Assembly: GCF_030530745.1 (NCBI RefSeq)
Contig: NZ_JAUMUI010000011.1
Location: forward strand, 1 to 64,000
Source: Neisseria sp.
GTDB taxonomy: Bacteria > Pseudomonadota > Gammaproteobacteria > Burkholderiales > Neisseriaceae
Direction: 5' to 3'
Length of the DNA stretch: 64,000 bases
Below are positions 1 to 64,000 of this stretch, one piece after another. Below the pieces are notes generated by a model that did no database searches, was not told the DNA's origin, and worked only from the letters and a program-made list of their open reading frames with translations. Both the position numbers and the translations under genes were made by a program. The first letter of the stretch is position 1, and every line of letters begins with the position of its first letter.

Positions 1-214
1 GCGCGTCGATCAGCACGTCTTCCATGGTGGTGATGCCCAAATCGGGAATGCCGCACGAGCAGGCTGCAACACCGCCGCCCGAAAGGTAGATGGCTTTGAA
101 GCCGCTGTGGGTGGCCAAGCGGGCAAAATAGGCGTTGATGCAGCCGGCAACGGCCAGCGGGTTTTCGGTTTGAACGGCCTCGCGAAACCGCAGGCCGGCA
201 GAGTGCTTGCTCAT
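1..214 (-). CDS. prpB: 2-methylisocitrate lyase (partial, N-terminal 71 residues)
   Basis: This is the start of a gene that runs off the left edge. The translation begins [14 protein letters not shown] and contains [20 protein letters not shown], a close match to the N-terminus of PrpB, the isocitrate-lyase-superfamily enzyme that splits 2-methylisocitrate into pyruvate and succinate in the methylcitrate cycle for propionate use. The start codon at 212-214 is preceded by AAGGAG at about 223-228. The catalytic KKCGH-type motif would lie beyond the window, so activity cannot be judged. Family identity is confident; the rest of a prp operon is not visible. Confidence 0.9.
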
Positions 215-598
215 TTGTAATGCTCCTTGTGTAATCTTTTTTTCTTGTGTAGGCGAATGTAGTAATTTTTAAAATTACTGTAAAACTCAAAATTCTGATG
301 TGGTTCATTAAAAATTTTGATGGTGGAAAAACGGCGCCTTACCGCATAAGAAATAAGGCGGGGTTATGATTTTTTCAGGCCGTCTGAAACTGCCGATAAT
401 GTCTGAACAGGTTGTTTTTCAATTAAATCTTTTTTAAACAGGGAATTTTTAAATTGATACGGCAAAATGAAACCGGCGGGCGTAAAAAGAGGCCGTCTGA
501 AACGACGGCCTGAAAAGTGCTCTTACAGATGGGAGTGTCTGCTAAGAGATTCCGATAAATTTAAGCTGGAGAAACTTTCAAACGGGCAAGGATGCTGT
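215..598. other. Intergenic region with two DNA uptake sequences
   Basis: No gene is supported here. An AG-DUS lies at 377-388. A second at 490-501 forms a short hairpin with the inverted GACGGCCT at 504-511, lying between the divergent prpB promoter side and the end of the isochorismatase-like gene, which it may help terminate. The remainder is AT-rich leader DNA for prpB. Confidence 0.5.
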
Positions 599-1264
599 TT
601 AAGAAGCCTTGCCCATCAGTAAAGGTGCGCCGGCGGCGATGGCTGCGGGGATTTCGTCGGTGTCGGTTACCACGGTGATGCCGGCCCGGCGCAAAGCGGA
701 AACGGCTTTGAGCGTGGCCTCGGGCGTGTAACCGCGGCAGGCGGCAAGGTTGACGATGATGTGCCAGTTGTCGTTATACCAAGCCAAGTGTTGTGCGGTT
801 TCCAGAACGGCGTGTTCGGTTGCCAGGCCGCCGAGGATAACGGTTTGGGCGTTTTGGGCATAGAGCCATTCGATCAGGCCGGTGCTGCGGCTTTCTTTGC
901 TGTCGTGAAAGCAGGCGCTGGTGGCTTTGCCGCCTTCGGTTTCGACGGCGTGGTCGTAATCGGCGGGGCTGGGCAGGCCTTTGAGCAGGTGGGTTCCGCG
1001 GCAGCTTGCGGCATTGGGAAAATGGTTTTCCAAGCTGAAGGTGAAGAGGTGGCGCGCAGCGCGTTCTTGACCGCCGCACAGGCTGGCGCACAGGGTTTCT
1101 TTGGCGGTTGAGGTATTTTCCACCAAAACGCGTTTTTGGGCGAAACGCGCCTGACGGTTTAATTCGGGCACGATGTTTTCAGGCTGGTGGACACGCTGCC
1201 GGTCGTTTGCTGCAAAGCAGGAAAAACGGCACTGCGGTTGGAGGTCGATAGCGATGGTAGTCAT
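599..1264 (-). CDS. Isochorismatase-fold (cysteine hydrolase family) protein lacking the catalytic cysteine
   Basis: The 221-residue product has the layout of the isochorismatase/nicotinamidase fold: an early Asp (MTTIAIDLQ, D7), a mid-protein Lys (GTHLLKGL), and the conserved C-terminal core VILGGLATEHAVLETA. In active nicotinamidases and related amidohydrolases the core reads GLATDYCV, with Cys as nucleophile; here that position is Ala (…TEHAV…). The reading frame around it is clean. The protein therefore probably does not do the usual thiol hydrolysis; isochorismatases proper and some pseudo-hydrolases also lack Cys. The gene stands alone between prpB and moeB, with about 400 bp on each side. 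Fold is fairly sure; substrate is unknown. Confidence 0.75.
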   Translation of the reverse strand: MTTIAIDLQPQCRFSCFAANDRQRVHQPENIVPELNRQARFAQKRVLVENTSTAKETLCASLCGGQERAARHLFTFSLENHFPNAASCRGTHLLKGLPSPADYDHAVETEGGKATSACFHDSKESRSTGLIEWLYAQNAQTVILGGLATEHAVLETAQHLAWYNDNWHIIVNLAACRGYTPEATLKAVSALRRAGITVVTDTDEIPAAIAAGAPLLMGKAS

Positions 1265-1673
1265 GATGTTTGCCCCGGTAAAAGTTTTGCTGCCGTTATG
1301 ATAAACAGAAATTTTTCAGATAAACGGTTTTTTTTTTTGACGAACGGTATATTATCAAGATAAGCGCATTTATACCAGAGATTATTTTTATATAATGAAA
1401 TTATTTTTAAATTAATATTTATGGGTGGTTTTCAGACGGCCTCGGCAAGTGTGGATTATTTGAAAATAGATATTTCAATTATTTGATTTGAAACAATAAA
1501 AGGGTTTTAAATGTGATCAGGTCAAACAAGGGGCGGGGCAGTTTGGGGTTGTTTTTATGCGACAAGAAAGCTGCCTTGTTGTTACAGAAAGAACAATGGA
1601 ATATTTGTTTTTCTTATAAAACAGAATGATAACTTTATTTTGGCTGTCAGAATAATTTTACGTTCGGTATGTT
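1265..1673. other. AT-rich intergenic region
   Basis: This holds the upstream region of the isochorismatase-like gene and the downstream region of moeB. It contains one reverse-oriented AG-DUS at 1431-1442 and a TATAAT-like hexamer near 1391. No ORF, RNA gene or clear terminator was seen. Confidence 0.5.
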
Positions 1674-2450
1674 TTACAGATAAGCGGTATGTTTCGGCGT
1701 TTGGTGCAGGCGGCCGCAAACACGGCATTGAGGGTTGCGGGTGAATCCTATCTGCCGCCATTCACTGTTTAGCGCATCATAAATATGCAGCACGCCGTAA
1801 CGGCTGCTGCCTGCCCCCGTTAATATTTTCAGTGCTTCTGCGGCTTGACCGGTGCCGATGATGCCGACCAGCGGGGAGAATACGCCGAACACGGCGCAGA
1901 CGCCGTCGTCTGCCTCTTGGCCGTCGAACAGGCAGGCATAGCAGGGTGAATCGGGCAGGTCGGGGCGGTAAACGGCAAGCTGGCCTTCGAAACGTGCGGC
2001 GGCACCGGATACCAGCGGCGTGCGGGTGGCGACGGATGCGCGGTTGATTGCCAGGCGGGTGGAAAAGTTATCGCAGCAGTCGATGGCGATATTGCATTGC
2101 TGCATCAGATTGCGCAGGCGGGGTTCGTTTAGGCGTTCGTTTAAAGCGGTGATGTGCGTGCGGCTGTTGATGGCGTTCAGACGGCCTTTCATGGCTTCGG
2201 CTTTGCTGCAGCCCAAATCGGCTTCGGAAAAAGCGGTTTGGCGTTGCAGGTTGGTTTCGTCGACCGTGTCGCTGTCGGCGATAATCAGGCGGCCGATGCC
2301 GGCGGCGGCCAGATAAGGCAGAACGGCCGCGCCCAGCCCGCCGCAACCCACCACCAATGCCGAGGCATCGAGCAGTTTCTGCTGGCCTTCGATGCCGATT
2401 TCTTCGAGCAGTATGTGGCGGCTGTAGCGCAAGAGGTCGCGGTCGTCCAT
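1674..2450 (-). CDS. moeB: Molybdopterin-synthase adenylyltransferase (MoeB/ThiF/HesA family)
   Basis: The 258-residue protein is an E1-like enzyme that adenylates the C-terminus of a small sulfur-carrier protein, MoaD in the molybdopterin pathway. It shows the ATP-binding loop VVGCGGLGAAV (about residues 33-43), the D..D..NLQRQ segment near 59-71, the catalytic DCCDNFSTR (124-132) and two zinc-binding CxxC pairs (C170/C173 and C242/C245). ThiF, acting in thiamine synthesis, looks very similar. Its position 19 bp downstream of moaC on the same strand favours MoeB. Length matches the family. It lacks the C-terminal rhodanese domain of longer forms. Confidence 0.88.
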   Translation of the reverse strand: MDDRDLLRYSRHILLEEIGIEGQQKLLDASALVVGCGGLGAAVLPYLAAAGIGRLIIADSDTVDETNLQRQTAFSEADLGCSKAEAMKGRLNAINSRTHITALNERLNEPRLRNLMQQCNIAIDCCDNFSTRLAINRASVATRTPLVSGAAARFEGQLAVYRPDLPDSPCYACLFDGQEADDGVCAVFGVFSPLVGIIGTGQAAEALKILTGAGSSRYGVLHIYDALNSEWRQIGFTRNPQCRVCGRLHQTPKHTAYL

Positions 2451-2469
2451 CTATATGATGAGTCGGGGG

Positions 2470-2970
2470 TTAGTAGTTGAGGTTTTCGAGGCTGTTGTCG
2501 AATGTGAACGTGCCGCTTTTGCCGCCGGTTTTCTCTTCGAGGTGGATTTGCGAAATCACCATGCTTTTATCCACGGCTTTGAGCATGTCGTAAATGGTGA
2601 GCAGCGCGATGTTGACGCCGGTTAGGGCTTCCATTTCCACCCCGGTTTTGCCTTCGGTGCTGGCGGTAACTACGGCTTTTACGCGGGCAAGCTGCACATC
2701 GACGTTGAAATCCACACGCACATGGGTGAGGGCGACTGGGTGGCACAACGGAATCAGAAAGCCGGTTTGCTTGGCGGCCTGAATGCCGGCCACGCGGGCG
2801 ATGCCGAGCACGTCGCCCTTATTGGCGGAGCCTTCCGCAATATATTTGACGGCATCGGGGCTCATGTTGATATAGCCGCAGGCGCGCGCCACGCGTTGGG
2901 TGGGCGCTTTTTCGCCGATATCGACCATATGGGCTTCGTTGTTTTCGTTGAAATGGGTCAAGTCGATCAT
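2470..2970 (-). CDS. moaC: Cyclic pyranopterin monophosphate synthase
   Basis: The 166-residue product matches MoaC over its full length. MoaC converts the MoaA product 3',8-cyclo-GTP into cyclic pyranopterin monophosphate, an early step of molybdenum cofactor synthesis. Visible landmarks are the N-terminal [18 protein letters not shown], the [13 protein letters not shown] active-site stretch (about 70-82) and [19 protein letters not shown] with the DKSM that follows. The start at 2970 has GGAAACG just upstream. It is the first gene of a two-gene unit with moeB. Other Mo-cofactor genes are not in the window. Confidence 0.95.
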
Positions 2971-3138
2971 AGTCGTTTCCTGAATGTGTTTTAAATTAGA
3001 TCGTTAAGGCCGCCGGAACACAGCGGCATAGCGGTTTATTTTAATGGATTTTCGGGGTAGGGGCTATGGCTGCCCGAATAAATTATTTTCAGACGGCCTA
3101 ACCCGCCACCCACCTATATCAAATTACATTTGACTACA

Positions 3139-3167
3139 TTGCTAACAATGATGGTTTCTTGTTATAC
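3139..3167 (+). promoter_or_regulatory. Candidate sigma-70 promoter for ppc
   Basis: TTGCTA at 3139-3144 and TTATAC at 3162-3167 are separated by 17 bp, 46 bp upstream of the ppc start. The -35 overlaps a small imperfect dyad (CATTG…CAATG). Recognised by eye only. Confidence 0.35.
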
Positions 3168-3213
3168 CTTGCTATACAATGGCTTGCATCGATAATGTTC
3201 AGAAAGAAACCTT

Positions 3214-5919
3214 ATGCGCCTCCACATTCTCAATAATCCCAAAGATGTTCCGCTGGCAGCCGATGCCGAGTTTCTCACTCAAGCGTTGTTCAGGCTGCTG
3301 CACAGCGAAACCACCGAAATCGTGCTCGACACCGTGAAAACGCTGGCCGACTGCGAAGACAGCAGCGCAGTTATCGAAGAAGTGCTGCCGCAGCTCAACG
3401 AGCGGCAAACCCAAAACCTGATTCTGGCCTGCGGCCTGTTTGCGCAAATGCTCAATATCGCCGAAGACGTGCACCACGAACGCCGCCGTTTGGCGCACGA
3501 GCAGGCCGGCAGCAGCGCGGCGGAGGGCAGTGTGGCCGACACGGTGCGCAAGTTGAGCGAACACAACATTGGTGCCGATGCCGTGCAGCGGCAACTCGAC
3601 AATACCTATATCGCCGCCGTGCTCACCGCCCACCCTACAGAAGTGCAGCGGCAGGCCACATTGAATTTTCACCGCCGCATCCGCGCCCTGTTGCCCGGGC
3701 GCGAGCACTGCAAAAGTGCTGAGGCGCTGGAAGAGCTGCAAAACGAGGTGGACGCAACCTTGCTGGCCTTGTGGCAAACCAGCGAAACCCGCCATTTCAA
3801 AATTACCGTTAATAACGAAATCAACAACGGCGTATCGATTTTTCCGCTCAGCTTTTTCCAAGCCCTGCCCAAACTTTACCGCAGCATGGAAAAAACCTTT
3901 CAGACGGCCTATCCCGGCATCAAAGTGCCCGATATTCTGCAAATCGGCGGCTGGATAGGCGGCGACCGCGACGGCAACCCCTTTGTTTCCGCCGACACCC
4001 TGCGCCACGCCTTCACACGCCACGCCGACACCGTGTTCCACTACTACCGCCGCCAGCTGAGCGAGCTTTATGACGATTTGCCGCTTTCGGTGCGCCGCGT
4101 CAGCGTGAGTGAAGGCGTGCTGGCATTGGCCGCACAGTCGCCCGACACCGAAATAGCCCACGAAGAAGAACCCTACCGCCGCGCCATCGCCTACATCATG
4201 GCGCGGCTGATTGCGCGCGGCCGCCGGCTCGGCCTCACCCTCGGCTGCCATTTCGGCCTGCTCGAACCCTATGCCGGTGCCGATGAATTTATGGCCGACC
4301 TGAAAACCATGCAGCAATCGCTGCGCAACAACCGCAGCGGCCTTTTGGCCGAAGCCCGGCTGGCCGATTTAATCCGCACCGTATCCGTGTTCGGCTTCTA
4401 TATGATGCCGCTCGACTTGCGCCAACATGCCGACAAACACAGCGAAGTGGTGGCAGAGCTGTTCCGTCATGCCGGTTTGGAAGATTACGGCGCATTGTCC
4501 GAACAAGAAAAACAGGCCGTTTTGCTGCGCGAGCTGCAAAGCCCCCGTCCGCTTTACAGCCCTTATGCAAATTACAGCGAACAAACCCGGCACGAGCTGG
4601 CGGTTTTTCACGAAGCACGCAGAGTGAAAGACGAACTGGGCGAAAAAGCCATCAACCAAAGCATCATTTCCAACTGCGAACACCCCGGTGATATTCTGGC
4701 ACTGGCTCTGCTGCTGAAAGAAAGCGGCCTCTTGGTGTTGCAGGAAAACGGCAAACCCCAAAGCCGCATCAACATCGTGCCGCTGTTCGAGACCATCGAA
4801 GCACTCGAAAACGCCTGCAATGTGATGGAAACCGTGTTTGATATTCCGTGGTACCGCGATCTGCTCGAAAGCCGCGGCAATATCCAAGAAATCATGCTCG
4901 GCTATTCCGACAGCAACAAAGATGGCGGCTATGTGAGCAGCTCGTGGGGGCTTTATCAGGCCGAATTGGGGCTGGTGGAACTGTTTGGCCGCTACAACGT
5001 GCGCATGCGCCTGTTCCACGGCCGTGGCGGCAGCGTAGGGCGCGGCGGCGGCCCCTCTTACCAAGCCATTCTCGCCCAGCCCGAACACAGCGTGGCCGGC
5101 CAGATACGCATCACCGAGCAGGGCGAAGTGATTACCGCCAAATATGCCGACGCAGGCAACGCCCGCCGCAACCTCGAAACCCTGGTGGCCGCCACACTTG
5201 AAGCCAGCCTGCTGCCGCAGAGCCAAACCCCCGACGGCAAACTGATGCAGGCGCTTTCAGACAGTGCTTTCAAACACTACCGCGCCCTGATTACCGCCGA
5301 GGGCTTTATTGATTATTTTCTGCAAACCAGCCCCATTCAGGAAATCGCCACCCTCAACCTCGGCAGCCGCCCCGCCAGCCGCAAAACACTCGCGCGTATT
5401 CAAGATTTGCGCGCGATTCCGTGGGTGTTTTCATGGACGCAAAACCGCCTCATGCTGCCCGCATGGTACGGCTTCGGCAGCGCCGTGGAAGAATTGTGCA
5501 GCCAAGATGCGGGCCGTCTGAAAGCCTTGCAGGAACACGCCCGAAACAACCCCTTCTTCCAGGCCATGCTTTCTAATATGGAACAAGTGATGGCCAAAGC
5601 CGATTTAACCCTGGCCGAAAACTACGCTGCCTTGAGCGAATCGCCCGAGCGCGCCGCCGAAATTTTCGCACTGATTAAAAACGAATACCTCAAAAGCCGC
5701 CGGGCCCTGCTCGATATACTACAAACCGGCGAGCTGCTCAGCGGCAACCGCAGCCTCGCCCGCTCGCTTGCCCTGCGCATCCCCTACCTGAATGCCCTCG
5801 GCGGCCTGCAGGTAGCCCTGCTCAAACGCCTGCGCAAAGATCCGGGTAACGCCCACCTGCTGCAAATGGTGCACTTGACCATCAACGGCGTGGCACAGGG
5901 CTTGCGCAATACGGGTTAA
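3214..5919 (+). CDS. ppc: Phosphoenolpyruvate carboxylase
   Basis: The 901-residue cytoplasmic enzyme carboxylates phosphoenolpyruvate with bicarbonate to form oxaloacetate, refilling the TCA cycle. Signature segments are all present: [15 protein letters not shown] with the catalytic His near residue 139, [14 protein letters not shown], the glycine-rich [15 protein letters not shown] loop near 602-614, and [19 protein letters not shown]. The C-terminus ends RNTG, close to the near-invariant QNTG involved in the active site and in allosteric response. Length is typical. The start at 3214 has AGAAAG upstream. It is monocistronic and ends at a DUS-pair terminator. Confidence 0.97.
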
Positions 5920-5936
5920 GCTGCGGGAAGTATCCG

Positions 5937-5977
5937 GGCCGTCTGAAAATCAGTTTTTCAAGGAATTTCAGACGGCC
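5937..5977 (+). terminator. DUS-pair hairpin after ppc
   Basis: GGCCGTCTGAAA (5937-5948) and its inverse (5966-5977) form a 12-bp stem 17 bp after the ppc stop. Paired uptake sequences commonly serve as rho-independent terminators in Neisseria. Confidence 0.7.
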
Positions 5978-5979
5978 TA

Positions 5980-6142
5980 GGGTCTGTTGACAATTGACCG
6001 GCGAAGCGGTTTTTTGAGGCAAAAATCCGCGTATGCAAGGCAAAAAGCGCAGCAAGGTTGGACACCTTGCGGGCATTTTTAACGCCGCAGACGGGGATTT
6101 TTGACCAAAAACACCGCCGTTGCGTTAATTGTCAACAGACCC
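5980..6142. mobile_element. Family A MITE, copy 1
   Basis: This 163-bp non-coding element has 16-bp terminal inverted repeats GGGTCTGTTGACAATT at 5980-5995 and 6127-6142. It is preceded by TA; the matching right flank is TC, so the putative TA target duplication is imperfect here. The interior shares long blocks (for example AAAGCGCAGCAAGGTTGGACACC) with copies at 26747 and, inverted, 35389. No transposase is encoded; an unseen element with the same ends presumably mobilised it. Confidence 0.75.
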
Positions 6143-6260
6143 TCGGGTTTGATGTTCGAATGAGTGCCGTAACTGTTGCACAGGCAGCGGGGCGGGAGGT
6201 TTGCGCCGTTCCGATATATAATGCCGCCCCATAAGATCCATACAGGCCGCCGTCTGAAAA

Positions 6261-6896
6261 ATGAACAAACTGATCCGCCAAGAAATTTTCGAGCGTTTCC
6301 GCGCTGCCAACCCGCACCCCACCACCGAGTTAAACTTCAGCAGCCCGTTCGAGCTGCTGATTGCCGTGCTGCTTTCGGCGCAGGCCACCGATGCGGGGGT
6401 GAACAAAGCCACGGCAAAGCTTTTCCCCGTGGCAGCTACGCCGCAGGCTATGCTGGATTTGGGTTTGGAAGGCGTGATGGAATACACCAAAACCATCGGC
6501 CTTTATAAAACCAAATCGAAACACATCATTGAAACCTGCCGCATCCTGCTCGACAAATACAACGGCGAAGTGCCGCAAACCCGCGAAGAGTTGGAAGATC
6601 TGCCCGGCGTGGGGCGAAAAACCGCCAACGTGGTGCTGAACACGGCTTTCGGTCAGTTGGCGATGGCGGTGGACACGCATATTTTCCGCGTTGCCAACCG
6701 CACCAGAATCGCGCCGGGCAAAAACGTGCGCGAAGTGGAAGACAAACTGATGAAGTTCGTGCCGAAAGAGTTTCTGCCCGATGCCCACCACTGGCTGGTT
6801 CTGCACGGCCGCTATACCTGCAAGGCGCAAAAGCCTTTGTGCGAACGCTGCATTATCAACGATTTGTGCGAATATCCGGCTAAGGCTGTGCCGTAG
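6261..6896 (+). CDS. nth: Endonuclease III (DNA glycosylase/AP lyase)
   Basis: The 211-residue base-excision-repair enzyme removes oxidised pyrimidines and cleaves the abasic site. The helix-hairpin-helix LPGVGRKTANVV places the catalytic Lys at 120 and VDTHIFRVANR places the catalytic Asp at 138, identical numbering to the E. coli enzyme. The C-terminal [4Fe-4S] cluster has four cysteines (187, 194, 197, 203) in the expected C-x6-C-x2-C-x5-C spacing. The start lies three bases after a DUS (AATG), with no strong Shine-Dalgarno; a TATAAT at 6217-6222 may be its -10 element. Confidence 0.97.
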   Translation: MNKLIRQEIFERFRAANPHPTTELNFSSPFELLIAVLLSAQATDAGVNKATAKLFPVAATPQAMLDLGLEGVMEYTKTIGLYKTKSKHIIETCRILLDKYNGEVPQTREELEDLPGVGRKTANVVLNTAFGQLAMAVDTHIFRVANRTRIAPGKNVREVEDKLMKFVPKEFLPDAHHWLVLHGRYTCKAQKPLCERCIINDLCEYPAKAVP

Positions 6897-6910
6897 GGTT
6901 TGATTGTTGG

Positions 6911-6942
6911 AAGCCGTCTGAAAAATGTTTTTCAGACGGCCT
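6911..6942. terminator. DUS-pair hairpin between nth and mutL
   Basis: AGCCGTCTGAAAAA and TTTTTCAGACGGCCT form a stem with T-rich flanks between the convergent ends of nth and mutL. It could serve both strands. Confidence 0.7.
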
Positions 6943-6974
6943 GTATTTTGCAGAAACTTCCCGCTGCGGTTCAC

Positions 6975-8936
6975 TCACTGCCCGCGCAAAAACAGCGCGT
7001 CCAATTCTTTCAGCGTGAGTTTCACCCAAGTGGGGCGGCCGTGGTTGCACTGGTTGCTGCGCGGGGTGTTTTCCATATCGCGCAACAGGGCGTTCATTTC
7101 GGGCAGGGTCAGGCGGCGGCCGGCGCGGATGGAACCGTGGCAGGCCATGGTGGATAGGATTTGGTTTTCGCGCGCTTCGATTGCGCGGCTGCTGCCGGTT
7201 TGGGCGATTTCGCGCAGCATGTCGCGGGCGAGGGCGGCTACGTCGCTTTTGCCGAGCATGGCAGGCACGGCGCGCACGGCGATGGTGTTGCCGCCCATGT
7301 CAGAGAGTTCCAGTCCGAACGGGCGCAGGGCTTCGCCGTGGTCGGCCAACGCGGCGGTTTCTTCGTGGCTCGCCTGAAAGGTTACGGGCAGCAGCAGCCG
7401 CTGGCTTTGCAGGCTGCCGAGTTTTTCGCGCTGGGCTTTCATTTTTTCGTAGTTCACGCGCTCGGCGGCGGCGTGCATATCGATAAGCAGCAGGCTGTCT
7501 TCGGCTTGGGCGAGGATATAGATGCCCAGCAGTTGGGCGATGGCGAAACCCAAAGGCGGGCTGTTTGCGGCCTGTGCCGCTTCGCCGCTGCCGGTGTCGC
7601 AGGAAGTTTGGCGGCCGTCTGAAAAGGTCTGCGGCATATCACTGCCGAAACGTGCCTGTTCGAATTGGCTTAATTCGATGTCGTCGTCGGTTCCGGTGCG
7701 GCGGTAGAGTTCGGCATAGGTGTTAAGCGCGGCGCGGCTTTCCTGTAACGACAAGCCGCGCTGCGCGGGCGCACGGGCGGCGGAATAGGGTGCGGGTGCG
7801 GATTTTGCGCCGCCGAAGCCGCCGAAAGCCTGCTGTTGCGGTGCGGCTTCAAGGCCGTCTGAAAAGTTTCCGTCCGGGCTTTCAGACGGCCTTTGGGTTG
7901 CCAGCCCCAAAATGCTGCCTGCGTTGCCGACGCTTTCGGTTTGGTCGGCTCGGGTGGCGGCCAGCGCTTTATCGAGTGTGTGGAACACGAGCCGGTGCAC
8001 GGCTTGGCTGTCGCGGAAGCGGATTTCGGTTTTTGTGGGGTGCACGTTCACATCAACCGCTTCGGGCGGCAGGTCGAGAAACAGCACAAACGAAGGGGTA
8101 ACGGCGTTGTGCAGCACGTCGCGGTAGGCTTGTTTCGCGGCGTGCAGTATCACTTTGTCGCGCACGAAGCGGCGGTTGACGAAGCAGTATTGCCTGTCGG
8201 CGCGGCCTTTGGCAAAGGTTGGTTTGGCGATGGCGCCGTAGAGGTGCATTTCTCCTGCGCCGCTGTCGATTGCTATGGAGGCCGTCTGAAAATTTTCGCC
8301 GACGATGGCGGCAATGCGCTCGCTTTGGCTCTGCACGGGGTATTTGAATACTTGTTTGCCGTCGCGCTTGAGCGAAAAGGCGATGTGCGGGTGTGCCAGT
8401 GCGAGGCGCTCGAGCATGGTGGCGCAGTGGGCGTATTCGGTATTTTCCGATTTCAAAAACTTGCGCCGCGCGGGGGTGTTGAAAAACAGTTCGGCCACTT
8501 CCACGGTGGTGCCGACGGGGTGGGCGGCGGCGGCAGGGCTGCTGAGTCTGCCGTCTTCGGCCTTCACTTGGCTGGCGTGCGCGCCCTCGGGCGTGCGGCT
8601 GGTAAGCGTGAGGCGGCTCACTGAGGCGATGCTGGCCAGGCCTTCGCCGCGGAAACCCATGCTGGCCACGTGTTCCAAGTCGCCGAGGGTTTGGATTTTG
8701 CTGGTGGCGTGGCGGTGCAGGGCGAGGGCGATGTCGTCGGCGTGGATGCCGCTGCCGTTGTCGCTCACGCGGATTTGGCGTATGCCGCCGCCCGACAGTT
8801 CCACATCGATAGCCGTCGCCCCCGCATCAATGCTGTTTTCAACGATTTCTTTCAGCGCGTTGGCGGGGCGTTCCACCACTTCGCCGGCGGCGATTTGGTT
8901 GACAAGGTGATCGGGCAGGGCGGCGATGCGTTTCAT
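6975..8936 (-). CDS. mutL: DNA mismatch repair protein MutL
   Basis: The 653-residue protein couples mismatch recognition by MutS to strand cleavage. The N-terminal GHKL ATPase is clear: IAAGEVVERPANALKEIVENSIDAGA, DNGSGI, and TSKI...GFRGEGLASI. A Pro/Gln/Ala-rich linker of about 150 residues follows; here two in-frame uptake sequences encode FSDGLE and FSDGRQ. The C-terminal dimerisation domain carries DMHAAAERVNYE near residues 480-495, the D(M/Q)HA(x)2E(x)4E metal-binding endonuclease motif, so this MutL likely has intrinsic nicking activity, as expected where MutH is absent. Length is normal for Neisseria. Confidence 0.96.
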   Translation of the reverse strand: MKRIAALPDHLVNQIAAGEVVERPANALKEIVENSIDAGATAIDVELSGGGIRQIRVSDNGSGIHADDIALALHRHATSKIQTLGDLEHVASMGFRGEGLASIASVSRLTLTSRTPEGAHASQVKAEDGRLSSPAAAAHPVGTTVEVAELFFNTPARRKFLKSENTEYAHCATMLERLALAHPHIAFSLKRDGKQVFKYPVQSQSERIAAIVGENFQTASIAIDSGAGEMHLYGAIAKPTFAKGRADRQYCFVNRRFVRDKVILHAAKQAYRDVLHNAVTPSFVLFLDLPPEAVDVNVHPTKTEIRFRDSQAVHRLVFHTLDKALAATRADQTESVGNAGSILGLATQRPSESPDGNFSDGLEAAPQQQAFGGFGGAKSAPAPYSAARAPAQRGLSLQESRAALNTYAELYRRTGTDDDIELSQFEQARFGSDMPQTFSDGRQTSCDTGSGEAAQAANSPPLGFAIAQLLGIYILAQAEDSLLLIDMHAAAERVNYEKMKAQREKLGSLQSQRLLLPVTFQASHEETAALADHGEALRPFGLELSDMGGNTIAVRAVPAMLGKSDVAALARDMLREIAQTGSSRAIEARENQILSTMACHGSIRAGRRLTLPEMNALLRDMENTPRSNQCNHGRPTWVKLTLKELDALFLRGQ

Positions 8937-8986
8937 GTGCGGCTTTCTGTTGCAAAGTTGGAACGGGTGGGCGGATTATAGCGCAA

Positions 8987-9014
8987 AGGCCGTCTGAAAA
9001 CTTTCAGACGGCCT
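8987..9014 (-). terminator. DUS-pair hairpin after lolA and upstream of mutL
   Basis: AGGCCGTCTGAAAA (8987-9000) pairs with TTTCAGACGGCCT (9002-9014), a tight stem just past the lolA stop on the minus strand. Confidence 0.6.
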
Positions 9015-9033
9015 GAGGGGCGGTTGTTTGCGC

Positions 9034-9651
9034 TTAGTTGCTCAACACGTCCACGCCTTTGGGCGGGGTGAAAGAGAACGCGCTGCGTGCGAGCTTGGGT
9101 TTCATGTTGACGCTGTTGAAGCGGATGCTGGTTTCGTTGCCGAAGCTGTCTTTCAGCTGCATGGCGGCCAGCATGTCGCCTTTGAAGCCGATGCGGATAT
9201 ATTGGTAGCCCGCGTTGTTTTTCTTGGGTAGTGCGCGCACATAGTCGATACCGCCGGCAGAGCCGTCTTCTTTCAGTGCGTAGCTGCTGTCGAGTGCGGA
9301 TTTGTTAGACAAAATGGCGGCAGGGCTGTCGCCTATGGTTTGATCCTGCACTGATTTGGTTACCTGTGCGAGATCCGCGTCGTAAAGCCAGATGGTTTTG
9401 CCGTCGCCCACGATGGTTTGTTTGTAGGGGCTGGTGTATTGCCATTTGAACAGGCCGGGGCGCAGGATTTGGAAAGTGCCGTTGGCGGTTTGGGTTTTCT
9501 TTTTGCTTTTTACGGTTTGGGTAAAGCTGCCGCTGATGCCGTCGGTGTCGGCGTTGAATTTTTTCAGCGCGTCGATGGCGCCTGCGTGTGCGCTGCCGAT
9601 ACACAGGGCGAGAACGGCGGCGAGAGCGGTTGAGGTTTGTTTTTTCTGCAT
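9034..9651 (-). CDS. lolA: Outer-membrane lipoprotein carrier protein LolA
   Basis: The 205-residue periplasmic chaperone ferries lipoproteins from the inner-membrane LolCDE complex to LolB. A signal peptide (MQKKQTSTALAAVLALCIGSAHA, cleavage after about residue 23) is followed by the LolA β-barrel pattern: GSFTQTVKSKKKTQTANGTF, RPGLFKWQYTSPYKQTIVGDGKTIWLYDADLAQV. The start at 9651 has AAAGGAATATTCAC upstream. mutL lies downstream on the same strand beyond a DUS hairpin, so lolA is probably a separate transcript. Confidence 0.94.
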   Translation of the reverse strand: MQKKQTSTALAAVLALCIGSAHAGAIDALKKFNADTDGISGSFTQTVKSKKKTQTANGTFQILRPGLFKWQYTSPYKQTIVGDGKTIWLYDADLAQVTKSVQDQTIGDSPAAILSNKSALDSSYALKEDGSAGGIDYVRALPKKNNAGYQYIRIGFKGDMLAAMQLKDSFGNETSIRFNSVNMKPKLARSAFSFTPPKGVDVLSN

Positions 9652-9887
9652 AGTGAATATTCCTTTCAGGAAAAAGGGTCAATCTGATTCCCGCAGACCG
9701 GCAGGGCTTATCTCCGGTAGGGCTTATCTTAAGCCCTCGGGCGGGAAATACAATACTTTGGTGTGCTGCAAGGGGCGGCTTGTTCCTGTGTAAAGGCCGC
9801 CTGAAAACCTAAATGCTTATCGGCAGGCGCAAAACGGCTCTGTGTTTAACCTGAATTTAAAACCCGTTTACCGTTATAATGTATCAC

Positions 9888-10712
9888 ATGAATGCAACAC
9901 AATCTGTTTTTCCCGTGCTTTTATCTGCGTTAAGAGAGTGCTGCCCTGAAGCAAAATGCCGTCTGACCGATGAAATATTTGATGCTTTTTCAGACGGCCT
10001 GCTGGACGGCCCGCCTGCAGGAGCACCCGAAGATTTCCGTTTTGCGGGCCGCCCGGCCAAGCCGGTGCTGGTGCCGCATCATGCAGTGCACCCGCGCAAA
10101 ATGAACACGCCCGAAGGCTATGCGGCGATGCTGCACGCAATTTGCCACATCGAATTCAACGCCGTGAACCTGGCGCTTGATGCGGCCTACCGTTTCCGCA
10201 CCCTACCCCATGCTTTTACCGCCGACTGGATTCGTGTGGCCAAAGAAGAGGCCTCTCATTTCAGGCTGATGCGCGCGCGTCTGCAGGCGCACGGTTTTGA
10301 TTACGGTGATTTTGAGGCGCACGGCCATCTGTGGGACATGGCTTATAAGACCGCGTTCGACCCGCTGCTGCGTATGGCTTTGGTGCCGCGCGTGCTTGAG
10401 GCGCGCGGGCTGGACGTTACCCCGGCCATCCGTGCCAAAGTCGCGCAAAAGGGCGACGCAGAAACCTGCGCCGTACTGGATATTATCTACCGCGACGAGA
10501 TAGGGCATGTGCAAACCGGCAACCGCTGGTACCGGCACTTGTGCGCCGAACGCGGTTTGGAGCCTGTGGCGTTGTTCCGCACGCTGGTTTCGCGTTACGA
10601 TCTGTTTATTTTCAGGGGATATGTGAACATCGAAGCGCGGGAACAGGCGGGCTTCAGCCGTTTCGAGCTGGATATGCTGGAAAACTTCGAGCGCGGATTG
10701 GAGCGGGAATAA
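9888..10712 (+). CDS. DUF455 ferritin-like protein
   Basis: The product (274 residues from this start) is a predicted all-helical ferritin-like protein. Metal-binding Glu/His pairs are visible: HIEFNAVNLALD (about residues 87-98), KEEASHFRLM (about 120-129) and YRDEIGHVQTG (about 200-210), the E/EXXH pattern of di-iron helical bundles. The DUF455 family has no settled biochemical role in bacteria. An in-frame ATG three codons upstream (9879) overlaps a TATAAT-like sequence at 9875-9880 that looks more like a -10 element, so I chose 9888. An uptake-like sequence inside the N-terminal coding part encodes PSDG-like residues. Monocistronic, convergent with the phosphohexomutase gene. Confidence 0.75.
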   Translation: MNATQSVFPVLLSALRECCPEAKCRLTDEIFDAFSDGLLDGPPAGAPEDFRFAGRPAKPVLVPHHAVHPRKMNTPEGYAAMLHAICHIEFNAVNLALDAAYRFRTLPHAFTADWIRVAKEEASHFRLMRARLQAHGFDYGDFEAHGHLWDMAYKTAFDPLLRMALVPRVLEARGLDVTPAIRAKVAQKGDAETCAVLDIIYRDEIGHVQTGNRWYRHLCAERGLEPVALFRTLVSRYDLFIFRGYVNIEAREQAGFSRFELDMLENFERGLERE

Positions 10713-10771
10713 GCGGAAACGGCAAAGCTTGAGACCTTTGCAAATACCCTGACGGGCACTTCACAAAAACA

Positions 10772-10810
10772 GCCGGGCCGTCTGAAAAATGTTGTTTCAG
10801 ACGGCCCGGC
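10772..10810. terminator. Bidirectional DUS hairpin
   Basis: A 16-bp perfect stem (10772-10787 with 10795-10810) containing paired uptake sequences lies between convergent genes. A lone GAGACCTTTGCAAA repeat end lies at about 10730-10743. Confidence 0.75.
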
Positions 10811-10832
10811 GATTGTTTGAACCTGCTTCAGG

Positions 10833-12215
10833 CTACAGCGGCCAGTGCAGCGCGGGGTTGCTTTCAATCACGGCTTTAAACTGGTTTTGAATGCGCCTGA
10901 TGGCTTCTTCGCTGTCGGCTTCGAAACGCAGCACCAGTACGGGCGTGGTGTTTGAAGCGCGCATCAGGCCGAAGCCGTCGGCAAATTCTACGCGCAGGCC
11001 GTCGATGGTGATGATTTCGGTGGCGCCGTCGAATTTCGCGGTTTTCGCCAATTCTTCAATCACTTGGTGGCCGTTGCTGCCTTCGGGCAGGTTGATGTTG
11101 ATTTCGGGGGTGGAAATGCTTTGCGGCAGGGCGTTGAGCACGGCGGAGGGGTTGTCGGAAGCGGATAGGATTTCCAACATGCGGCAGCCTGCATAAAGGC
11201 CGTCGTCGAAGCCGAACCAGCGCTCTTTAAAGAAGGTGTGGCCGCTCATTTCGCCCGCCAGCAGCGCGCCGTTTTTCTTCATCGAAGATTTGATGAAGCT
11301 GTGGCCGGTTTTTTCCATAACCGGTTCGCCGCCGTGTTCGCGTATCCACGGTGCCAAAAGGCGGGTGGATTTTACGTCGAAAATCACTTTCGCGCCGGGG
11401 TTGCGGACCAATACGTCTTGGGCGAACAGCATCAGCTGGCGGTCGGGATAGATGATGTTGCCTTCTTTGGTAACCACGCCCAAGCGGTCGCCGTCGCCGT
11501 CGAATGCAAGGCCGATTTCGGCATCGCCGTTTTTCAGCCCGTTAATCACGTCTTGCAGGTTTTTCGGCTTGGCGGGATCGGGGTGGTGGTTGGGGAAGTT
11601 GCCGTCCACATCGCAGAAGAGTTCGGTTACTTCGCAGCCGAGCGCGCGGTAGAGCGTGCCTGCGAATGCGCCGGCCACGCCGTTGCCTGCGTCGGCAACG
11701 ATTTTCATCGGGCGTTTGAGTTTGATGTGGCCGACGATGGTTTCGAGGTATTGCGGAAAAATGTCTTTTTCGCTCACGCTGCCTGCCGCTGCACCGTTGA
11801 CGAAGCGGTCGTTTTCGATGGCGGCGAGCAGTTCCTGAATGGCTTCGCCCGAGAGTGTGTCGCCGCCGAGCATCATTTTGAAGCCGTTGTAGTCGGGCGG
11901 GTTGTGGCTGCCGGTAATCATCACGCCACTGCCGCCGCATTCCTGAACGGCGGCGAAATAGAGCATGGGCGTGGCTACCATGCCCACGTTTAACACATCA
12001 ATGCCGCTTTCGGTAAGGCCGCGCGAGATGTTTTCCATCAGATCAGGGCCGCTGAGGCGGCCGTCGCGGCCGAGGGCGGTTTTTTTGATGCCTTGCGCGG
12101 CGGCTCTGGCGGCGATGGCTTTGCCGATCAGGTAGGCGGCTTCGTTGGTGAGGGTTTTGCCGACAATGCCGCGGATATCGTAGGCTTTGAAGATGTCGCG
12201 GGCGATAGTTGCCAT
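10833..12215 (-). CDS. pgm: Phosphomannomutase/phosphoglucomutase
   Basis: The 460-residue enzyme belongs to the α-D-phosphohexomutase superfamily and interconverts hexose 1- and 6-phosphates, feeding lipooligosaccharide and other glycan synthesis in Neisseria. All four landmarks are present: the phosphoserine loop TGSHNPPDYNGFK with Ser103, the metal-binding DGDGDRLGVV, the sugar-specificity loop GEMSGHTFF, and a C-terminal phosphate-binding region. The start at 12215 (MATIARDIFKAYDIRG) fits the family and has AAAGGA eight bases upstream; a 28-residue extension is possible in frame but not family-like. AlgC-type dual specificity is likely; the exact substrate is inferred. Confidence 0.92.
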   Translation of the reverse strand: MATIARDIFKAYDIRGIVGKTLTNEAAYLIGKAIAARAAAQGIKKTALGRDGRLSGPDLMENISRGLTESGIDVLNVGMVATPMLYFAAVQECGGSGVMITGSHNPPDYNGFKMMLGGDTLSGEAIQELLAAIENDRFVNGAAAGSVSEKDIFPQYLETIVGHIKLKRPMKIVADAGNGVAGAFAGTLYRALGCEVTELFCDVDGNFPNHHPDPAKPKNLQDVINGLKNGDAEIGLAFDGDGDRLGVVTKEGNIIYPDRQLMLFAQDVLVRNPGAKVIFDVKSTRLLAPWIREHGGEPVMEKTGHSFIKSSMKKNGALLAGEMSGHTFFKERWFGFDDGLYAGCRMLEILSASDNPSAVLNALPQSISTPEININLPEGSNGHQVIEELAKTAKFDGATEIITIDGLRVEFADGFGLMRASNTTPVLVLRFEADSEEAIRRIQNQFKAVIESNPALHWPL

Positions 12216-12347
12216 GATTTTTCCTTTGTTGGGTTTTAAAACAGAAGCTTGGCCGATTTTAGCACAGCGGGCAAAGGCCGTCTGAACGCATTGGGGCATT
12301 TGGGCTTTGCTGCGTTTGTTTTCAGACGGCCTTTGATGTAGCTTAAG

Positions 12348-13193
12348 TTATTTAACCGCATAATCTAGCAAGAAGCGCGCGCTTTCGTCTTGCGCGAGCA
12401 GTGCGGTAAGGGCGGGCAGGGTTTCCTGCAACTGCTGCGCCAACAGGTAGGGCGGGTTGATAACGAACATGCCGCTGCCGTGCATGCCGAAGCCGCCGGC
12501 GCGGGGTGCGTGCACATAAAGCTCTGCCTGCAAATGGTTTTCGGGAGAAAGTTTGCGCAGCTGCTGCGGCAGTTTGCGGCTCTCTTCGCGGCTCAGGCAG
12601 GGATACCACACCAAATAGCAGCCTGACTCGAAACGTTTTTGCGCTTCTTTTAAAGTGTGTACCACACGGGCGTAATCCTGTTTTTCTTCGTAGGGCGGGT
12701 CGATGAGCACCACAGCGCGGCGGGTAGGGGGCGGCAGCAGGGAAATCAAACCCTGCCAGCCGTCGGCCTGTATGATTTGGCCGCGCCTGCCCAAACGGGC
12801 TTCCTGCATATTGTGCTGCAAATGTTTGAAATCGGCCGGATGCAGCTCAAACAGGCGCAGTTTGTCGGCAGGGCGGGTTAAGGCCTGCGCCAGCCACGGC
12901 GAGCCGCAATAAAGGCCGGGCTGCGGCAGAATGTTTTTCAGACGGCCTGCAAACGCCTGCAGCGGCCCGGGCAGTTGCCGCGCCTGCTGCAAACGCCCGA
13001 TGCCTTGTTTGTATTCGCCCACTTTCTGCGCTTCGCTGCCGCCCAAGTCGTACAAACCCGCGCCGCTGTGGGTGTCGATATACCAATAAGGTTTGTCTTT
13101 GCGGTTGAAATATTCGATCGTGAGGTAGAGGATGAAATGTTTGAGCACGTCGGCATGGTTGCCTGCATGGAAGGCGTGGCGGTAACTGAGCAT
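12348..13193 (-). CDS. rlmJ: 23S rRNA (adenine-2030-N6)-methyltransferase
   Basis: The 281-residue protein begins MLSYRHAFHAGNHADVLKH, the hallmark of RlmJ (YhiR), which methylates A2030 of 23S rRNA using SAM. It contains DTHSGAGLYDL and the catalytic VLIDPPYEEKQDY motif (D/N-PPY) near residues 160-172, then HGSGMFVINPPY. Length matches the family. The start at 13193 has few Shine-Dalgarno features but is fixed by the conserved N-terminus. It lies alone on the minus strand, with DUS hairpins on both sides. Confidence 0.95.
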   Translation of the reverse strand: MLSYRHAFHAGNHADVLKHFILYLTIEYFNRKDKPYWYIDTHSGAGLYDLGGSEAQKVGEYKQGIGRLQQARQLPGPLQAFAGRLKNILPQPGLYCGSPWLAQALTRPADKLRLFELHPADFKHLQHNMQEARLGRRGQIIQADGWQGLISLLPPPTRRAVVLIDPPYEEKQDYARVVHTLKEAQKRFESGCYLVWYPCLSREESRKLPQQLRKLSPENHLQAELYVHAPRAGGFGMHGSGMFVINPPYLLAQQLQETLPALTALLAQDESARFLLDYAVK

Positions 13194-13358
13194 GATTTAA
13201 GGCCGTCTGAAGCGGGGAAAAACGGAAATTTTAAATGAAGCGGCGGCTTTGTGCAGCCGCCGGCGGCTGAATGTTTCATACGGCCCCGGTTTTTGCAAAC
13301 TTCAGGCCGTATGAAATATCGGCGGCAAAACAGACAGGGTTTTTGATGCGCACTGTGC

Positions 13359-14510
13359 TTATTTGCCTACTTTGAGCTGTTGCCACAGGCGCACCATCTC
13401 TTTTAGTGCTTCGGGCTCCAGCGGCACCATGATAAAGCCCGCATCCAAATCGGCATCATCGGGGAAAATCGATCTGTCGCTGCTGAATTCTTTTTCCATT
13501 AACGGTTTGGCGGGAACGGAAGAGGGGGCATAGGTAACGAAGTTGCCGTTTTTCGCAGCGGTTTCCGGCTCTAGGAAATCGTTGATGTAGCGGTGGGCGT
13601 TGAGCACGTTGGCCGCGTCTTTGGGGATGGCGAACGAGTCTACCCAAATACCCACGCCTTCTTTGGGCATCATCACGCGGATTTTTTCTTTACCGCCCGC
13701 TTCTTCGGCACGGCGTTTGGCGATGTTCAGATCACCGCCGAAGCCGACGGTAACACAGGTGTCGCCGCGCGCCAGCGAATCAATGAAGCCTGAAGAAGTG
13801 AAACGGGTGATGTTGGGGCGGTTGGCTTTGAGCACTTCGGTAGCGGCTTTGATATCTTCAGGTTTGCTGCTGTTGGGGTTTCTGCCCAGATAATTCAGCA
13901 CCATCGGATAGATTTCCGCCGCGCTGTCGAGATAGCTGATGCCGCATTTTTTCAGTTTGGCGGTGTATTCGGGATTAAATACCAAATCCCACTGGTTGTC
14001 GGGCAGTTTGTCGGTTCCAAGCGCCTTTTTAACCTTTTCGGTATTGATGGCGAAGGTGTTGGTGCCCCAGAAAAACGGTACGGCGTATTCGTTGCCGGGG
14101 TCGGCCTGCCGCATCATTTCCAGCAGTTTGCCGTTGATATGGCGGTAGTTGGGAATCAGTGATTTATTGATTTTTTGGTAGGCGCCTACTTTGATCTGGC
14201 GGCTCACGAAGGCATTGGAAGGCCCCACGACATCGTAGCCTGATTTGCCTGTGAGCACTTTCGCCTCAAGCGCCTCGTCGCTTTCATATACATCGTAAGT
14301 TACTTTTACGCCGAACTTTTTTTCAAAAGCCGTAATGGTTTTCGGGTCGACGTAATCCGACCAGTTATAGATTTTCAAATTCGGGGTTTCGGGTAGGGAA
14401 GCGGCAGAGATTTCTGAGGCGGCCGCCTGTGAAGGAGGGGGGTCGCCTGCACGGCCGCAGGCAGACAGAATGGCAACGGATAAAACAACAAGGGGAACTT
14501 TCAGGGGCAT
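13359..14510 (-). CDS. potD: Polyamine ABC transporter substrate-binding lipoprotein (PotD/PotF type)
   Basis: The 383-residue protein has a lipoprotein signal MPLKVPLVVLSVAILSAC with the lipid-accepting Cys at 18, then LKIYNWSDYVDPKTITAFEKKFGVKVTYDVYESDE, the standard start of spermidine/putrescine-binding proteins. AFVSRQIKVGAYQKINK and PFFWGTNTFAINTEKV also fit. It captures polyamine outside the inner membrane and delivers it to a PotABC-type permease, none of which is adjacent. Such orphan binding-protein genes are common in Neisseria, so the partner permease is probably elsewhere. The start at 14510 has AAAGGAAACG upstream; in-frame codons further upstream lack signal-peptide character. 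Confidence 0.9.
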   Translation of the reverse strand: MPLKVPLVVLSVAILSACGRAGDPPPSQAAASEISAASLPETPNLKIYNWSDYVDPKTITAFEKKFGVKVTYDVYESDEALEAKVLTGKSGYDVVGPSNAFVSRQIKVGAYQKINKSLIPNYRHINGKLLEMMRQADPGNEYAVPFFWGTNTFAINTEKVKKALGTDKLPDNQWDLVFNPEYTAKLKKCGISYLDSAAEIYPMVLNYLGRNPNSSKPEDIKAATEVLKANRPNITRFTSSGFIDSLARGDTCVTVGFGGDLNIAKRRAEEAGGKEKIRVMMPKEGVGIWVDSFAIPKDAANVLNAHRYINDFLEPETAAKNGNFVTYAPSSVPAKPLMEKEFSSDRSIFPDDADLDAGFIMVPLEPEALKEMVRLWQQLKVGK

Positions 14511-14695
14511 TATCGTTTCCTTTGCAGAGGTTTTTAGGGGAAGCAGGGGCAAGTATAGAGCAGCCGCTTGTGTTTGAGTAGGCTTTAAGGCGAATCTGCG
14601 GTAAGATACGCAAAATTCTTTTATTTGATTTTCAGACGGCCCCTGCATTTCCTTTGAGGCCGTCTGAAACCGTTTAACCTATTGCAGAAACCACT

Positions 14696-17593
14696 ATGAA
14701 AACCGCAGAGCTCCGCCAGAAATTCTTAAAATTCTTCGAAAGCAAAGGCCATCAGATTGTGGCCTCCTCCCCGCTGGTGCCGCACGACGATCCGACGCTT
14801 CTGTTCACCAACGCCGGTATGAACCAGTTTAAAGACGTGTTCCTCGGCTTCGACAAACGCCCCTATACCCGCGCTACAACTGCGCAAAAATGCGTGCGGG
14901 CGGGCGGCAAGCACAATGATTTGGAAAACGTGGGCTACACCGCCCGCCACCACACTTTCTTTGAAATGATGGGCAACTTCTCGTTCGGCGACTATTTCAA
15001 ACAAGATGCCATCAAATTCGCCTGGGAGTTCCTCACTTCTCCCGAATGGCTGAACCTGCCCGAAGAAAAACTGCTGGCCACCGTGTATGCCGAAGACGAC
15101 GAAGCCTACGGCATCTGGCGGGACGAAATCGGCCTGCCGCCCGAAAAAATCATCCGCATCGGCGACAACAAAGGCAGCCGTTATGCTTCCGACAACTTCT
15201 GGCAGATGGGCGACACCGGCCCCTGCGGCCCCTGTTCGGAAATCTTCTACGACCACGGGGAACATATCTGGGGCGGCCCGCCGGGAAGCCCCGATGAAGA
15301 CGGCGACCGCTTTATCGAAATCTGGAACTGCGTGTTTATGCAGTACAACCGCGACGAAGCGGGCAACATGAACCCGCTGCCCAAACCGAGTGTGGATACC
15401 GGCATGGGCTTGGAGCGCATGGCTGCAGTGATGCAGCATGTACACGCCAACTACGAAACCGATTTGTTCCAAAACCTGATTAAAGCCGCCGCCCGCGAAA
15501 CGGAATCCGCCTTTTCAATGGATCAGCCCAGCCTGAAAGTGGTTGCCGATCACATCCGCGCCTGCGCCTTCCTGATTGCCGACGGTGTGATGCCGGGTAA
15601 CGAAGGCCGCGGCTATGTGTTGCGCCGCATCATCCGCCGCGCCGTGCGCCACGGCTACAAACTCGGCCAAAAACAGCCGTTTTTCTACAAACTGGTGCCC
15701 GATCTGGTGAAGGAAATGGGCGATGCCTACCCCGAACTGAAAGAAAAGCAAACCCATATTATGGAAGTGCTGCGCGGTGAGGAAGCCCGCTTCGGCGAAA
15801 CGCTGGAAAAAGGCATGGCGCTGTTCAACCAGGTATGGCACGGTATGCAGTTTATGAAACTGCAATCGCTGCTGCCTGCCGAAGGGGCGGGCGAACCTGC
15901 CCGCTTTACCACTGCCGACGGCACACCGTTTACCGCCGCCACCCGCAACGCCGGCGGCCAGCGGCAGGTGGTTTTGCAGCCGCAGAAAGCAGGCAGCCTG
16001 AACGAGAGCATCGTTATTGATTTTCAAACCATTATCCAGCACAGCGGCGAAAAACCCGAACATATGCGCCCTTACGGAGAAGTGTTGGAACGTTATCTGA
16101 AAGACAACATTGCCAACAGCAAGCTGATTATTCCCGGCGAACACGTGTTCAAACTCTACGACACCTACGGCTTCCCCTACGACCTCACCGCCGACATGGC
16201 GCGCGAGCTGGGTGTCGAGCTCGACGAAGAAGGCTTTAACCGCGAAATGGAAGCCCAGCGCAGCCGCGCACGTGCCGCGCAAAACTTCAAGGCCGACACC
16301 CAACTGGCCTACGAAGGGCAGGACACCGAATTTACCGGCTACACCGAACGCCAAACCGAAGCCAAAATCCTCGCCCTCTATAAAGGCAGCGATCCGGTGG
16401 AAGAGTTGGCTGAGGGCGACAGTGGCGCCGTGGTGCTCGACCGCACCCCGTTCTACGCCGAAAGCGGCGGCCAAATCGGCGACGTCGGTTATATTTCCGC
16501 CGGCGGTAACCGTTTCGAAGTGCGCGACACGCAAAAAATCAAAGCCGCCGTACACGGCCAGTTCGGCATCATGGTTTCAGGCCGTCTGAAAGTGGGCGAC
16601 GGCATCACCGCCGAAATCGACAACGACATCCGCAACGCCAATATGCGCAACCACAGCGCCACCCACCTGATGCACAAAGCCCTGCGCGACGTGCTCGGCA
16701 GCCATGTCGAACAAAAAGGCTCGCTGGTAACCGCCGAAGTAACCCGCTTCGACATTTCCCACCCACAGGCCGTGAGTGCCGAAGAAATTGCCGAAGTCGA
16801 GCGCCGCGTGAACGCCGCCATTCTCGCCAACGTTGAAGTGAAAGCCGCGCTGATGAGCATGGAAGAGGCGCAAAAAACCGGCGCCATGATGCTGTTCGGC
16901 GAAAAATACGGCGACGAAGTGCGCGTGTTGGAAATGGGCGGTTTTTCCACCGAACTGTGCGGCGGCACCCACGTTTCCCGCACCGGCGACATCGGCCTCT
17001 TCAAAATCATCAGCGAAGGCGGCATCGCCGCCGGCATCCGCCGCATCGAAGCCATCACCGGCCTGAATGCCCTCAAATGGGCGCAAAACCAAGAGCGCCT
17101 GGTGCGCGACATCATCGGCGAAGTGAAAGCGCAAACCGAAAAAGACGTATTGGCCAAAATCCAAGCCCATGCCGCGCAAAGCAAAGCATTGGAAAAAGAA
17201 CTGGCCAAAGCCAAAGCCGAACTGGCCGTACACGCCGGCGCCAAACTGCTGGACAACGCAAAAGATTTAGGCGCGGCCAAACTGGTGGTGGCCCAAATCG
17301 ACGCCGAAGCAGGCGCCCTGCGCGACATCGTTACCGACTTAACAGGCAAGGCCGACAATGCCGTGATCCTGCTGGCAGCGGTAAACGACGGCAAAGTTTC
17401 CCTGTGCGCAGGTGTGTCCAAACCGTTAACCGCCAAAGTGAAAGCGGGAGACTTGGTTAAATTTGCTGCCGAGCAAGTAGGCGGCAAAGGCGGCGGCCGG
17501 CCGGATTTGGCGCAGGCGGGCGGCACCGAAGTAGGCAAACTGCCCGAAGCGCTGAACAGCGTGGCAGATTGGGTTGGCGGCAAGCTGGCCTGA
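14696..17593 (+). CDS. alaS: Alanyl-tRNA synthetase with an extra internal segment
   Basis: The enzyme charges tRNA-Ala. Its class II catalytic core (residues 1 to about 240), the editing-domain zinc site ([10 protein letters not shown] near 652 and CGGTH near 755) and the C-terminal oligomerisation domain ending [12 protein letters not shown] are all intact. At 965 residues it is about 90 longer than the usual ~875. The excess lies between [15 protein letters not shown] (about 367-381) and [17 protein letters not shown] (from about 481), where family members have only a dozen or so residues. The reading frame through it is open and GC-rich like the rest, so it appears to be translated. An in-frame uptake sequence encodes SGRLK at about residues 627-631. 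Confidence 0.95.
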
Positions 17594-17606
17594 TTTGGTA
17601 GTTAAA

Positions 17607-17637
17607 TAGGCCGTCTGAAAAAGCTTTAGACGGCCTA
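17607..17637 (+). terminator. DUS hairpin after alaS
   Basis: AGGCCGTCT and AGACGGCCT arms form a stem with a short A/T loop, 14 bp past the alaS stop. Confidence 0.65.
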
Positions 17638-17654
17638 TCTGCCATATAGTTGGT

Positions 17655-18410
17655 ATGAGATGGAACACGATGTATAACGATTTAAAATCTAAGAAAATCT
17701 CTGAATTATCTAGCTCTCTTCTAGAAGCCAGTAAGAAATCCATTAACTCATGGAAAGAGATAAAGCGTAAACAGTCAAAAATTTCATTTCTAGAAAACAA
17801 CTTTTTTAAGATATATTTACCTTTAATTCTTTTTGCAGGATCTGCAATATCATCTATACTTTTATACTTCTATAAGGACGTTGTTTGGTGGAAATGGGCT
17901 GCGCCTGTGTTATTAATTTTATTATGGGTATATTTTTTAATTTCTATAATTATAAATATAGCTATAGAAATATATAAAATGAAAAAACATAAGATGCTTT
18001 CTCATACTCATCTTGCTATTATACAAAATATGCAGGATACAATTGACTCTGATTTAATTTTACTTCAAGAATTGATGGTTCAAGATATAGATATCTTAGA
18101 GTATGCTTTAGTTCATATAACATCTGAGCTTGAGTCATTAACGAATAGGGTATCTTTTCTAATTGGAACACTAAAAAAAGTTGGAGTTCTTCCTGCTGTT
18201 TTAGCTTTTTTTATTTTATTTCAAAAAGTAGATTTAAATAATTTTCATAAAAGTTTTCATCCTATTATTACAGCTTTTCTGTATGCTACTCCTTGTTTAT
18301 ATTTTTTATCTGGTATTTTTGAAGAAGCAAAATCTCACTTGGAGCGTCATAGAGAAATATATAAATTAGTAATTGATATTAAAAATAAAGAAAAATCCAT
18401 ACTTCAGTGA
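17655..18410 (+). CDS. AT-rich multi-pass membrane protein of unknown function
   Basis: I do not recognise this 251-residue protein. Four hydrophobic segments are visible at about 53-73, 82-106, 174-190 and 203-221. A charged N-terminal region (residues 1-50), a cytoplasmic or periplasmic helical stretch (about 107-172, likely coiled) and a basic C-terminal tail accompany them. Codon use is strongly A/T-rich, unlike every neighbour, which suggests horizontal acquisition. An in-frame ATG at 17670 is an alternative start; neither has a clear Shine-Dalgarno. It sits between the alaS terminator and a degenerate family B repeat, so it appears to be an isolated cargo gene. No enzyme motif is seen. 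Confidence 0.7.
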   Translation: MRWNTMYNDLKSKKISELSSSLLEASKKSINSWKEIKRKQSKISFLENNFFKIYLPLILFAGSAISSILLYFYKDVVWWKWAAPVLLILLWVYFLISIIINIAIEIYKMKKHKMLSHTHLAIIQNMQDTIDSDLILLQELMVQDIDILEYALVHITSELESLTNRVSFLIGTLKKVGVLPAVLAFFILFQKVDLNNFHKSFHPIITAFLYATPCLYFLSGIFEEAKSHLERHREIYKLVIDIKNKEKSILQ

Positions 18411-18465
18411 AATGATATAATAGATATGATTGTTTTTTCAGACGCCATTAGCTTGATTGCTAGAT

Positions 18466-18656
18466 AAAGACCCTTTGCAAACCCAGAAAAATTTATTTTT
18501 TGTCATTTCTGTGTGAGTGGAAATTCAGATAATTAGTATACAAGTATTTATTTAATCAATTCTTTAATATCTTTATCTAGATTGACACCTATGTGGGAGT
18601 GGCGGATTTAAGCATTTCAGGCAGTCTCTTTAAGCGTAGTTTTGCAAAGGTATTTG
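18466..18656. repeat. Degenerate family B-like repeat
   Basis: The ends AAAGACCCTTTGCAAACC (18466-18483) and the inverse TTTTGCAAAGGTATTT (18641-18656) resemble the GAGACCTTTGCAAAA ends of family B elements. The roughly 190-bp interior is AT-rich and differs from copies at 46387 and 47746. It occupies most of the gap after the AT-rich membrane gene; no ORF was seen there. Confidence 0.45.
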
Positions 18657-18713
18657 GCCGTCTGAAAACAGCGAAGCGCAGTTTCTGCGAAGCTGAAGTT
18701 TTCAGACGGCCTG
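18657..18713. terminator. Long DUS-pair hairpin
   Basis: GGCCGTCTGAAAAC and GTTTTCAGACGGCC flank an inner imperfect dyad rich in GCGAAGC. It precedes the 2Fe-2S reductase gene. Confidence 0.5.
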
Positions 18714-18746
18714 AGTCCTTTAAATTGATTTTATTTGATAACGTTT

Positions 18747-19757
18747 ATGTCTTATACCATTACCCTTGCTCCCGATAATGCCGCTTTTACCGCAGAAGCG
18801 GGGGAGCCGGTTTTGAATGCCGCCAAGCGGCAGGGTTTGAATCTGCCACATTCCTGCCAAAGCGGTATTTGCGGGCAGTGCAAAGCCGAGCTTGTCGGCG
18901 GCGAAGTGGCACAGGGGGCGCATGCCGAGCTGGCGTTGAGTGCCGAAGAGGCGGCGCAAGGCAAGATTTTGATGTGTTGCGCGGTGCCGCAAAGTGATAT
19001 TGTGCTGAAAGTGCCGGGCTATAACGGCGCGGCCATGCCGCCGGTGAAAACTTTCCCCGCGCGTGTGGCGTCGGTGGTTTACGGGCACGATGTGGCGGTG
19101 TTGACGCTGGCGCTGCCCAAAGCACCGCCGTTTGCATTTTTGGCGGGGCAGTATATCGATATTTTGCTGAAAAACGGCCAAGTGCGCAGTTATTCGATTG
19201 CCAACAGCCCGTCGCAGCCCGAAACTTTGGAGCTGCATATCCGCAAGCGCGAGGGCGGTTTGTTTTCGGGGATGCTGTTCGGCGAGGATGCGTTGGTTAA
19301 AGAAAAGGCGATTTTGCGCGTGCGCGGCCCGTTGGGTACGTTTACGCTGCAAGAGGGCGGCAAACCGGTGATTCTGATGGCCACGGGCACGGGTTTTGCG
19401 CCTATCCGCAGCATTTTGCAGCAGATGGCGGAAAACGGCGACGCACGCGCGGTGCATCTTTATTGGGGCGCGCGGCACGAGGCCGATTTATACCGTTTGC
19501 AGGAAGCGGCGGATTTGGTTGCGCAGCTGCCGAACGCCCGCTTTACGCCGGTGCTCTCACGCTCTGATGCGGGCTGGCAGGGGGCGCAGGGGTATATCCA
19601 AGCCCGTGTTGCGGCCGATTACCCCGATTTGTCGGGGCATGAGGTGTATGCCTGCGGTTCGTCGGCTATGATTGAGGGGGCGCGGCAACAGCTCGTGGCG
19701 CAGTGCGGCCTGCCTGCCGGTGCGTTTTTTTCGGACGCGTTTTCACCTGCGGCATAA
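18747..19757 (+). CDS. 2Fe-2S ferredoxin-fused FAD/NAD(P)H oxidoreductase
   Basis: The 336-residue electron-transfer protein begins with a plant-type 2Fe-2S domain: HSCQSGICGQCKAEL (C-x4-C-x2-C) and the fourth Cys in ILMCCAVP. A ferredoxin-NADP reductase module follows, with the flavin-binding RSYSIANSP and the nucleotide-binding VILMATGTGFAPIRSIL, ending in VYACGSSAMIEGA. The same arrangement occurs in phenol hydroxylase reductase, CDP-6-deoxyglucose reductase (AscD) and other oxygenase reductases; no partner oxygenase or dehydrase is adjacent, so the physiological acceptor is unknown. The ATG at 18747 is preferred over an in-frame TTG four codons earlier. Confidence 0.85.
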   Translation: MSYTITLAPDNAAFTAEAGEPVLNAAKRQGLNLPHSCQSGICGQCKAELVGGEVAQGAHAELALSAEEAAQGKILMCCAVPQSDIVLKVPGYNGAAMPPVKTFPARVASVVYGHDVAVLTLALPKAPPFAFLAGQYIDILLKNGQVRSYSIANSPSQPETLELHIRKREGGLFSGMLFGEDALVKEKAILRVRGPLGTFTLQEGGKPVILMATGTGFAPIRSILQQMAENGDARAVHLYWGARHEADLYRLQEAADLVAQLPNARFTPVLSRSDAGWQGAQGYIQARVAADYPDLSGHEVYACGSSAMIEGARQQLVAQCGLPAGAFFSDAFSPAA

Positions 19758-19894
19758 CGGCTCGGTTTTTTGATATTTGAAAATTTCAGAAAACCGTTTG
19801 GCGGCCGGCAAATTTTGATAGAATGCGGCATGTTATTTTTAAATTTTCTGAAAAACGGCAGAGGCCGTCTGAAAACAACCAGTTAGGAGCGCAT

Positions 19895-21091
19895 ATGTCA
19901 GACAGACTGATTTTGGTATTGAACTGCGGCAGTTCTTCTTTGAAAGGCGCGGTATTGGATAACGGCAGCGGCGAAGTATTGCTGAGCTGCCTGGCGGAAA
20001 AGCTGAACCTGCCCGATGCGTATATCACGTTTAAATCCAACGGTGAAAAACGCAAGGTGGATCTGACCCGCCATCCCGATCACACCGGCGCGGTGGAAGC
20101 GCTGATGGAAGAATTGAAAGCCCACGGCCTCGACAGCCGCATCGCGGCGGTCGGCCACCGAGTGGTCAGCGGCGGCGAGCTTTACAGCGAATCTATCGTG
20201 ATTACGCCCGAAGTGGTGGACGGCATCGAAAAATGTATTCCGCTCGCTCCGCTGCACAACCCCGCCAACCTGCTGGGTATCCGCGCCGCGCAAAATATCT
20301 TCAAAGGCCTGCCGAATGTGGCCGTGTTCGACACCGCTTTCCACCAAAGCATTCCCGAACACGCCTACACTTATGCCGTACCGCGCGAGTTTTACCGCAA
20401 ATACGGCCTGCGCCGCTACGGCTTTCACGGCACCAGCTACCGCTTTGTGGCCGACGAAACCGCCCGTTTTCTGGGTAAAGACAAAAACAGCCTGCGCATG
20501 GTGATCGCCCACTTGGGCAACGGTGCGTCGATTGCCGCCGTTGCCAACGGCGAATGCCAAGACACCAGTATGGGTTTGACCCCGCTGGAAGGTTTGGTAA
20601 TGGGCACCCGCAGCGGTGATGTTGACCCGAGCGTATTCTCGTTTTTGGCCGAAAACGCCAATATGAGCATTACGCAGATTACCGATATGTTGAACAAAAA
20701 ATCGGGTTTGCTGGGCATTTCTGAGTTGTCCAACGACTGCCGCACCATCGAAGAAGAAGCGGGCAACGGCCACGAAGGCGCAAAACTTGCGCTGGAAGTG
20801 TTTGCCTACCGCTTAGCCAAATACGTTGCCTCTATGGCGGTTGCCGCCGGCGGTTTGGACGCTTTGGTGTTTACCGGCGGCATCGGCGAAAACTCCAATC
20901 TGATCCGCAGCAAAGTGTTGGGTTATTTGGGCTTTTTGGGTTTGACCGAAGACAAGCAGGCCAACGAAAACGCCCGTTTCGGCAATGCCGGCGTGATTAC
21001 TTCTGCCGACAGCAAAGCGCTGGCGGTGGTGATTCCCACCAACGAAGAGTTGATGATTGCGCACGACACGGCTTCTTTGAGCGGCCTGTAA
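19895..21091 (+). CDS. ackA: Acetate kinase
   Basis: The 398-residue enzyme interconverts acetate + ATP and acetyl phosphate + ADP. It opens with LILVLNCGSSSLKGAVL (ASKHA-fold phosphate 1 motif), and shows AVGHRVVSGGELYSES, VFDTAFHQSIPEHAYTYAVPRE, RRYGFHGTSYRFV and VIAHLGNGASIAAV. The nucleotide-binding FTGGIGENSNLIR lies near 325-337. The start at 19895 has TTAGGAG seven bases upstream; in-frame codons from 19823 run through a DUS and are not family-like. No pta gene is adjacent. A strong terminator follows. Confidence 0.96.
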   Translation: MSDRLILVLNCGSSSLKGAVLDNGSGEVLLSCLAEKLNLPDAYITFKSNGEKRKVDLTRHPDHTGAVEALMEELKAHGLDSRIAAVGHRVVSGGELYSESIVITPEVVDGIEKCIPLAPLHNPANLLGIRAAQNIFKGLPNVAVFDTAFHQSIPEHAYTYAVPREFYRKYGLRRYGFHGTSYRFVADETARFLGKDKNSLRMVIAHLGNGASIAAVANGECQDTSMGLTPLEGLVMGTRSGDVDPSVFSFLAENANMSITQITDMLNKKSGLLGISELSNDCRTIEEEAGNGHEGAKLALEVFAYRLAKYVASMAVAAGGLDALVFTGGIGENSNLIRSKVLGYLGFLGLTEDKQANENARFGNAGVITSADSKALAVVIPTNEELMIAHDTASLSGL

Positions 21092-21113
21092 TACGGGCGG
21101 ATCCGCCGGTAAT

Positions 21114-21139
21114 AAAAACCCTGCTTCGGCAGGGTTTTT
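21114..21139 (+). terminator. Rho-independent terminator of ackA
   Basis: AAAAACCCTGC, loop TTCG, GCAGGGTTTTT: an 11-bp perfect stem with a stable tetraloop and T tract, 23 bp after ackA. Confidence 0.9.
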
Positions 21140-21234
21140 ATTTTACGGTTTGGAATTTCAAATATCTGGAGCAGTAACCTTGCAAAATCCGCCCAAGCCG
21201 TCAGATTGCAGCCAGCCCGGCAAACCCTCAGGGT

Positions 21235-22089
21235 TTATTGTTCCGTTTCTTCAAAGAGGCCGTCTGAAAGCGTCTCCGCACCGCCGTCTTTCACATGGAT
21301 TTCGATTTCGGCGAAGTTTTCGGGCTGAACGATGCGCACCAAGCCTTCTTTGGCCAGCTCGAGCAGGGCGATGAAGTTTACCACCACATACACCGCGCCT
21401 TGTTCGGGCCTGAGCAGCTCCGAAAAGCGGCAGGTGCCTTGGGTGTTGAGGCGGCGCAGAATGGCCGACATCTGCGCGCGCACGGATACGGCGTCTTGCA
21501 CCACGGCGTGGCTTTTGGTGTGTTTGGCGCGGGAAAGTATGCCCAGCCACGCTTGGGTGAGGTCGGCGATGTGCACGTCGGGCAGTTTGGCTTCAACGGC
21601 GATTTCCAGCGGCAGGTAGGCCCAGGCGAAATCGCGGCCGGCGCGGGGCAGGGCGTCGAGGCCGGCGGCGGCGAGCTTCATCTGCTCGTAGGCCAGCAGG
21701 CGGCGCACCAGTTCGGCGCGCGGGTCGGCTTCTTCGCCTTCTTCCGTGTTTTCGGGCTGCGGCAGCAGCAGGCGTGATTTGATTTCGATTAACACCGCCG
21801 CCATCAATAAATATTCGGCAGCCAAATCAAACTGATAGGCTTCCATTTGGGCGATATAGTGCAGATACTGCTCGGTGATTTTAATCATCGGGATATCGAG
21901 CACGTTGATATTCTGCTTGCGGATCAAATAAAGCAGTAAATCCAGCGGCCCCTGAAAGCTGTGCAGCACCACTTTCAGGGCATCGGGCGGGATAAACAAA
22001 TCCTGCGGCACATCGGTAACGGGTTGGCCGAAAATCCACGCTACGGCGTTTTCAGACGGCCTTTGCAGGTTTTCTGAGGCGGCGGTCAT
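21235..22089 (-). CDS. scpA: Segregation and condensation protein A
   Basis: The 284-residue kleisin-family protein bridges the SMC heads with ScpB in the chromosome-condensing complex. It shows LHSFQGPLDLLLYLIRKQNINVLDIPMIKITEQYL, the conserved N-terminal kleisin helix, then AAEYLLMAAVLIEIKSRLLLP, an acidic linker (ENTEEGEEADPR) and a C-terminal winged-helix stretch (VVVNFIALLELAKEGLVRIVQ). The start overlaps the stop of tcdA in an ATGA (22086-22089), implying translational coupling. An uptake sequence at the very end encodes LSDGLFEE. scpB is not in the window. Confidence 0.93.
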   Translation of the reverse strand: MTAASENLQRPSENAVAWIFGQPVTDVPQDLFIPPDALKVVLHSFQGPLDLLLYLIRKQNINVLDIPMIKITEQYLHYIAQMEAYQFDLAAEYLLMAAVLIEIKSRLLLPQPENTEEGEEADPRAELVRRLLAYEQMKLAAAGLDALPRAGRDFAWAYLPLEIAVEAKLPDVHIADLTQAWLGILSRAKHTKSHAVVQDAVSVRAQMSAILRRLNTQGTCRFSELLRPEQGAVYVVVNFIALLELAKEGLVRIVQPENFAEIEIHVKDGGAETLSDGLFEETEQ

Positions 22090-22877
22090 TTTTCCGCCCC
22101 TATGTGTTCGATAGCGGTCTGCGCGCAATAAAGGCCGAACGGTGCGGTAACGAGCATGCTCGCGCCGTAGCCTGCGCACGACAAACCTTGCGGGGCGTTG
22201 CGGCCGTCTGAAAGGTTATCGGCATTGCACGCTTCGGCCGTTTGCGGCGGGGTGATGTTTTCGGTGGAAAACACGCACGGCACGCGCATTTTTCCGCCGC
22301 CGCGCGGAAAGCCGTAGCGTTTGCGAAGGGCGTAGCGCAGGTTGGCCAGCAGCGGGTCGTGGGTGGCTCTGCTCAAATCGCCGGTTTGGATTAAAGCCGG
22401 GTTTTTTTGGCCGCCGGCACCGCCGCTCACAACAAACGGCCGGCCGTTTTGCACGAAATAAGCCGCCATCGCCGCTTTCACGCGCACTTGGTCGATGGCG
22501 TCGATAACAAAATCGAAAGGCCGTCTGAAAATATCCTGAAGGTTTTCTTCGGTAACGAAGTCTTCAATTTCGGTTACGCGGCAGGCGGGGTTGATTTGCA
22601 GAATGCGCTCGTGCAGCGCTGTTACTTTGGCTTTGCCGAATTCGGCCGTGAGCGCGGGCAGTTGGCGGTTGACATTGGATTCGGCCACGTTGTCCAAATC
22701 CACCAGCGTTAATGCGCCGATGCCGCTGCGTGCGAGCGCCTCCACCGCCCACGAGCCGACGCCGCCCACGCCCACCACGCAAACGTGCGCGGCGGCAAAG
22801 CGCTGCAGTGCGGCTTCGCCGTAAAGGCGGGCGATGCCGCCGAAACGGCGGGAAGAAACGGAAGCGGTGTCTAGCAT
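22086..22877 (-). CDS. tcdA: tRNA threonylcarbamoyladenosine dehydratase
   Basis: The 263-residue E1-like enzyme (TcdA/CsdL) uses ATP to cyclise t6A37 of tRNA to ct6A. The nucleotide-binding VCVVGVGGVGSWAVEALARSGIGALTLVD lies at about 33-60, followed by NVNRQLPAL, FDFVIDAIDQVRVK and VSGGAGGQKNPALIQTGDLSRATHDPL, typical of the family rather than of MoeB/ThiF (no zinc CxxC pair). Start at 22877 has AAGG upstream. A coding uptake sequence encodes LSDGRN. It is the first gene of a pair with scpA, overlapping it by four bases. Confidence 0.93.
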   Translation of the reverse strand: MLDTASVSSRRFGGIARLYGEAALQRFAAAHVCVVGVGGVGSWAVEALARSGIGALTLVDLDNVAESNVNRQLPALTAEFGKAKVTALHERILQINPACRVTEIEDFVTEENLQDIFRRPFDFVIDAIDQVRVKAAMAAYFVQNGRPFVVSGGAGGQKNPALIQTGDLSRATHDPLLANLRYALRKRYGFPRGGGKMRVPCVFSTENITPPQTAEACNADNLSDGRNAPQGLSCAGYGASMLVTAPFGLYCAQTAIEHIGAEK

Positions 22878-23013
22878 GATTCTGCCTTGTGATAAGTCAA
22901 ACACAATAAAAAAAACGCTGCCAAAACGGCGCAGCGGTATTATACTTCAACGAAGCCGCCAAAAGTTGGGATGAAAGCCGGCGGTTTGACACCACCTCAA
23001 TAAGGAGAAGACG

Positions 23014-23481
23014 ATGTATAAACATTTGGTTGTTGCCGTTGACGGCAGTGCGACTTCCCTCAACGCTTTGAAGCACGCCGCCGATCTGGCAAGTTTCGGC
23101 AATGCGCGGCTGACTTTGGTTCACGTTGCCAACCCTGCCGAATATATGGCTCTGGCTCCCGAATTTTTACAGCATGAAAGCTATGAAGCCGCCGCTGTGG
23201 CGCAGGGCAACGAAGTGCTGGACTTCGCAGAAAACAGCGCCAAAGAGCAGGGCGTGGCCAATGTGGTGAAACACCTGCTGGTGGCCAATAAAGGTGCGCG
23301 CGAGATGGCGCAGGAGTTGGTTGATTATGCCGACGATCAGGGTGCCGACCTGTTGGTTTTGGGTACCCACGGACGCAGCGGCCTGATGCACCTGCTGATG
23401 GGCAGCTTTGCCGAAACCGTGATGCGCCAGAGTCATCTGCCTCTGCTGGTTATCCGCAGCACGGAAGACGAAGCGGAATAA
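23014..23481 (+). CDS. uspA: Universal stress protein A family
   Basis: The 155-residue single-domain Usp begins MYKHLVVAVDGSATSLNALKHAADLA and ends with the ATP-binding motif GTHGRSGLMHLLMGSFAETVMR (G-2x-G-9x-G-S), so it is likely of the nucleotide-binding type. The family helps cells survive starvation and oxidative or other stresses; the precise role here is unknown. A good Shine-Dalgarno (AAGGAGAAG) precedes the start. It is monocistronic and ends in a strong 20-bp terminator stem. Confidence 0.92.
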   Translation: MYKHLVVAVDGSATSLNALKHAADLASFGNARLTLVHVANPAEYMALAPEFLQHESYEAAAVAQGNEVLDFAENSAKEQGVANVVKHLLVANKGAREMAQELVDYADDQGADLLVLGTHGRSGLMHLLMGSFAETVMRQSHLPLLVIRSTEDEAE

Positions 23482-23504
23482 AGCCGCCGTTATCCGTCAG
23501 GTTG

Positions 23505-23550
23505 AAAAGCCGTAATCCGCCGTTGTTTCAAACGGCGGATTACGGCTTTT
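23505..23550 (+). terminator. Terminator of uspA
   Basis: A 20-bp perfect stem (23505-23524 with 23531-23550), flanked by AAAA and TTTT, 23 bp after the stop. No uptake sequence is involved. Confidence 0.9.
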
Positions 23551-23627
23551 CTGGGTTTTATACTTTCAGACGGCCTTTTGGTTTTGAGCGGCAGGTATTT
23601 TTGAAATCTGCATGTGGTTTGCGGAAT

Positions 23628-23657
23628 AAAAAAAGGGGTGGCACGCAGCCACACCCA
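23628..23657 (-). terminator. Terminator of the DUF3149 gene
   Basis: Read on the minus strand, GGGTGTGGC and GCCACCCC form a bulged stem followed by a run of seven T, about 100 bp downstream of the small membrane-protein gene. Confidence 0.55.
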
Positions 23658-23756
23658 AACACACACACATCAAGAGGAAAGAGAGAAAAAATGTTTCAAT
23701 CATAGGGCGATATAAAATGCCCTGCATGTTGTTCCGATAAGGAAACTAGATGAAAA

Positions 23757-23894
23757 CTATTGCTTTTCGGGTTTTTTATCCGCCTGGCGTTTTACCCAAA
23801 AAAATAAAAACATGGCAATAACCATCACTAAAACAATGGTGAGTAAAGATAGAATACCCACAGGCGATTTAAACAGTTCGTTGAAAAGTTCCAT
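23757..23894 (-). CDS. Small single-span membrane protein (DUF3149-like)
   Basis: This 45-residue protein reads MELFNELFKSPVGILSLLTI, then a hydrophobic stretch (about residues 13-33), then a basic tail (WVKRQADKKPEKQ). The pattern M-E-L-x2-(D/E)-L-F-x-S-P-V-G-(I/L)-L-S is that of DUF3149, a family of short single-pass inner-membrane proteins of unknown function found in beta- and gammaproteobacteria. It lies alone between uspA and lysO, in opposite orientation. The strong family-like N-terminus and a minus-strand terminator support a real gene. Confidence 0.75.
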   Translation of the reverse strand: MELFNELFKSPVGILSLLTIVLVMVIAMFLFFWVKRQADKKPEKQ

Positions 23895-24155
23895 TATTTG
23901 TGTTCCCGGCAAATTGGTTTGTAGTTGTCAGCTTTTAGAAGCGATTATAGGTAAAAACGGTTATTGGGTTTTGATACAGGTCAAGCTTATCAAGATTGAT
24001 TCGGGAGTTCCCGTTCGGAAGAAGGGGGCCGTCGGAAAGGAAGGGGAGCGGATTCGGCTATAATCGCATCATTTTCACAGATTCCTCATATGCCTGCCCT
24101 ATAACGGAGTAAATCCGCCATATATGTAGGGCCGTCTGAAACCGATGGATATTGT

Positions 24156-25061
24156 ATGGACAGCCTGATTACCCTGATTTCGATTTTGGTTCCGCTTTTT
24201 CTCGGTTTTTTTATCAATCTGCCGAAGCCTTATCTGAAAATTATAGATAAGGCTTTGGTTTGGCTGGTGTATATCATTTTGCTGTTAATCGGCGTATCGC
24301 TCTCGCAGGTGGAAAATCTGGGCGCGCAGATCGACACCATCATCGGTGCAACCGTTTTGCTGTTCGCGTGCGTTATCGGCCTGAACCTTGCTGTGTTGAT
24401 GTGGTTCGACCGCCGCCATCCGTGGCAGACCGCAGGCGGGGGCAAAAAGGCGCGGGTGAGCATTGCCGGCAGCATCAGGCAGGTGGGCTGCGTGGTGTTG
24501 GGCTTTTTGGCCGGCGAAGCCTTGCAGGATACTTGGCTGCCGCCGGAGAGTTCGGGCACTTATTGCCTGATGCTGCTGGTGTTGCTGGTGGGCATACAGT
24601 TGCGCGGCAGCGGCATCGCGTTGCGCCAGGTGCTGATTAACCGCCGCGGCGTGCAAACTGGCATATTGATTGCCATATCTTCGCTGCTGGGCGGGCTGCT
24701 GTTTGCTGCGCTGATTCCGGAAGTGTCGTGGAGCAAGGGATTGGCGTTGGCATCAGGTTTCGGCTGGTATTCGCTGTCGGGCATTGTGATGACCGAAGCC
24801 TACGGCCCTGTGTGGGGCAGCATTGCGCTGCTGAACGATTTGGCGCGCGAGTTTTTCGCGCTGGTGTTTATTCCCGCGCTGATGCGCCGCCACCCCGGCG
24901 CGGCGGTGGGCGTGGGCGGCGCCACCAGCCTCGATTTCACGCTGCCGGTGATTCAAAGTTCGGGCGGTTTGCAGGTTGTGCCGCCGGCCATCAGTTTCGG
25001 TTTTATTATCAATGTTACCGCCCCGTTTCTGATGGTGTTTTTTTCAAATATGCATTTTTAG
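24156..25061 (+). CDS. lysO: Lysine exporter LysO family protein
   Basis: The 301-residue integral membrane protein has about eight hydrophobic segments spread over its length. It matches the LysO (YbjE) family, which exports L-lysine and toxic analogues in E. coli: IDKALVWLVYIILLLIGVSLS, the central SGFGWYSLSGIVMTEAYGPVWGSIALLNDLAREFFAL and GGATSLDFTLPVIQ are characteristic. Acidic residues within membrane segments fit a proton-coupled exporter. No lysine riboswitch was recognised upstream. A DUS at about 24131-24142 precedes the start. Confidence 0.88.
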   Translation: MDSLITLISILVPLFLGFFINLPKPYLKIIDKALVWLVYIILLLIGVSLSQVENLGAQIDTIIGATVLLFACVIGLNLAVLMWFDRRHPWQTAGGGKKARVSIAGSIRQVGCVVLGFLAGEALQDTWLPPESSGTYCLMLLVLLVGIQLRGSGIALRQVLINRRGVQTGILIAISSLLGGLLFAALIPEVSWSKGLALASGFGWYSLSGIVMTEAYGPVWGSIALLNDLAREFFALVFIPALMRRHPGAAVGVGGATSLDFTLPVIQSSGGLQVVPPAISFGFIINVTAPFLMVFFSNMHF

Positions 25062-25159
25062 CAGGACAGCTTGCGGCCGTTTATTTAATTTGGCACAATG
25101 CAACGGATAACTTTTAGCAGTAACAGATAGTTATAACTTAAGATTATAAAGAACACACC

Positions 25160-25936
25160 ATGCCGCCACGCATCCAACGACACGAAAAAATCATCGCCCT
25201 TGTGCGCGAACACAGTTTCATGCCGATCGAGCAGCTTGCCCGCGAGCTTGACGTTACCCCGCAAACCATACGCCGCGACATCAACCAGCTTTGCGAAGAA
25301 AACCTGCTGCGGCGTTATCACGGCGGCGCCACTTTGGGCGACAGCCTCGAAAACGAAGATTTCAACACCCAAAAAGCCAAGCTGCAAAGCGAAAAAGCCC
25401 ATATCGCCGATTTGATTGCCGAGCATATTCCCGACAACTCCTCGCTGTTTTTGAGCATAGGCTCCACCATCGAAGCGGTGGCGATGGCGTTGGTGAAAAA
25501 GCGCAAAGGCTTGTGCATTATCACCAACAACATCCATGTGGCCGCCATCGTGTCGGGGCGCAGCGACTACACTGTGATTATCACTTCCGGCGTGGTGCGC
25601 CCGATAGACGGCGGCGTAACCGGCGTGGCCACGGTGGATTTCATCAATCAGTTTAAAACCGACTATGCCGTGTTGAGCGCGTCGGGCGTCGATGCCGACG
25701 GTTCGCTGCTCGATTTCGACTATAAAGAAGTGAGCGTGATGCAGGCCATGATGGAAAACGCCCGAATGCGCTATTTGGGCGTGGATCACAGCAAATTCGG
25801 GCGCAACGCTTTGGTGCGCATGGGCAGCATCGGCGAATTCGACGCCGTGTTCACCGACCGCGAGCCGGACGAAGCGATGTGCAAACGGCTGGAAGAAGCG
25901 GGAGTGAAATGCCTGATTGCCGATAACGGAAAATAA
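25160..25936 (+). CDS. DeoR/GlpR family transcriptional regulator
   Basis: The 258-residue protein has an N-terminal winged helix-turn-helix, RHEKIIALVREHSFMPIEQLARELDVTPQTIRRDINQLCEENLLRRYHGGA, the DeoR signature. A sugar-phosphate isomerase-like effector domain follows, with IGSTIEAVAMAL, ITNNIHVAAIVSG, GVVRPIDGGVTGVATVDFINQF and a C-terminal VGVDHSKFGRNALVR-like segment. It resembles GlpR, which senses glycerol 3-phosphate, but no glp gene is adjacent; the effector and targets are therefore unknown. It is convergent with nothing nearby and ends at a DUS-pair terminator. Confidence 0.9.
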   Translation: MPPRIQRHEKIIALVREHSFMPIEQLARELDVTPQTIRRDINQLCEENLLRRYHGGATLGDSLENEDFNTQKAKLQSEKAHIADLIAEHIPDNSSLFLSIGSTIEAVAMALVKKRKGLCIITNNIHVAAIVSGRSDYTVIITSGVVRPIDGGVTGVATVDFINQFKTDYAVLSASGVDADGSLLDFDYKEVSVMQAMMENARMRYLGVDHSKFGRNALVRMGSIGEFDAVFTDREPDEAMCKRLEEAGVKCLIADNGK

Positions 25937-25941
25937 TGCAG

Positions 25942-25986
25942 AGGCCGTCTGAAAACGCAATATTAATATTGTTTTTCAGACGGCCT
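25942..25986 (+). terminator. DUS-pair hairpin after the DeoR regulator
   Basis: AGGCCGTCTGAAAA and TTTTCAGACGGCCT flank an inner AT palindrome (CAATATTAATATTG), giving a long stem ending in TTTTT. Confidence 0.8.
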
Positions 25987-26042
25987 TTTTGATTTGCATA
26001 TCAAAACAGATTCTTTCCCGACAACAGCAGAAAGGAAGCAGC

Positions 26043-26663
26043 ATGAAACTTTGGTATTCCACCACCAGCCCTTATGTGCGCAAAGTCCGCGCCGTGGCCG
26101 CACACCATGATTTGGGTGGGCAAATTGAGCTGCTGAAAGTAACCTCGTCGTTCGATGCCGCTTCGCCGCACAATCAAAACAACCCGCTCGGCCGCATACC
26201 CGTGCTGCAAACCGACGGCGGCGAATGGCTGCTCAACAGTAACGTGATTGCCGAATACCTTGACACGCTGGGGCAGGGGCGGAAACTGTATCCTCAAGAC
26301 AACGGCCGCTGGGAAGTGTTAAACCTGCACGCGCTTGCCGAAGGCATTTTGGAAAACACCGTGGCGATGATTGCCGAAAAAATGCTGCGCCCCGAAAACG
26401 AATGGTGGGCGGCGCGCCACGCGCAGATTAAAGCGCGCAACGAAAGCGCACTCAAACTGCTGGCAGAGCGGGTGCAACCATATGGTACAGAGTTGAACAT
26501 CGGCACCCTTTATGCCGCGTGTGCGGTGGATTTTTTATTGTTCCGTAACAATTTAACCGAAGCCCAAGGCATAATCGCCGCCGCCGGACTCGACGCTTGG
26601 GCGGCCGAAATGAACAGCGTCCACGCCTGTTTGGCCGAAACCAAACCGTATGTTTCGGTATAA
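26043..26663 (+). CDS. Glutathione S-transferase family protein
   Basis: The 206-residue protein has an N-terminal thioredoxin-like half, MKLWYSTTSPYVRKVRAVAAHHDL, with Ser/Tyr candidates for thiol activation, the cis-Pro GRIPVLQTD and the γ-glutamyl-binding WLLNSNVIAEYLD (about 65-77). An all-helical C-terminal half follows. It resembles the YibF-type bacterial GSTs; substrate is unknown. The start at 26043 has GAAAGGAAG upstream; codons before it come from terminator DNA. Confidence 0.85.
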   Translation: MKLWYSTTSPYVRKVRAVAAHHDLGGQIELLKVTSSFDAASPHNQNNPLGRIPVLQTDGGEWLLNSNVIAEYLDTLGQGRKLYPQDNGRWEVLNLHALAEGILENTVAMIAEKMLRPENEWWAARHAQIKARNESALKLLAERVQPYGTELNIGTLYAACAVDFLLFRNNLTEAQGIIAAAGLDAWAAEMNSVHACLAETKPYVSV

Positions 26664-26746
26664 ATGTGCCGCTATATGCCGGCACGTAAGGCCGTCTGAA
26701 AATCACCGAATGCCCTGCCTGCTGCGGAACAATGCGGCTGTTCCTA

Positions 26747-26933
26747 GGGGCTGTTGACAATTGGCCGGCGAAGCGGTTTTTTGAGGCAAAAACCGCGTAT
26801 GCAAGGCAAAAAGCGCAGCAAGGTTGGACACCTTGCGAGCATTTTAGCTTCGCCAGTCCGCTACGCTACCTAACGCCGCCGACGGGGATTTTTGACCAAA
26901 AATACCGCCGTTGCGTTAATTGTCAATAGACCC
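26747..26933. mobile_element. Family A MITE, copy 2
   Basis: This 187-bp element has ends GGGGCTGTTGACAATT (26747-26762) and AATTGTCAATAGACCC (26918-26933), flanked by TA on both sides, a likely 2-bp target duplication. It has about 24 bp more interior than copy 1 (a block around AGCTTCGCCAGTCCGCTACG), also partly present in copy 3. It fills most of the gap between the GST and GNAT genes. Confidence 0.8.
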
Positions 26934-26949
26934 TAATACGGTAAACGGC

Positions 26950-27432
26950 TTAGAGGTATTTGCGCATCAGTTCGCACTCAACCGTTACTTCGCGGTTTAA
27001 GGGCAAAACGGCGGAGCCGAGTGATTCGTAGCCGTTGAGTTTGTAGAACGCTACCGAATTGAGCGAGGCATAGAGTTTGATAAAGCTCAGCCCTTCGCTT
27101 GCTGCCAGTGCTTCGGCGCGCTGCAGCAGGGCGGTGCCTAAGCCGTGGTTGTGCACGAAGGGATGGACGTAGAGCGCGTCTAACTGTGCTTCTTTGAAAT
27201 CGAGTTGGAAAAAGCCTTGAATGTGTCCGCGGTATTCCACCACCCATAAGGCTTTGTTGGAATCGGCCATGGTGTCGAGATAGCCTTCGGGGCTGAGCAG
27301 CCGGCTCCATGCTTCGAGTACGCGGTTGTTGTAGCTGCGGGTGCAGGTGTATTGCACGGAATAACGATGGGCGTTGTAGATGTGTTCGCAGTCGTGCGGA
27401 GCTGCGGGGCGGAGTACGGTAATCAGGCTCAT
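26950..27432 (-). CDS. GNAT family N-acetyltransferase
   Basis: The 160-residue protein shows the acetyl-CoA-binding core ALYVHPFVHNHGLGTALLQRAEALAASEGLSFIKLYASLNSVAFYKLNGYE, with the R/Q-x2-G-x-G/A loop in the form HNHGLGTAL. Upstream strands include VLRPAAPHDCEHIYNAH. Substrate is unknown. I chose the ATG at 27432 (MSLITVL); an in-frame TTG at 27456 would add eight residues. It is the only minus-strand gene before a 180-bp gap to recR, and a MITE lies just past its stop. Confidence 0.85.
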   Translation of the reverse strand: MSLITVLRPAAPHDCEHIYNAHRYSVQYTCTRSYNNRVLEAWSRLLSPEGYLDTMADSNKALWVVEYRGHIQGFFQLDFKEAQLDALYVHPFVHNHGLGTALLQRAEALAASEGLSFIKLYASLNSVAFYKLNGYESLGSAVLPLNREVTVECELMRKYL

Positions 27433-27609
27433 GGCATATCGGCAGTGGGTTTCCAAGCAACCGGTTGTTTACGTTTGGCAGGCTGCCTGAATAATCAGAC
27501 TAAATGTGGGTTTACAGGTGTGAACATACGATATTTTTAACGGTTGATAAAGCGGTTTGTGCCGAACGCTGCCTTTTTTACACAAGCGGAATATAACAAT
27601 CTTTACTGT

Positions 27610-28215
27610 TTATTCTTTCAGCATTTTCCGTTCGTAAACCGCCTGTGCGAGCGTGCCGGCATCGACATATTCCAGCTCGCCGCCCAGCGGGATGCCGCGC
27701 GCAAGGCGGCTGACTTTGTAAGGCAGGTTTTTGAACAGTTCCGACAGCACATAGGCGGTGGCGTCGCCCTCGGCGGTGAAGTTGGTGGCGATGATGATTT
27801 CTTCTACTTCGCTGTTTTGCAGTCTTTCTACCAGTTTGTCGAGGGCGATGTGGCTTAAATCCATGCCTTGCGCGGGGTTGACTTGGCCCATTAATACGAA
27901 ATACAGCCCGTCGTGGCAGTTGGCGGCTTCCATGCCGGAAACATCGGCGGGCATGTGCACAATCATCAGGCGGCGCGGGTCGCGGTTGTGGTCGGCGCAG
28001 ATATCGCATAACCCGCCTTCGCAAAAGGTGTTGCAGCGGGTGCAGTGGTGTACTTGTTTTAAGGCGTGTTGCAGGGCTTCGGCCAATTCCTGCGCGCCGT
28101 CTCTGCTGTGCTGCAACAGTTGGTAGGCCATGCGCTGGGCGGATTTGGGGCCGACATTGGGCAGAATTTTCAAGGCGTTGATCAGGCGGGTGAAAGCATC
28201 GGGGTTTTTGGACAT
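27610..28215 (-). CDS. recR: Recombination protein RecR
   Basis: The 201-residue protein acts with RecO (and RecF) to load RecA at gaps; in Neisseria the RecFOR route matters for recombination, including pilin variation. It has an N-terminal helix-hairpin-helix (LKILPNVGPKSAQRMAYQLL), a four-Cys zinc finger (CTRCNTFCEGGLCDIC), and a Toprim domain (LMIVHMPADVSGMEAA…FVLMGQVNPAQGM, then IIIATNFTAEGDATAYVL). Length is typical. The start at 28215 is fixed by MSKNPDAFTRLINAL; the longer in-frame extension runs through a DUS hairpin. Confidence 0.95.
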   Translation of the reverse strand: MSKNPDAFTRLINALKILPNVGPKSAQRMAYQLLQHSRDGAQELAEALQHALKQVHHCTRCNTFCEGGLCDICADHNRDPRRLMIVHMPADVSGMEAANCHDGLYFVLMGQVNPAQGMDLSHIALDKLVERLQNSEVEEIIIATNFTAEGDATAYVLSELFKNLPYKVSRLARGIPLGGELEYVDAGTLAQAVYERKMLKE

Positions 28216-28242
28216 GGTCTCGTTATTGGTTGAAATCTGTTT

Positions 28243-28284
28243 GAGGCCGTCTGAAAAATGCGTTTCGCTTGTTTTCAGACGGCC
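28243..28284 (-). terminator. DUS-pair hairpin after the nucleoside hydrolase gene
   Basis: AGGCCGTCTGAAAA near 28243 pairs with TTTTCAGACGGCCT near 28271-28284, between the stop of the nucleoside hydrolase and the recR start on the minus strand. Confidence 0.6.
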
Positions 28285-28303
28285 TGTATTTATTGCGGAA
28301 AAA

Positions 28304-29257
28304 TCAGGGCAGTTCGCGGATAGAATCGGCCAGTTCGCGGAATATCGCGTCGGCATCGACATCGGTTACCCAATAGGCATTGGCCGGTTTGCCCGTGGTG
28401 CCCCACCAGTCGACTACGCAGGCACCCATGGTCAGCTCGCTCTGGGTTTCGACATCGACACGGCACGATTTACCGCTGAAGAGTTCGGGAAATACGGCGC
28501 AGGCAATGGCGCAGGGATCGTGCAGCGGCCCGCCTTCGAGGCCGAACTTTTGGGTGTCGAAACGTTCGTAGCTTTGCAGGATGTTGGCCAAACGTTTGCC
28601 GTTGGTGTTGTTTTGCTTGCGCAAAACATCCATGCGCGGGGTGGTGATGCAGGCTTTGTGGGTAACGTCGAGCGGCAAAACAGTTATCGGTGCGCCGCTT
28701 TGCAATACTATCTGCGCGGCATGGGGATCGACATAGAAATTGAATTCGGCGGCAGGGGTAACGTTTCCTGCTTCGAAATAGTTGCCGCCCATCAGCACAA
28801 TGTTTTTGATACCGCGCACGATATCGGGGGCAAGGCTGATGGCTTGGGCGATATTGGTCAGCGGGCCGATGGGGCAGAGGGTGATGGGGGCATCTCCGGC
28901 TTTACGCAGGGTGTCGATAAGATAGGGCACGGCGTGCACGGGTTGCAGCGGGCATTGCGGGTCGTGCAGTTCGGCTCCGTCAAGCCCGGTTTTGCCGTGT
29001 ACTTCTTCGGCGGTAACCAAGGGCCGCAGCAAGGGTTTGCCTGCGCCGGCATAAACGGGAAAATCGGTTTCGCCCGCCCAGTCGCAGATAATTCTGGCGT
29101 TGGTGGCGGTGTGGTGCAGGCTTACGTTGCCGGCTACGACGGTGAGCGCTACAAAGTCTATCAGCCCGCGTTTTGCCAGCCCGTGCGCCATCAGAATGGC
29201 GGCGGCATCGTCTTGGCCGGGGTCGGTGTCGATAATCAGGCGGATTTTTTCGTTCAT
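28304..29257 (-). CDS. Nucleoside hydrolase (inosine/uridine-preferring family)
   Basis: The 317-residue enzyme splits ribonucleosides into ribose and base for salvage. The family hallmark DTDPGQDDAAAIL (calcium-binding DxDPGxDD) lies at residues 10-22. GPLTNIAQAI, LMGGNYFEAGNVTPAAEFNFYVDPHAA and DPCAIACAVFP (the late Ca-binding Asp) are also present. Whether it prefers uridine, inosine or pyrimidines cannot be told. The start at 29257 has GGAGCAGCCC upstream. The next gene upstream, a lipoprotein, ends 36 bp away on the same strand. Confidence 0.92.
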   Translation of the reverse strand: MNEKIRLIIDTDPGQDDAAAILMAHGLAKRGLIDFVALTVVAGNVSLHHTATNARIICDWAGETDFPVYAGAGKPLLRPLVTAEEVHGKTGLDGAELHDPQCPLQPVHAVPYLIDTLRKAGDAPITLCPIGPLTNIAQAISLAPDIVRGIKNIVLMGGNYFEAGNVTPAAEFNFYVDPHAAQIVLQSGAPITVLPLDVTHKACITTPRMDVLRKQNNTNGKRLANILQSYERFDTQKFGLEGGPLHDPCAIACAVFPELFSGKSCRVDVETQSELTMGACVVDWWGTTGKPANAYWVTDVDADAIFRELADSIRELP

Positions 29258-29293
29258 GGGCTGCTCCGTTGTGTTTGCACCGCCCGCAGGCGT

Positions 29294-29989
29294 TTATCTG
29301 CCGTCCTGTCTGGTGCCGGCGTTTTGTGCTTTGAGGGTTTTGTCGTACTCTTTCTGCTCTTCGGGTGAAAAACCGTTTTCATTCAATATTCTTATACGGT
29401 TGGTTGCGGCTTGGAGTTCGGCACGGCTGATTTTGGTGCGGCTGATGCGCCAAGATGTACGGCCTTTTTCGGTAACCGGGCGCGCCGTCCACAAGCCTTC
29501 TTTTTGATAATGGCTGAGAACGGCCTGCGCCAGTGTTTTCATATCAGTGTCGGGGTGGGCGGCACCTATGGTACGCCCGACGCGGTTGTTGCGCAGGTCA
29601 GCGGCCTGGTCGGCGGCCGCACGGCTGAAATACTGGGTTTTGCTTTCGCGTATGGAAGTGTTGTTTTCATAGGCGTTGCCGATTTTTTCGGCGATTTCGG
29701 TGCCGAAGCGGGCGGCAATGGCAGCCTGCCAAAGTGTGTGGCGCACGGCATTTACCTGCGTGCCCAAACCTTCGCCGCCGTTGGCTTGGTTGTCGAGGCC
29801 GGTTTTGAGGGCGAAGCGGGCGGCATTGCCGGTGATATTGACGGCGTTTTCGCCGGGCAGGCCGATGGCCTGCGCAGCTACGGGATGGTTGGCTGCAAAT
29901 TTAAGAATTTTATTGCGGCGGCTCTCGTCGCTGTGAATCTGGCAGGCGGCGAGCAGCAACACGCTGAACAGTAAGCTAATTCGTTTCAT
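29294..29989 (-). CDS. Lipoprotein with a DUF6973-like domain
   Basis: The 231-residue product has a lipoprotein signal, MKRISLLFSVLLLAAC, with the lipid Cys at 16, so it is probably membrane-anchored. The central GTQVNAVRHTLWQAAIAARFGTEIAEKIGNAYENN resembles the NAxRHALWNALxxxxxG…A..HE pattern of DUF6973 proteins. The C-terminal third is helical and charged. No enzyme activity is known to me. It lies 36 bp upstream of the nucleoside hydrolase gene on the same strand and may share its transcript. Confidence 0.7.
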   Translation of the reverse strand: MKRISLLFSVLLLAACQIHSDESRRNKILKFAANHPVAAQAIGLPGENAVNITGNAARFALKTGLDNQANGGEGLGTQVNAVRHTLWQAAIAARFGTEIAEKIGNAYENNTSIRESKTQYFSRAAADQAADLRNNRVGRTIGAAHPDTDMKTLAQAVLSHYQKEGLWTARPVTEKGRTSWRISRTKISRAELQAATNRIRILNENGFSPEEQKEYDKTLKAQNAGTRQDGR

Positions 29990-30126
29990 ATTGTTTCTTT
30001 TATCAAAGAGGTTTGAGTGAGTAATGGACGGGTTTAGGGTTGCGGCGGGTAAAAAGTTTCGCCGCTAAATCTGCATCTAAATCTACATGGTAGCGCTTTT
30101 TGTTTTTATGGTTTTCAGACGGCCCG

Positions 30127-30627
30127 TCAGGAGGCTGCCTGTATTTCTTGGCGGAGCTTGTCGAGAAAGCGGCTTTGGCGCACCAAGGCGGCTGCTTCGT
30201 CGTGATTCTGCCGTGAAAAAGCGGTGCTCAGTTGCTGTTGCAGTTTTTGCTGCTCTGCGGCAATTTCTCCGTCCAGCTCTGCAAGTACTGCTGTATTGCC
30301 GTTGGAGCGGGCTTCTTCTAAAGTTTCGCGCCATTCCATCTGCTGCATCAGAAATTCGGGGGCGAAAGTGGTGTGTTCGGGAGCGTCGGCTTCGATGCCG
30401 TGCAGCTGCAGCAGGCAGGCGGCGCGCTCGGTGGGGTTTTTTAAAACGCGGTAGGCTTCGTTTACGGCCGAAGCCATCATCACGGCCTGTTTTTGTTCGA
30501 ATGCGGAGGCTGCCGCGTATTTGTCGGGGTGGAACCGTGCAGCGAGCGAGCGGTAGGTTTGCTCCAGCATTTCGACATCGATATCGAAAGCGGGTTCCAA
30601 TTTAAATAAAGCAAAATGTTGGGTCAT
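30127..30627 (-). CDS. hscB: Fe-S cluster assembly co-chaperone HscB
   Basis: The 166-residue J-domain protein delivers the IscU scaffold to HscA during iron-sulfur cluster assembly. The J domain contains the HPD tripeptide in AARFHPDKYAAAS (about residues 33-45). The C-terminal helical IscU-binding domain includes EFLMQQMEWRETLEEAR, a near-diagnostic HscB segment. The start at 30627 (MTQHFALFKLEPAF) matches the family. Other isc genes are not adjacent, which is usual outside the compact enterobacterial operon. Confidence 0.94.
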   Translation of the reverse strand: MTQHFALFKLEPAFDIDVEMLEQTYRSLAARFHPDKYAAASAFEQKQAVMMASAVNEAYRVLKNPTERAACLLQLHGIEADAPEHTTFAPEFLMQQMEWRETLEEARSNGNTAVLAELDGEIAAEQQKLQQQLSTAFSRQNHDEAAALVRQSRFLDKLRQEIQAAS

Positions 30628-30709
30628 GAAAACCTTCAATCGAATCAAGCCTGTTTACAAACAGCTGCGGCTTGGTTTACATAACTTAAATTATCCTACA
30701 AAGCTGAAA

Positions 30710-31159
30710 TTAAAACAAATGCTTATGCAGGTTTAAAATAGCAGCCCTGTTTGAGGGCGAAAACACCTTTTCGGCCGCTTCGGACAGCGGCAGCCAAGCG
30801 TAGGCGGTATGCTCGGAAGGGCTGATTTTTATTGGTGCCTGCCGGTTTATTTCGGCGGAAAATATGTGTTCGGTATTATGCGTAACGCCTGCCGGGTAGC
30901 GGTGGCGCCAGTGCGGGTAGATTTCGTACTCAGTGCTTTCGTGCCAGTTGCACAATTGGCCGTCTGAAAGGTAAATTCCTGTTTCTTCGAAAACTTCTCT
31001 GACTGCTGCGGCTTCGGGCGTTTCGTTTGGTTCGAGGCTGCCGGTTACGGACTGCCAGAAATTTTTACAATCGGCGCGCTCGATAAGCAGCACGTTACCG
31101 TTGCCGTCGTGCAACACCACCAATACGGATACGGGTATTTTGGGCGGTTTGGCCGTCAT
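30710..31159 (-). CDS. nudB: Dihydroneopterin triphosphate diphosphatase (Nudix)
   Basis: The 149-residue Nudix hydrolase matches NudB, which removes pyrophosphate from dihydroneopterin triphosphate in folate synthesis. The Nudix box GSLEPNETPEAAAVREVFEETGI is complete. VSVLVVLHDGNGNVLLIERADCKNFWQSVTG and HNTEHIFSAEI also fit NudB. Possible starts are 31159 (MTAKPPKIPVSV), 31171 and 31186, the latter two overlapping the mscS stop; 31159 gives a family-like N-terminus immediately after that stop. Its downstream position suggests co-transcription with the channel gene. Confidence 0.87.
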   Translation of the reverse strand: MTAKPPKIPVSVLVVLHDGNGNVLLIERADCKNFWQSVTGSLEPNETPEAAAVREVFEETGIYLSDGQLCNWHESTEYEIYPHWRHRYPAGVTHNTEHIFSAEINRQAPIKISPSEHTAYAWLPLSEAAEKVFSPSNRAAILNLHKHLF

Positions 31160-31160
31160 A

Positions 31161-32582
31161 TCAGTTTCCATCGTCGAATGCCGCATCGGAGCGGGTGTCG
31201 GTTTGTGATTTTAAAGAAGCTTTTAAAATGGCGGCATCGCCGGGTGTTTGCGTTTCGTTGAGAATGCGTACTTCGCGTTGTGGAAAAGGAAACTCGATGC
31301 CGTGTTTGTTGAAACGCTGCCAAATGCCGAGCAAGATGGCGGAAAACAGGGCGGCAAAACCGTTTTCGGGGTCTTTTACCCAAAAACCGATGCGCAAATC
31401 AATGCCGTTGTCGCCGAAGCCGAGAACCACGGCCTTGGGGGCGGGGGAAGTGTCTACGCGTTCCTGCGCGGCGGCAGCCTCTTCAAGCAGGCTTAAGGCT
31501 TTAGTCAAGTCGGTATGGTAAGCCACCTGAACATCAAGGCTCTGCCACAACGATTTGCTGGTGTAGGATTCGTTGATAACGGTGGAGGTTATAAAGGTTT
31601 CGTTGGGAATCAGCGCTTCGGCACCGGTGGCGCTTTTGAGCACCACGAAGCGCGAGGTGATTTTGGTAACGTAGCCGGTGAAACCGTCCACAGTCAGGCG
31701 GTCGCCGGGGCGGATGGAGCGGTCTCCCAAAATAATAAAGCCCGAGATATAGTTGCTGGCCACTTTCTGCAGCCCGAAACCGATGCCTACCCCCAAGGCG
31801 CCGCCGAACACCGACAGCACCGTTAAATCTATGCCCACCAAGGGCAGCGCGATAAGGAAAGACAATACAATCATTGCCGTGCTGATGATTTTTGAAAGCA
31901 CGATGCGCAGGTTGATGTCGAGCCGTTGGCTTGCCATCAGTTTGTTGTTGATAAAGCGCGCCAGCCACAACGCGAATACCATAACGACGGCCACCCATAA
32001 GAGGCCGGTGAGCACGGTGTAGAGGTTGAGTCTGACGGTGCCTACGGGCAGTTCCACGGTTTTCATGGCACCGGTGATAACGGCTTCGATGCCGGAAACC
32101 CATAATACGAAAACAATCCAAAGTGCGGAGGAGAGGAAACGCTCGAGCCAGTCGGTAATTTTATTGGCGGGCAGGGCCGCGCGGAGCACTGCCAGTGCGA
32201 AACGGATGAGTATCATCCAGCGGGCCGCCATGGCCAGCAGTTGCAGCCACAGGGGGTTTTGGCCGGAAAGCTGCCAAAAATAGATGGCGGCAACGGCGGC
32301 GGCAAGCATCAAAACCGGCCAAAGGATGCGTTGGCCGATATGGCGGATTGCACCCCAATGCGGGTGTGCGGCCGGCTTTCTGCCTATCCAATAGCCGGAC
32401 AGCCAGAAAGTCGCCGCAATGATTGCGGCGGCAAGAGCTGCTTCCAACCAGCCCGAGGGGCGGTTGAAGCTGTGTTCCAGCAGTTGTGCGGTAAATTCAC
32501 GGCGGGCGAACAAACCTGATATGAAATTGGAAATCCCGCTGTTTTCAATCTCTTGCAGGCCGGTATCAGACAAATTCAACAT
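31161..32582 (-). CDS. MscS family mechanosensitive ion channel
   Basis: The 473-residue inner-membrane protein has several N-terminal hydrophobic segments and then the conserved MscS core: VGIDLTVLSVFGGALGVGIGFGLQKVASNYISGFIIL, the pore-lining glycine/alanine-rich helix, and the β-domain RPGDRLTVDGFTGYVTKITSRFVVLKSATGAEALIPNETF. A cytoplasmic α/β cage ends with GIEFPFPQREVRI. It would open under membrane tension to relieve hypo-osmotic shock. It is longer than E. coli MscS (286), with extra N-terminal spans, as in many paralogues. The stop abuts nudB. Confidence 0.92.
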   Translation of the reverse strand: MLNLSDTGLQEIENSGISNFISGLFARREFTAQLLEHSFNRPSGWLEAALAAAIIAATFWLSGYWIGRKPAAHPHWGAIRHIGQRILWPVLMLAAAVAAIYFWQLSGQNPLWLQLLAMAARWMILIRFALAVLRAALPANKITDWLERFLSSALWIVFVLWVSGIEAVITGAMKTVELPVGTVRLNLYTVLTGLLWVAVVMVFALWLARFINNKLMASQRLDINLRIVLSKIISTAMIVLSFLIALPLVGIDLTVLSVFGGALGVGIGFGLQKVASNYISGFIILGDRSIRPGDRLTVDGFTGYVTKITSRFVVLKSATGAEALIPNETFITSTVINESYTSKSLWQSLDVQVAYHTDLTKALSLLEEAAAAQERVDTSPAPKAVVLGFGDNGIDLRIGFWVKDPENGFAALFSAILLGIWQRFNKHGIEFPFPQREVRILNETQTPGDAAILKASLKSQTDTRSDAAFDDGN

Positions 32583-32734
32583 GGTTTCGACAGATGTGCG
32601 GTTGTATTTACAATTACGGGTTGGGGATTATAGCCTAAATCAGCCGGCATTTTTCGGCCGGCTCCGGCGGTACCGGGCTTTGAGCGGGCCTTCTGAAAAA
32701 TCCGCCCGCGGTGCAGGCCGGAATGCCGCACTGC

Positions 32735-33859
32735 TTAATCGCGTATGTAGATTGTTTCTACATCATAATCATCGTCGCTCCAACCGTCGTCGTCATTGGT
32801 TCCGTCGGGTTTTCCCTGCCATTCGGCTTCGCGGCCGAGAGGGGAATCGAAGCCTGCTTCCAAACGCAACACTGAAAGCAGGCGGTACATATCTGCGGGA
32901 ACCGGAGCTTCAAACGATACGGTTTCGCCCGTAGCCGGATGCTCGAAACTCAAGCGGTAGGCATGCAGGGCTTGGCGGGCCAGGCCTTTCACGGCTTCTT
33001 TAACGTTGTCGGAGCAGGTGTGGCGCGGGTTGCCGTAAACGGGGTCGCCCGCCAGCGGGTGGCCGGCTTCGCGCATATGCACGCGTATCTGGTGGGTGCG
33101 GCCGGTTTCAAGCGAGCATTCTATATAGCTGTGCGTCAGATAACGCTCCAGCACTTTCACATGGGTAACCGCCGGTTTGCCGCCGAATTTCACCACCGCC
33201 ATTTTCAGGCGGTTGTGCGGGTCGCGGCCGATTAAGGTGTCGATTTTTCCGTCGAACGGTACGATGCCGTCGGCCACTGCGCGGTAAATGCGTTTGACCG
33301 TGCGCGCCTGCAGCTGGCGTACCAAATGGTTTTGCGCGGGCAGCGTTTTGGCTGCTACCATCAGGCCGCTGGTATCCTTATCCAAACGGTGCACGATGCC
33401 GGCGCGCGGAATCTGTGCCAGCCCGGGGCAGTGCGCCAGCAGGCCGTTGAGCAGCGTGCCCGTCCAGTTGCCGGCGGCGGGGTGTACCACCAAACCTGCG
33501 GGTTTGTTCAGCACAATTACGGAGCCGTCTTCATAAACAACGTCCAAATCCATGGGTTCGGGCGTAAACGCCAAGGTTTCTCCGCTCGGGCGCACCGTTA
33601 CCGCGATATATTCGCCGCCTATCATTTTGTCTTTGGGTTGGGCCGGCTCTCCGTTTACCGTTACCGCGCCGTCTTTTATCCAAGCGCTCAAGCGGCTGCG
33701 CGAATAGTCGGGCAGCAGTTTGGCCAGCACCGCATCGAGCCGCATGCCCGCCAAACCGAGGGGAACGGTTAAATTAATGCAAGTTTCTGTATCGGGGGCT
33801 GCCGTAAATTCCAAATCATCGTTATAATCGGCTTCATTTTCAAAGGAAGAGTTCTGCAT
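32735..33859 (-). CDS. rluD: 23S rRNA pseudouridine(1911/1915/1917) synthase
   Basis: The 374-residue RluA-family enzyme carries an N-terminal S4-like RNA-binding domain (GMRLDAVLAKLLPDYSRSRLSAWIKDGAVTVNG) and the catalytic IPRAGIVHRLDKDTSGLMVAAK with the essential Asp in HRLDKDTSG. LETGRTHQIRVHMREAGHPLAGDPVYG is the second family signature. A longer acidic C-terminal tail (GTNDDDGWSDDDYD) follows. Its ATG (33857-33859) overlaps the bamD ATG on the opposite strand by two bases, and no clear Shine-Dalgarno is seen. The divergent rluD/bamD (comL) arrangement is, to my knowledge, conserved in Neisseria. Confidence 0.94.
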   Translation of the reverse strand: MQNSSFENEADYNDDLEFTAAPDTETCINLTVPLGLAGMRLDAVLAKLLPDYSRSRLSAWIKDGAVTVNGEPAQPKDKMIGGEYIAVTVRPSGETLAFTPEPMDLDVVYEDGSVIVLNKPAGLVVHPAAGNWTGTLLNGLLAHCPGLAQIPRAGIVHRLDKDTSGLMVAAKTLPAQNHLVRQLQARTVKRIYRAVADGIVPFDGKIDTLIGRDPHNRLKMAVVKFGGKPAVTHVKVLERYLTHSYIECSLETGRTHQIRVHMREAGHPLAGDPVYGNPRHTCSDNVKEAVKGLARQALHAYRLSFEHPATGETVSFEAPVPADMYRLLSVLRLEAGFDSPLGREAEWQGKPDGTNDDDGWSDDDYDVETIYIRD

Positions 33860-34667
33860 GAAAAAAATTCTTTTAGTAGTTGCATTGGGTTTGGCTTTGG
33901 GCGGCTGTGCCGGCACCAAAGGCACTATTGACAAAGATGCCCAAATCACCCAAGACTGGACGGTTGAAAAACTCTATGCCGAAGCGAACGGCGAGTTGAA
34001 GAGCAACAATTATACGCGAGCCGTCAAGTTATACGAAATTCTGGAATCGCGCTTTCCCAACGGCCGTTATGCCCAACAGGCGCAATTGGACACCGCTTAC
34101 GCTTACTATAAAGACGACGAACCTGAAAAGGCACTGGCCGCCGTCGAGCGTTTCCAGCGCAACCACCCCCAACACCCGAATATGGACTATGCCTTATACC
34201 TCAAAGGCTTGGTGCTGTTTAACGAAGACCAGTCGTTTTTAAACAAACTGGCCTCGCAAGACTGGTCTGACCGCGATCCGAAAGCCAACCGCGATGCCTA
34301 CCAGGCGTTTGCCGAGCTGGTGGAGCGCTATCCCAACAGCAAATACGCGCCCGATGCTACCGAGCGCATGGCAAAACTGGTGGATGCATTGGGTGGCAAC
34401 GAAATCGCTGTGGCCCGTTATTATATGAAGCGCGGTGCGTATCTGGCCGCTGCCAACCGCGCGCAGAAAATCGTCGAGCGTTATCAAAACACCCGTTTTG
34501 TGGAAGAGTCGCTGGCGATTATGGAATCTTCCTACCGCAAAATGAATAAAACGCAATTGGCCGACGATACCCGCCGCATTCTGGCGCAAAACTTCCCCAA
34601 CAGCCCTTACCTGCAAAAACCGTGGCACGAGAGCACCGGCATTCCGTGGTGGCGCTATTGGCGTTAA
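33858..34667 (+). CDS. bamD: Outer membrane assembly lipoprotein BamD (ComL)
   Basis: The 269-residue lipoprotein is part of the BAM complex that inserts β-barrel proteins; in Neisseria it was first described as ComL, a competence-linked lipoprotein. The signal MKKILLVVALGLALGGCAG gives a lipid Cys at 17. Tetratricopeptide-type repeats follow: YAEANGELKSNNYTRAVKLYEILESRFPNGRYAQQAQLDTAYAYYK, and FQRNHPQHPNMDYALYLKGLVLF. The C-terminal PYLQKPWHESTGIPWWRYWR is typical of neisserial members. Shine-Dalgarno AAAGGAAGAG is well placed. Confidence 0.95.
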   Translation: MKKILLVVALGLALGGCAGTKGTIDKDAQITQDWTVEKLYAEANGELKSNNYTRAVKLYEILESRFPNGRYAQQAQLDTAYAYYKDDEPEKALAAVERFQRNHPQHPNMDYALYLKGLVLFNEDQSFLNKLASQDWSDRDPKANRDAYQAFAELVERYPNSKYAPDATERMAKLVDALGGNEIAVARYYMKRGAYLAAANRAQKIVERYQNTRFVEESLAIMESSYRKMNKTQLADDTRRILAQNFPNSPYLQKPWHESTGIPWWRYWR

Positions 34668-34692
34668 AGTTTGATTTAAATAAATAGCTTAT

Positions 34693-34734
34693 AAGGCCGT
34701 CTGAAAATGCATTTTTGCATTTTCAGACGGCCTT
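34693..34734 (+). terminator. DUS-pair terminator of bamD
   Basis: AAGGCCGTCTGAAAATGCA, a TTTT loop and the perfect inverse form a 19-bp stem containing two uptake sequences. Confidence 0.85.
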
Positions 34735-34762
34735 AGGGTATTTTCTTTCGCAGGAGCCGGTT

Positions 34763-35389
34763 ATGTTACAGCCGCAGCACAGTGCCGTATTCGATTTGCC
34801 GTTTTTCCAATTGGCGCAAATCAAGCGTTATTGTCCCGAGCGTTTGGATGAGATTAAAGCGGCACACCGCGCGGCGTGGCTGGTATGGCGGCAGACGGTG
34901 GAAGCGGTGGCGGCACGGCTGGGGGCGGAGTTCGCGCCGCCGCATATCGAGCGCTGGTGCAACGGCTGGCAGGTGCGGGCGCATTTTTTTGCCTATTTCA
35001 AATACGCGCGTTACCGCGATTCGGCAGTGATTTTCTCGCTCTTGCTCAACCGCCGCCGCTTGGGCGTGAGCCTTGATTGGCACAGCTACCGCGCCGCGCG
35101 GTCGGCCGTGCCTCTGGAACAGTACCGGCAATGGCCGCAGGTTTTGGCGGGCGGGGATTTCGACGGTTTTGACATGTGGCGCGACAGCGACGGCGAGTAT
35201 GCCGATTATCCGACGGTTGCCGAACAGTGTGCGCGGGGCTTGGCTTTGGCCGACGGCGATTTCTTTTGCATCGGCAGCCATATCGAACGCGGCAACATCG
35301 GTCAAACAGACAGCGCGGCCTGGCTGGCGGGGCAAATACGCGCCTTGCAGCCGGCCTATGAGGCCTGTTTTGCCGGACAGCAGGCGTAG
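34763..35389 (+). CDS. Conserved protein resembling the HI_0552 family
   Basis: The 208-residue soluble protein has no catalytic motif I can name. Conserved-looking blocks are FFAYFKYARYRDSAVIFSLLLNRRRLGVSLDWHSYRA and FDGFDMWRDSDGEYADYPTVAEQC, which I associate tentatively with the uncharacterised H. influenzae HI_0552 group; this is memory, not a search. The start at 34763 has CAGGAG. Its stop codon TAG (35387-35389) is made of the TA target base pair plus the first G of a family A MITE, so the native C-terminus may have been altered by that insertion. Confidence 0.65.
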   Translation: MLQPQHSAVFDLPFFQLAQIKRYCPERLDEIKAAHRAAWLVWRQTVEAVAARLGAEFAPPHIERWCNGWQVRAHFFAYFKYARYRDSAVIFSLLLNRRRLGVSLDWHSYRAARSAVPLEQYRQWPQVLAGGDFDGFDMWRDSDGEYADYPTVAEQCARGLALADGDFFCIGSHIERGNIGQTDSAAWLAGQIRALQPAYEACFAGQQA

Positions 35390-35554
35390 GGTCTGTTTAC
35401 AATTAGCGTAACGGCGGTATTTTTGGTCAAAAATCCCCGTCTGCGGCGTTAGGCAGCGTAGCGGGCTTGCGAAGCTAAAATGCCCGCAGGTGTCCAACCT
35501 TGCTGCGCTTTTTGCCTCAAAAAACCACTTCATCGGCCAATTGTCAACAGCTCC
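35389..35554. mobile_element. Family A MITE, copy 3 (inverted)
   Basis: This 166-bp element has ends GGGTCTGTTTACAATT (35389-35404) and AATTGTCAACAGCTCC (35539-35554), flanked by TA at 35387-35388 and 35555-35556. Its interior is the reverse complement of copies 1 and 2. It fills exactly the space between two convergent genes; TA plus its terminal G (or C on the other side) yields a TAG stop for each. Confidence 0.85.
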
Positions 35555-36969
35555 TAGCCTTCTCTCTTCAGCCTTTCCAATAAATCTTGCGGAGCGACAT
35601 ATTCCAAAGCGTTTCCTGATTTGAACGGCACTAAGAATCTATATTCACCTAGTTTGCTTAAATCGCTGCGGGCAGTATTCAAAGAAACACCATATTGATT
35701 GGCAATTTCTTGTGCGGTAAAAATTTTCCCGCTTTCTTCCACTGCTTTTTGTAGAATACCAATTTGCCGTTGGTTTAACTTTCCTATCTTTTTGGTATAT
35801 TTGGCAATTGCTGCTTTGAACTCCTGCTGGTGTTTCTGCTTGTTAGAAATATAGTTTTCCAAATCGGCGACTGCCCGCTTGATAATGTCGCATTGATAGT
35901 AAATGAAATAGGTTAAATCCAAATTATCGGTTTCTGCATATAGATAGGATTTTGCATATTGAGCAGGAGCATTTTTCAGTAGGCGGCTGATGGATATGTA
36001 TTCAAACAGCCAATAACCGTTTTTGAGCATAAACCAATAAAATAAAGCCCGCGCCGTCCGCCCGTTGCCGTCGCCGAATGGGTGGATATAACCGATCAGG
36101 AAATGCAGGATAATGGCTTGCACAACCGGGTGGATAAACGGATTTTCCCCGCCGTCATAAGTGTTGTTGGCAAACGTGCATACCGCTTCCATTAGTTCAT
36201 AAACCTGTTCGTGCGGAGGCGGTTGATACAGGCTGTTGCCGTCGGCATCGGCAATAAAGATTTCATTATCTTGTCTGAATTGTCCGGGTTCGGCGCGGTT
36301 TTCAATGGCATTTCTTGTGGCGGTACGGTGCAAATCCAAAATCATTTCAATGCTTAATGGCGTATTTTTCAAGTCCACCGCTTTTTTCATCAAGTGATAG
36401 TTGTTCACTATCATGATTTCGTCTTTGGTTTTGGGTTTGCGTTGTGATTTGAGCATATCCTTGGCCACTTGGCGCGTGGTGGCTGCGCCTTCTAATTGTG
36501 CCGATGTAATCGCCTCTTCCATAATCAGAGATTTAAGCAGAAACCTGTTCTGCTCGCTTCTGCCGAAACCGCCCAAGCTCGACGTGCCGATAGTGCTGCC
36601 GCAGCTTTTATCAATCAAATGAAGCCGTGCCTGTAAAGAATCGGGAATACAGAATCTGAATTGATGCCCATGCGGAAAATCAATCGGTTTTTGGATTTTT
36701 CTGCGGCTTTCCTGCACTGCCCGCCATTTCATCCGTGTATCCTGCGTGTGTATCCTGCGGAATTTATCCCAATGCAGATAAGCTCCGTTCTCATCGGTAA
36801 CGGAAAATTCGGAATAATCTTTGATTTCAGCAAAAAAATCAGGAATATCCATATCGGGATTGTTTTCAGCAGAGCGGAGCAGCTTGGCGGTTTGTGCCAT
36901 CTTTTCGGTGAAATGTTGCACATATTCTTGCTGCAAGAGGGCAAATTTCGGAGGACTAGAGATTTTCAT
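35554..36969 (-). CDS. Fic family protein (AMPylase type) with C-terminal winged helix
   Basis: The 471-residue protein carries the Fic motif HPFGDGNGRTAR, which in this family catalyses transfer of AMP from ATP to target hydroxyls. An N-terminal inhibitory-type helix is visible in EEAITSAQLEGAATT (the (S/T)xxxE(G/N) pattern with Ser and Glu), so activity is probably autoinhibited. The dimer-type DUF4172/Fic_N layout precedes the Fic core. A C-terminal helix-turn-helix (KIFTAQEIANQYGVSLNTARSDLSKLGEYRFL) suggests it may bind DNA. A 14-bp palindrome sits 11 bp upstream of the start. Its TAG stop is formed by the adjacent MITE. Targets are unknown. Confidence 0.9.
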   Translation of the reverse strand: MKISSPPKFALLQQEYVQHFTEKMAQTAKLLRSAENNPDMDIPDFFAEIKDYSEFSVTDENGAYLHWDKFRRIHTQDTRMKWRAVQESRRKIQKPIDFPHGHQFRFCIPDSLQARLHLIDKSCGSTIGTSSLGGFGRSEQNRFLLKSLIMEEAITSAQLEGAATTRQVAKDMLKSQRKPKTKDEIMIVNNYHLMKKAVDLKNTPLSIEMILDLHRTATRNAIENRAEPGQFRQDNEIFIADADGNSLYQPPPHEQVYELMEAVCTFANNTYDGGENPFIHPVVQAIILHFLIGYIHPFGDGNGRTARALFYWFMLKNGYWLFEYISISRLLKNAPAQYAKSYLYAETDNLDLTYFIYYQCDIIKRAVADLENYISNKQKHQQEFKAAIAKYTKKIGKLNQRQIGILQKAVEESGKIFTAQEIANQYGVSLNTARSDLSKLGEYRFLVPFKSGNALEYVAPQDLLERLKREG

Positions 36970-36979
36970 AATGAATACC

Positions 36980-37013
36980 AAGATAACTCAATTTTTTATA
37001 ATTGAGTTATCTT
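36980..37013 (-). promoter_or_regulatory. Perfect 14-bp palindrome at the fic promoter
   Basis: Arms AAGATAACTCAATT (36980-36993) and AATTGAGTTATCTT (37000-37013) flank a 6-bp AT spacer, ending 11 bp upstream of the fic start. On the minus strand the centre contains a TATAAA-like -10, so a bound protein could block transcription. An operator for the HTH-bearing Fic protein itself is the simplest reading, but this is inference. Confidence 0.6.
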
Positions 37014-37086
37014 AGTCACTTTGAAGGAAAATGGAAAGTATTTTAACAAAGTATACGGAAAGTCATTACATTAAAAACCTATCCCA

Positions 37087-37838
37087 CTAGGTACTCCGCC
37101 ATACGATAATGCCGCAGGCTAGATACAGCATGGCGAGATAGTTCTCGGGCAGTTTCTCCCACTGGACAAGTATTTGCCGGAAACGGTTGAGTCATCCGTA
37201 CGTCCTTTCCACTACCCAACGTCTCGCTTTGAAACCCTCCCCCTTCTCCAGCTCCTTCTTCTCTTCCCCACGGCTGCGGATGTGTGCGGTATATCCCATC
37301 GCTTTAACAAACGCCCTTACTTTGCGGCTGTCATAGCCTTTGTCCATGCACAAACCATGCCCCTCTCCCGCCTCAAGGAGCGGTTTCTCTATCTGTAAGC
37401 TTTTCAAGGTCTCTTCCACCAGTCCCGCATCATGGCGGTTCGCCCCGTCAACCGCAACCGATAGGGGGATGCCCGCCGCATCGGTCAACAGACTGCGCTT
37501 TACTCCTTGTTTTCCCCGGTCGGTCGGGTTAGCCCCTGTTTTTTTTCGTCGGCAAGCGGGGCTTTGGTTACAGCGCCGTCCATTGATACCCAAGACCGGT
37601 CAATCCCCCGTGTTTCTTGGTATTTTTCCAGCCCTTTCTGCCATAGCTTGAGGAAAACGCCCGCCTTGTTCCATTCTTGAAAACGGCGGTGGGCAGAACT
37701 TGACGAACAAATTCCGGTGGCGTTGAGGGCATTCCATTGACAGCCCGTGCGCAAAACGAAAAAGATGGCGTTCATTGCGCTTCTGTCGGGTACTCGGGGA
37801 CGATGGCATCCCAAGGGGTGGGGTCTGCGTGGTGGCAA
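37087..37838 (-). pseudogene. IS5-family transposase, main fragment (frameshift type, with nonsense mutation)
   Basis: The first part reads PPRRPHPLGCHRPRVPDRSAMNAIFFVLRTGCQWNALNATG…VSMDGAVTKAPLADEKK, the OrfA half of IS427-like transposases. At a run of eight A on the coding strand (37539-37546) the frame changes to TGANPTDRGKQGVKRSLLTDAAGIPLSVAVDGANRHD…CMDKGYDS…RRWVVERTYG, the OrfB half with DDE residues; slippery A runs are the normal programmed frameshift site of this group. An in-frame TGA at 37192-37194 stands where Trp is expected, and family-like sequence (LNRFRQILVQWEKLPENYLAM) continues to a TAG at 37087-37089. The N-terminus is missing, replaced by insert DNA. The element is therefore dead in two ways. 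Confidence 0.85.
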
Positions 37839-37843
37839 TAAAA

Positions 37844-37993
37844 GTAAATGAATGTGTCAGCGTGGACGATTTAGCTAAATGCGGAGAAATTTATTACCAA
37901 ATTTTAGCTAATTTATTAAATAAATCCTTCTCTTATTAAGGAGTGCAAAAGGCCGTCTGAAAGATGATTTTCAGACGGCCTTTGTTTCACCGT
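37844..37993. other. Left part of the inserted segment, upstream of no gene
   Basis: This AT-rich stretch downstream of the gst gene contains a loose dyad (ATTTAGCTAAAT…AATTTTAGCTAATTT) and a DUS-pair terminator at 37948-37983 (AAAGGCCGTCTGAAA with its inverse). No coding signal was seen. Confidence 0.5.
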
Positions 37994-38620
37994 TTAAAAG
38001 CGGCTCAAATCCAGCCCGCCGCCGGTTTTTTCATCGGCTTTGCGGTAGGCGGGGTGGGTTTCGATTTGCTCAAGGTAGCGGACGATGTTCGGGTAGGCGG
38101 CTTTATCCACATAATTCAAGCCCCATTGCAGCGGGAAGGAAAGGGCGAAATCGGCACCGGTGAGCTGCTCGCCGACAATCCATTTTCGGCCTTCCAGCGT
38201 GCTTTCCACATGGTTGAAATAGAGCCCGACTTGGGCATCGGTGTAGGCGGCGAATTCGCCCAAATCGCCTTTTTTGGAGACCAGCGCCAGCAGGTTCGCC
38301 GAAAACATCGAGGCGGAAACCGCCAGCCAATATACATAGTTAGAATAATCGTCGGTCTGACGGGCGGGGGTGAAGCGGTTTTCGCCGTCGTAGCGGTCGA
38401 GCAGGTGCTGGATAATGGCGTTGCCCTCTGCCAGTATCAAACCGCCGTCCTGCAATACGGGCGCTTTGCCGAGCGGATGCTGTGCTTTGAGTTCGTCTGG
38501 GGCAAAACCTGTGCCTTCCAAACGGTCGTAGATTTTCAGTTCGTAATCCAAACCGAGGGCTTCCAAAAGCCACACGATGCGGTGCGAGCAGGATTGTTTG
38601 AGGTAATGCAGGGTAATCAT
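37994..38620 (-). CDS. Glutathione S-transferase family protein (second copy type)
   Basis: The 208-residue protein shows a GST thioredoxin-like half (MITLHYLKQSCSHRIVWLLEALGLDYEL, with LGKAPVLQDGGLILAEGNAIIQHLLDRY giving the cis-Pro and the E/S-type γ-glutamyl site) and a helical C-terminal half with GADFALSFPLQWG. It resembles Neisseria and enterobacterial YfcF/YncG-like or Gst-3-like proteins; substrate is unknown. Start at 38620 has TAGGAGAAAC upstream. It lies with ohr inside an insertion that splits an IS5-family element. Sequence differs clearly from the GST at 26043-26663. Confidence 0.85.
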   Translation of the reverse strand: MITLHYLKQSCSHRIVWLLEALGLDYELKIYDRLEGTGFAPDELKAQHPLGKAPVLQDGGLILAEGNAIIQHLLDRYDGENRFTPARQTDDYSNYVYWLAVSASMFSANLLALVSKKGDLGEFAAYTDAQVGLYFNHVESTLEGRKWIVGEQLTGADFALSFPLQWGLNYVDKAAYPNIVRYLEQIETHPAYRKADEKTGGGLDLSRF

Positions 38621-38686
38621 GGTGTTTCTCCTATAAAAAACGGTTGGTTTTTGCAAAATTTTGCGGAAAAAAGACCGCTTGTAAAA

Positions 38687-38718
38687 ATGCCGTCTGAAAG
38701 ACATTTTTCAGACGGCTT
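38687..38718 (-). terminator. DUS-pair hairpin of AT dialect between ohr and gst
   Basis: ATGCCGTCTGAA (38687-38698) with the inverse at 38707-38718 follows ohr. Unlike most uptake sequences here, it has the ATG-form typical of N. meningitidis and N. gonorrhoeae. Confidence 0.7.
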
Positions 38719-38727
38719 TATCAATGG

Positions 38728-39159
38728 TTACAAATCAAACGACTGAATCAGATTCACGTGCAGGCGTACATCGACATTACCGCGTACGGCATTGGAGTAC
38801 GGGCAGACTTCATGTGCTTTTTGAATCAGCTTTTTCGCCTCTTCCTCGCTCACGCCTTCCACGGTGATGGTGATGTCCAAATCCAGACCGAAGGCACCGT
38901 CGGGTTTTTGACCGATACCGACTGCCACGCTGGTGGACGATTTTGTCGGTTTGATGCCCAGAGTCGGGGCGACGTGGTTCATGGCACTGTCGAAACAGGC
39001 AGCGTAGCCCATGGCAAACAGCTGCTCGGGGTTGGTGCCTTGTTTGCCTTCGGTATTTTGAAAGCCGACCAAATCAAAGCCGATAGATCCGTCGTCCACG
39101 CGGGTGTGGCCGTCGCGTCCGCCGGTGGCGGTGGCTGAAGTGTGATAGAAAATTTTCAT
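38728..39159 (-). CDS. ohr: Organic hydroperoxide resistance protein (OsmC/Ohr family)
   Basis: The 143-residue protein matches Ohr, a thiol peroxidase that reduces organic hydroperoxides with lipoyl reductants. The two redox cysteines are visible in FAMGYAACFDSAMNH (about residue 55) and AHEVCPYSNAVRG (about 119). It starts MKIFYHTSATATGGRDGHTRVDDG, as Ohr proteins do. The Shine-Dalgarno is AAGGAG (39169-39174 on the complementary strand). Ohr is usually controlled by the MarR-type OhrR; no ohrR is adjacent. The 5' end abuts a fragment of IS5 transposase, whose reading frame runs into the ohr start codon. Confidence 0.94.
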   Translation of the reverse strand: MKIFYHTSATATGGRDGHTRVDDGSIGFDLVGFQNTEGKQGTNPEQLFAMGYAACFDSAMNHVAPTLGIKPTKSSTSVAVGIGQKPDGAFGLDLDITITVEGVSEEEAKKLIQKAHEVCPYSNAVRGNVDVRLHVNLIQSFDL

Positions 39160-39180
39160 GGGTTGCTCCTTAAAGTAGGG

Positions 39181-39245
39181 TAAAAAGGTTCTATCTGAGC
39201 CCAAAGCCCGTCGCTGATGAGCCATTTGTCGGTTGATTTGTTCAT
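39181..39245 (-). pseudogene. IS5-family transposase, N-terminal fragment
   Basis: From an ATG at 39243-39245 the minus strand encodes MNKSTDKWLISDGLWAQIEP, the usual start of IS427-like OrfA, then breaks at the TAAAA junction. The next residues expected, PPRRPHPLGCH, begin the fragment at 37838. The broken frame reads on to a TGA overlapping the ohr ATG. Confidence 0.75.
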
Positions 39246-39340
39246 AATCGCCTCCCGGGGTGAGATGGGTATTTGCTCATTTGACCATTCCTAATGGGAT
39301 AGGTTCTAAGTCAGCAGTTTCAAGAATGGAAAATAAAGTA

Positions 39341-39409
39341 AGCCGTCTGAAAAGTTTCAGACGACCTTGAACGTGAAGCCTAAAGAACGCGTGCATGCAA
39401 GACATGCAC
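39341..39409. repeat. Mixed-dialect DUS hairpin and a second short hairpin
   Basis: AGCCGTCTGAAA at 39341-39352 pairs with TTCAGACGACCT at 39356-39367; the latter is AGGTCGTCTGAA in reverse, the form described for the N. mucosa group. GTGCATG (39391-39397) and CATGCAC (39403-39409) form a second stem. Either may terminate the AT-rich membrane gene. Confidence 0.55.
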
Positions 39410-39449
39410 CCTACGCGCTGATTTTAGGTTTCAGGCAGGCTACGGCTAG

Positions 39450-40082
39450 CTAAATTTTGTCTTCTGCCGGGTCTATTCTCCAGTAATGTTCTGGATTTCT
39501 TGTACATTCAACAGTAGGAAAACGTTCAGTAACTTTGCGTTTTTTTAAATCGCCATTTGGATGATAAAAGTCAATCCATTTGCTTGGTTTATTATAATAC
39601 TTCATTTCTCCCCCGCATTTTGGGCAATTGCACGGAAAAATTTTTTCTAATGTTAATTTTCCACCTTTACCATTTAAGGCGTAATTGACAAATAAAGGAA
39701 CTCTAATTTGCTTTTTAGCAATTTGCCGAAGTTTACATACAATTAAGAATGGAGCAGAAAATATCATAAATAAAATAAGATAGAGCCAACTATTTGTTTG
39801 AGTAACGCCTTTAAGACTGTCAAGTGCGCCAAAAAATAATGTACCAAAGGGTATTAAACTAAGAATACCAAGCAAAACACTAATCCAAGTTAATGCAGCC
39901 AACGTGAAAGGGTTTCTCCATCTAGGTTCAGCTCGATACAATTCTAATTTATCAACATTGGATTGCTTTTTAGCATAATTGTGCTGATGAACTGTATTAT
40001 ATTGATCTCCTTTTATATATTGATCTCCAATTTGTGTTGAACCATTAAAAGTTGCATCTTTAAAATTATTTTCTTGTTTCAT
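39450..40082 (-). CDS. AT-rich membrane protein with Asn/Gly/Gln-rich N-terminus and zinc-type cysteines
   Basis: I do not recognise this 210-residue protein. The N-terminus FNGSTQIGDQYIKGDQYN (12-29) is a polar, repeat-like stretch. Two hydrophobic segments follow at about 59-80 and 98-117. The C-terminal domain has CNCPKCGGEMKYY (C151, C153, C156) with ECTRNPEHYW (C193, H199), a plausible zinc site. Base composition is much more A/T-rich than its neighbours, implying recent acquisition. The ATG at 40082 has GGAG; an upstream in-frame ATG at 40103 does not. It starts 49 bp after the uvrA stop on the same strand and could be read from the uvrA transcript. Confidence 0.75.
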   Translation of the reverse strand: MKQENNFKDATFNGSTQIGDQYIKGDQYNTVHQHNYAKKQSNVDKLELYRAEPRWRNPFTLAALTWISVLLGILSLIPFGTLFFGALDSLKGVTQTNSWLYLILFMIFSAPFLIVCKLRQIAKKQIRVPLFVNYALNGKGGKLTLEKIFPCNCPKCGGEMKYYNKPSKWIDFYHPNGDLKKRKVTERFPTVECTRNPEHYWRIDPAEDKI

Positions 40083-40131
40083 TATATTTTTCTCCAAATT
40101 CAAGAATTAATTAAAACATAACTGTATTAAG

Positions 40132-42954
40132 TTATAAAATTTTTTGTAAATACTTCCCCGTATAACTCCCCTTAACCTTCACCACTTCCTCAGGGCTACC
40201 CTCTGCAATAATCCGCCCGCCGCCGTCGCCGCCTTCCGGCCCCAAGTCCACAATATAATCCGCCGTTTTAATCACATCCAGATTATGCTCAATAATCACA
40301 ATCGAGTTGCCTTTGCCTTTCAGACGGCCTATTACCTCTAATAACAAGGCAATATCGGCGAAGTGCAAACCCGTGGTCGGTTCGTCGAGAATATATAAGG
40401 TGCGGCCGGTGTCGCGTTTGGAGAGTTCCAAAGCGAGTTTGACGCGTTGGGCTTCGCCGCCGGAGAGGGTGGTGGCGGATTGGCCGAGGCGGATGTAGCC
40501 CAAACCCACGTCCATCAGGGTTTGCAGTTTTCGGGATACGGTGGGCACGGCGTCGAAGAATTGGCGGGCTTCTTCTACGGTCATGTCCAGCACTTGGCTG
40601 ATGTTTTTGCCTTTGTATTGCACTTCCAGCGTTTCGCGGTTGTAGCGTTTGCCGTGGCAGACTTCGCAGGGGACGTAAACGTCGGGCAGGAAGTGCATTT
40701 CCACTTTAATCACGCCGTCGCCTTGGCAGGCTTCGCAGCGGCCGCCTTTGACGTTAAACGAGAAGCGGCCGACGTTGTAGCCGCGTTCGCGCGAAAGGGG
40801 GACGCCGGCGAAGAGTTCGCGGATGGGGGTGAACAGCCCCGTATAAGTGGCGGGGTTGGAGCGCGGGGTGCGGCCGATGGGGGATTGGTCTACGTTAATC
40901 ACTTTGTCGAGGTGTTCGAGGCCTGTGATGTCGTCATAGGGGGCAGGTTCTTCGTGGGCGCGGTTGAGTTCGCGGGCGGTGATTTTCGCTAATGTGTCGT
41001 TAATCAGGGTGGATTTGCCGCTGCCTGAAACGCCTGTGATGCAGGTGATTAAGCCGAGCGGGAGTTTGAGGGTTACGTTTTTGAGGTTGTTGCCGCGCGC
41101 GCCTTTGAGCACCAGCATTCTTTCGGGGTTGACCGGTGTTCTTTCAGACGGCACTTCGATTTTTTTCTTGCCGCTTAAATATTGGCCGGTAACGGAATCG
41201 GCGCATTCGGCCACTTGTTTGGGCGTGCCCGCCACCAGCACGGTGCCGCCGTGTTCGCCTGCGCCCGGGCCCATGTCCACCACGAAATCGGCTTCGCGTA
41301 TCGCGTCTTCGTCGTGTTCCACCACAATCACGCTGTTGCCCAAATCGCGCAGGCGTTTGAGGGTGGCCAATAGGCGGTCGTTGTCGCGCTGGTGCAGGCC
41401 GATGGAGGGTTCGTCTAAAACGTACATCACGCCGGTGAGGCCGCTGCCGATTTGGCTGGCCAGGCGGATGCGCTGGGCTTCGCCGCCCGAAAGGGTTTCG
41501 GCGGAACGGGACAAGTTGAGGTAATCGAGGCCGACATTAATCAGAAAGCCCAAACGTTCGGTGATTTCTTTGAGGATTTTTTCGGCGATTTGTTTTTTGT
41601 TGCCGTCCAAATCGAGTTTTTCAAAGAATTCATGGGTTTTGGTGAGCGGCCAGGCGGAAATTTCGTGCAACGCTTGTTTGCCCACGTAAACATAGCGGGC
41701 TTCTTTGCGCAGGCGCGCGCCGCCGCAGCTGGGGCAGGCTTTGTGGCTTTGGTATTGCAGCAGCTCTTCGCGCACGGTGTTGGAATCGGTTTCGCGGAAG
41801 CGGCGTTCGAGGTTGGGGATGATGCCCTCGAAAGCGTGGCTGCGGTTGAAGGTGGTGCCTTTTTCGGAAAGGTAGCGGAAATCGATGATTTCTTTGCCCG
41901 AGCCGTGCAGCACCGTTTTTTTCACTTTTTCAGGCAGCTTTTCAAACGGCGTGTCCACGTCAAAATCATAATGCGCGGCCAGCGACTGAATCATTTGGAA
42001 ATAAAACTGGTTGCGTTTGTCCCAACCTTTGATTGCACCCGCCGCCAATGATAACTCGGGGTGCATCACCACGCGATCGGGGTCGAAAAAGTTCATATTT
42101 CCCAAGCCGTCGCAGGTGGGGCAGGCGCCGACGGGGTTGTTGAAGGAAAACAGGCGCGGCTCCAGTTCGGGCAGGCTGTATGAGCAGACGGGGCAGGCGA
42201 AGCGGGCGGAAAACCAGTGTTCTTCGCCGCTGTCCATTTCCAAAGCCAGCGCGCGTTCGCCGCCGTGGCGCAGCGCGGTTTCAAAACTTTCGGCCAGCCG
42301 CTGCTTGATGTCGGCCTTCACCTTCACGCGGTCGATGACCACGTCGATATTGTGCTTGATGTTCTTTTCGAGCTTGGGCACTTCGTCGAGCTGGTAAACC
42401 TCGCCGTCCACGCGCACGCGGGCGAACCCCTGCGCCTGCAAATCGTGAAAAAATTCGACAAATTCTCCTTTGCGTTCGCGCACGGCGGGGGCAAGTATCA
42501 TCACGCGCGTGTCTTCAGGCAGCCCCAAAACATGATCCACCATCTGTGAAACGGTCTGGCTGGCCAGCGGCAGGTTGTGTTCGGGGCAGTAAGGCGTGCC
42601 GACGCGGGCATACAAGAGGCGCAGGTAGTCGTGGATTTCGGTTACCGTGCCCACGGTGGAGCGCGGGTTGTGGCTGGTGGATTTCTGCTCAATCGAAATC
42701 GCCGGCGACAAGCCTTCAATCAAATCGACATCGGGTTTGTCCATCATCTGTAAAAACTGGCGCGCATAGGCTGAAAGGCTTTCCACATAGCGTCGCTGGC
42801 CTTCGGCATAGAGGGTGTCGAACGCCAGCGAAGACTTGCCGCTGCCCGACAAACCCGTTACCACCACGAGCTGATGGCGCGGAATGTCGAGGTCGATGTT
42901 TTTCAAATTGTGGGTGCGTGCGCCGCGGATGCGGATGGTGTCGTTGTTGCTCAT
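40132..42954 (-). CDS. uvrA: Excinuclease ABC subunit A
   Basis: The 940-residue damage-recognition ATPase of nucleotide excision repair has two ABC modules. The first P-loop is [35 protein letters not shown] near residue 30 and the second [17 protein letters not shown] in the C-terminal half; each has an LSGGEAQR signature. Zinc fingers are visible as [32 protein letters not shown] and [32 protein letters not shown]. The start at 42954 ([21 protein letters not shown]) matches the family; codons upstream come from a DUS. It is followed closely by an AT-rich membrane gene. Confidence 0.97.
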
Positions 42955-43034
42955 GTCTGCTTGAGGCCGTCTGAAAAATGAAACCGCGTATTGTAGCATT
43001 TTTCAAAGAAAACCGCGGGGTTAGGTAAAGGGAA

Positions 43035-43066
43035 AGGCCGTCTGAAAAGTTGTTTTTCAGATGGCC
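43035..43066 (-). terminator. DUS-type hairpin after cysD
   Basis: AGGCCGTCTGAAAA and TTTTTCAGATGGCCT (one changed base) form a stem 45-75 bp past the cysD stop. Confidence 0.6.
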
Positions 43067-43110
43067 TGCTGTTGAGAAAGTTAGATGGACAGGTTTTTTT
43101 TAATCCGCTG

Positions 43111-44025
43111 TTAAAAGTAACCCTGTTTTTTGCGCTCTTCCATCGCCGTTTCAGAAACGCGGTCGTCCATGCGGGTGGCGCTGCGTTCGGAGATGACGGC
43201 GGCGGCGGTTTCGGCGATGATTTCTGCGGCGGTTCCGGCGGTGCTGGCCACAGGGCAGGTGCACGAAATATCGCCGACGGTGCGGAAGCGCACGCTGCGC
43301 ACTTCGGATATTTCACCTTCGCGCTTGGGCGTGAGCGGGGTAACGGGCACCAACAGGCCGCCGCGTTCGACGACTTCACGCTCATGGGCGTAGTAAATCG
43401 GCGGCAGCGCGAGGTTTTCGCGGGCGATGTATTGCCAGATGTCGAGTTCGGTCCAGTTGGAAATCGGAAACACGCGCATGTTTTCGCCGGGAAACAGGCG
43501 GGTGTTGTAGAGGCTCCAGAGTTCGGGGCGCTGATTTTTCGGATCCCATTGGCCGAATTCGTCGCGGAACGAGAATATGCGTTCTTTGGCGCGGGCTTTT
43601 TCTTCGTCGCGCCGCGCGCCGCCCATCAGCGCGTCGAAGCCTTGTTCTTCTATGGTTTCCACCAGTGTAACGGCTTGGGCGGCGTTGCGCGAATCGGTTT
43701 CGCGGCGCAGCACCACCGTGCCGCGTTTGATTGAATCTTCAACACGGCCCACCACCAATTGCACGCCGGTACGCGCCACGGTTTGGTCGCGGAATTCAAT
43801 CACTTCGGGGTAGTTGTGGCCGGTGTCGACGTGCAGCAGCTTGAACGGCAGTTTCAGCGGCCGGCCTTTGATTCGGAAGGCTTTTACCGCCAGCGAGAGC
43901 AGCACCACAGAATCTTTGCCGCCCGAAAACAGCAGCGCGGGGTTTTTGGCTTCGGCGATTACTTCGCGGATGATGTAAATGGATTCGGCTTCCAGCCAGT
44001 CGAGGTGGCGGTTTTGGACAGACAT
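43111..44025 (-). CDS. cysD: Sulfate adenylyltransferase subunit 2
   Basis: The 304-residue ATP-pyrophosphatase forms ATP sulfurylase with the GTPase CysN, making adenosine 5'-phosphosulfate from sulfate. The PP-loop SGGKDSVVLLSLAVKAF lies at 34-50; HVDTGHNYPEVIEFRD, ALMGGARRDEEKARAKERIFSFRDEFGQWDPKNQRPELW and NWTELDIWQYIARENLALPPIYYAHERE are characteristic. The start at 44025 has AAAGAG upstream. Normally cysN follows immediately; here uvrA follows instead, so the partner subunit must lie elsewhere or be absent. It is divergent from cysJ across a region with a long inverted repeat. Confidence 0.95.
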   Translation of the reverse strand: MSVQNRHLDWLEAESIYIIREVIAEAKNPALLFSGGKDSVVLLSLAVKAFRIKGRPLKLPFKLLHVDTGHNYPEVIEFRDQTVARTGVQLVVGRVEDSIKRGTVVLRRETDSRNAAQAVTLVETIEEQGFDALMGGARRDEEKARAKERIFSFRDEFGQWDPKNQRPELWSLYNTRLFPGENMRVFPISNWTELDIWQYIARENLALPPIYYAHEREVVERGGLLVPVTPLTPKREGEISEVRSVRFRTVGDISCTCPVASTAGTAAEIIAETAAAVISERSATRMDDRVSETAMEERKKQGYF

Positions 44026-44069
44026 GTTTTTCTCTTTGTGCGGAAACGGATTTTCAGGCGCCACTTTAG

Positions 44070-44260
44070 TCAGGCCGTCTGAAAAAGGGAAAGAACGGTT
44101 GGTTTTAACAAAATGCGTTTCCGTTATATCGGCACCTGTTGTGATTTTGATTGCAACTGCATGAAAAAAACGGTGTTTTATTTGCAGCGGCAGCAACCTG
44201 ATATAACAAAAATATCTTAAATTAAAACCAACCGTTCTTTCCCTTTTTCAGACGGCCTGA
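44070..44260. repeat. 39-bp perfect inverted repeat in the cysD-cysJ intergenic region
   Basis: Arms at 44070-44108 and 44222-44260 are exact inverse copies, separated by 113 bp. Each arm ends outward in an uptake sequence (AGGCCGTCTGAA form) and continues inward with GGGAAAGAACGGTTGG. The 113-bp centre is moderately AT-rich and has no ORF. The 5' leaders of both genes include one arm. Confidence 0.9.
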
Positions 44261-44344
44261 TTTAAAGTTGGACAGCTTAAAAACGCTGCCCGCTTTTTTG
44301 CAGCGGCACCGACAAAACCACCGCCATAAAAAAGGAAACCTTGC

Positions 44345-46135
44345 ATGAGCCAAGCCAATCCGCTGCCGCCCGAACTGTTTGCCCGGTTAGACGCGCTTTC
44401 GCCCACCCAGTTGGCGTGGCTGTCGGGTTATTGTTGGGCGCAAAGCCGGCAGGGCAACGCCGCTCAGACGGCCTTTGCCGATCCGGCCGAAGCTGCCGCC
44501 GCACCTGCCGCCGCGCCGCGCCGCGTTACCGTGCTGTCGGCCTCGCAAACCGGCAACGCCCGCCGCGTGGCCGCCGATCTGCTGGTGAGGCTCGAGTCGG
44601 CAGGCATAAACGCGCGTTTGGTGGCGGCGGCCGATTTCAAGAGCAAAACGCTGCCCGAAGAAGATATTGTTTTAATGGTAACGTCCACCCAGGGCGAGGG
44701 CGAGCCGCCCGAAGAAGCCGTGCCGCTCTACAAGCTGCTGTTCGGCAAAAAAGCCCCCGACCTGAGCAAACTGAGCTTTGCCGTGTTGGGGCTGGGCGAT
44801 TCTTCTTATCCGAAGTTCTGCCAGGCCGGCAAAGATTTCGACGGCAGGCTGTCCGAGCTGGGCGCCACCCGTTTGAGCGCGCTTGGCGAATGCGATCTGG
44901 ATTTTCAGGCCGCCGCGGCTGCGTGGATTGAAACCACCGCCGCCAAAGTGGCCGAACTGTGTTCGCAGGCCGCGCCGGTTTCAGACGGCCTCAAAGCCGC
45001 CGCCGCGCCGGCCGCACAGCTTTACAGCAAAGAGCAGCCTTTCACCGCCACGCTTTCCGTGCGCCAGAAAATTACCGCCCGCAATGCCGAAAAAGATGTG
45101 GAACACATCGAAATCGACTTAACCGGCTCCGGCATCCGCTACCAAACCGGCGACGCGCTGGGCATCTGGCCGCTCAACGCACCGGGGCTGGTGGCGGAGA
45201 TTCTGGCTTTAAACGGCTTGAACGGCAGCGAAACCGTAGTGCTGGCCGACGGCAGCGAAACCGATATTCGGACGGCCTTGACCGAACACGCCGACATCAC
45301 CCGAAACACCCCCGCATTCGTGCAGCAGTATGCCGTTTTGAGCGGCAGCGAAGAATTGCAGCGCACGGTTGAAAACCCCGAAGCGCTCGATACCTATCTT
45401 GCCGCCACGCCGCCCGTGGGCGTGTTGGCCGCGTTTACGCACCCGCTCGACGCGCAAACCTTGTTCGGCCTGTTCCGCGCGCAAACCCCGCGCCTGTATT
45501 CCATCGCCTCGGCGCAAGACGAAGTGGGCGACGAAGTGCACCTCACCGTGGGCATGGTGCGCTACGAACACCACGGCAATACCTACACCGGCGCCGCCTC
45601 GGGCTTTATCGGCGAAGAGCTTGAAGAAGGCGGCAGCGTGCGCGTGTTTGTCGAACCCAACCCGCATTTCCGCCTGCCCGAAAACGGCGACACGCCCGTG
45701 ATTATGATAGGCGCGGGAACCGGCATCGCCCCGTTCCGCGCCTTTATGCAGCAGCGCGAAGCCGACGGCAGCGGCGGCAAAAACTGGCTGGTGTTCGGCA
45801 ACCGGCGCTTTACCGACGATTTCCTTTATCAGGCCGAATGGCTGCAATACCGCAAATCCGGCCTGCTCACCCGCGCTGATCTGGCGTGGAGCAGGCAGGG
45901 CAAAGAAAAAGTGTATGTGCAGCACAAGCTGGCCGAAAACGCCGCCGAAGTGTGGGCCTGGCTGCAACAGGGCGCGCATATTTATGTGTGCGGCGACGCC
46001 GCCCGCATGGCGCGCGACGTGGAAAACACACTCTTGGACATTATCGCCGCGCAAGGCAAACTCAGCCGCGACGATGCCGAAGATTATCTGAACGGTTTGC
46101 GCGAAGAGAAACGCTACCAGCGCGATGTTTACTGA
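44345..46135 (+). CDS. cysJ: Assimilatory sulfite reductase (NADPH) flavoprotein subunit
   Basis: The 596-residue flavoprotein passes electrons from NADPH through FAD and FMN to the hemoprotein CysI. The FMN-binding flavodoxin domain spans about 60-200 (VLSASQTGNARRVAADL, MVTSTQGEGEPPEEA, FAVLGLGDSSYPKFCQAGKDFD). The FAD domain shows RLYSIASAQDEV and the NADPH domain MIGAGTGIAPFRAFMQQRE, with the C-terminal EKRYQRDVY. An uptake sequence encodes VSDGLKA in the linker. cysI would usually follow, but leuB (convergent) does, so the hemoprotein gene is displaced. The Shine-Dalgarno AAAGGAAAC precedes the start. Confidence 0.95.
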   Translation: MSQANPLPPELFARLDALSPTQLAWLSGYCWAQSRQGNAAQTAFADPAEAAAAPAAAPRRVTVLSASQTGNARRVAADLLVRLESAGINARLVAAADFKSKTLPEEDIVLMVTSTQGEGEPPEEAVPLYKLLFGKKAPDLSKLSFAVLGLGDSSYPKFCQAGKDFDGRLSELGATRLSALGECDLDFQAAAAAWIETTAAKVAELCSQAAPVSDGLKAAAAPAAQLYSKEQPFTATLSVRQKITARNAEKDVEHIEIDLTGSGIRYQTGDALGIWPLNAPGLVAEILALNGLNGSETVVLADGSETDIRTALTEHADITRNTPAFVQQYAVLSGSEELQRTVENPEALDTYLAATPPVGVLAAFTHPLDAQTLFGLFRAQTPRLYSIASAQDEVGDEVHLTVGMVRYEHHGNTYTGAASGFIGEELEEGGSVRVFVEPNPHFRLPENGDTPVIMIGAGTGIAPFRAFMQQREADGSGGKNWLVFGNRRFTDDFLYQAEWLQYRKSGLLTRADLAWSRQGKEKVYVQHKLAENAAEVWAWLQQGAHIYVCGDAARMARDVENTLLDIIAAQGKLSRDDAEDYLNGLREEKRYQRDVY

Positions 46136-46148
46136 CCGCAGCACGGTG

Positions 46149-46187
46149 TTTCAGACGGCCTTGAAAAAGGTTTCGGGCCGTCTGAAA
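46149..46187 (+). terminator. DUS-pair hairpin after cysJ
   Basis: TTTCAGACGGCC (46149-46160) and GGCCGTCTGAAA (46176-46187) form a 12-bp stem 13 bp past the stop. Confidence 0.65.
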
Positions 46188-46192
46188 TGCCT

Positions 46193-46315
46193 GACCGCCG
46201 TTGTGTCCGGGCTTGACCCGAGTATCTGTTATTTCTGTTGAAACAAAAATATGCCCGGGTTGAGTATGGGCATGATGCAAGTGTTTTAAGGTATCGAAAA
46301 AAATTCTGCAAAGAT
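46193..46315. repeat. Family C repeat, degenerate copy
   Basis: It contains CGGGCTTGACCCGAGTAT and GATGCAAGTGTTTTAAGGTATCG followed by ATTCTGCAAAG, matching the copy at 49437-49554 over these blocks. Ends are eroded. Non-coding. Confidence 0.5.
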
Positions 46316-46354
46316 AACAGGCCGTCTGAAAAAGTTTTTCAGACGGCCTGTTAT
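46314..46354. terminator. DUS-pair hairpin downstream of the cysJ end
   Basis: ATAACAGGCCGTCTGAAAAA and its inverse form a 20-bp stem with almost no loop. Confidence 0.6.
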
Positions 46355-46386
46355 TTTGTATTGCAGCTAACAATAATTGATTTGCC

Positions 46387-46525
46387 GAGACCTTTGCCAC
46401 CCCCCCCCATCTGCGGCGCATTTCTGCGTTGTGTGCTGCCTGCCCGCTTGCCTATCGTGTGATATGTCTGCGCCCGCTGCGCTGCTACGCCTTAAACTGC
46501 ATCCACATCCGGGGGCAAAGGTCTC
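46387..46525. mobile_element. Family B MITE, copy 1 (inverted)
   Basis: This 139-bp element has ends GAGACCTTTGCC (46387-46398) and GGCAAAGGTCTC (46514-46525). Its interior (CTGCGGCGCATTTCTGCGTT…CTGCTACGCC) is the inverse of the copies at 47746 and 52596. It lies between cysJ and the end of leuB and contains a run of nine C. Confidence 0.65.
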
Positions 46526-46538
46526 TTGCCATATCAAC

Positions 46539-47609
46539 TTACAACGCCGCCAGCACGGCATCGCCCATTTCGGAGCAGGAAACCGGACGCATGCCTTCTT
46601 CGCAGATGTCGGCGGTGCGGCAGCCTTGTTCCAACACTTTCTGCACGGCCTGTTCGATTTGCTGCGCGCGTGCTTCGTCGTTCAGGCTGTAGCGCACCAG
46701 CATGGCGAGCGACAGAATCGTGGCCAGCGGGTTGGCTTTGTTTTGGCCGGCGATGTCGGGCGCGGAGCCGTGCGAAGGTTCGTATAAGCCTTTGCCGGTT
46801 TCGTTCAGCGAGGCCGAGGGCAGCATACCGATGGAGCCGGTGAGCATCGAGGCTTGGTCGGAAAGGATGTCGCCGAAGATATTGCCGGTGGCGATCACGT
46901 CGAACTGTTTGGGCGCGCGCACGAGCTGCATGGCGGCGTTGTCGACATACATATGGCTCAGTTCCACATCGGGGTAGTCTTTGGCGGTTTGGTTGAAAAT
47001 CTCTTTCCACAACTCGGTGGTTTCCAGCACGTTGGCTTTATCCACCGAACACAGTTTCTTGCCGCGTTTCTGCGCGGCTTCAAAGGCCACTTTGGCGATG
47101 CGGCGGATTTCGCCCTCGCTGTATTTCATGGTGTTGAAACCTTCGCGCTCGCCGTTTTCCAGCGTGCGGATGCCGCGCGGCTCGCCGAAATAAATGTCGC
47201 CGGTGAGTTCGCGCACAATCAGAATATCCAAACCGGCCACCACTTCGGGCTTCAGGGTGGAGGCGTTGGCCAGCTCTTTATAAAGAATGGCGGGGCGCAG
47301 GTTGGCAAACAGGTTCAGGTCTTTGCGGATGGCCAACAGGCCGCGCTCGGGGCGCAGCGGCCGGTCGAGGTTGTCGTATTGCGGGCCGCCCACCGCGCCC
47401 AGCAGCACCGCATCGGCGGCGCGGCACAGGTTTTGGGTGAATTCGGGATAGGGGTGGCCGTATTCGTCGTAGCCTGCGCCGCCGATGGGGGCGTATTGGT
47501 ATTGCACGTCGAGGCCGTCTGAAATCAGTTTGTCCAACACGCGCACGGCTTGGGCGGTGATTTCGGGGCCGATGCCGTCGCCGGGCAGAATGGCGATTTG
47601 TTTGCTCAT
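46539..47609 (-). CDS. leuB: 3-isopropylmalate dehydrogenase
   Basis: The 356-residue NAD-dependent enzyme oxidises and decarboxylates 3-isopropylmalate in leucine synthesis. It begins [25 protein letters not shown] and shows [86 protein letters not shown] and [28 protein letters not shown] (substrate and NAD site). The start at 47609 has AAAGGAAACC upstream. leuC, leuD and leuA are not adjacent. Repeat elements lie on both sides (46387 and 47746). Confidence 0.96.
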
Positions 47610-47745
47610 TTCGGGTTTCCTTTGTCGATAGGTTGGCTGAACGGGCCTGATTGTACCGTTTTTCATTAAGAAAATGTTGCTGCCGGCAAGGTTTTTCAGA
47701 CGGCCTCTGAGCCGATAAATCCTCATGCCGTCTGAAAAACATTAT

Positions 47746-47906
47746 GAGGCCTTTGCAAAACCGTCAGATGTGGATGCAGTTCAAGGCGTAGCAGCGCAGC
47801 GAGCGCAGACATAACATGAAGTTAGGCAAGCGAGCGAGTAGTACCCTAAAGGGCATAAACGCACAACGCAGAAATGCGCCGCAGATGGCGGTTTTGCAAA
47901 GGTCTC
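47746..47906. mobile_element. Family B MITE, copy 2
   Basis: This 161-bp element has ends GAGGCCTTTGCAAAA (47746-47760) and TTTTGCAAAGGTCTC (47892-47906). TTA stands just outside on both sides apart from the T/A that extends the ends. It lies 15 bp upstream of the SpoU methyltransferase start, so that gene's leader begins inside or at the edge of the element. Confidence 0.8.
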
Positions 47907-47921
47907 ATTATAATGCCGTCT

Positions 47922-48701
47922 ATGAAACAGATTACCTCCGCCAGCAACGGACAGCTCAAACATGCGGCAAAACTGCTCTCCCACGGTAAAACCCGCCGCG
48001 AACACGGCCAAACCGTGCTTGAAGGCGTGCACCTTTTACAGGTTTATTTGCAGGCGGGCGGTGAACCGCTTCAGGTTTATGTGCCCGAAAACAAACGGCA
48101 TCTGCACGAAGTGGCGGCTTTGCTGGCGCAGCTGCCCGAAAACCGGATTACGCTGGCATCGGCGGGCGTGCTCTCGAAAATCAGCGGCCTTGCCGAAGCC
48201 GAGGAAGTGCTGGCGTTAATCGAAATTCCCGTATCCGGCGCATTGCCGCAGCAGGGCGACTGCGTGGTGCTCGACCGCGTGCAAGACCCGGGCAACGTCG
48301 GCACCATCATGCGCAGCGCGGCGGCAGCGGGCGTGCAGCAGCTGGTTTTGGGCAGAGACTGCGCCGATGTGTGGTCGCCGAAAGTTTTGCGCGCCGGCAT
48401 GGGGGCGCACTTTCTGCTGAATGTGTTTGACCGCGCCGATTTGGCGCAATGGTGCGCGGGCTACGGCGGCAACGTTTGGGCAACCGCTTTATCCGAAACA
48501 AACGAGCGCAACCTTTACCGCATGGATTTAACCCGCCCCGCCGCCTGGGTATTCGGCAACGAAGGCAGCGGCGTGGATGCGGAACTGCTGGCGCGCGTAA
48601 CCGGCTGCGTGAAAATACCCATGGCAGGGCAAACCGAATCGCTCAACGTGGCGATGGCGGCAACGGTGTGTTTGTTTGAGCAGATGCGCCAGCGGCTTTA
48701 G
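47922..48701 (+). CDS. TrmH/SpoU family RNA 2'-O-methyltransferase
   Basis: The 259-residue SPOUT enzyme transfers a methyl group from SAM to a ribose 2'-OH of rRNA or tRNA. The three SpoU motifs are clear: VLDRVQDPGNVGTIMRSAAAAG, WVFGNEGSGV, and VKIPMAGQTESLNVAMAATVCLFE. An N-terminal L30e-like substrate-binding domain (ITSASNGQLKHAAKLLSHGKTRREHGQTVLEGVHLL) precedes them, as in RlmB-like proteins. The target nucleotide is unknown. I chose MKQITS at 47922; an ATG at 47913 adds three residues. There is no clear Shine-Dalgarno; a TATAAT at 47909-47914 touches the end of the MITE. Confidence 0.9.
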   Translation: MKQITSASNGQLKHAAKLLSHGKTRREHGQTVLEGVHLLQVYLQAGGEPLQVYVPENKRHLHEVAALLAQLPENRITLASAGVLSKISGLAEAEEVLALIEIPVSGALPQQGDCVVLDRVQDPGNVGTIMRSAAAAGVQQLVLGRDCADVWSPKVLRAGMGAHFLLNVFDRADLAQWCAGYGGNVWATALSETNERNLYRMDLTRPAAWVFGNEGSGVDAELLARVTGCVKIPMAGQTESLNVAMAATVCLFEQMRQRL

Positions 48702-48709
48702 TTATATTT

Positions 48710-48744
48710 TTCAGACGGCCTGTTACCTAAAAAGGCCGTCTGAA
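48710..48744 (+). terminator. DUS-pair hairpin after the SpoU methyltransferase gene
   Basis: TTCAGACGGCCT (48710-48721) and AGGCCGTCTGAA (48733-48744) form a stem. Confidence 0.6.
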
Positions 48745-48772
48745 CCGAATCATCCATAAGGAACACTCAATA

Positions 48773-49426
48773 ATGTTTGACGAATCTTCACAACAACGGC
48801 TCGCGCAGCTGCTCGATTCCAAAGCGGAAACCGGCGCCACCATGCGCTGCGACGAAGTGCAGGCGTATATGCTGGCGCTGTTAACCGGCCCCGACGAGCT
48901 GAACACCGGCGAATGGCTGCCCGAAGTAACGGGCGGCGAACACCTGTTTACCCCGGCCGAAGAGCAGGAAATCGAATCGCTGGTGCTGGAGATGGTGCTC
49001 GATATGCGCATGAAGCTCGACGGCAGAATGCTGCCCGACTTATGGCTGTATGACGACGAAGCGGGCAACCCCGATTTCCACACCTGGTGCAACGCTTATC
49101 TGTATGCGCTCGACGTGGTGCCTACCGACTGGTTCGAGGCCGCCAACGACGAAGAATTCGAAGATTTGTTCTACCCCATCATGGCGCTGGGCGGTATTTA
49201 CGACGAAGACGAAAACGGCGAAATGGTGCTGCACCTCACCAACCGCGAGTTAACCCAGCTCGAATCCGAGCTGCCCCATGTGCTGCTGGATATTTATTAC
49301 TATTGGCAGAGCGTGAAAAACAAACCGCAAACCGTGCGCCGCGAAGGTGCCAAAATAGGCCGTAACGACCCCTGCCCGTGCGGCAGCGGTAAAAAATACA
49401 AAACCTGCTGCGGCCAAGAGCGGTAA
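48773..49426 (+). CDS. YecA/UPF0149 family protein with SEC-C zinc motif
   Basis: The 217-residue protein has an N-terminal YgfB/YecA-type helical domain ([27 protein letters not shown] and [43 protein letters not shown]) and a C-terminal SEC-C zinc motif, [18 protein letters not shown] (CxCx8CC), as at the end of SecA. The SEC-C tail usually binds ribosomes or SecB-like partners; E. coli YecA binds ribosomes. The precise function here is not known. The acidic composition is typical. Start at 48773 has AAGGAACACTC upstream. Confidence 0.85.
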
Positions 49427-49436
49427 ATATCAGGCC

Positions 49437-49554
49437 GAGACTTTTGCAAAAATCCGTTTTAACGCTGAATTTATTTATATTTCGTCATGCTCGGGCTTGA
49501 CCCGAGTATGACGCAAGTGTTTTAAGGTGCCGGAAAGAATTTTGCAAAGGCCTC
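49437..49554. mobile_element. Family C MITE-like repeat
   Basis: This 118-bp element has ends GAGACTTTTGCAAAAATCCG (49437) and GAATTTTGCAAAGGCCTC (to 49554), similar to family B ends but with an unrelated interior that contains TCGGGCTTGACCCGAG. Another copy is at 46193-46315. It lies between the YecA gene and pgeF. Confidence 0.6.
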
Positions 49555-49583
49555 AGGCCGTCTGAAAACATTTCAGACGGCCT
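49555..49583. terminator. DUS-pair hairpin upstream of pgeF
   Basis: AGGCCGTCTGAAA and TTTCAGACGGCCT with a 3-bp loop, at the edge of the family C element. Confidence 0.6.
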
Positions 49584-49611
49584 CAACCCACCACCAAGCG
49601 GACTTTCATTA

Positions 49612-50394
49612 ATGAACCGATTCGATTTAAACGCCGCCATCGGCATCAACCGCAGCGATGCCCCGTTTTTCCAAGCCGAATGGCCGGCGCCCGCCAATGT
49701 GAAAACCCTGATCACTACCCGCAACGGCGGCGTAAGCGAAGGCATATACCGCAGCCTGAACGTGGGCGCGCATGTGGGCGACAACCCTAGTCATGTGCAG
49801 AAAAACCGCGAAACAGTCGGGCGGCAAACCGGCGTGCCGGTGGTGTATCTCAACCAAATCCACAGCACTGTTGTGGTCAATGCCGCCGACCATATCGGCG
49901 GCACACCGCCCGATGCCGATGCCTCGTTCGACACCACCGGCACCGCCGCCTGCGCCAGCATGACCGCCGACTGCCTGCCCGTGCTGTTTTGCGACCGCGC
50001 AGGCACGGTGGTGGCCGCCGCACACGCAGGCTGGCGCGGCCTGGCAGGCGGCGTGCTGCAAAACACCATTGCCGCCATGAACGTGCCGCCCGTTGAAATC
50101 ATGGCCTATCTCGGCCCCGCCATCGGCCCCGAAGCCTTCGAAGTAGGGCAGGATGTTTACGATGCCTTCTGCGCGAAAAACCCCGCTGCCCCTCAGGCCT
50201 TCGAACCGATAGGAGGCGGCAAATACCTGGCCGACATTTACCGTCTCGCCCGCTTAGTGCTGCAAAACGAAGGCGTGGGTATGATTTACGGCGGCAACCG
50301 CTGTACCGTGCTGGAGCGCGACACCTTTTTCTCTTACCGCCGCGACGGCCAAACCGGCCGCATGGTCAGCGTAATCTGGCTGGAAAAACAGTAG
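49612..50394 (+). CDS. pgeF: Peptidoglycan editing factor PgeF (laccase-domain/YfiH)
   Basis: The 260-residue cytoplasmic protein matches the YfiH multicopper-oxidase-like family, which in E. coli prevents misincorporation of Ser for Ala in the peptidoglycan stem (PgeF); some homologues are purine nucleoside-acting. The metal ligands are visible: QIHSTVV (His), MTADCLPVLF (Cys) and AAHAGWRGLAGGVL (His). GPAIGPEAFEVG and NRCTVLERDTFFSYRRDGQTGRM complete the family pattern. Start at 49612 (ATGAACCGATTCGAT) has weak spacing. Role in this organism is inferred. Confidence 0.92.
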   Translation: MNRFDLNAAIGINRSDAPFFQAEWPAPANVKTLITTRNGGVSEGIYRSLNVGAHVGDNPSHVQKNRETVGRQTGVPVVYLNQIHSTVVVNAADHIGGTPPDADASFDTTGTAACASMTADCLPVLFCDRAGTVVAAAHAGWRGLAGGVLQNTIAAMNVPPVEIMAYLGPAIGPEAFEVGQDVYDAFCAKNPAAPQAFEPIGGGKYLADIYRLARLVLQNEGVGMIYGGNRCTVLERDTFFSYRRDGQTGRMVSVIWLEKQ

Positions 50395-50433
50395 TTTTAA
50401 AAGCGCGGCCGATAAGCGCGGATATTTCAATAA

Positions 50434-50472
50434 CAGGCCGTCTGAAAAAATTGCCCGCTTTCAGACGGCCTG
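50434..50472 (+). terminator. DUS-pair hairpin after pgeF
   Basis: CAGGCCGTCTGAA (50434-50446) and TTCAGACGGCCTG (50460-50472) form a stem 40-80 bp past the stop. Confidence 0.65.
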
Positions 50473-50590
50473 AATTTTTGCAAAGATTTCCTCCCTGCGG
50501 TTTAACGCGAAAAGCCGCCGAATGCTTGCCGAAAACGCAGGTATTGGGGTATGGTGTCGCTTTCTTTATCCAACCGACTGCCGAAACATC

Positions 50591-52306
50591 ATGAAAGCCA
50601 GCCGATTTTTCATTTCCACCTTAAAAGAAGCACCCGCAGAAGCCGTGCTGCCCAGCCATAAGTTAATGATACGCGCCGGCCTGATTAAAGCCGCCGCTTC
50701 GGGTTTGTACACCTGGATGCCGATGGGCCTGCGCGTTTTGCGCAAAGTGGAAAACATCGTGCGCGAAGAAATGAACCGTGCCGGCAGCGTAGAATTGCTG
50801 ATGCCCGTGGTGCAGCCCGCCGAACTGTGGCAGGAATCCGGCCGCTGGGAGTTTTACGGTAAAGAATTGCTGCGCATCAAAGACCGACACGGGCGCGATT
50901 TCTGCATGGGGCCGACCTGCGAAGAAGTGATTACCGACATCGTGCGCAAAGAAATCACCAGCTATAAGCAGCTGCCGAAAAACTTCTACCATATCCAGAC
51001 CAAATTCCGCGACGAAGTCCGCCCCCGTTTCGGCGTGATGCGCGCGCGCGAGTTCGTGATGAAGGATGCCTATTCGTTCCACGCCGATTACGAATCGCTG
51101 GTGCGCGACGGCTATCAACCCATGTATGAAGCCTATTGCCGCATTTTCGACCGTTTGGGCCTGAACTACCGCCCCGTCGCCGCCGACACCGGCAGCATCG
51201 GCGGCACCGGTTCGCACGAATTCCAAGTGCTGGCCGACAGCGGCGAAGACGTGATTGCCTACAGTGACGCTTCCGATTACGCCGCCAACGTCGAACTGGC
51301 ACAAACCCTGCCGCAGGCCGGCGAACGCGCCGCCGCCGCAGAAGCACTCACCAAAGTGCACACGCCCAACGTGAAAACCATCGCCGCTTTGGTTGAATTT
51401 TTGAATATCCCCATTGAGCGTACGCTGAAATCCATCGTGGTGGAGGGCGAAGAAGAAGGCGGAATCGTGCTGCTGCTGTTGCGCGGCGATCATGAGTTCA
51501 ACGACATCAAAGCCGAAAAGCTGCCCGCCGTGAAATCCCCGTTAACCATGGCATCGCCCGAAGCCGTTCAGACGGCCTTCGGCGCCAACGGCGGCTCGCT
51601 CGGCCCGGTGGGTTTCATAGGCAAAGTCTATGCCGACTACGCCTGCGAAAAACTCGCCGACACCGTTATCGGCGCCAATGAAGACGACTACCACTACACC
51701 GGTTTCAACTTCGGCCGCGACTGCCCCGAGCCGGAATTCGTCGATTTGCGCAACGTGGTGGAGGGCGATCCCAGCCCCTGCGGGCAAGGCCGTCTGAAAC
51801 TGGCGCACGGCATCGAAGTAGGGCATGTATTCCAACTGCGCGATAAATACTCCCAAGCCATGAACGCATCCTTCCTCGACAACAACGGCAAAGCGCAAAT
51901 CATGGAAATGGGCTGCTACGGCATCGGTATCACCCGCATCGTGGCCGCCGCCATCGAGCAGAACAATGATGAGCGCGGCATTATCTGGACCGACGCGATG
52001 GCGCCGTTCCAAGCCGTTATTGTGCCGATGAACTATAAAAAATCCGACGCGGTGAAAGAAGCTGCCGACAAGATTTATGCGGAACTCTTAAGCGCAGGCG
52101 TGGACGTGCTGCTCGACGACCGCGACGAGCGCGCCGGCGTATTGCTCAACGATTCGGAACTGCTCGGCATTCCCCACCGTATCGTTATCGGCGACCGCGG
52201 CCTGAAGGAAGGCATGGTCGAATACGCCCGCCGGACCGGCGGCGAAACGCAAAGCGTAGCGGTGGAAGAAGCTGCCGCCAAAGTGTTAGCCGCGCTGAAC
52301 GCCTGA
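50591..52306 (+). CDS. proS: Prolyl-tRNA synthetase (bacterial type with editing domain)
   Basis: The 571-residue class II enzyme begins [49 protein letters not shown]. Motif 2 lies in [26 protein letters not shown]. An inserted INS/YbaK-type editing domain spans about 230-390 ([26 protein letters not shown]), which removes Ala-tRNA-Pro. Motif 3, [18 protein letters not shown], precedes the anticodon-binding domain. A coding uptake sequence encodes GRLKLAHG. The start at 50591 is fixed by the family N-terminus. A MITE remnant begins about 5 bp after the stop. Confidence 0.97.
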
Positions 52307-52849
52307 TAACGCCGCCGCTGCGTTAATTGCCGACAGACCCCGGGTCGGGCCGTCTGAAATTGAACTGCCTCCGAATCTCGGATAATCTAAAAATCTGTTT
52401 CAGATAGTCTTTTCCGGCATGCCGGCGGTAAACACGCGTGTATGTGTTTGGTTTTCATGGACTCTGCCAGTGGATTTTGAAGTGGCGGTGCCACACAGGC
52501 GGATTATCCGACGGCAGGTGCGCGCACGAGACTTGGAGGTGCTCTGCGGTGCACTGTGATAATGGAGTACGGCCCGGTATTTGAAGTATGGGGTAACCAC
52601 CCCTAGATGCGGATGCAGTTCAAGGCGTAGCAGCGCGGCGGGCAGACATAACATGGAGTTAGGCAGGCGGGTGAGCAGCGCACAACGCAGAAATGCGCCG
52701 CAGATAGGTTTTTTGTAAAGGCCTCGGGGTATATTGGAACATAAAAAACTGCACCTTTCTAAGCCGGGGTGTCCAACTTTTTGGGTGCAGTTTAATTTTT
52801 TTGTGTGTTGTTTTCAGACGGCCTGTTCCGCACTTAAGCGGTTAACCCG
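52307..52849. repeat. Gap filled with repeat remnants
   Basis: Three remnants are recognisable: the right end of a family A element at 52311-52340 (…GCGTTAATTGCCGACAGACCC), a family B copy at about 52596-52725 whose left end is eroded (interior GATGCAGTTCAAGGCGTAGCAGCGC, right end TTTTTTGTAAAGGCCTC), and a family D hairpin at 52744-52795. Between 52341 and 52595 I see no gene and no known element. No open reading frame in the gap looks real. Confidence 0.6.
52744..52795. repeat. Family D hairpin (paired IS3-like ends), copy 1
   Basis: AAACTGCACC and GGGTGCAGTTT form a stem around GGTGTCCAACTTTTTG, a motif typical of IS3-family termini. The whole 52 bp looks like the two ends of an IS joined without interior. 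It lies at the 3' end of pnp and is followed by a T run on the plus strand. A similar structure is at 60805-60858. Confidence 0.55.
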
Positions 52850-54973
52850 TTATTCCCCGGCGGGAGTCGCTGCTTGCGCAGGGGCTTCCAGCAAGGCTTT
52901 GATAGACAGGCGCACGCGGCCGCGGTCGTCAACTTCCACCGCTTTCACGTTTACCGTTTGGCCCACTTGCAGATAGTCGCTCACGTTGCGCACGCGCTCG
53001 TGGGCGATTTGGCTGATGTGCACCAAGCCGTCTTTACCGGGAATCACCGAAACGATGGCGCCGACGTTGTTGTCGAGCAGTTTCAGCACCGTGCCGGTGT
53101 AAACCTTGCCCACTTCCACTTCGGCAGTGATTTCTTCGATGCGTTTCTTCGCCGCTTCGCCCGCTTCGGCGGTGGTGGCGGCGATGGTTACGGTGCCGTC
53201 GTCGGCGATGTTGATCTCGGTGCCGGTTTCGGCGGTAATGCCGCGGATGGTTTCGCCGCCCTTACCGATAACATCACGGATTTTGTCTTGGTGGATTTTC
53301 ATGGTAAACAAGCGCGGGGCGTGGGCCGACAGCTCTTGCGGGCCGTCAACCGCTTCTTTCATCTGCGCCAGGATGTGCATACGCGCTTCTTTGGCCTGTT
53401 CCAAAGCAATCTGCATGATTTCTTTGGTGATACCCTGGATTTTGATGTCCATTTGCAGCGCGGTTACGCCGTTGGTGGTACCGGCCACTTTGAAATCCAT
53501 GTCGCCCAAGTGGTCTTCGTCGCCCAAAATGTCGGTTAATACGGCGAACTTGTTGTTTTCGAGAATCAGACCCATGGCGATACCGGCAACGTGTGCTTTC
53601 AGCGGCACGCCGGCCGAAAGCAGGCTCAGGCAGCCGCCGCACACGGAAGCCATGGAAGAGGAACCGTTAGACTCGGTGATTTCGGAAACCACGCGCATGG
53701 TGTAGCTGAACTCTTCGGGAGAAGGCAGCACGGCCACCAACGCGCGTTTGGCCAAACGGCCGTGGCCGATTTCGCGGCGTTTGGGCGCGCCCATGCGGCC
53801 GACTTCCCCGGTGGAATACGGCGGGAAGTTGTAGTGCAGCATAAAACGGTCGGTGTATTCGCCGCTCAGGGCATCGATGATTTGCTCGTCGCGCGAGGTA
53901 CCCAAAGTGGCAACGGCCAGCGCCTGGGTTTCGCCGCGGGTAAACAGGGCGGAGCCGTGGGTGCGCGGCAACACGCCGGTTTGGATGTTGATGGGGCGCA
54001 CGGTGCGGGTGTCGCGGCCGTCGATGCGCGGCTGGCCGTCGAGAATCTGGCCGCGGACCACGTCGGCTTCCAGCTGTTTGAAGATGCCTTTGATTTGGTT
54101 GGCGCGCAAAGTGTCGGTTTCTTCGGTAACCAGCGCGTCTTTTACTGCCGCCCATGCTTCGTCGAGTTTGGCCGAACGGGCTTGTTTCTGGCGGATTTTG
54201 AATGCTTCGGAAATGGTGGCGCCGGCGATTTCGCGGATTTTTTCCACCAGCGCGGTATCGGTTTCGGGAGCCTGCCAATCCCACACTTCGGGGTTCACTT
54301 CGTCGGCCAGCTCGTTGATGGCGTTAATCACCGCCTGCATCTGCTCATGGCCGTACACCACCGCGCCCAGCATCACGTGCTCGGGCAGTTCGCGCGCTTC
54401 CGATTCCACCATCAGCACGGCTTTCTGCGTGCCGGCCACCACCAGATCCATTTGCGAACGGGCAAGCTGGGCTTTGGTGGGGTTGAGCACATAAACGTTG
54501 TTCACATAACCTACGCGGGCGGCGCCGATGGGGCCGGCAAACGGCACGCCGCTCAACACGAGCGCGGCGGATGCGCCGATCATGGCGGGGATGTCGGAAT
54601 CGATTTCGGGGTCGACGGAAACCACCATCGCCACCACTTGGATATCGTGGTAGAAGCCTTCGGGGAACAGCGGGCGGATGGGGCGGTCGATCAGGCGGCT
54701 GGTGAGGATTTCTTTTTCGCTCTGTTTGCCTTCGCGTTTGAAGAAACCGCCGGGGATTTTGCCTGCGGCGTAGGTGCGCTCGAGATAATCTACGGTGAGG
54801 GGGAAGAAATCCTGGCCTTCTTTAACGTCTTTGTTGGCGGTAACGGCCACCAGCACGACGGTGTCGCCCATCGATACTTTTACCGCTGCTGCGGCCTGGC
54901 GGGCGATTTCGCCGGTTTCGATGGTTACGGTTTGCCCGCCGTATTGGAAGGTTTTAACGTGTTTGTTAAACAT
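52850..54973 (-). CDS. pnp: Polyribonucleotide nucleotidyltransferase (PNPase)
   Basis: The 707-residue phosphorolytic 3'-exonuclease is a trimer that degrades RNA, often in the degradosome. The two RNase PH domains are visible, [28 protein letters not shown]…[33 protein letters not shown], and [23 protein letters not shown]…[14 protein letters not shown] with [20 protein letters not shown] domain ([15 protein letters not shown]) and an S1 domain ([35 protein letters not shown]) close the protein. The start at 54973 has GAAAGGC. rpsO is not upstream; tRNA-Glu is. A leader hairpin lies at 55017-55039. Confidence 0.97.
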
Positions 54974-55016
54974 TCTATGCCTTTCGGTTAGGGCCTCCGC
55001 CGCTAAAACACTAATG

Positions 55017-55039
55017 ATGCACACATCTTATATGTGCAT
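55017..55039 (-). promoter_or_regulatory. Stem-loop in the pnp 5' leader
   Basis: ATGCACA and TGTGCAT arms with a 9-nt AT loop lie 44 bases upstream of the pnp start. In E. coli, an RNase III-cleaved leader stem lets PNPase repress its own mRNA; an equivalent role here is inference. Confidence 0.35.
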
Positions 55040-55217
55040 GGTTAGGGTTTCAGGCGGGCTTTGGCCGGGTTGGTTATAAAATTTTTTCAGACGGCCTGCC
55101 GGCGCCGTCTGAAAAAAGTGATTATAACGTTAAAAGGCTCGGAATCCAAACAGTATAAAGAATATGCAAGATACGCCGCCGCATTTTCAGGCAGCGGGAA
55201 ATTTTTGCGAAACGCAT

Positions 55218-55247
55218 AAAAGCCCTGCATGGTTTGCAGGGCTTTTT
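55218..55247 (-). terminator. Terminator after tRNA-Glu
   Basis: On the minus strand AAAAAGCCCTGCA, a short loop and TGCAGGGCTTTT form a stem with T tract about 30 bp beyond the tRNA 3' end. Confidence 0.8.
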
Positions 55248-55277
55248 AAAAACGGTGCCTGACGGATTTTGGCAAAC

Positions 55278-55353
55278 TGGCACGCCCACGGGGATTCGAA
55301 CCCCGGTTGCCGCCGTGAAAGGGCAGTGTCCTAGGCCTCTAGACGATGGGCGC
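55278..55353 (-). tRNA. tRNA-Glu (anticodon UUC)
   Basis: On the minus strand the cloverleaf has acceptor GCGCCCA/TGGGCGT, D-arm with TCGTCTAGAGGCCTAGGACA, anticodon loop CTTTCAC within a CUGCC/GGCGG stem (anticodon UUC), and T-arm CCGGGGTTCGAATCCCCG. The encoded CCA occupies 55278-55280. The pattern matches bacterial tRNA-Glu; the acceptor begins GCG rather than the more common GCC/GTC. Confidence 0.95.
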
Positions 55354-55473
55354 GTAACCGAAGCGCGCACTATACCGATGCCGTTTGCGCTTGTCAATCG
55401 GGCAGGCCGGCGCAGCCTTTCAGACGGCCTTTGCCTGCTGTATAATGCGGCGGTTTCACTTCAGAGAAATGCC

Positions 55474-56373
55474 ATGTGGTTCAAACAAATCAGTTTTTAT
55501 CCTTTAAACAAAAGCAAACTGCCCGAGCTTGAAACGCTGGCGGGCAAACTTGCCGAAGCACAGTTCGCCCCCTGCTCGGGTTTGGACTGGTTCAGTGAGG
55601 GCTTTGCCGCGCCGGTGCCGTTTTCGCCCGAAACGGTGTTCCCCGCCGATTATACTTGGCGCGTGGCGCTGAAAAAAGAAGAAAAAGTGCTGCCTGCCGG
55701 CGTTATCCGCGATATTCTGGAAGAGCGCGTGGCTGAGATTCAAAACGCCGAAGCGCGTAATGTGGGCCGTAAAGAAAAACAGGAATTAAAAGAACAGATT
55801 ACCGATGATTTGCTGCCGCGTGCCTTTACCCGCAGCAGCCGCACGCAGGCCGTTTTCGACACCAAACACGGCTATCTGTTTGTGAACAATGCTTCCGCAA
55901 CCAAAGCCGAAGGCATGCTCACCAAGCTGCGCGAAGCGCTGGGCGGTTTGGAGGCGGTTCTGCCCAACACCAAACAGTCGCCGGGCAGCCTGATGACAAG
56001 CTGGCTGTTGCAGGGTGCAGCCGAGGGCGGTTTCGAGCTGGACAGCGACTGCGAGCTGAAAGGCACGGGCGATGTGGCGCCGGTGGTGAAAGTATCGAAG
56101 CAGGATTTAACCGCCGACGAAGTGATCCAACACGTTAAAAACGGCAAAACCGTTACCCAACTGGGTTTGGTGTGGCGCGAACAGATTGCGTTCGTGCTCA
56201 CGCAGGATTTCACGCTCAAGCGAATCCAGTATCTCGACGTGTTGCAGGAAGAAGCCGAAGGCCACGGCGACGATGCGGCCAGCCTGGCTTTTGCCTCGCA
56301 GATTCTGATGACCGAATCGTTAAGTACCATGCTGGAAGAGCTGGCAGGCTATTTGGGCGGCTGGCAGGAATAA
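55474..56373 (+). CDS. rdgC: Recombination-associated protein RdgC
   Basis: The 299-residue ring-forming DNA-binding protein limits RecA access to DNA; in N. gonorrhoeae rdgC has been linked to pilin antigenic variation. It begins MWFKQISFYPLNKSKLPELETLAGKLAEAQFAPCSGLDWFSEGFAAP, the conserved RdgC start, and includes RKEKQELKEQITDDLLPRAFTRSSRTQAVFDTKHGYLFVNNASATKAEGML. A TATAAT at 55441-55446 is a plausible -10. The gene reads away from tRNA-Glu. A DUS-pair hairpin at 56378-56430 follows. Confidence 0.95.
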   Translation: MWFKQISFYPLNKSKLPELETLAGKLAEAQFAPCSGLDWFSEGFAAPVPFSPETVFPADYTWRVALKKEEKVLPAGVIRDILEERVAEIQNAEARNVGRKEKQELKEQITDDLLPRAFTRSSRTQAVFDTKHGYLFVNNASATKAEGMLTKLREALGGLEAVLPNTKQSPGSLMTSWLLQGAAEGGFELDSDCELKGTGDVAPVVKVSKQDLTADEVIQHVKNGKTVTQLGLVWREQIAFVLTQDFTLKRIQYLDVLQEEAEGHGDDAASLAFASQILMTESLSTMLEELAGYLGGWQE

Positions 56374-56377
56374 AACG

Positions 56378-56430
56378 AGGCCGTCTGAAAAACCGCACGT
56401 TTAACGGTAGAATACGTTTTCAGACGGCCT
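56378..56430 (+). terminator. DUS-pair hairpin after rdgC
   Basis: AGGCCGTCTGAAAA (56378-56391) and TTTTCAGACGGCCT (56417-56430). Confidence 0.7.
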
Positions 56431-56458
56431 GTGCAACCAAACAAGATTGAGGGAACTT

Positions 56459-57025
56459 ATGAGCATCAAATCCGACAAATGGATACGCCGCATGAGCGAA
56501 GAGTTCGGCATGATTGAGCCTTACGAGCCTAACCAGGTGAAAGAAATCGACGGCCGCAAAATCATTTCATACGGCACGTCAAGCTACGGTTACGATATCC
56601 GCTGCGCCAACGAATTCAAGATTTTTACCAACATCAACAGCACCATCGTCGACCCGAAAAATTTCGATCCGAAAAATATCGTTACGGTAGAAGACGACTG
56701 CTGCATCATTCCGCCAAACTCTTTCGCCTTGGCGCGCACGGTGGAATATTTCCGCATTCCGCGCAACGTGTTAACCGTGTGCCTCGGCAAATCCACCTAT
56801 GCGCGCTGCGGCATCATTGTGAACGTAACCCCGTTCGAGCCGGAATGGGAAGGCTACGTTACGCTGGAGTTTTCCAACACCACTCCGCTGCCCGCTAAAA
56901 TCTATGCGGGCGAGGGCGTAGCGCAGGTGCTGTTTTTCGAAAGCGACGAAATATGCGAAACCTCTTATAAAGACCGCAGCGGTAAATATATGGGGCAAAC
57001 CGGCGTTACCCTGCCGAAAACCTGA
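56459..57025 (+). CDS. dcd: dCTP deaminase
   Basis: The 188-residue trimeric enzyme deaminates dCTP to dUTP, the main dUMP source in many Gram-negatives. [56 protein letters not shown] is the family N-terminus. The catalytic Glu lies in [53 protein letters not shown] binds the triphosphate. The start at 56459 has GAGGGAAC upstream; an in-frame TTG four codons earlier overlaps that Shine-Dalgarno. Confidence 0.96.
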
Positions 57026-57043
57026 TCTGTGTTCTGCCAAGGC

Positions 57044-57079
57044 GGCGCAAACCGGTGTTTCGGTTTGTGCCGTTTTTTT
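57044..57079 (+). terminator. Rho-independent terminator of dcd
   Basis: GGCGCAAACCG, loop GTGTTT, CGGTTTGTGCC (one G·U pair), then TTTTTTT. Confidence 0.9.
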
Positions 57080-57305
57080 ATATTCATTCCTCACTCCTTT
57101 GATAACGTAAAATAAGCACCATTCTGAAACCGAACCAACCGGCTTCCGGGGTATACCGGTATTTAACCTGCAAAACCGCGTATGGAAAAACACGGCAAGG
57201 CCGAATGCCGGCAAATCTAGAATTACTATTCTAAAACAGGCATTAAAATGCAACAAGGCTTTTACGGCCGCACCCGCCGTTATCTCTCACACAGGCCGTC
57301 TGAAT

Positions 57306-58034
57306 ATGGATATTCCTTTTCTGTCATCACATAACCACACCTTTCCCGACCCGTTGACAGCCGTTGCCGAGCGCGACGGTCTGGTGGCCGTTGGCGGCGA
57401 TTTAAGCCCCGGGCGCCTGCTGGCCGCATATCCGCAGGGGATTTTTCCGTGGTATAGCGAAGGGCAGCCTATTTGCTGGTTTGCCCTCGCGCCGCGCACC
57501 GTGCTGTTCCCCGAAAAAATCCATATCGGCCGCTCGCTGCAAAAAAGCCTGCGCAACAAACCCTACGCCGTTACCGCCAACCACAGTTTTCCCGCCGTTA
57601 TCGCCGCCTGTGCCGCCGTGCCGCGTGAGGGGCAGGATGGTACTTGGATTACCGGCGATATGCAGCGCGCCTACATCAAACTGCACGAAATGGGGCACGC
57701 ACACTCTTTTGAATGCTGGTATCCCGACCAAACGGGCCGTCTGAAACTTGCCGGCGGGTTTTACGGCGTGCAAATCGGGCGGGTGTTTTTCGGCGAATCG
57801 ATGTTTGCCGCACAGGCCGACGCTTCCAAAACCGCCTTCGCCCTCGCTGTGCCCTATCTGGCCGAATGCGGCATCGGATTAATCGACTGCCAGCAAAACA
57901 CTCCGCACTTGGCGCGTTTCGGCTCCGAGCAGATGGATTTTGCAGACTTCCAAGCCGCCCTGCGGCGGCTGACCGCGCAGCCGCTTGCGCACTCCATAGG
58001 CAGCGGCGTATTGGCTGCCAACCGGATAAGCTGA
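57306..58034 (+). CDS. aat: Leucyl/phenylalanyl-tRNA-protein transferase
   Basis: The 242-residue enzyme adds Leu or Phe from tRNA to N-terminal Arg/Lys of proteins, marking them for ClpAP degradation (N-degron pathway). MDIPFLSSHNHTFPDPLTAVAERDGLVAVGGDLSPGRLLAAYPQGIFPWYSEGQPICWFALAPRTVLFPEKIHI is the family signature; HSFECWYPDQ, LAGGFYGVQIGRVFFGESMF and LIDCQQNTPHLARFGS follow. The start abuts an uptake sequence (57294-57305) with no Shine-Dalgarno, so initiation may be weak or leaderless. clpA is not in the window. Confidence 0.95.
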   Translation: MDIPFLSSHNHTFPDPLTAVAERDGLVAVGGDLSPGRLLAAYPQGIFPWYSEGQPICWFALAPRTVLFPEKIHIGRSLQKSLRNKPYAVTANHSFPAVIAACAAVPREGQDGTWITGDMQRAYIKLHEMGHAHSFECWYPDQTGRLKLAGGFYGVQIGRVFFGESMFAAQADASKTAFALAVPYLAECGIGLIDCQQNTPHLARFGSEQMDFADFQAALRRLTAQPLAHSIGSGVLAANRIS

Positions 58035-58133
58035 GGCCGTCTGAAAACACGCAACCGTTTTTAGGTTAAAATACGTTCCTTTAATTTATCAAGGCCGTCT
58101 GAAAAGCCTTCCACCCCCAACCAGGAAAACAAT

Positions 58134-58955
58134 ATGTCATTACAAAACATCATCGAAACCGCGTTTGAAAACCGCGCCGACATCACCCCCGCCGGCGTTA
58201 CCCCCGAAGTGAAGCAGGCCGTTGAAGAAACCCTGCGCCGGCTCGACAGTGGCGAATTGCGCGTGGCCGAACGCTTGGGCATGGGTCAATGGAAAGTTAA
58301 CGAATGGGCGAAAAAAGCCGTGCTGCTTTCTTTCCGCATTGCCGACAACGAAGTGCAAAACGACGGCGTGAACAAATATTTCGATAAAGTGCCGACCAAA
58401 TTCGCCGACTGGAGCGAAGAAGAATTCAAAACCGCCGGTTTCCGCGCCGTGCCCGGTGCCGTGGCCCGCCGCGGCAGTTTTGTCGCCAAAAACGTGGTGT
58501 TGATGCCCTCTTATGTCAACATCGGCGCTTATGTGGACGAAGGCGCGATGGTTGACACTTGGGCCACCGTCGGCTCATGCGCCCAAATCGGCAAAAACGT
58601 GCACTTGTCCGGCGGCGTGGGCATCGGCGGCGTGCTCGAACCCTTGCAGGCTTCGCCCACCATCATCGAAGACAACTGCTTTATCGGCGCACGCAGCGAA
58701 ATCGTGGAAGGCGTGATTGTGGAAGAAGGCAGCGTGATTTCGATGGGCGTGTATATCGGCCAGTCCACCAAAATCTACGACCGCGAAACGGGCGAAATCC
58801 ACTACGGCCGCGTGCCCGCAGGCTCGGTGGTGGTGGCCGGCAGCCTGCCCTCCGCCGACGGCAAATACAGCCTTTACTGCGCCGTTATCGTGAAAAAAGT
58901 GGACGCGCAAACCCGTGCCAAAACCAGCGTGAACGAGCTGCTGCGCGGCGTATAA
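58134..58955 (+). CDS. dapD: Tetrahydrodipicolinate N-succinyltransferase
   Basis: The 273-residue left-handed β-helix acyltransferase succinylates tetrahydrodipicolinate in the lysine/diaminopimelate pathway. Hexapeptide-repeat turns run through [119 protein letters not shown] and the C-terminal [14 protein letters not shown] match the family. Shine-Dalgarno AGGAAAAC is well placed. A DUS-pair terminator with a T6 tail follows. Confidence 0.97.
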
Positions 58956-58978
58956 CCCACACCTTGCCCGTCTTGCAG

Positions 58979-59027
58979 AAAGGCCGTCTGAAAAACCGCA
59001 CGCAACCGGTTTTCAGACGGCCTTTTT
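58979..59027 (+). terminator. DUS-pair terminator of dapD
   Basis: AAAGGCCGTCTGAAAA and TTTTCAGACGGCCTTTTTT enclose an inner ACCG/CGGT dyad. Confidence 0.8.
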
Positions 59028-59109
59028 TCCCGCAGCCTCCCTTTCAAGCCTTTCCCGAATAGCCTTATAATAACCGCCGACTGCAAAAACACCGCTGAGA
59101 AAGCCCCTT

Positions 59110-59736
59110 ATGAACATCACCATTATCAACCACCCTCTGGTCAAACATAAGCTCACCCTGATGCGCGAAGCAGAATGCAGCACGTTCAAATTCCGCACGC
59201 TCACCACCGAGCTGGCGCGGCTGATGGCCTATGAAGCCACCCGTGATTTCGACACCGAAAACTACATTATCGACGGCTGGTGCGGCGAAATCGAAGGTGA
59301 GCGCATCAAAGGCAAAACCCTAACCGTGGTGCCGATTCTGCGCGCCGGTTTGGGTATGCTCGACGGCGTTTTAGACTTAATCCCCACCGCCAAAATCAGC
59401 GTGGTCGGCCTGCAACGCGACGAAGAAACCCTCAAACCTGTGTCGTATTTCGAAAAATTCGTCGACAGCATGGACTCGCGCCCCGCCCTGATTATCGACC
59501 CCATGCTCGCCACCGGCGGTTCGATGGTCGCCACCATCGATCTCTTGAAACAGAAAGGCTGCCGCAACATCAAAGCACTGGTTTTGGTTGCCGCCCCCGA
59601 AGGTGTGAAAGCCGTGAACGACGCCCATCCCGACGTTACTATCTACACCGCCGCCCTCGACAGCCATCTCAACGAACACGGCTACATCATCCCCGGCCTG
59701 GGGGATGCGGGCGATAAGATTTTCGGTACGCGCTAA
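59110..59736 (+). CDS. upp: Uracil phosphoribosyltransferase
   Basis: The 208-residue enzyme salvages uracil to UMP with [50 protein letters not shown] is the family start. The PRPP loop is [24 protein letters not shown] and the uracil-binding region ends [25 protein letters not shown]. Length is exactly standard. It is followed 44 bp later by a DUF2322 gene on the same strand, with a single uptake sequence between. Confidence 0.97.
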
Positions 59737-59780
59737 ATCTTTCAGACGGCCTTTACTTTACCCGACATAAGGACACAACC

Positions 59781-60098
59781 ATGAATTTCCAAGAAAACCT
59801 CGCCACCCTGCCCGCCATCGACCACTTGAGCGGTTTGAACGTATGCCGCGGAAACGGTGAAATCCTGCATCATATCCCCGCCGCTCCCGGCAAACTCGGC
59901 TCGCTCAAACTCTATCACGCGTTGTCGCAGGAATCCGGCGGCATACTCAATGCCGAAACCGCCGAACGCGGCCTCGCCCTGTTTGCCGAACACGTTGCCG
60001 ATGCCGAAGCCAACCCCGGCAAACACCCTAATATCGATCTGCTGCTGCGTGTTAAAGCAGAAAACCTGACCCTGCACCTGCAACCTGTCGAGGCGTAA
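59781..60098 (+). CDS. DUF2322-like conserved small protein
   Basis: The 105-residue soluble protein reads MNFQENLATLPAIDHLSGLNVCRGNGEILHHIPAAPGKLGSLKLYHAL, which I associate with the DUF2322 family of short beta-/gammaproteobacterial proteins of unknown function. There are no catalytic motifs, signal or membrane segments. Shine-Dalgarno AAGGAC is nine bases upstream. It may share the upp transcript. Confidence refers to a real gene; family name is from memory. Confidence 0.75.
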   Translation: MNFQENLATLPAIDHLSGLNVCRGNGEILHHIPAAPGKLGSLKLYHALSQESGGILNAETAERGLALFAEHVADAEANPGKHPNIDLLLRVKAENLTLHLQPVEA

Positions 60099-60110
60099 AA
60101 TCCCGCTTTA

Positions 60111-60586
60111 ATGTCTTATCGGCTTACATTAAAATATTTCGGTGCAGTTGCGGCAGCTGCTTTATCGGGTGCCTGTTCGCCGCCGTCTGTTTATAAGGCG
60201 GAGTGTAAAAAATAACGAAGGCGGAAGTTGCCCGGCTGTTTGACAGGTGGAACAATTCGCTGCAGACGGGAGATTCGAAACAAGTGGTTGCCAATTATGC
60301 GCCCGAATCCATTTTGCTGCCGGCCCTTTCCAATAAAGTAAGGGTAACTGCTGCCGAAAAAGAGGATTACTTCCGCCATTTCTTAGAAGACAAACCGGTT
60401 GGCACAATAGATTACCGCCATATCCAATCGGGATGCAACACGGCTGTTGATGCGGGGCTGTATACTTTCACCTTCAAGAAAATGGGCAGGAAAGCAGGTG
60501 GCCGCTACAGCTTTAATTATCAATGGAACGGTAAGGAATGGCTGATTGCCAAGCACCATTCTTCATCAAGTTTCCTTTTCGGTTGA
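60111..60586 (+). pseudogene. Lipoprotein with NTF2/CaMKII-association-like domain, frameshifted at a poly-A tract
   Basis: A lipoprotein signal, MSYRLTLKYFGAVAAAALSGAC (lipid Cys about 22), runs in one frame to KAECKK and a TAA at 60213-60215. Adding one base at the run of six A (60207-60212) joins it to a second frame, ITKAEVARLFDRWNNSLQTGDSKQVVANYAPESILLP…YTFTFKKMGRKAGGRYSFNYQWNGKEWLIAKHHSSSSF, a SnoaL/NTF2-like (CaMKII-association type) domain that is complete to a TGA at 60584-60586. With seven A the gene would encode about 158 residues. It is thus either a pseudogene or a phase-variable gene in its off state. Confidence 0.75.
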
Positions 60587-60911
60587 GACCCCACCATTTA
60601 TGGCGGTAGAATTTGGGTTTATCGGGTAGGGGTGTAACCCCTTCCCAATCAGGGCAACACGTAGGGCGGCGCTTTATGTGTCGTCCTGTGTGTTGAAACA
60701 TTAATGCCCGAGCAGGAATAACGGGTTGAAGTGTTGTTATTAGTTAGTGCACCGTTTTTGAAAAAGGCGGTGTTTTGTGCAGAATCCGGGCCGTCTGAAA
60801 AACCGAACTGCTCCTATTTTTAAGTTGGTTAAGATGTCCGACTTTTTGGGAGCAGTTCAGTTTTTCAGACGGTCCGGTTTATCTGCGCATAAATATCGGA
60901 CGAATGCTTAA
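60587..60911. other. Non-coding gap with a family D hairpin
   Basis: Apart from the structure at 60788-60875 I see a small GGGTGTAACCCC dyad near 60630 and no gene. Everything else appears to be plain spacer. Confidence 0.5.
60788..60875. repeat. Family D hairpin nested in a DUS pair, copy 2
   Basis: GAACTGCTCC (60805-60814) and GGAGCAGTTC (60849-60858) surround ATGTCCGACTTTTTGG, the same layout as 52744-52795. Outside them uptake sequences in opposite orientation (the right one with a base change, GACGGTCC) add a further stem. It is near the 3' end of the carboxypeptidase gene and may terminate it. Confidence 0.55.
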
Positions 60912-62135
60912 TTATTCGTCGGAAAACAGGTTCTTGAACCACAGCACGATGCTGTCGTAGGCGCGGCCGAACCAGCCCGCTTCGTCAACCGCGTTGAGCG
61001 CCACCACGTTTTTTTCGGCCAAAACGGTGGTGCCGTTCATGATTCTGAGTTTGCCCAGCACCTGGCCTTTCTGAATCGGCGCAAGCACAGGCTGTACGGT
61101 TTCGAGCACGGGTTTGATGTTTTGGCCTTCGCCGTGCGGAATGGTAACGTAGGCTGCACCCAGAAAACCCACGCCCACGGCATTGGCGCTGCCTTTATAA
61201 ACCTTAACCTGTGAAATGGTTTGGTTGGCATCATAGAGTTTGGGCGTGTCGTAAGACTGCAGGGCCCAATTGAGCAGCTTGCTGCTTTCTGAAGCACGCG
61301 CTTCGGTGCTGGCGGTGCCCACCACCACCGAAACCACGCGACGGCCGTTGCGTTTGCTGGAGGCCACCAGATTGTAGCCCGCGCTGCTGGTGTGGCCGGT
61401 TTTCAGGCCGTCGACGCTGGAATCGCGGTAGAGCAGCAGGTTGCGGTTGGGCTGTTCGATATTGTTGTATTTAAACGATTTCATGGCGTAAATCGGATAA
61501 TACTTGGGAAAGTCGCGGATAATCGCGCCGGCCAAAATGGCCAAATCGTTTACGGTGGTTAAGTGGCCTTCGCCGGGCAGGCCGGTGCTGTTGGTGTAGC
61601 GGGTGCGGGTCATGCCCAAGCGTTTGGCTTCAGTGTCCATCATGGTGGCAAAGCCTTCTTCGCTGCCGCCGATGGCTTCGGCCAGCGTGATGGCGGCATC
61701 GTTGCCCGACTGCACAATCAGGCCTTTAATCAAATCGCTGACGCTGGCAGGTTTTTTCGGATCGAGAAACATACGCGAACCTTCGGCGCGCCAGCCTTTA
61801 GACGACACGGTGAGCATCTGGTCGGGTTTCAGGGTGCCGTTGTCGAGTGCTTTGAAGGTTAAGTAGGCGGTCATCAGTTTGGTAAGTGAGGCAGGTTCTA
61901 TTTGGGTGTTGATGTTTTTGCCCGCGAGAATCTGGCCGCTTTGCAGATCTTTAACCAGATAGGCGGTGGCGGCGACTTCGGGGGCGGCTGCGGCTGAGGC
62001 GGCCGGCAGGGCGGCTGAAGGTTCGGCGGCGGTTGATAAGGCGGATGCTTCGGCCGTGGCGGCTTGCGGTTCGGCGGCGGCGTGGCCGGAAATCAGGGCG
62101 GCGGCCAGCAGGCCGAGTAAGGTTTTCTTCATCAT
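60912..62135 (-). CDS. D-alanyl-D-alanine carboxypeptidase (PBP5/6 type)
   Basis: The 407-residue penicillin-binding protein trims the terminal D-Ala of peptidoglycan pentapeptides. A signal peptide (MMKKTLLGLLAAALISGHAAA) precedes an Ala-rich spacer of about 35 residues, unusual in length. The active-site motifs are SLTK (Ser83, Lys86), SGN near 143 and KTGH near 248. The C-terminal β-domain ends in WFGRAYDSIVLWFKNLFSDE, a likely amphipathic membrane anchor. It corresponds to DacA/DacC; I do not assign a symbol. ATG at 62132 is an equal alternative start. Confidence 0.93.
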   Translation of the reverse strand: MMKKTLLGLLAAALISGHAAAEPQAATAEASALSTAAEPSAALPAASAAAAPEVAATAYLVKDLQSGQILAGKNINTQIEPASLTKLMTAYLTFKALDNGTLKPDQMLTVSSKGWRAEGSRMFLDPKKPASVSDLIKGLIVQSGNDAAITLAEAIGGSEEGFATMMDTEAKRLGMTRTRYTNSTGLPGEGHLTTVNDLAILAGAIIRDFPKYYPIYAMKSFKYNNIEQPNRNLLLYRDSSVDGLKTGHTSSAGYNLVASSKRNGRRVVSVVVGTASTEARASESSKLLNWALQSYDTPKLYDANQTISQVKVYKGSANAVGVGFLGAAYVTIPHGEGQNIKPVLETVQPVLAPIQKGQVLGKLRIMNGTTVLAEKNVVALNAVDEAGWFGRAYDSIVLWFKNLFSDE

Positions 62136-62404
62136 TAAAATGGCTTCTTGGAAATTAAAACAGGGGCGGTTTTAAAAAAACGAAGCCGTCTGCCGGTTTC
62201 AGACGGCCCCGATCGAATTGGTTCTGCACCGGACTGCATGCCGGTTTTGCAGAGCGGGCATTATACCCGCCAATACTTGTTTTGCTAAGTTCCGGTTCAG
62301 ATTTTTCTTGCTTTCAGACGGCCTGCGGGGTATGGTTTTGCCTTTGCCCGCGCAGGCTTTTCAGCCGCTGCGGGCGTGTGATTTTCCATCTGAAGCCAAA
62401 CCGC

Positions 62405-63928
62405 ATGAACACACCGTCTTATTCCGACTATCTGATCCGCATCCTCACTGCCGCCGTGTATGATGTTGCCGTGGAAACGCCGCTGGAGCAGGCGCGCGGC
62501 CTGTCGCGCCGGGCCAATAACAATATTTTGCTCAAACGCGAAGATTTGCAGCCTGTGTTTTCGTTCAAAATCCGCGGCGCCTACAACAAAATGGCCAAGC
62601 TGCCGAAAGAGGCGCTCGCGCGCGGCATCATCGCCGCCAGCGCGGGCAACCATGCGCAGGGCGTGGCTCTGTCGGCGCAGCGTTTGGGCTGCCGCGCGGT
62701 GATCGTGATGCCCGAAACCACGCCGCAAATCAAAATCGATGCAGTGAGAAACCGCGGCGGCGAAGTGGTGCTCAAAGGCGTGTCGTATAACGATGCCTAT
62801 GATTATGCCGTTAAGCTCGCCGAAGAAGAGGGCTTAACTTATATCGCCCCGTTCGACGATCCCGACGTGATTGCGGGGCAGGGCACCATCGGCATGGAAA
62901 TTCTGCGCCAAACGTCCGAAAGCATCCATGCCATTTTCGTGCCCATCGGCGGCGGCGGTTTGGCCGCAGGCGTGGTGGCGTTTATCAAACAGGTGCGCCC
63001 CGAAATCAAAGTGATCGGGGTGCAGACCAACGATTCGTGCTGCATGAAAGTGTCGGTTGACAAAGGCGAGCGGGTGGAGCTGAAAGACGTAGGGCTGTTT
63101 TCAGACGGCACCGCCGTGAAGCTGGTGGGCGAAGAAACGTTCCGCATCTGCCGCGACCTGCTCGATGAAATCATCACGGTCGATACCGACGCCGTCTGCG
63201 GCGCCATCAAAGATATTTTCGACGACACCCGCAGCATTATGGAGCCTGCCGGCGCATTGGCGCTGGCCGGTTTGAAAGCCTACATCAACCGCACGAGGGC
63301 CGAAGGCGAAACGCTGGTGGCGGTAACCAGCGGTGCCAACATCAATTTCCACCGCCTGCGCCACGTGTCGGAACGCAGCGAGCTGGGCGAAGGCAACGAA
63401 GGCATTTTCGCTGTGTCGATACCCGAAAAACCGGGAAGTTTCCGCAAATTTATCAATGTGTTGGGCAACCGCAATATTACCGAGTTCAACTACCGTTACG
63501 GCGACGACGAAACCGCACATATTTTTGTGGGCATCCAAACGGCAGGCGTGCAGGATTTGGCCAAAATCAGCGCCGGCCTCACCGCCGCCGGCCTGCCCAA
63601 CACCGATTTGACCGATAACGAAGTGGCGAAAATCCACACCCGCTATATGGTTGGCGGGCGCACGCACAAAGTGGCCAACGAGCGTGTGGTCAGCTTCGAG
63701 TTTCCCGAACGGCCGGGCGCGCTGGCGCGTTTTCTGAACCGTATGCAGTCCGATTGGAACATTACCCTGTTCCATTACCGCAACCACGGCGCCGATTACG
63801 GCCGCGTGCTGGTGGGTGTGGATGTGCCGCCGCAGGACGCCCGAGCCTTTGCCGGCTTTCTCGACGGCCTGGGTTATGCCTATGAAGACGAAACAAACAA
63901 TGCGGCATACAAGCTGTTTTTAGGCTGA
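62405..63928 (+). CDS. ilvA: Threonine deaminase (biosynthetic, IlvA)
   Basis: The 507-residue PLP enzyme makes 2-oxobutanoate from threonine, the first committed step to isoleucine. The PLP Lys is in FSFKIRGAYN (Lys55); the phosphate loop is VPIGGGGLAAGV, and SAGNHAQGVALSA is present. Two ACT-like regulatory domains follow (GIFAVSIPEKPGSFRKFINVLGNRNITEFNYRYG and VVSFEFPERPGALARFLNRMQSDWNITLFHYRNHG), so it should be isoleucine-inhibited. A coding uptake sequence encodes LFSDGT. The start at 62405 (MNTPSYSDYLIRIL) is preferred over longer frames through a DUS. An AG-DUS at 63931-63942 follows; the last 60 bases hold nothing recognisable. Confidence 0.96.
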   Translation: MNTPSYSDYLIRILTAAVYDVAVETPLEQARGLSRRANNNILLKREDLQPVFSFKIRGAYNKMAKLPKEALARGIIAASAGNHAQGVALSAQRLGCRAVIVMPETTPQIKIDAVRNRGGEVVLKGVSYNDAYDYAVKLAEEEGLTYIAPFDDPDVIAGQGTIGMEILRQTSESIHAIFVPIGGGGLAAGVVAFIKQVRPEIKVIGVQTNDSCCMKVSVDKGERVELKDVGLFSDGTAVKLVGEETFRICRDLLDEIITVDTDAVCGAIKDIFDDTRSIMEPAGALALAGLKAYINRTRAEGETLVAVTSGANINFHRLRHVSERSELGEGNEGIFAVSIPEKPGSFRKFINVLGNRNITEFNYRYGDDETAHIFVGIQTAGVQDLAKISAGLTAAGLPNTDLTDNEVAKIHTRYMVGGRTHKVANERVVSFEFPERPGALARFLNRMQSDWNITLFHYRNHGADYGRVLVGVDVPPQDARAFAGFLDGLGYAYEDETNNAAYKLFLG

Positions 63929-64000
63929 AAAGGCCGTCTGAAAGGCTGTTTTAACATTCCGGCTTTCTTACACCACTATTGTTTTACAGGGAATAACAAC

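Follow-up and report, generated by a model that had tools for sequence, protein, structure and literature searches.

We identified an IS5-family insertion sequence (IS) in a Neisseria genome whose transposase gene is split by a segment carrying ohr, for an organic hydroperoxide resistance protein, and gst, for a member of the glutathione S-transferase (GST) family. We propose, with a probability of roughly 0.7, that the structure records two separate events: the landing of the IS5 element and, later, the entry of the ohr-gst segment into it, probably via natural transformation. The features on which this reading draws are listed below, with coordinates numbered along the window, that is, the whole 64,000-nucleotide stretch analysed.

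35554..36981, minus strand: Fic gene, SoFic-like, left of the IS (PADLOC match; a 92% identical protein lies next to uvrA in genome G018)
37072..37074, no strand: left copy of the target duplication, TAA, 3 bp (a TTA match also flanks ISAzo38; G018 keeps ATTAA here)
37075..37091, plus strand: left terminal inverted repeat (repeat search and relatives)
37075..37842, minus strand: 3' part of the IS5-family element, with the transposase from about codon 21 on (DUF4096, DDE_Tnp_1, NF033580, ISAzo38 similarity)
37192..37194, minus strand: in-frame transposase stop (family-like C-terminal sequence continues in frame past it)
37843..39183, minus strand: insert with ohr and gst, 1341 bp (edges ambiguous by 3 bp, with AAA on both sides)
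37948..37983, no strand: two inverted DNA uptake sequences (DUS; GCCGTCTGAA) after gst (repeat search and motif count)
37994..38620, minus strand: gst, 208 aa (Pfam GST_N and GST_C)
38649..38682, minus strand: Apl-type Pasteurellaceae uptake signal sequence, USS (core 10/10, segment 3 13/14, spacing as given in PMC1626085)
38685..38719, no strand: second inverted DUS pair, terminator-like, in the ohr-gst intergenic stretch and 2 bases from the USS (repeat, motif and terminator scans)
38728..39159, minus strand: ohr, 143 aa (TIGR03561, PDB Ohr relatives)
39184..39306, minus strand: 5' part of the IS, with the first ~20 transposase codons at 39184-39245 (alignments to relatives)
39290..39306, minus strand: right terminal inverted repeat (repeat search and relatives)
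39307..39309, no strand: right copy of the target duplication, TAA, 3 bp (sequence)
39450..40103, minus strand: ORF217, 217 aa, 32% GC, between the IS and uvrA (no family match)
40132..42999, minus strand: uvrA, the conserved right neighbour (name read from sequence)

The outer boundaries of the element were set at 37075-39306 (2232 bp) by comparison with ISAzo38, an IS5-family element of Aromatoleum aromaticum plasmid 2, and with a decayed relative in the genus genome G016. Its terminal inverted repeats resemble those of IS5 ISAzo38-like relatives, share the ISAzo38 repeat type (GAACCTAT...), and are 17 bp long with 15/17 positions matched, which refines the 16-bp ends (15/16) described in the original prediction. 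An independent repeat search recovered the ends as 37076-37091 and 39290-39305 (16 nt, 94%). TAA abuts both outer ends (37072-37074 and 39307-39309) and TTA lies on both sides of ISAzo38, which is consistent with a 3-bp duplication of T-N-A form; the chance that any given 3-bp flanking match is accidental is approximately 1/64, and higher if the end alignment is free to slide. A target duplication was also looked for at the decayed G016 copy, and none was visible there. The IS portions without the insert amount to 768 + 123 bp, in agreement with the 0.89 kb first obtained by subtraction, and uninterrupted copies with the same ends are of like size (ISAzo38, 894 bp or 0.89 kb; G016 copy, 876 bp). 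ISAzo38 also resembles the window element in its two overlapping frames with an A-run; unlike it, ISAzo38 is uninterrupted, and the DNA identity to the window's left part (37076-37841) is 65%. A 14-bp match between 37669-37682 and 39318-39331, judged by eye, was considered as a second IS remnant and rejected, being only 14 bp long. The subgroup name IS427, used in the earlier reading, is a candidate label; the class used here rests on the likeness to ISAzo38.

The two transposase pieces are complementary, as predicted, and represent consecutive parts of one protein both in an alignment to an Azotobacter transposase frame (locus L037) and in the NCBIfam profile NF033580. Specifically, the right piece (39184-39245) supplies the first ~20 residues of the transposase, 15 of which match residues 8-22 of the Azotobacter frame at 67%; residues 31-135 of that frame are matched by the left piece at 69%. 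The Azotobacter frame itself has stops further on. The left piece is read in two overlapping frames on the minus strand (37838-37500 and 37593-37192), in which Pfam detected DUF4096 (from profile position 13) and DDE_Tnp_1, the domains of an IS5-family transposase. These frames cover positions 19-112 and 106-225 of the 258 positions of NF033580, each scoring under the 110-bit cut-off set for the whole protein, of which each is only a part. An origin of the pieces in different IS elements was tested, and a single IS type was found. The overlap of the frames at the A-run was rejected as a sign of decay; it need not be damage, since ISAzo38 has the same layout.

ISAzo38 and the G016 copy run straight through both inner junctions when aligned to the window, confirming the 1.3-kb gst/ohr insert first proposed to split one IS5-family element and improving its boundaries to 37843-39183, where it splits the transposase gene after ~20 codons. 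The motif TAAAA is present at both inner junctions, as originally noted, but the 5-bp duplication tentatively drawn from it was rejected by these alignments, because compared with the relatives at most AAA (3 bp) can be common to both sides. The AAA overlap fits the target duplication of another element and microhomology alike.

The ohr product matches TIGR03561 with 160.5 bits (cut-off 88.85) as well as PDB Ohr chains, and thus belongs to the Ohr peroxiredoxins. For gst no NCBIfam model scored above its cut-off, so it is assigned to the GST family without a closer name. The start of ohr is at 39159, and that of gst is most likely at 38620. As ohr begins 24 bp inside the insert, its transcription may depend on the IS end. 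A promoter scan found no sigma-70-like promoter in the IS end before ohr, and an IS-end promoter for this gene was therefore rejected as an established fact; across the region the scan returned 3 promoter-like sites versus 2.5 expected, one of which lies upstream of gst and overlaps the USS. The window contains 93 copies of GCCGTCTGAA versus 0.1 expected, a count consistent with Neisseria, and four of these form the two hairpins of the insert.

The element and its insert lie between uvrA and the Fic gene, which is SoFic-like by PADLOC and scores far below its NCBIfam cut-off. uvrA and the same Fic gene are neighbours in G018 (92% protein identity), where no IS separates them, and this genome supplies the empty site. 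DNA similarity between the window and G018 ends at 37078, a position that coincides with the IS end once the ambiguity of an A-run is allowed for, and restarts only at 40136 in uvrA; thus the IS, ohr, gst and ORF217 are all absent from the G018 site. Because the right flank beyond 39309 is also absent from G018, the pre-insertion site is legible only from the left. Of the 47 genus genomes, 45 yielded the uvrA stretch (44 besides the window's), and we took the 3' flanks of 43 of the 44 other loci (1.5-4.8 kb downstream, one genome per species, with G023 left out). None of the 43 flanks contained ohr, gst, the transposase or ORF217, and one (G018) contained the Fic gene. The possibility that gst-ohr is ancestral at this locus without any IS, which would have spoken against an insertion, was thus not borne out in this sample.

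The genes 3' of uvrA vary by genome, with 115 ORFs in the 43 loci falling into 89 clusters. Variability alone was rejected as a hallmark of this flank, as the 5' flank is approximately equal (39 clusters/57 ORFs vs 39/50). One near ORF per 3' locus was submitted to PADLOC; 38 of 43 were scanned and 22 matched a model at E <= 1e-10, or 22/43 if the unscanned ORFs count as misses (L241, L251 and L260, housekeeping enzymes by Pfam; L261; and the Fic gene of G018, L185). In the 5' flank of uvrA, 4/20 of the same genomes gave PADLOC matches (three mad3-like ATPases and one QatD), versus 12/20 on the 3' side of those 20 genomes with the unscanned one taken as a miss (Fisher 0.02). Such matches represent family resemblances to defence genes, since some are AAA ATPases that match many models. 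The uvrA 3' flank in the genus often appears to carry antiphage-like genes. Among the open-access papers listed, none concerned this site by title.

The window ohr does not look like a vertically inherited copy, judging from its sequence relationships. The same genome encodes a second ohr on contig C41, 82% identical to that of the window, and in a tree this C41 copy pairs with the copy of G011 (90.3%, support 0.997), which together with G012 is the nearest genome by uvrA (92%). The window ohr pairs instead with the copy of G017 (support 0.88); it is 73-82% identical to 9 of the 11 other copies compared and 63-65% identical to those of G035 and G010. Given that the C41 copy pairs with that of a near genome and the window copy with that of G017, the window copy looks like a foreign second one. 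G008 and G044 encode the nearest relatives of the gst product (66-69% identity), and in both genomes gst comes before ohr, the reverse of the order in the window. Our searches yielded no donor locus matching the window in ohr-gst order or flanks. A search for gst at E <= 1e-60 matched one of 369 class genomes, the window genome itself, and the best plasmid match was 44%. No Pasteurellaceae donor was detected in this class sample either; a 24-base pattern drawn from the window USS occurred in 1/369 of its genomes, again the window genome alone, and the sample seems to be without an Apl-type-USS-rich genome.

We compared the window USS with the Apl-type motif (core, segment 3 and spacing) as set out in PMC1626085. 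The 24-base pattern occurs once, exactly, in the window genome. The USS core occurs in 179 copies across the 47 genus genomes (present in 44 of them), versus 148 for a reversed control; because the core alone is not strongly over-represented, its linkage to ohr was tested. The sample comprised 12 ohr copies identified by DNA similarity (spans of ~3.2 kb except for a single 1.8-kb one; a G045 match of 65 bp was excluded), and five cores lie near 4 of the 12, versus 0.074 expected from the genome counts. The only two USS cores of G017 form an inverted pair beside ohr and were counted as two in the tests. These five were compared with 62 others drawn from 15 genomes, so that 67 of the 179 cores were examined altogether; one of the 62, in G008, lies 2.4 kb from an ohr. 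Segment 3 matched at >=10/14 positions in 5/5 ohr-linked cores versus 12/62 others (Fisher 0.0006) and at >=12/14 in 2/5 versus 3/62 (Fisher 0.04), and a DUS was close by in 3/5 versus 5/62 (Fisher 0.01). Against such a link, the full published spacing motif was present in only 1/5 ohr-linked cores, that of the window, versus 4/62 others (Fisher 0.33), so that Apl-type signals occur elsewhere in Neisseria too; one other full signal of this type lies on contig C21 of the window genome. As the tests were made after the first case was seen, the link between USS and ohr is suggestive only.

Searches for further copies bear on whether the 2.2-kb unit could move. In the window genome (a 53-contig draft) neither the IS nor the unit was found a second time, and the unit was not found in the 46 other genus genomes (among the best six or fewer candidates per genome). 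The left IS part was absent at close identity from 84 family genomes (best six or fewer candidates per genome) and from 399 order genomes (best two or fewer). Besides the window, the best genus match was that in G016, with 69% over 204 bp plus shorter pieces (among the best six or fewer candidates per genome), and four genomes of the order sample also contained IS matches, in pieces of 26-355 bp (best two or fewer). None of 50,697 phage records matched the IS. Plasmid matches had 65-72% identity among the matches listed (20/72 records), transposase relatives in named genomes had 50-64% protein identity (79 loci retained from 130 relatives), and no close cognate transposase was found in the genomes searched. 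Self-mobility of the unit is thus not supported by the sequence evidence. The original prediction had offered both an insertion of detoxification genes into one IS and a mobile, passenger-carrying unit: the insertion is supported, but the mobile unit is not, given a single copy, none in the relatives searched, a split and stop-bearing transposase gene and no close cognate transposase found.

Given these observations, we suggest that a small IS5 element of the ISAzo38 kind would have inserted into a TAA before the SoFic-like gene, within the variable region on the 3' side of uvrA, making a 3-bp duplication; the ends, length, flanking TAA and IS-free G018 site support this step. The 1.34-kb ohr-gst segment would then have joined the A-run ~20 codons into the transposase gene, splitting it, as the complementary pieces and the uninterrupted relatives indicate. 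Its entry was probably by natural transformation, as the segment contains both neisserial DUS and a Pasteurellaceae-type USS, and the location of the junction in an A-run points to illegitimate or microhomology-assisted joining. The element would now be an immobile relic, presumably unable to move by its own transposase because the gene is split and contains an in-frame stop.

Import of the whole uvrA-Fic stretch (ORF217, split IS, ohr and gst) in one transformation, with the IS already interrupted in a donor species, is an unlikely alternative for which the variation of the uvrA flank between genomes and the cassette exchange between neisserial genes described in PMC3082526 can be cited; the same stretch was in no genome searched, however, and such an import changes the place of the insertion and not how the structure arose. 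We consider it somewhat more doubtful that the whole 2.2-kb unit arrived as one piece, as a cassette-like or passenger IS moved in trans, with the composite making the outer TAA duplication. In its favour, the unit has its two terminal repeats with TAA/TAA around them, and such objects are known (described in PMC3129680), but there is a single copy in the window genome and none in the 46 other genus genomes, searches of 84 family and 399 order genomes gave no close match to the left IS part, and the passenger genes lie inside a transposase gene that also has a stop and for which no close cognate was found.

A compound transposon, in which two directly oriented IS copies once flanked ohr-gst and were each later truncated, would explain why both pieces lie on the same strand. 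It is very improbable, because the two pieces adjoin at one point of the transposase, with hardly any sequence lost between them and a repeat of no more than 3 bp, and two independent deletions would have needed the same end point. An assembly error joining unrelated sequence inside the IS is the kind of artefact that a draft of 53 contigs might contain, but we regard it as scarcely credible: only one IS copy was found, which leaves no known repeat as a cause of misjoining; the two junctions are internal to an 80-kb contig; and the outer ends and flanking TAA fit. A further reading, which we consider improbable as a whole, is that dead IS elements in this variable, antiphage-rich region serve as landing pads for cassettes brought in by transformation, in this case an ohr-gst cassette whose DUS and USS would mark it for uptake by Neisseria and by Apl-type Pasteurellaceae respectively, and that the ends may still be usable by a related IS5 transposase.

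The structure offers a readable two-step record, in which an IS marks the site and is then entered by a foreign segment for peroxide detoxification. If the double uptake tags can be taken at face value, ohr-gst segments may pass between Neisseria and Pasteurellaceae, which would constitute a testable route for stress-tolerance genes between bacteria of common mucosal surfaces. Natural exchange between Haemophilus and Neisseria, with neisserial genes tagged with the uptake signals of the other family, was reportedly described by Kroll in 1998, a work that PMC2397512 cites. Unlike that case, the window signal is of the Apl type (ACAAGCGGT), and a donor was not found.

The site also resembles the minimal mobile elements of Neisseria, cassettes swapped by transformation according to PMC3082526, in that differing cassettes adjoin one conserved gene and the genus is known to exchange genes in this way. 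Such elements, however, need two conserved flanks, whereas only uvrA was examined here as a fixed flank, and variation extends to its 5' side as well. Genes carried as passengers between IS ends are known from transporter ISs and mobile insertion cassettes (as described in PMC3129680), and the window unit likewise has genes unrelated to transposition between IS ends. It differs from both in that these genes split an incomplete transposase: remnants of the transposase are present alongside the passenger genes, the gene is not complete as in a transporter IS (split, with the stop at 37192-37194), and there is no sign of movement, with no second copy among the 47 genus genomes. An IS-bounded unit thus need not be a mobile transposon. 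Overall, the unit is best read as an IS interrupted by horizontally acquired genes, a product of known kinds of gene traffic and not a new kind of mobile unit.

The 3' flank of uvrA looks, from sequence comparison, like a hot spot for antiphage genes in the genus. With one ORF near this end of the gene taken from each of 43 genus loci, PADLOC models matched 22 of the 38 scanned ORFs, or 22/43 loci if the five unscanned ORFs are counted as misses, compared with 4/20 on the uvrA 5' side. The models matched in the 3' flanks were AbiU, TIR/ThsB, HEC-01A, HEC-02A, HEC-06/GmrSD, PD-Lambda-5, AriA/PtuA-like and KwaA, among others. The features concerned are:

40132, uvrA 3' end in the window (compared loci L222-L261, L185, L207 and L213)
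39450-40103, ORF217, adjoining uvrA, AT-rich (32% GC)
L236:2710-3240, member of a recurrent ORF cluster, with 15 further ORFs of the same cluster

Searches of ORF217 against Pfam, PADLOC and NCBIfam gave no match, and by position only it is a candidate defence gene of unknown kind. The 16-member cluster was found repeatedly in uvrA 3' flanks and may have a part in shaping the hot spot. A single member, from genome G002, was tested and proved to be a REP-associated tyrosine transposase (NF047646). A repeat of ~110 bp (39342-39452) is scattered through many genus genomes, several of which also carry copies in the uvrA 3' flank.

A 17-bp inverted repeat (36977-37016; 94%, 6-base loop), possibly an operator or a hairpin, lies where the Fic gene begins.

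Uptake signal cores of the Apl type also lie close to ohr in three other Neisseria genomes:

L034:1714-1759, cores in G017
L029:10684, core in G008, adjoined by a neisserial DNA uptake sequence (DUS)
L033:1144, core in G018, likewise adjoined by a neisserial DUS
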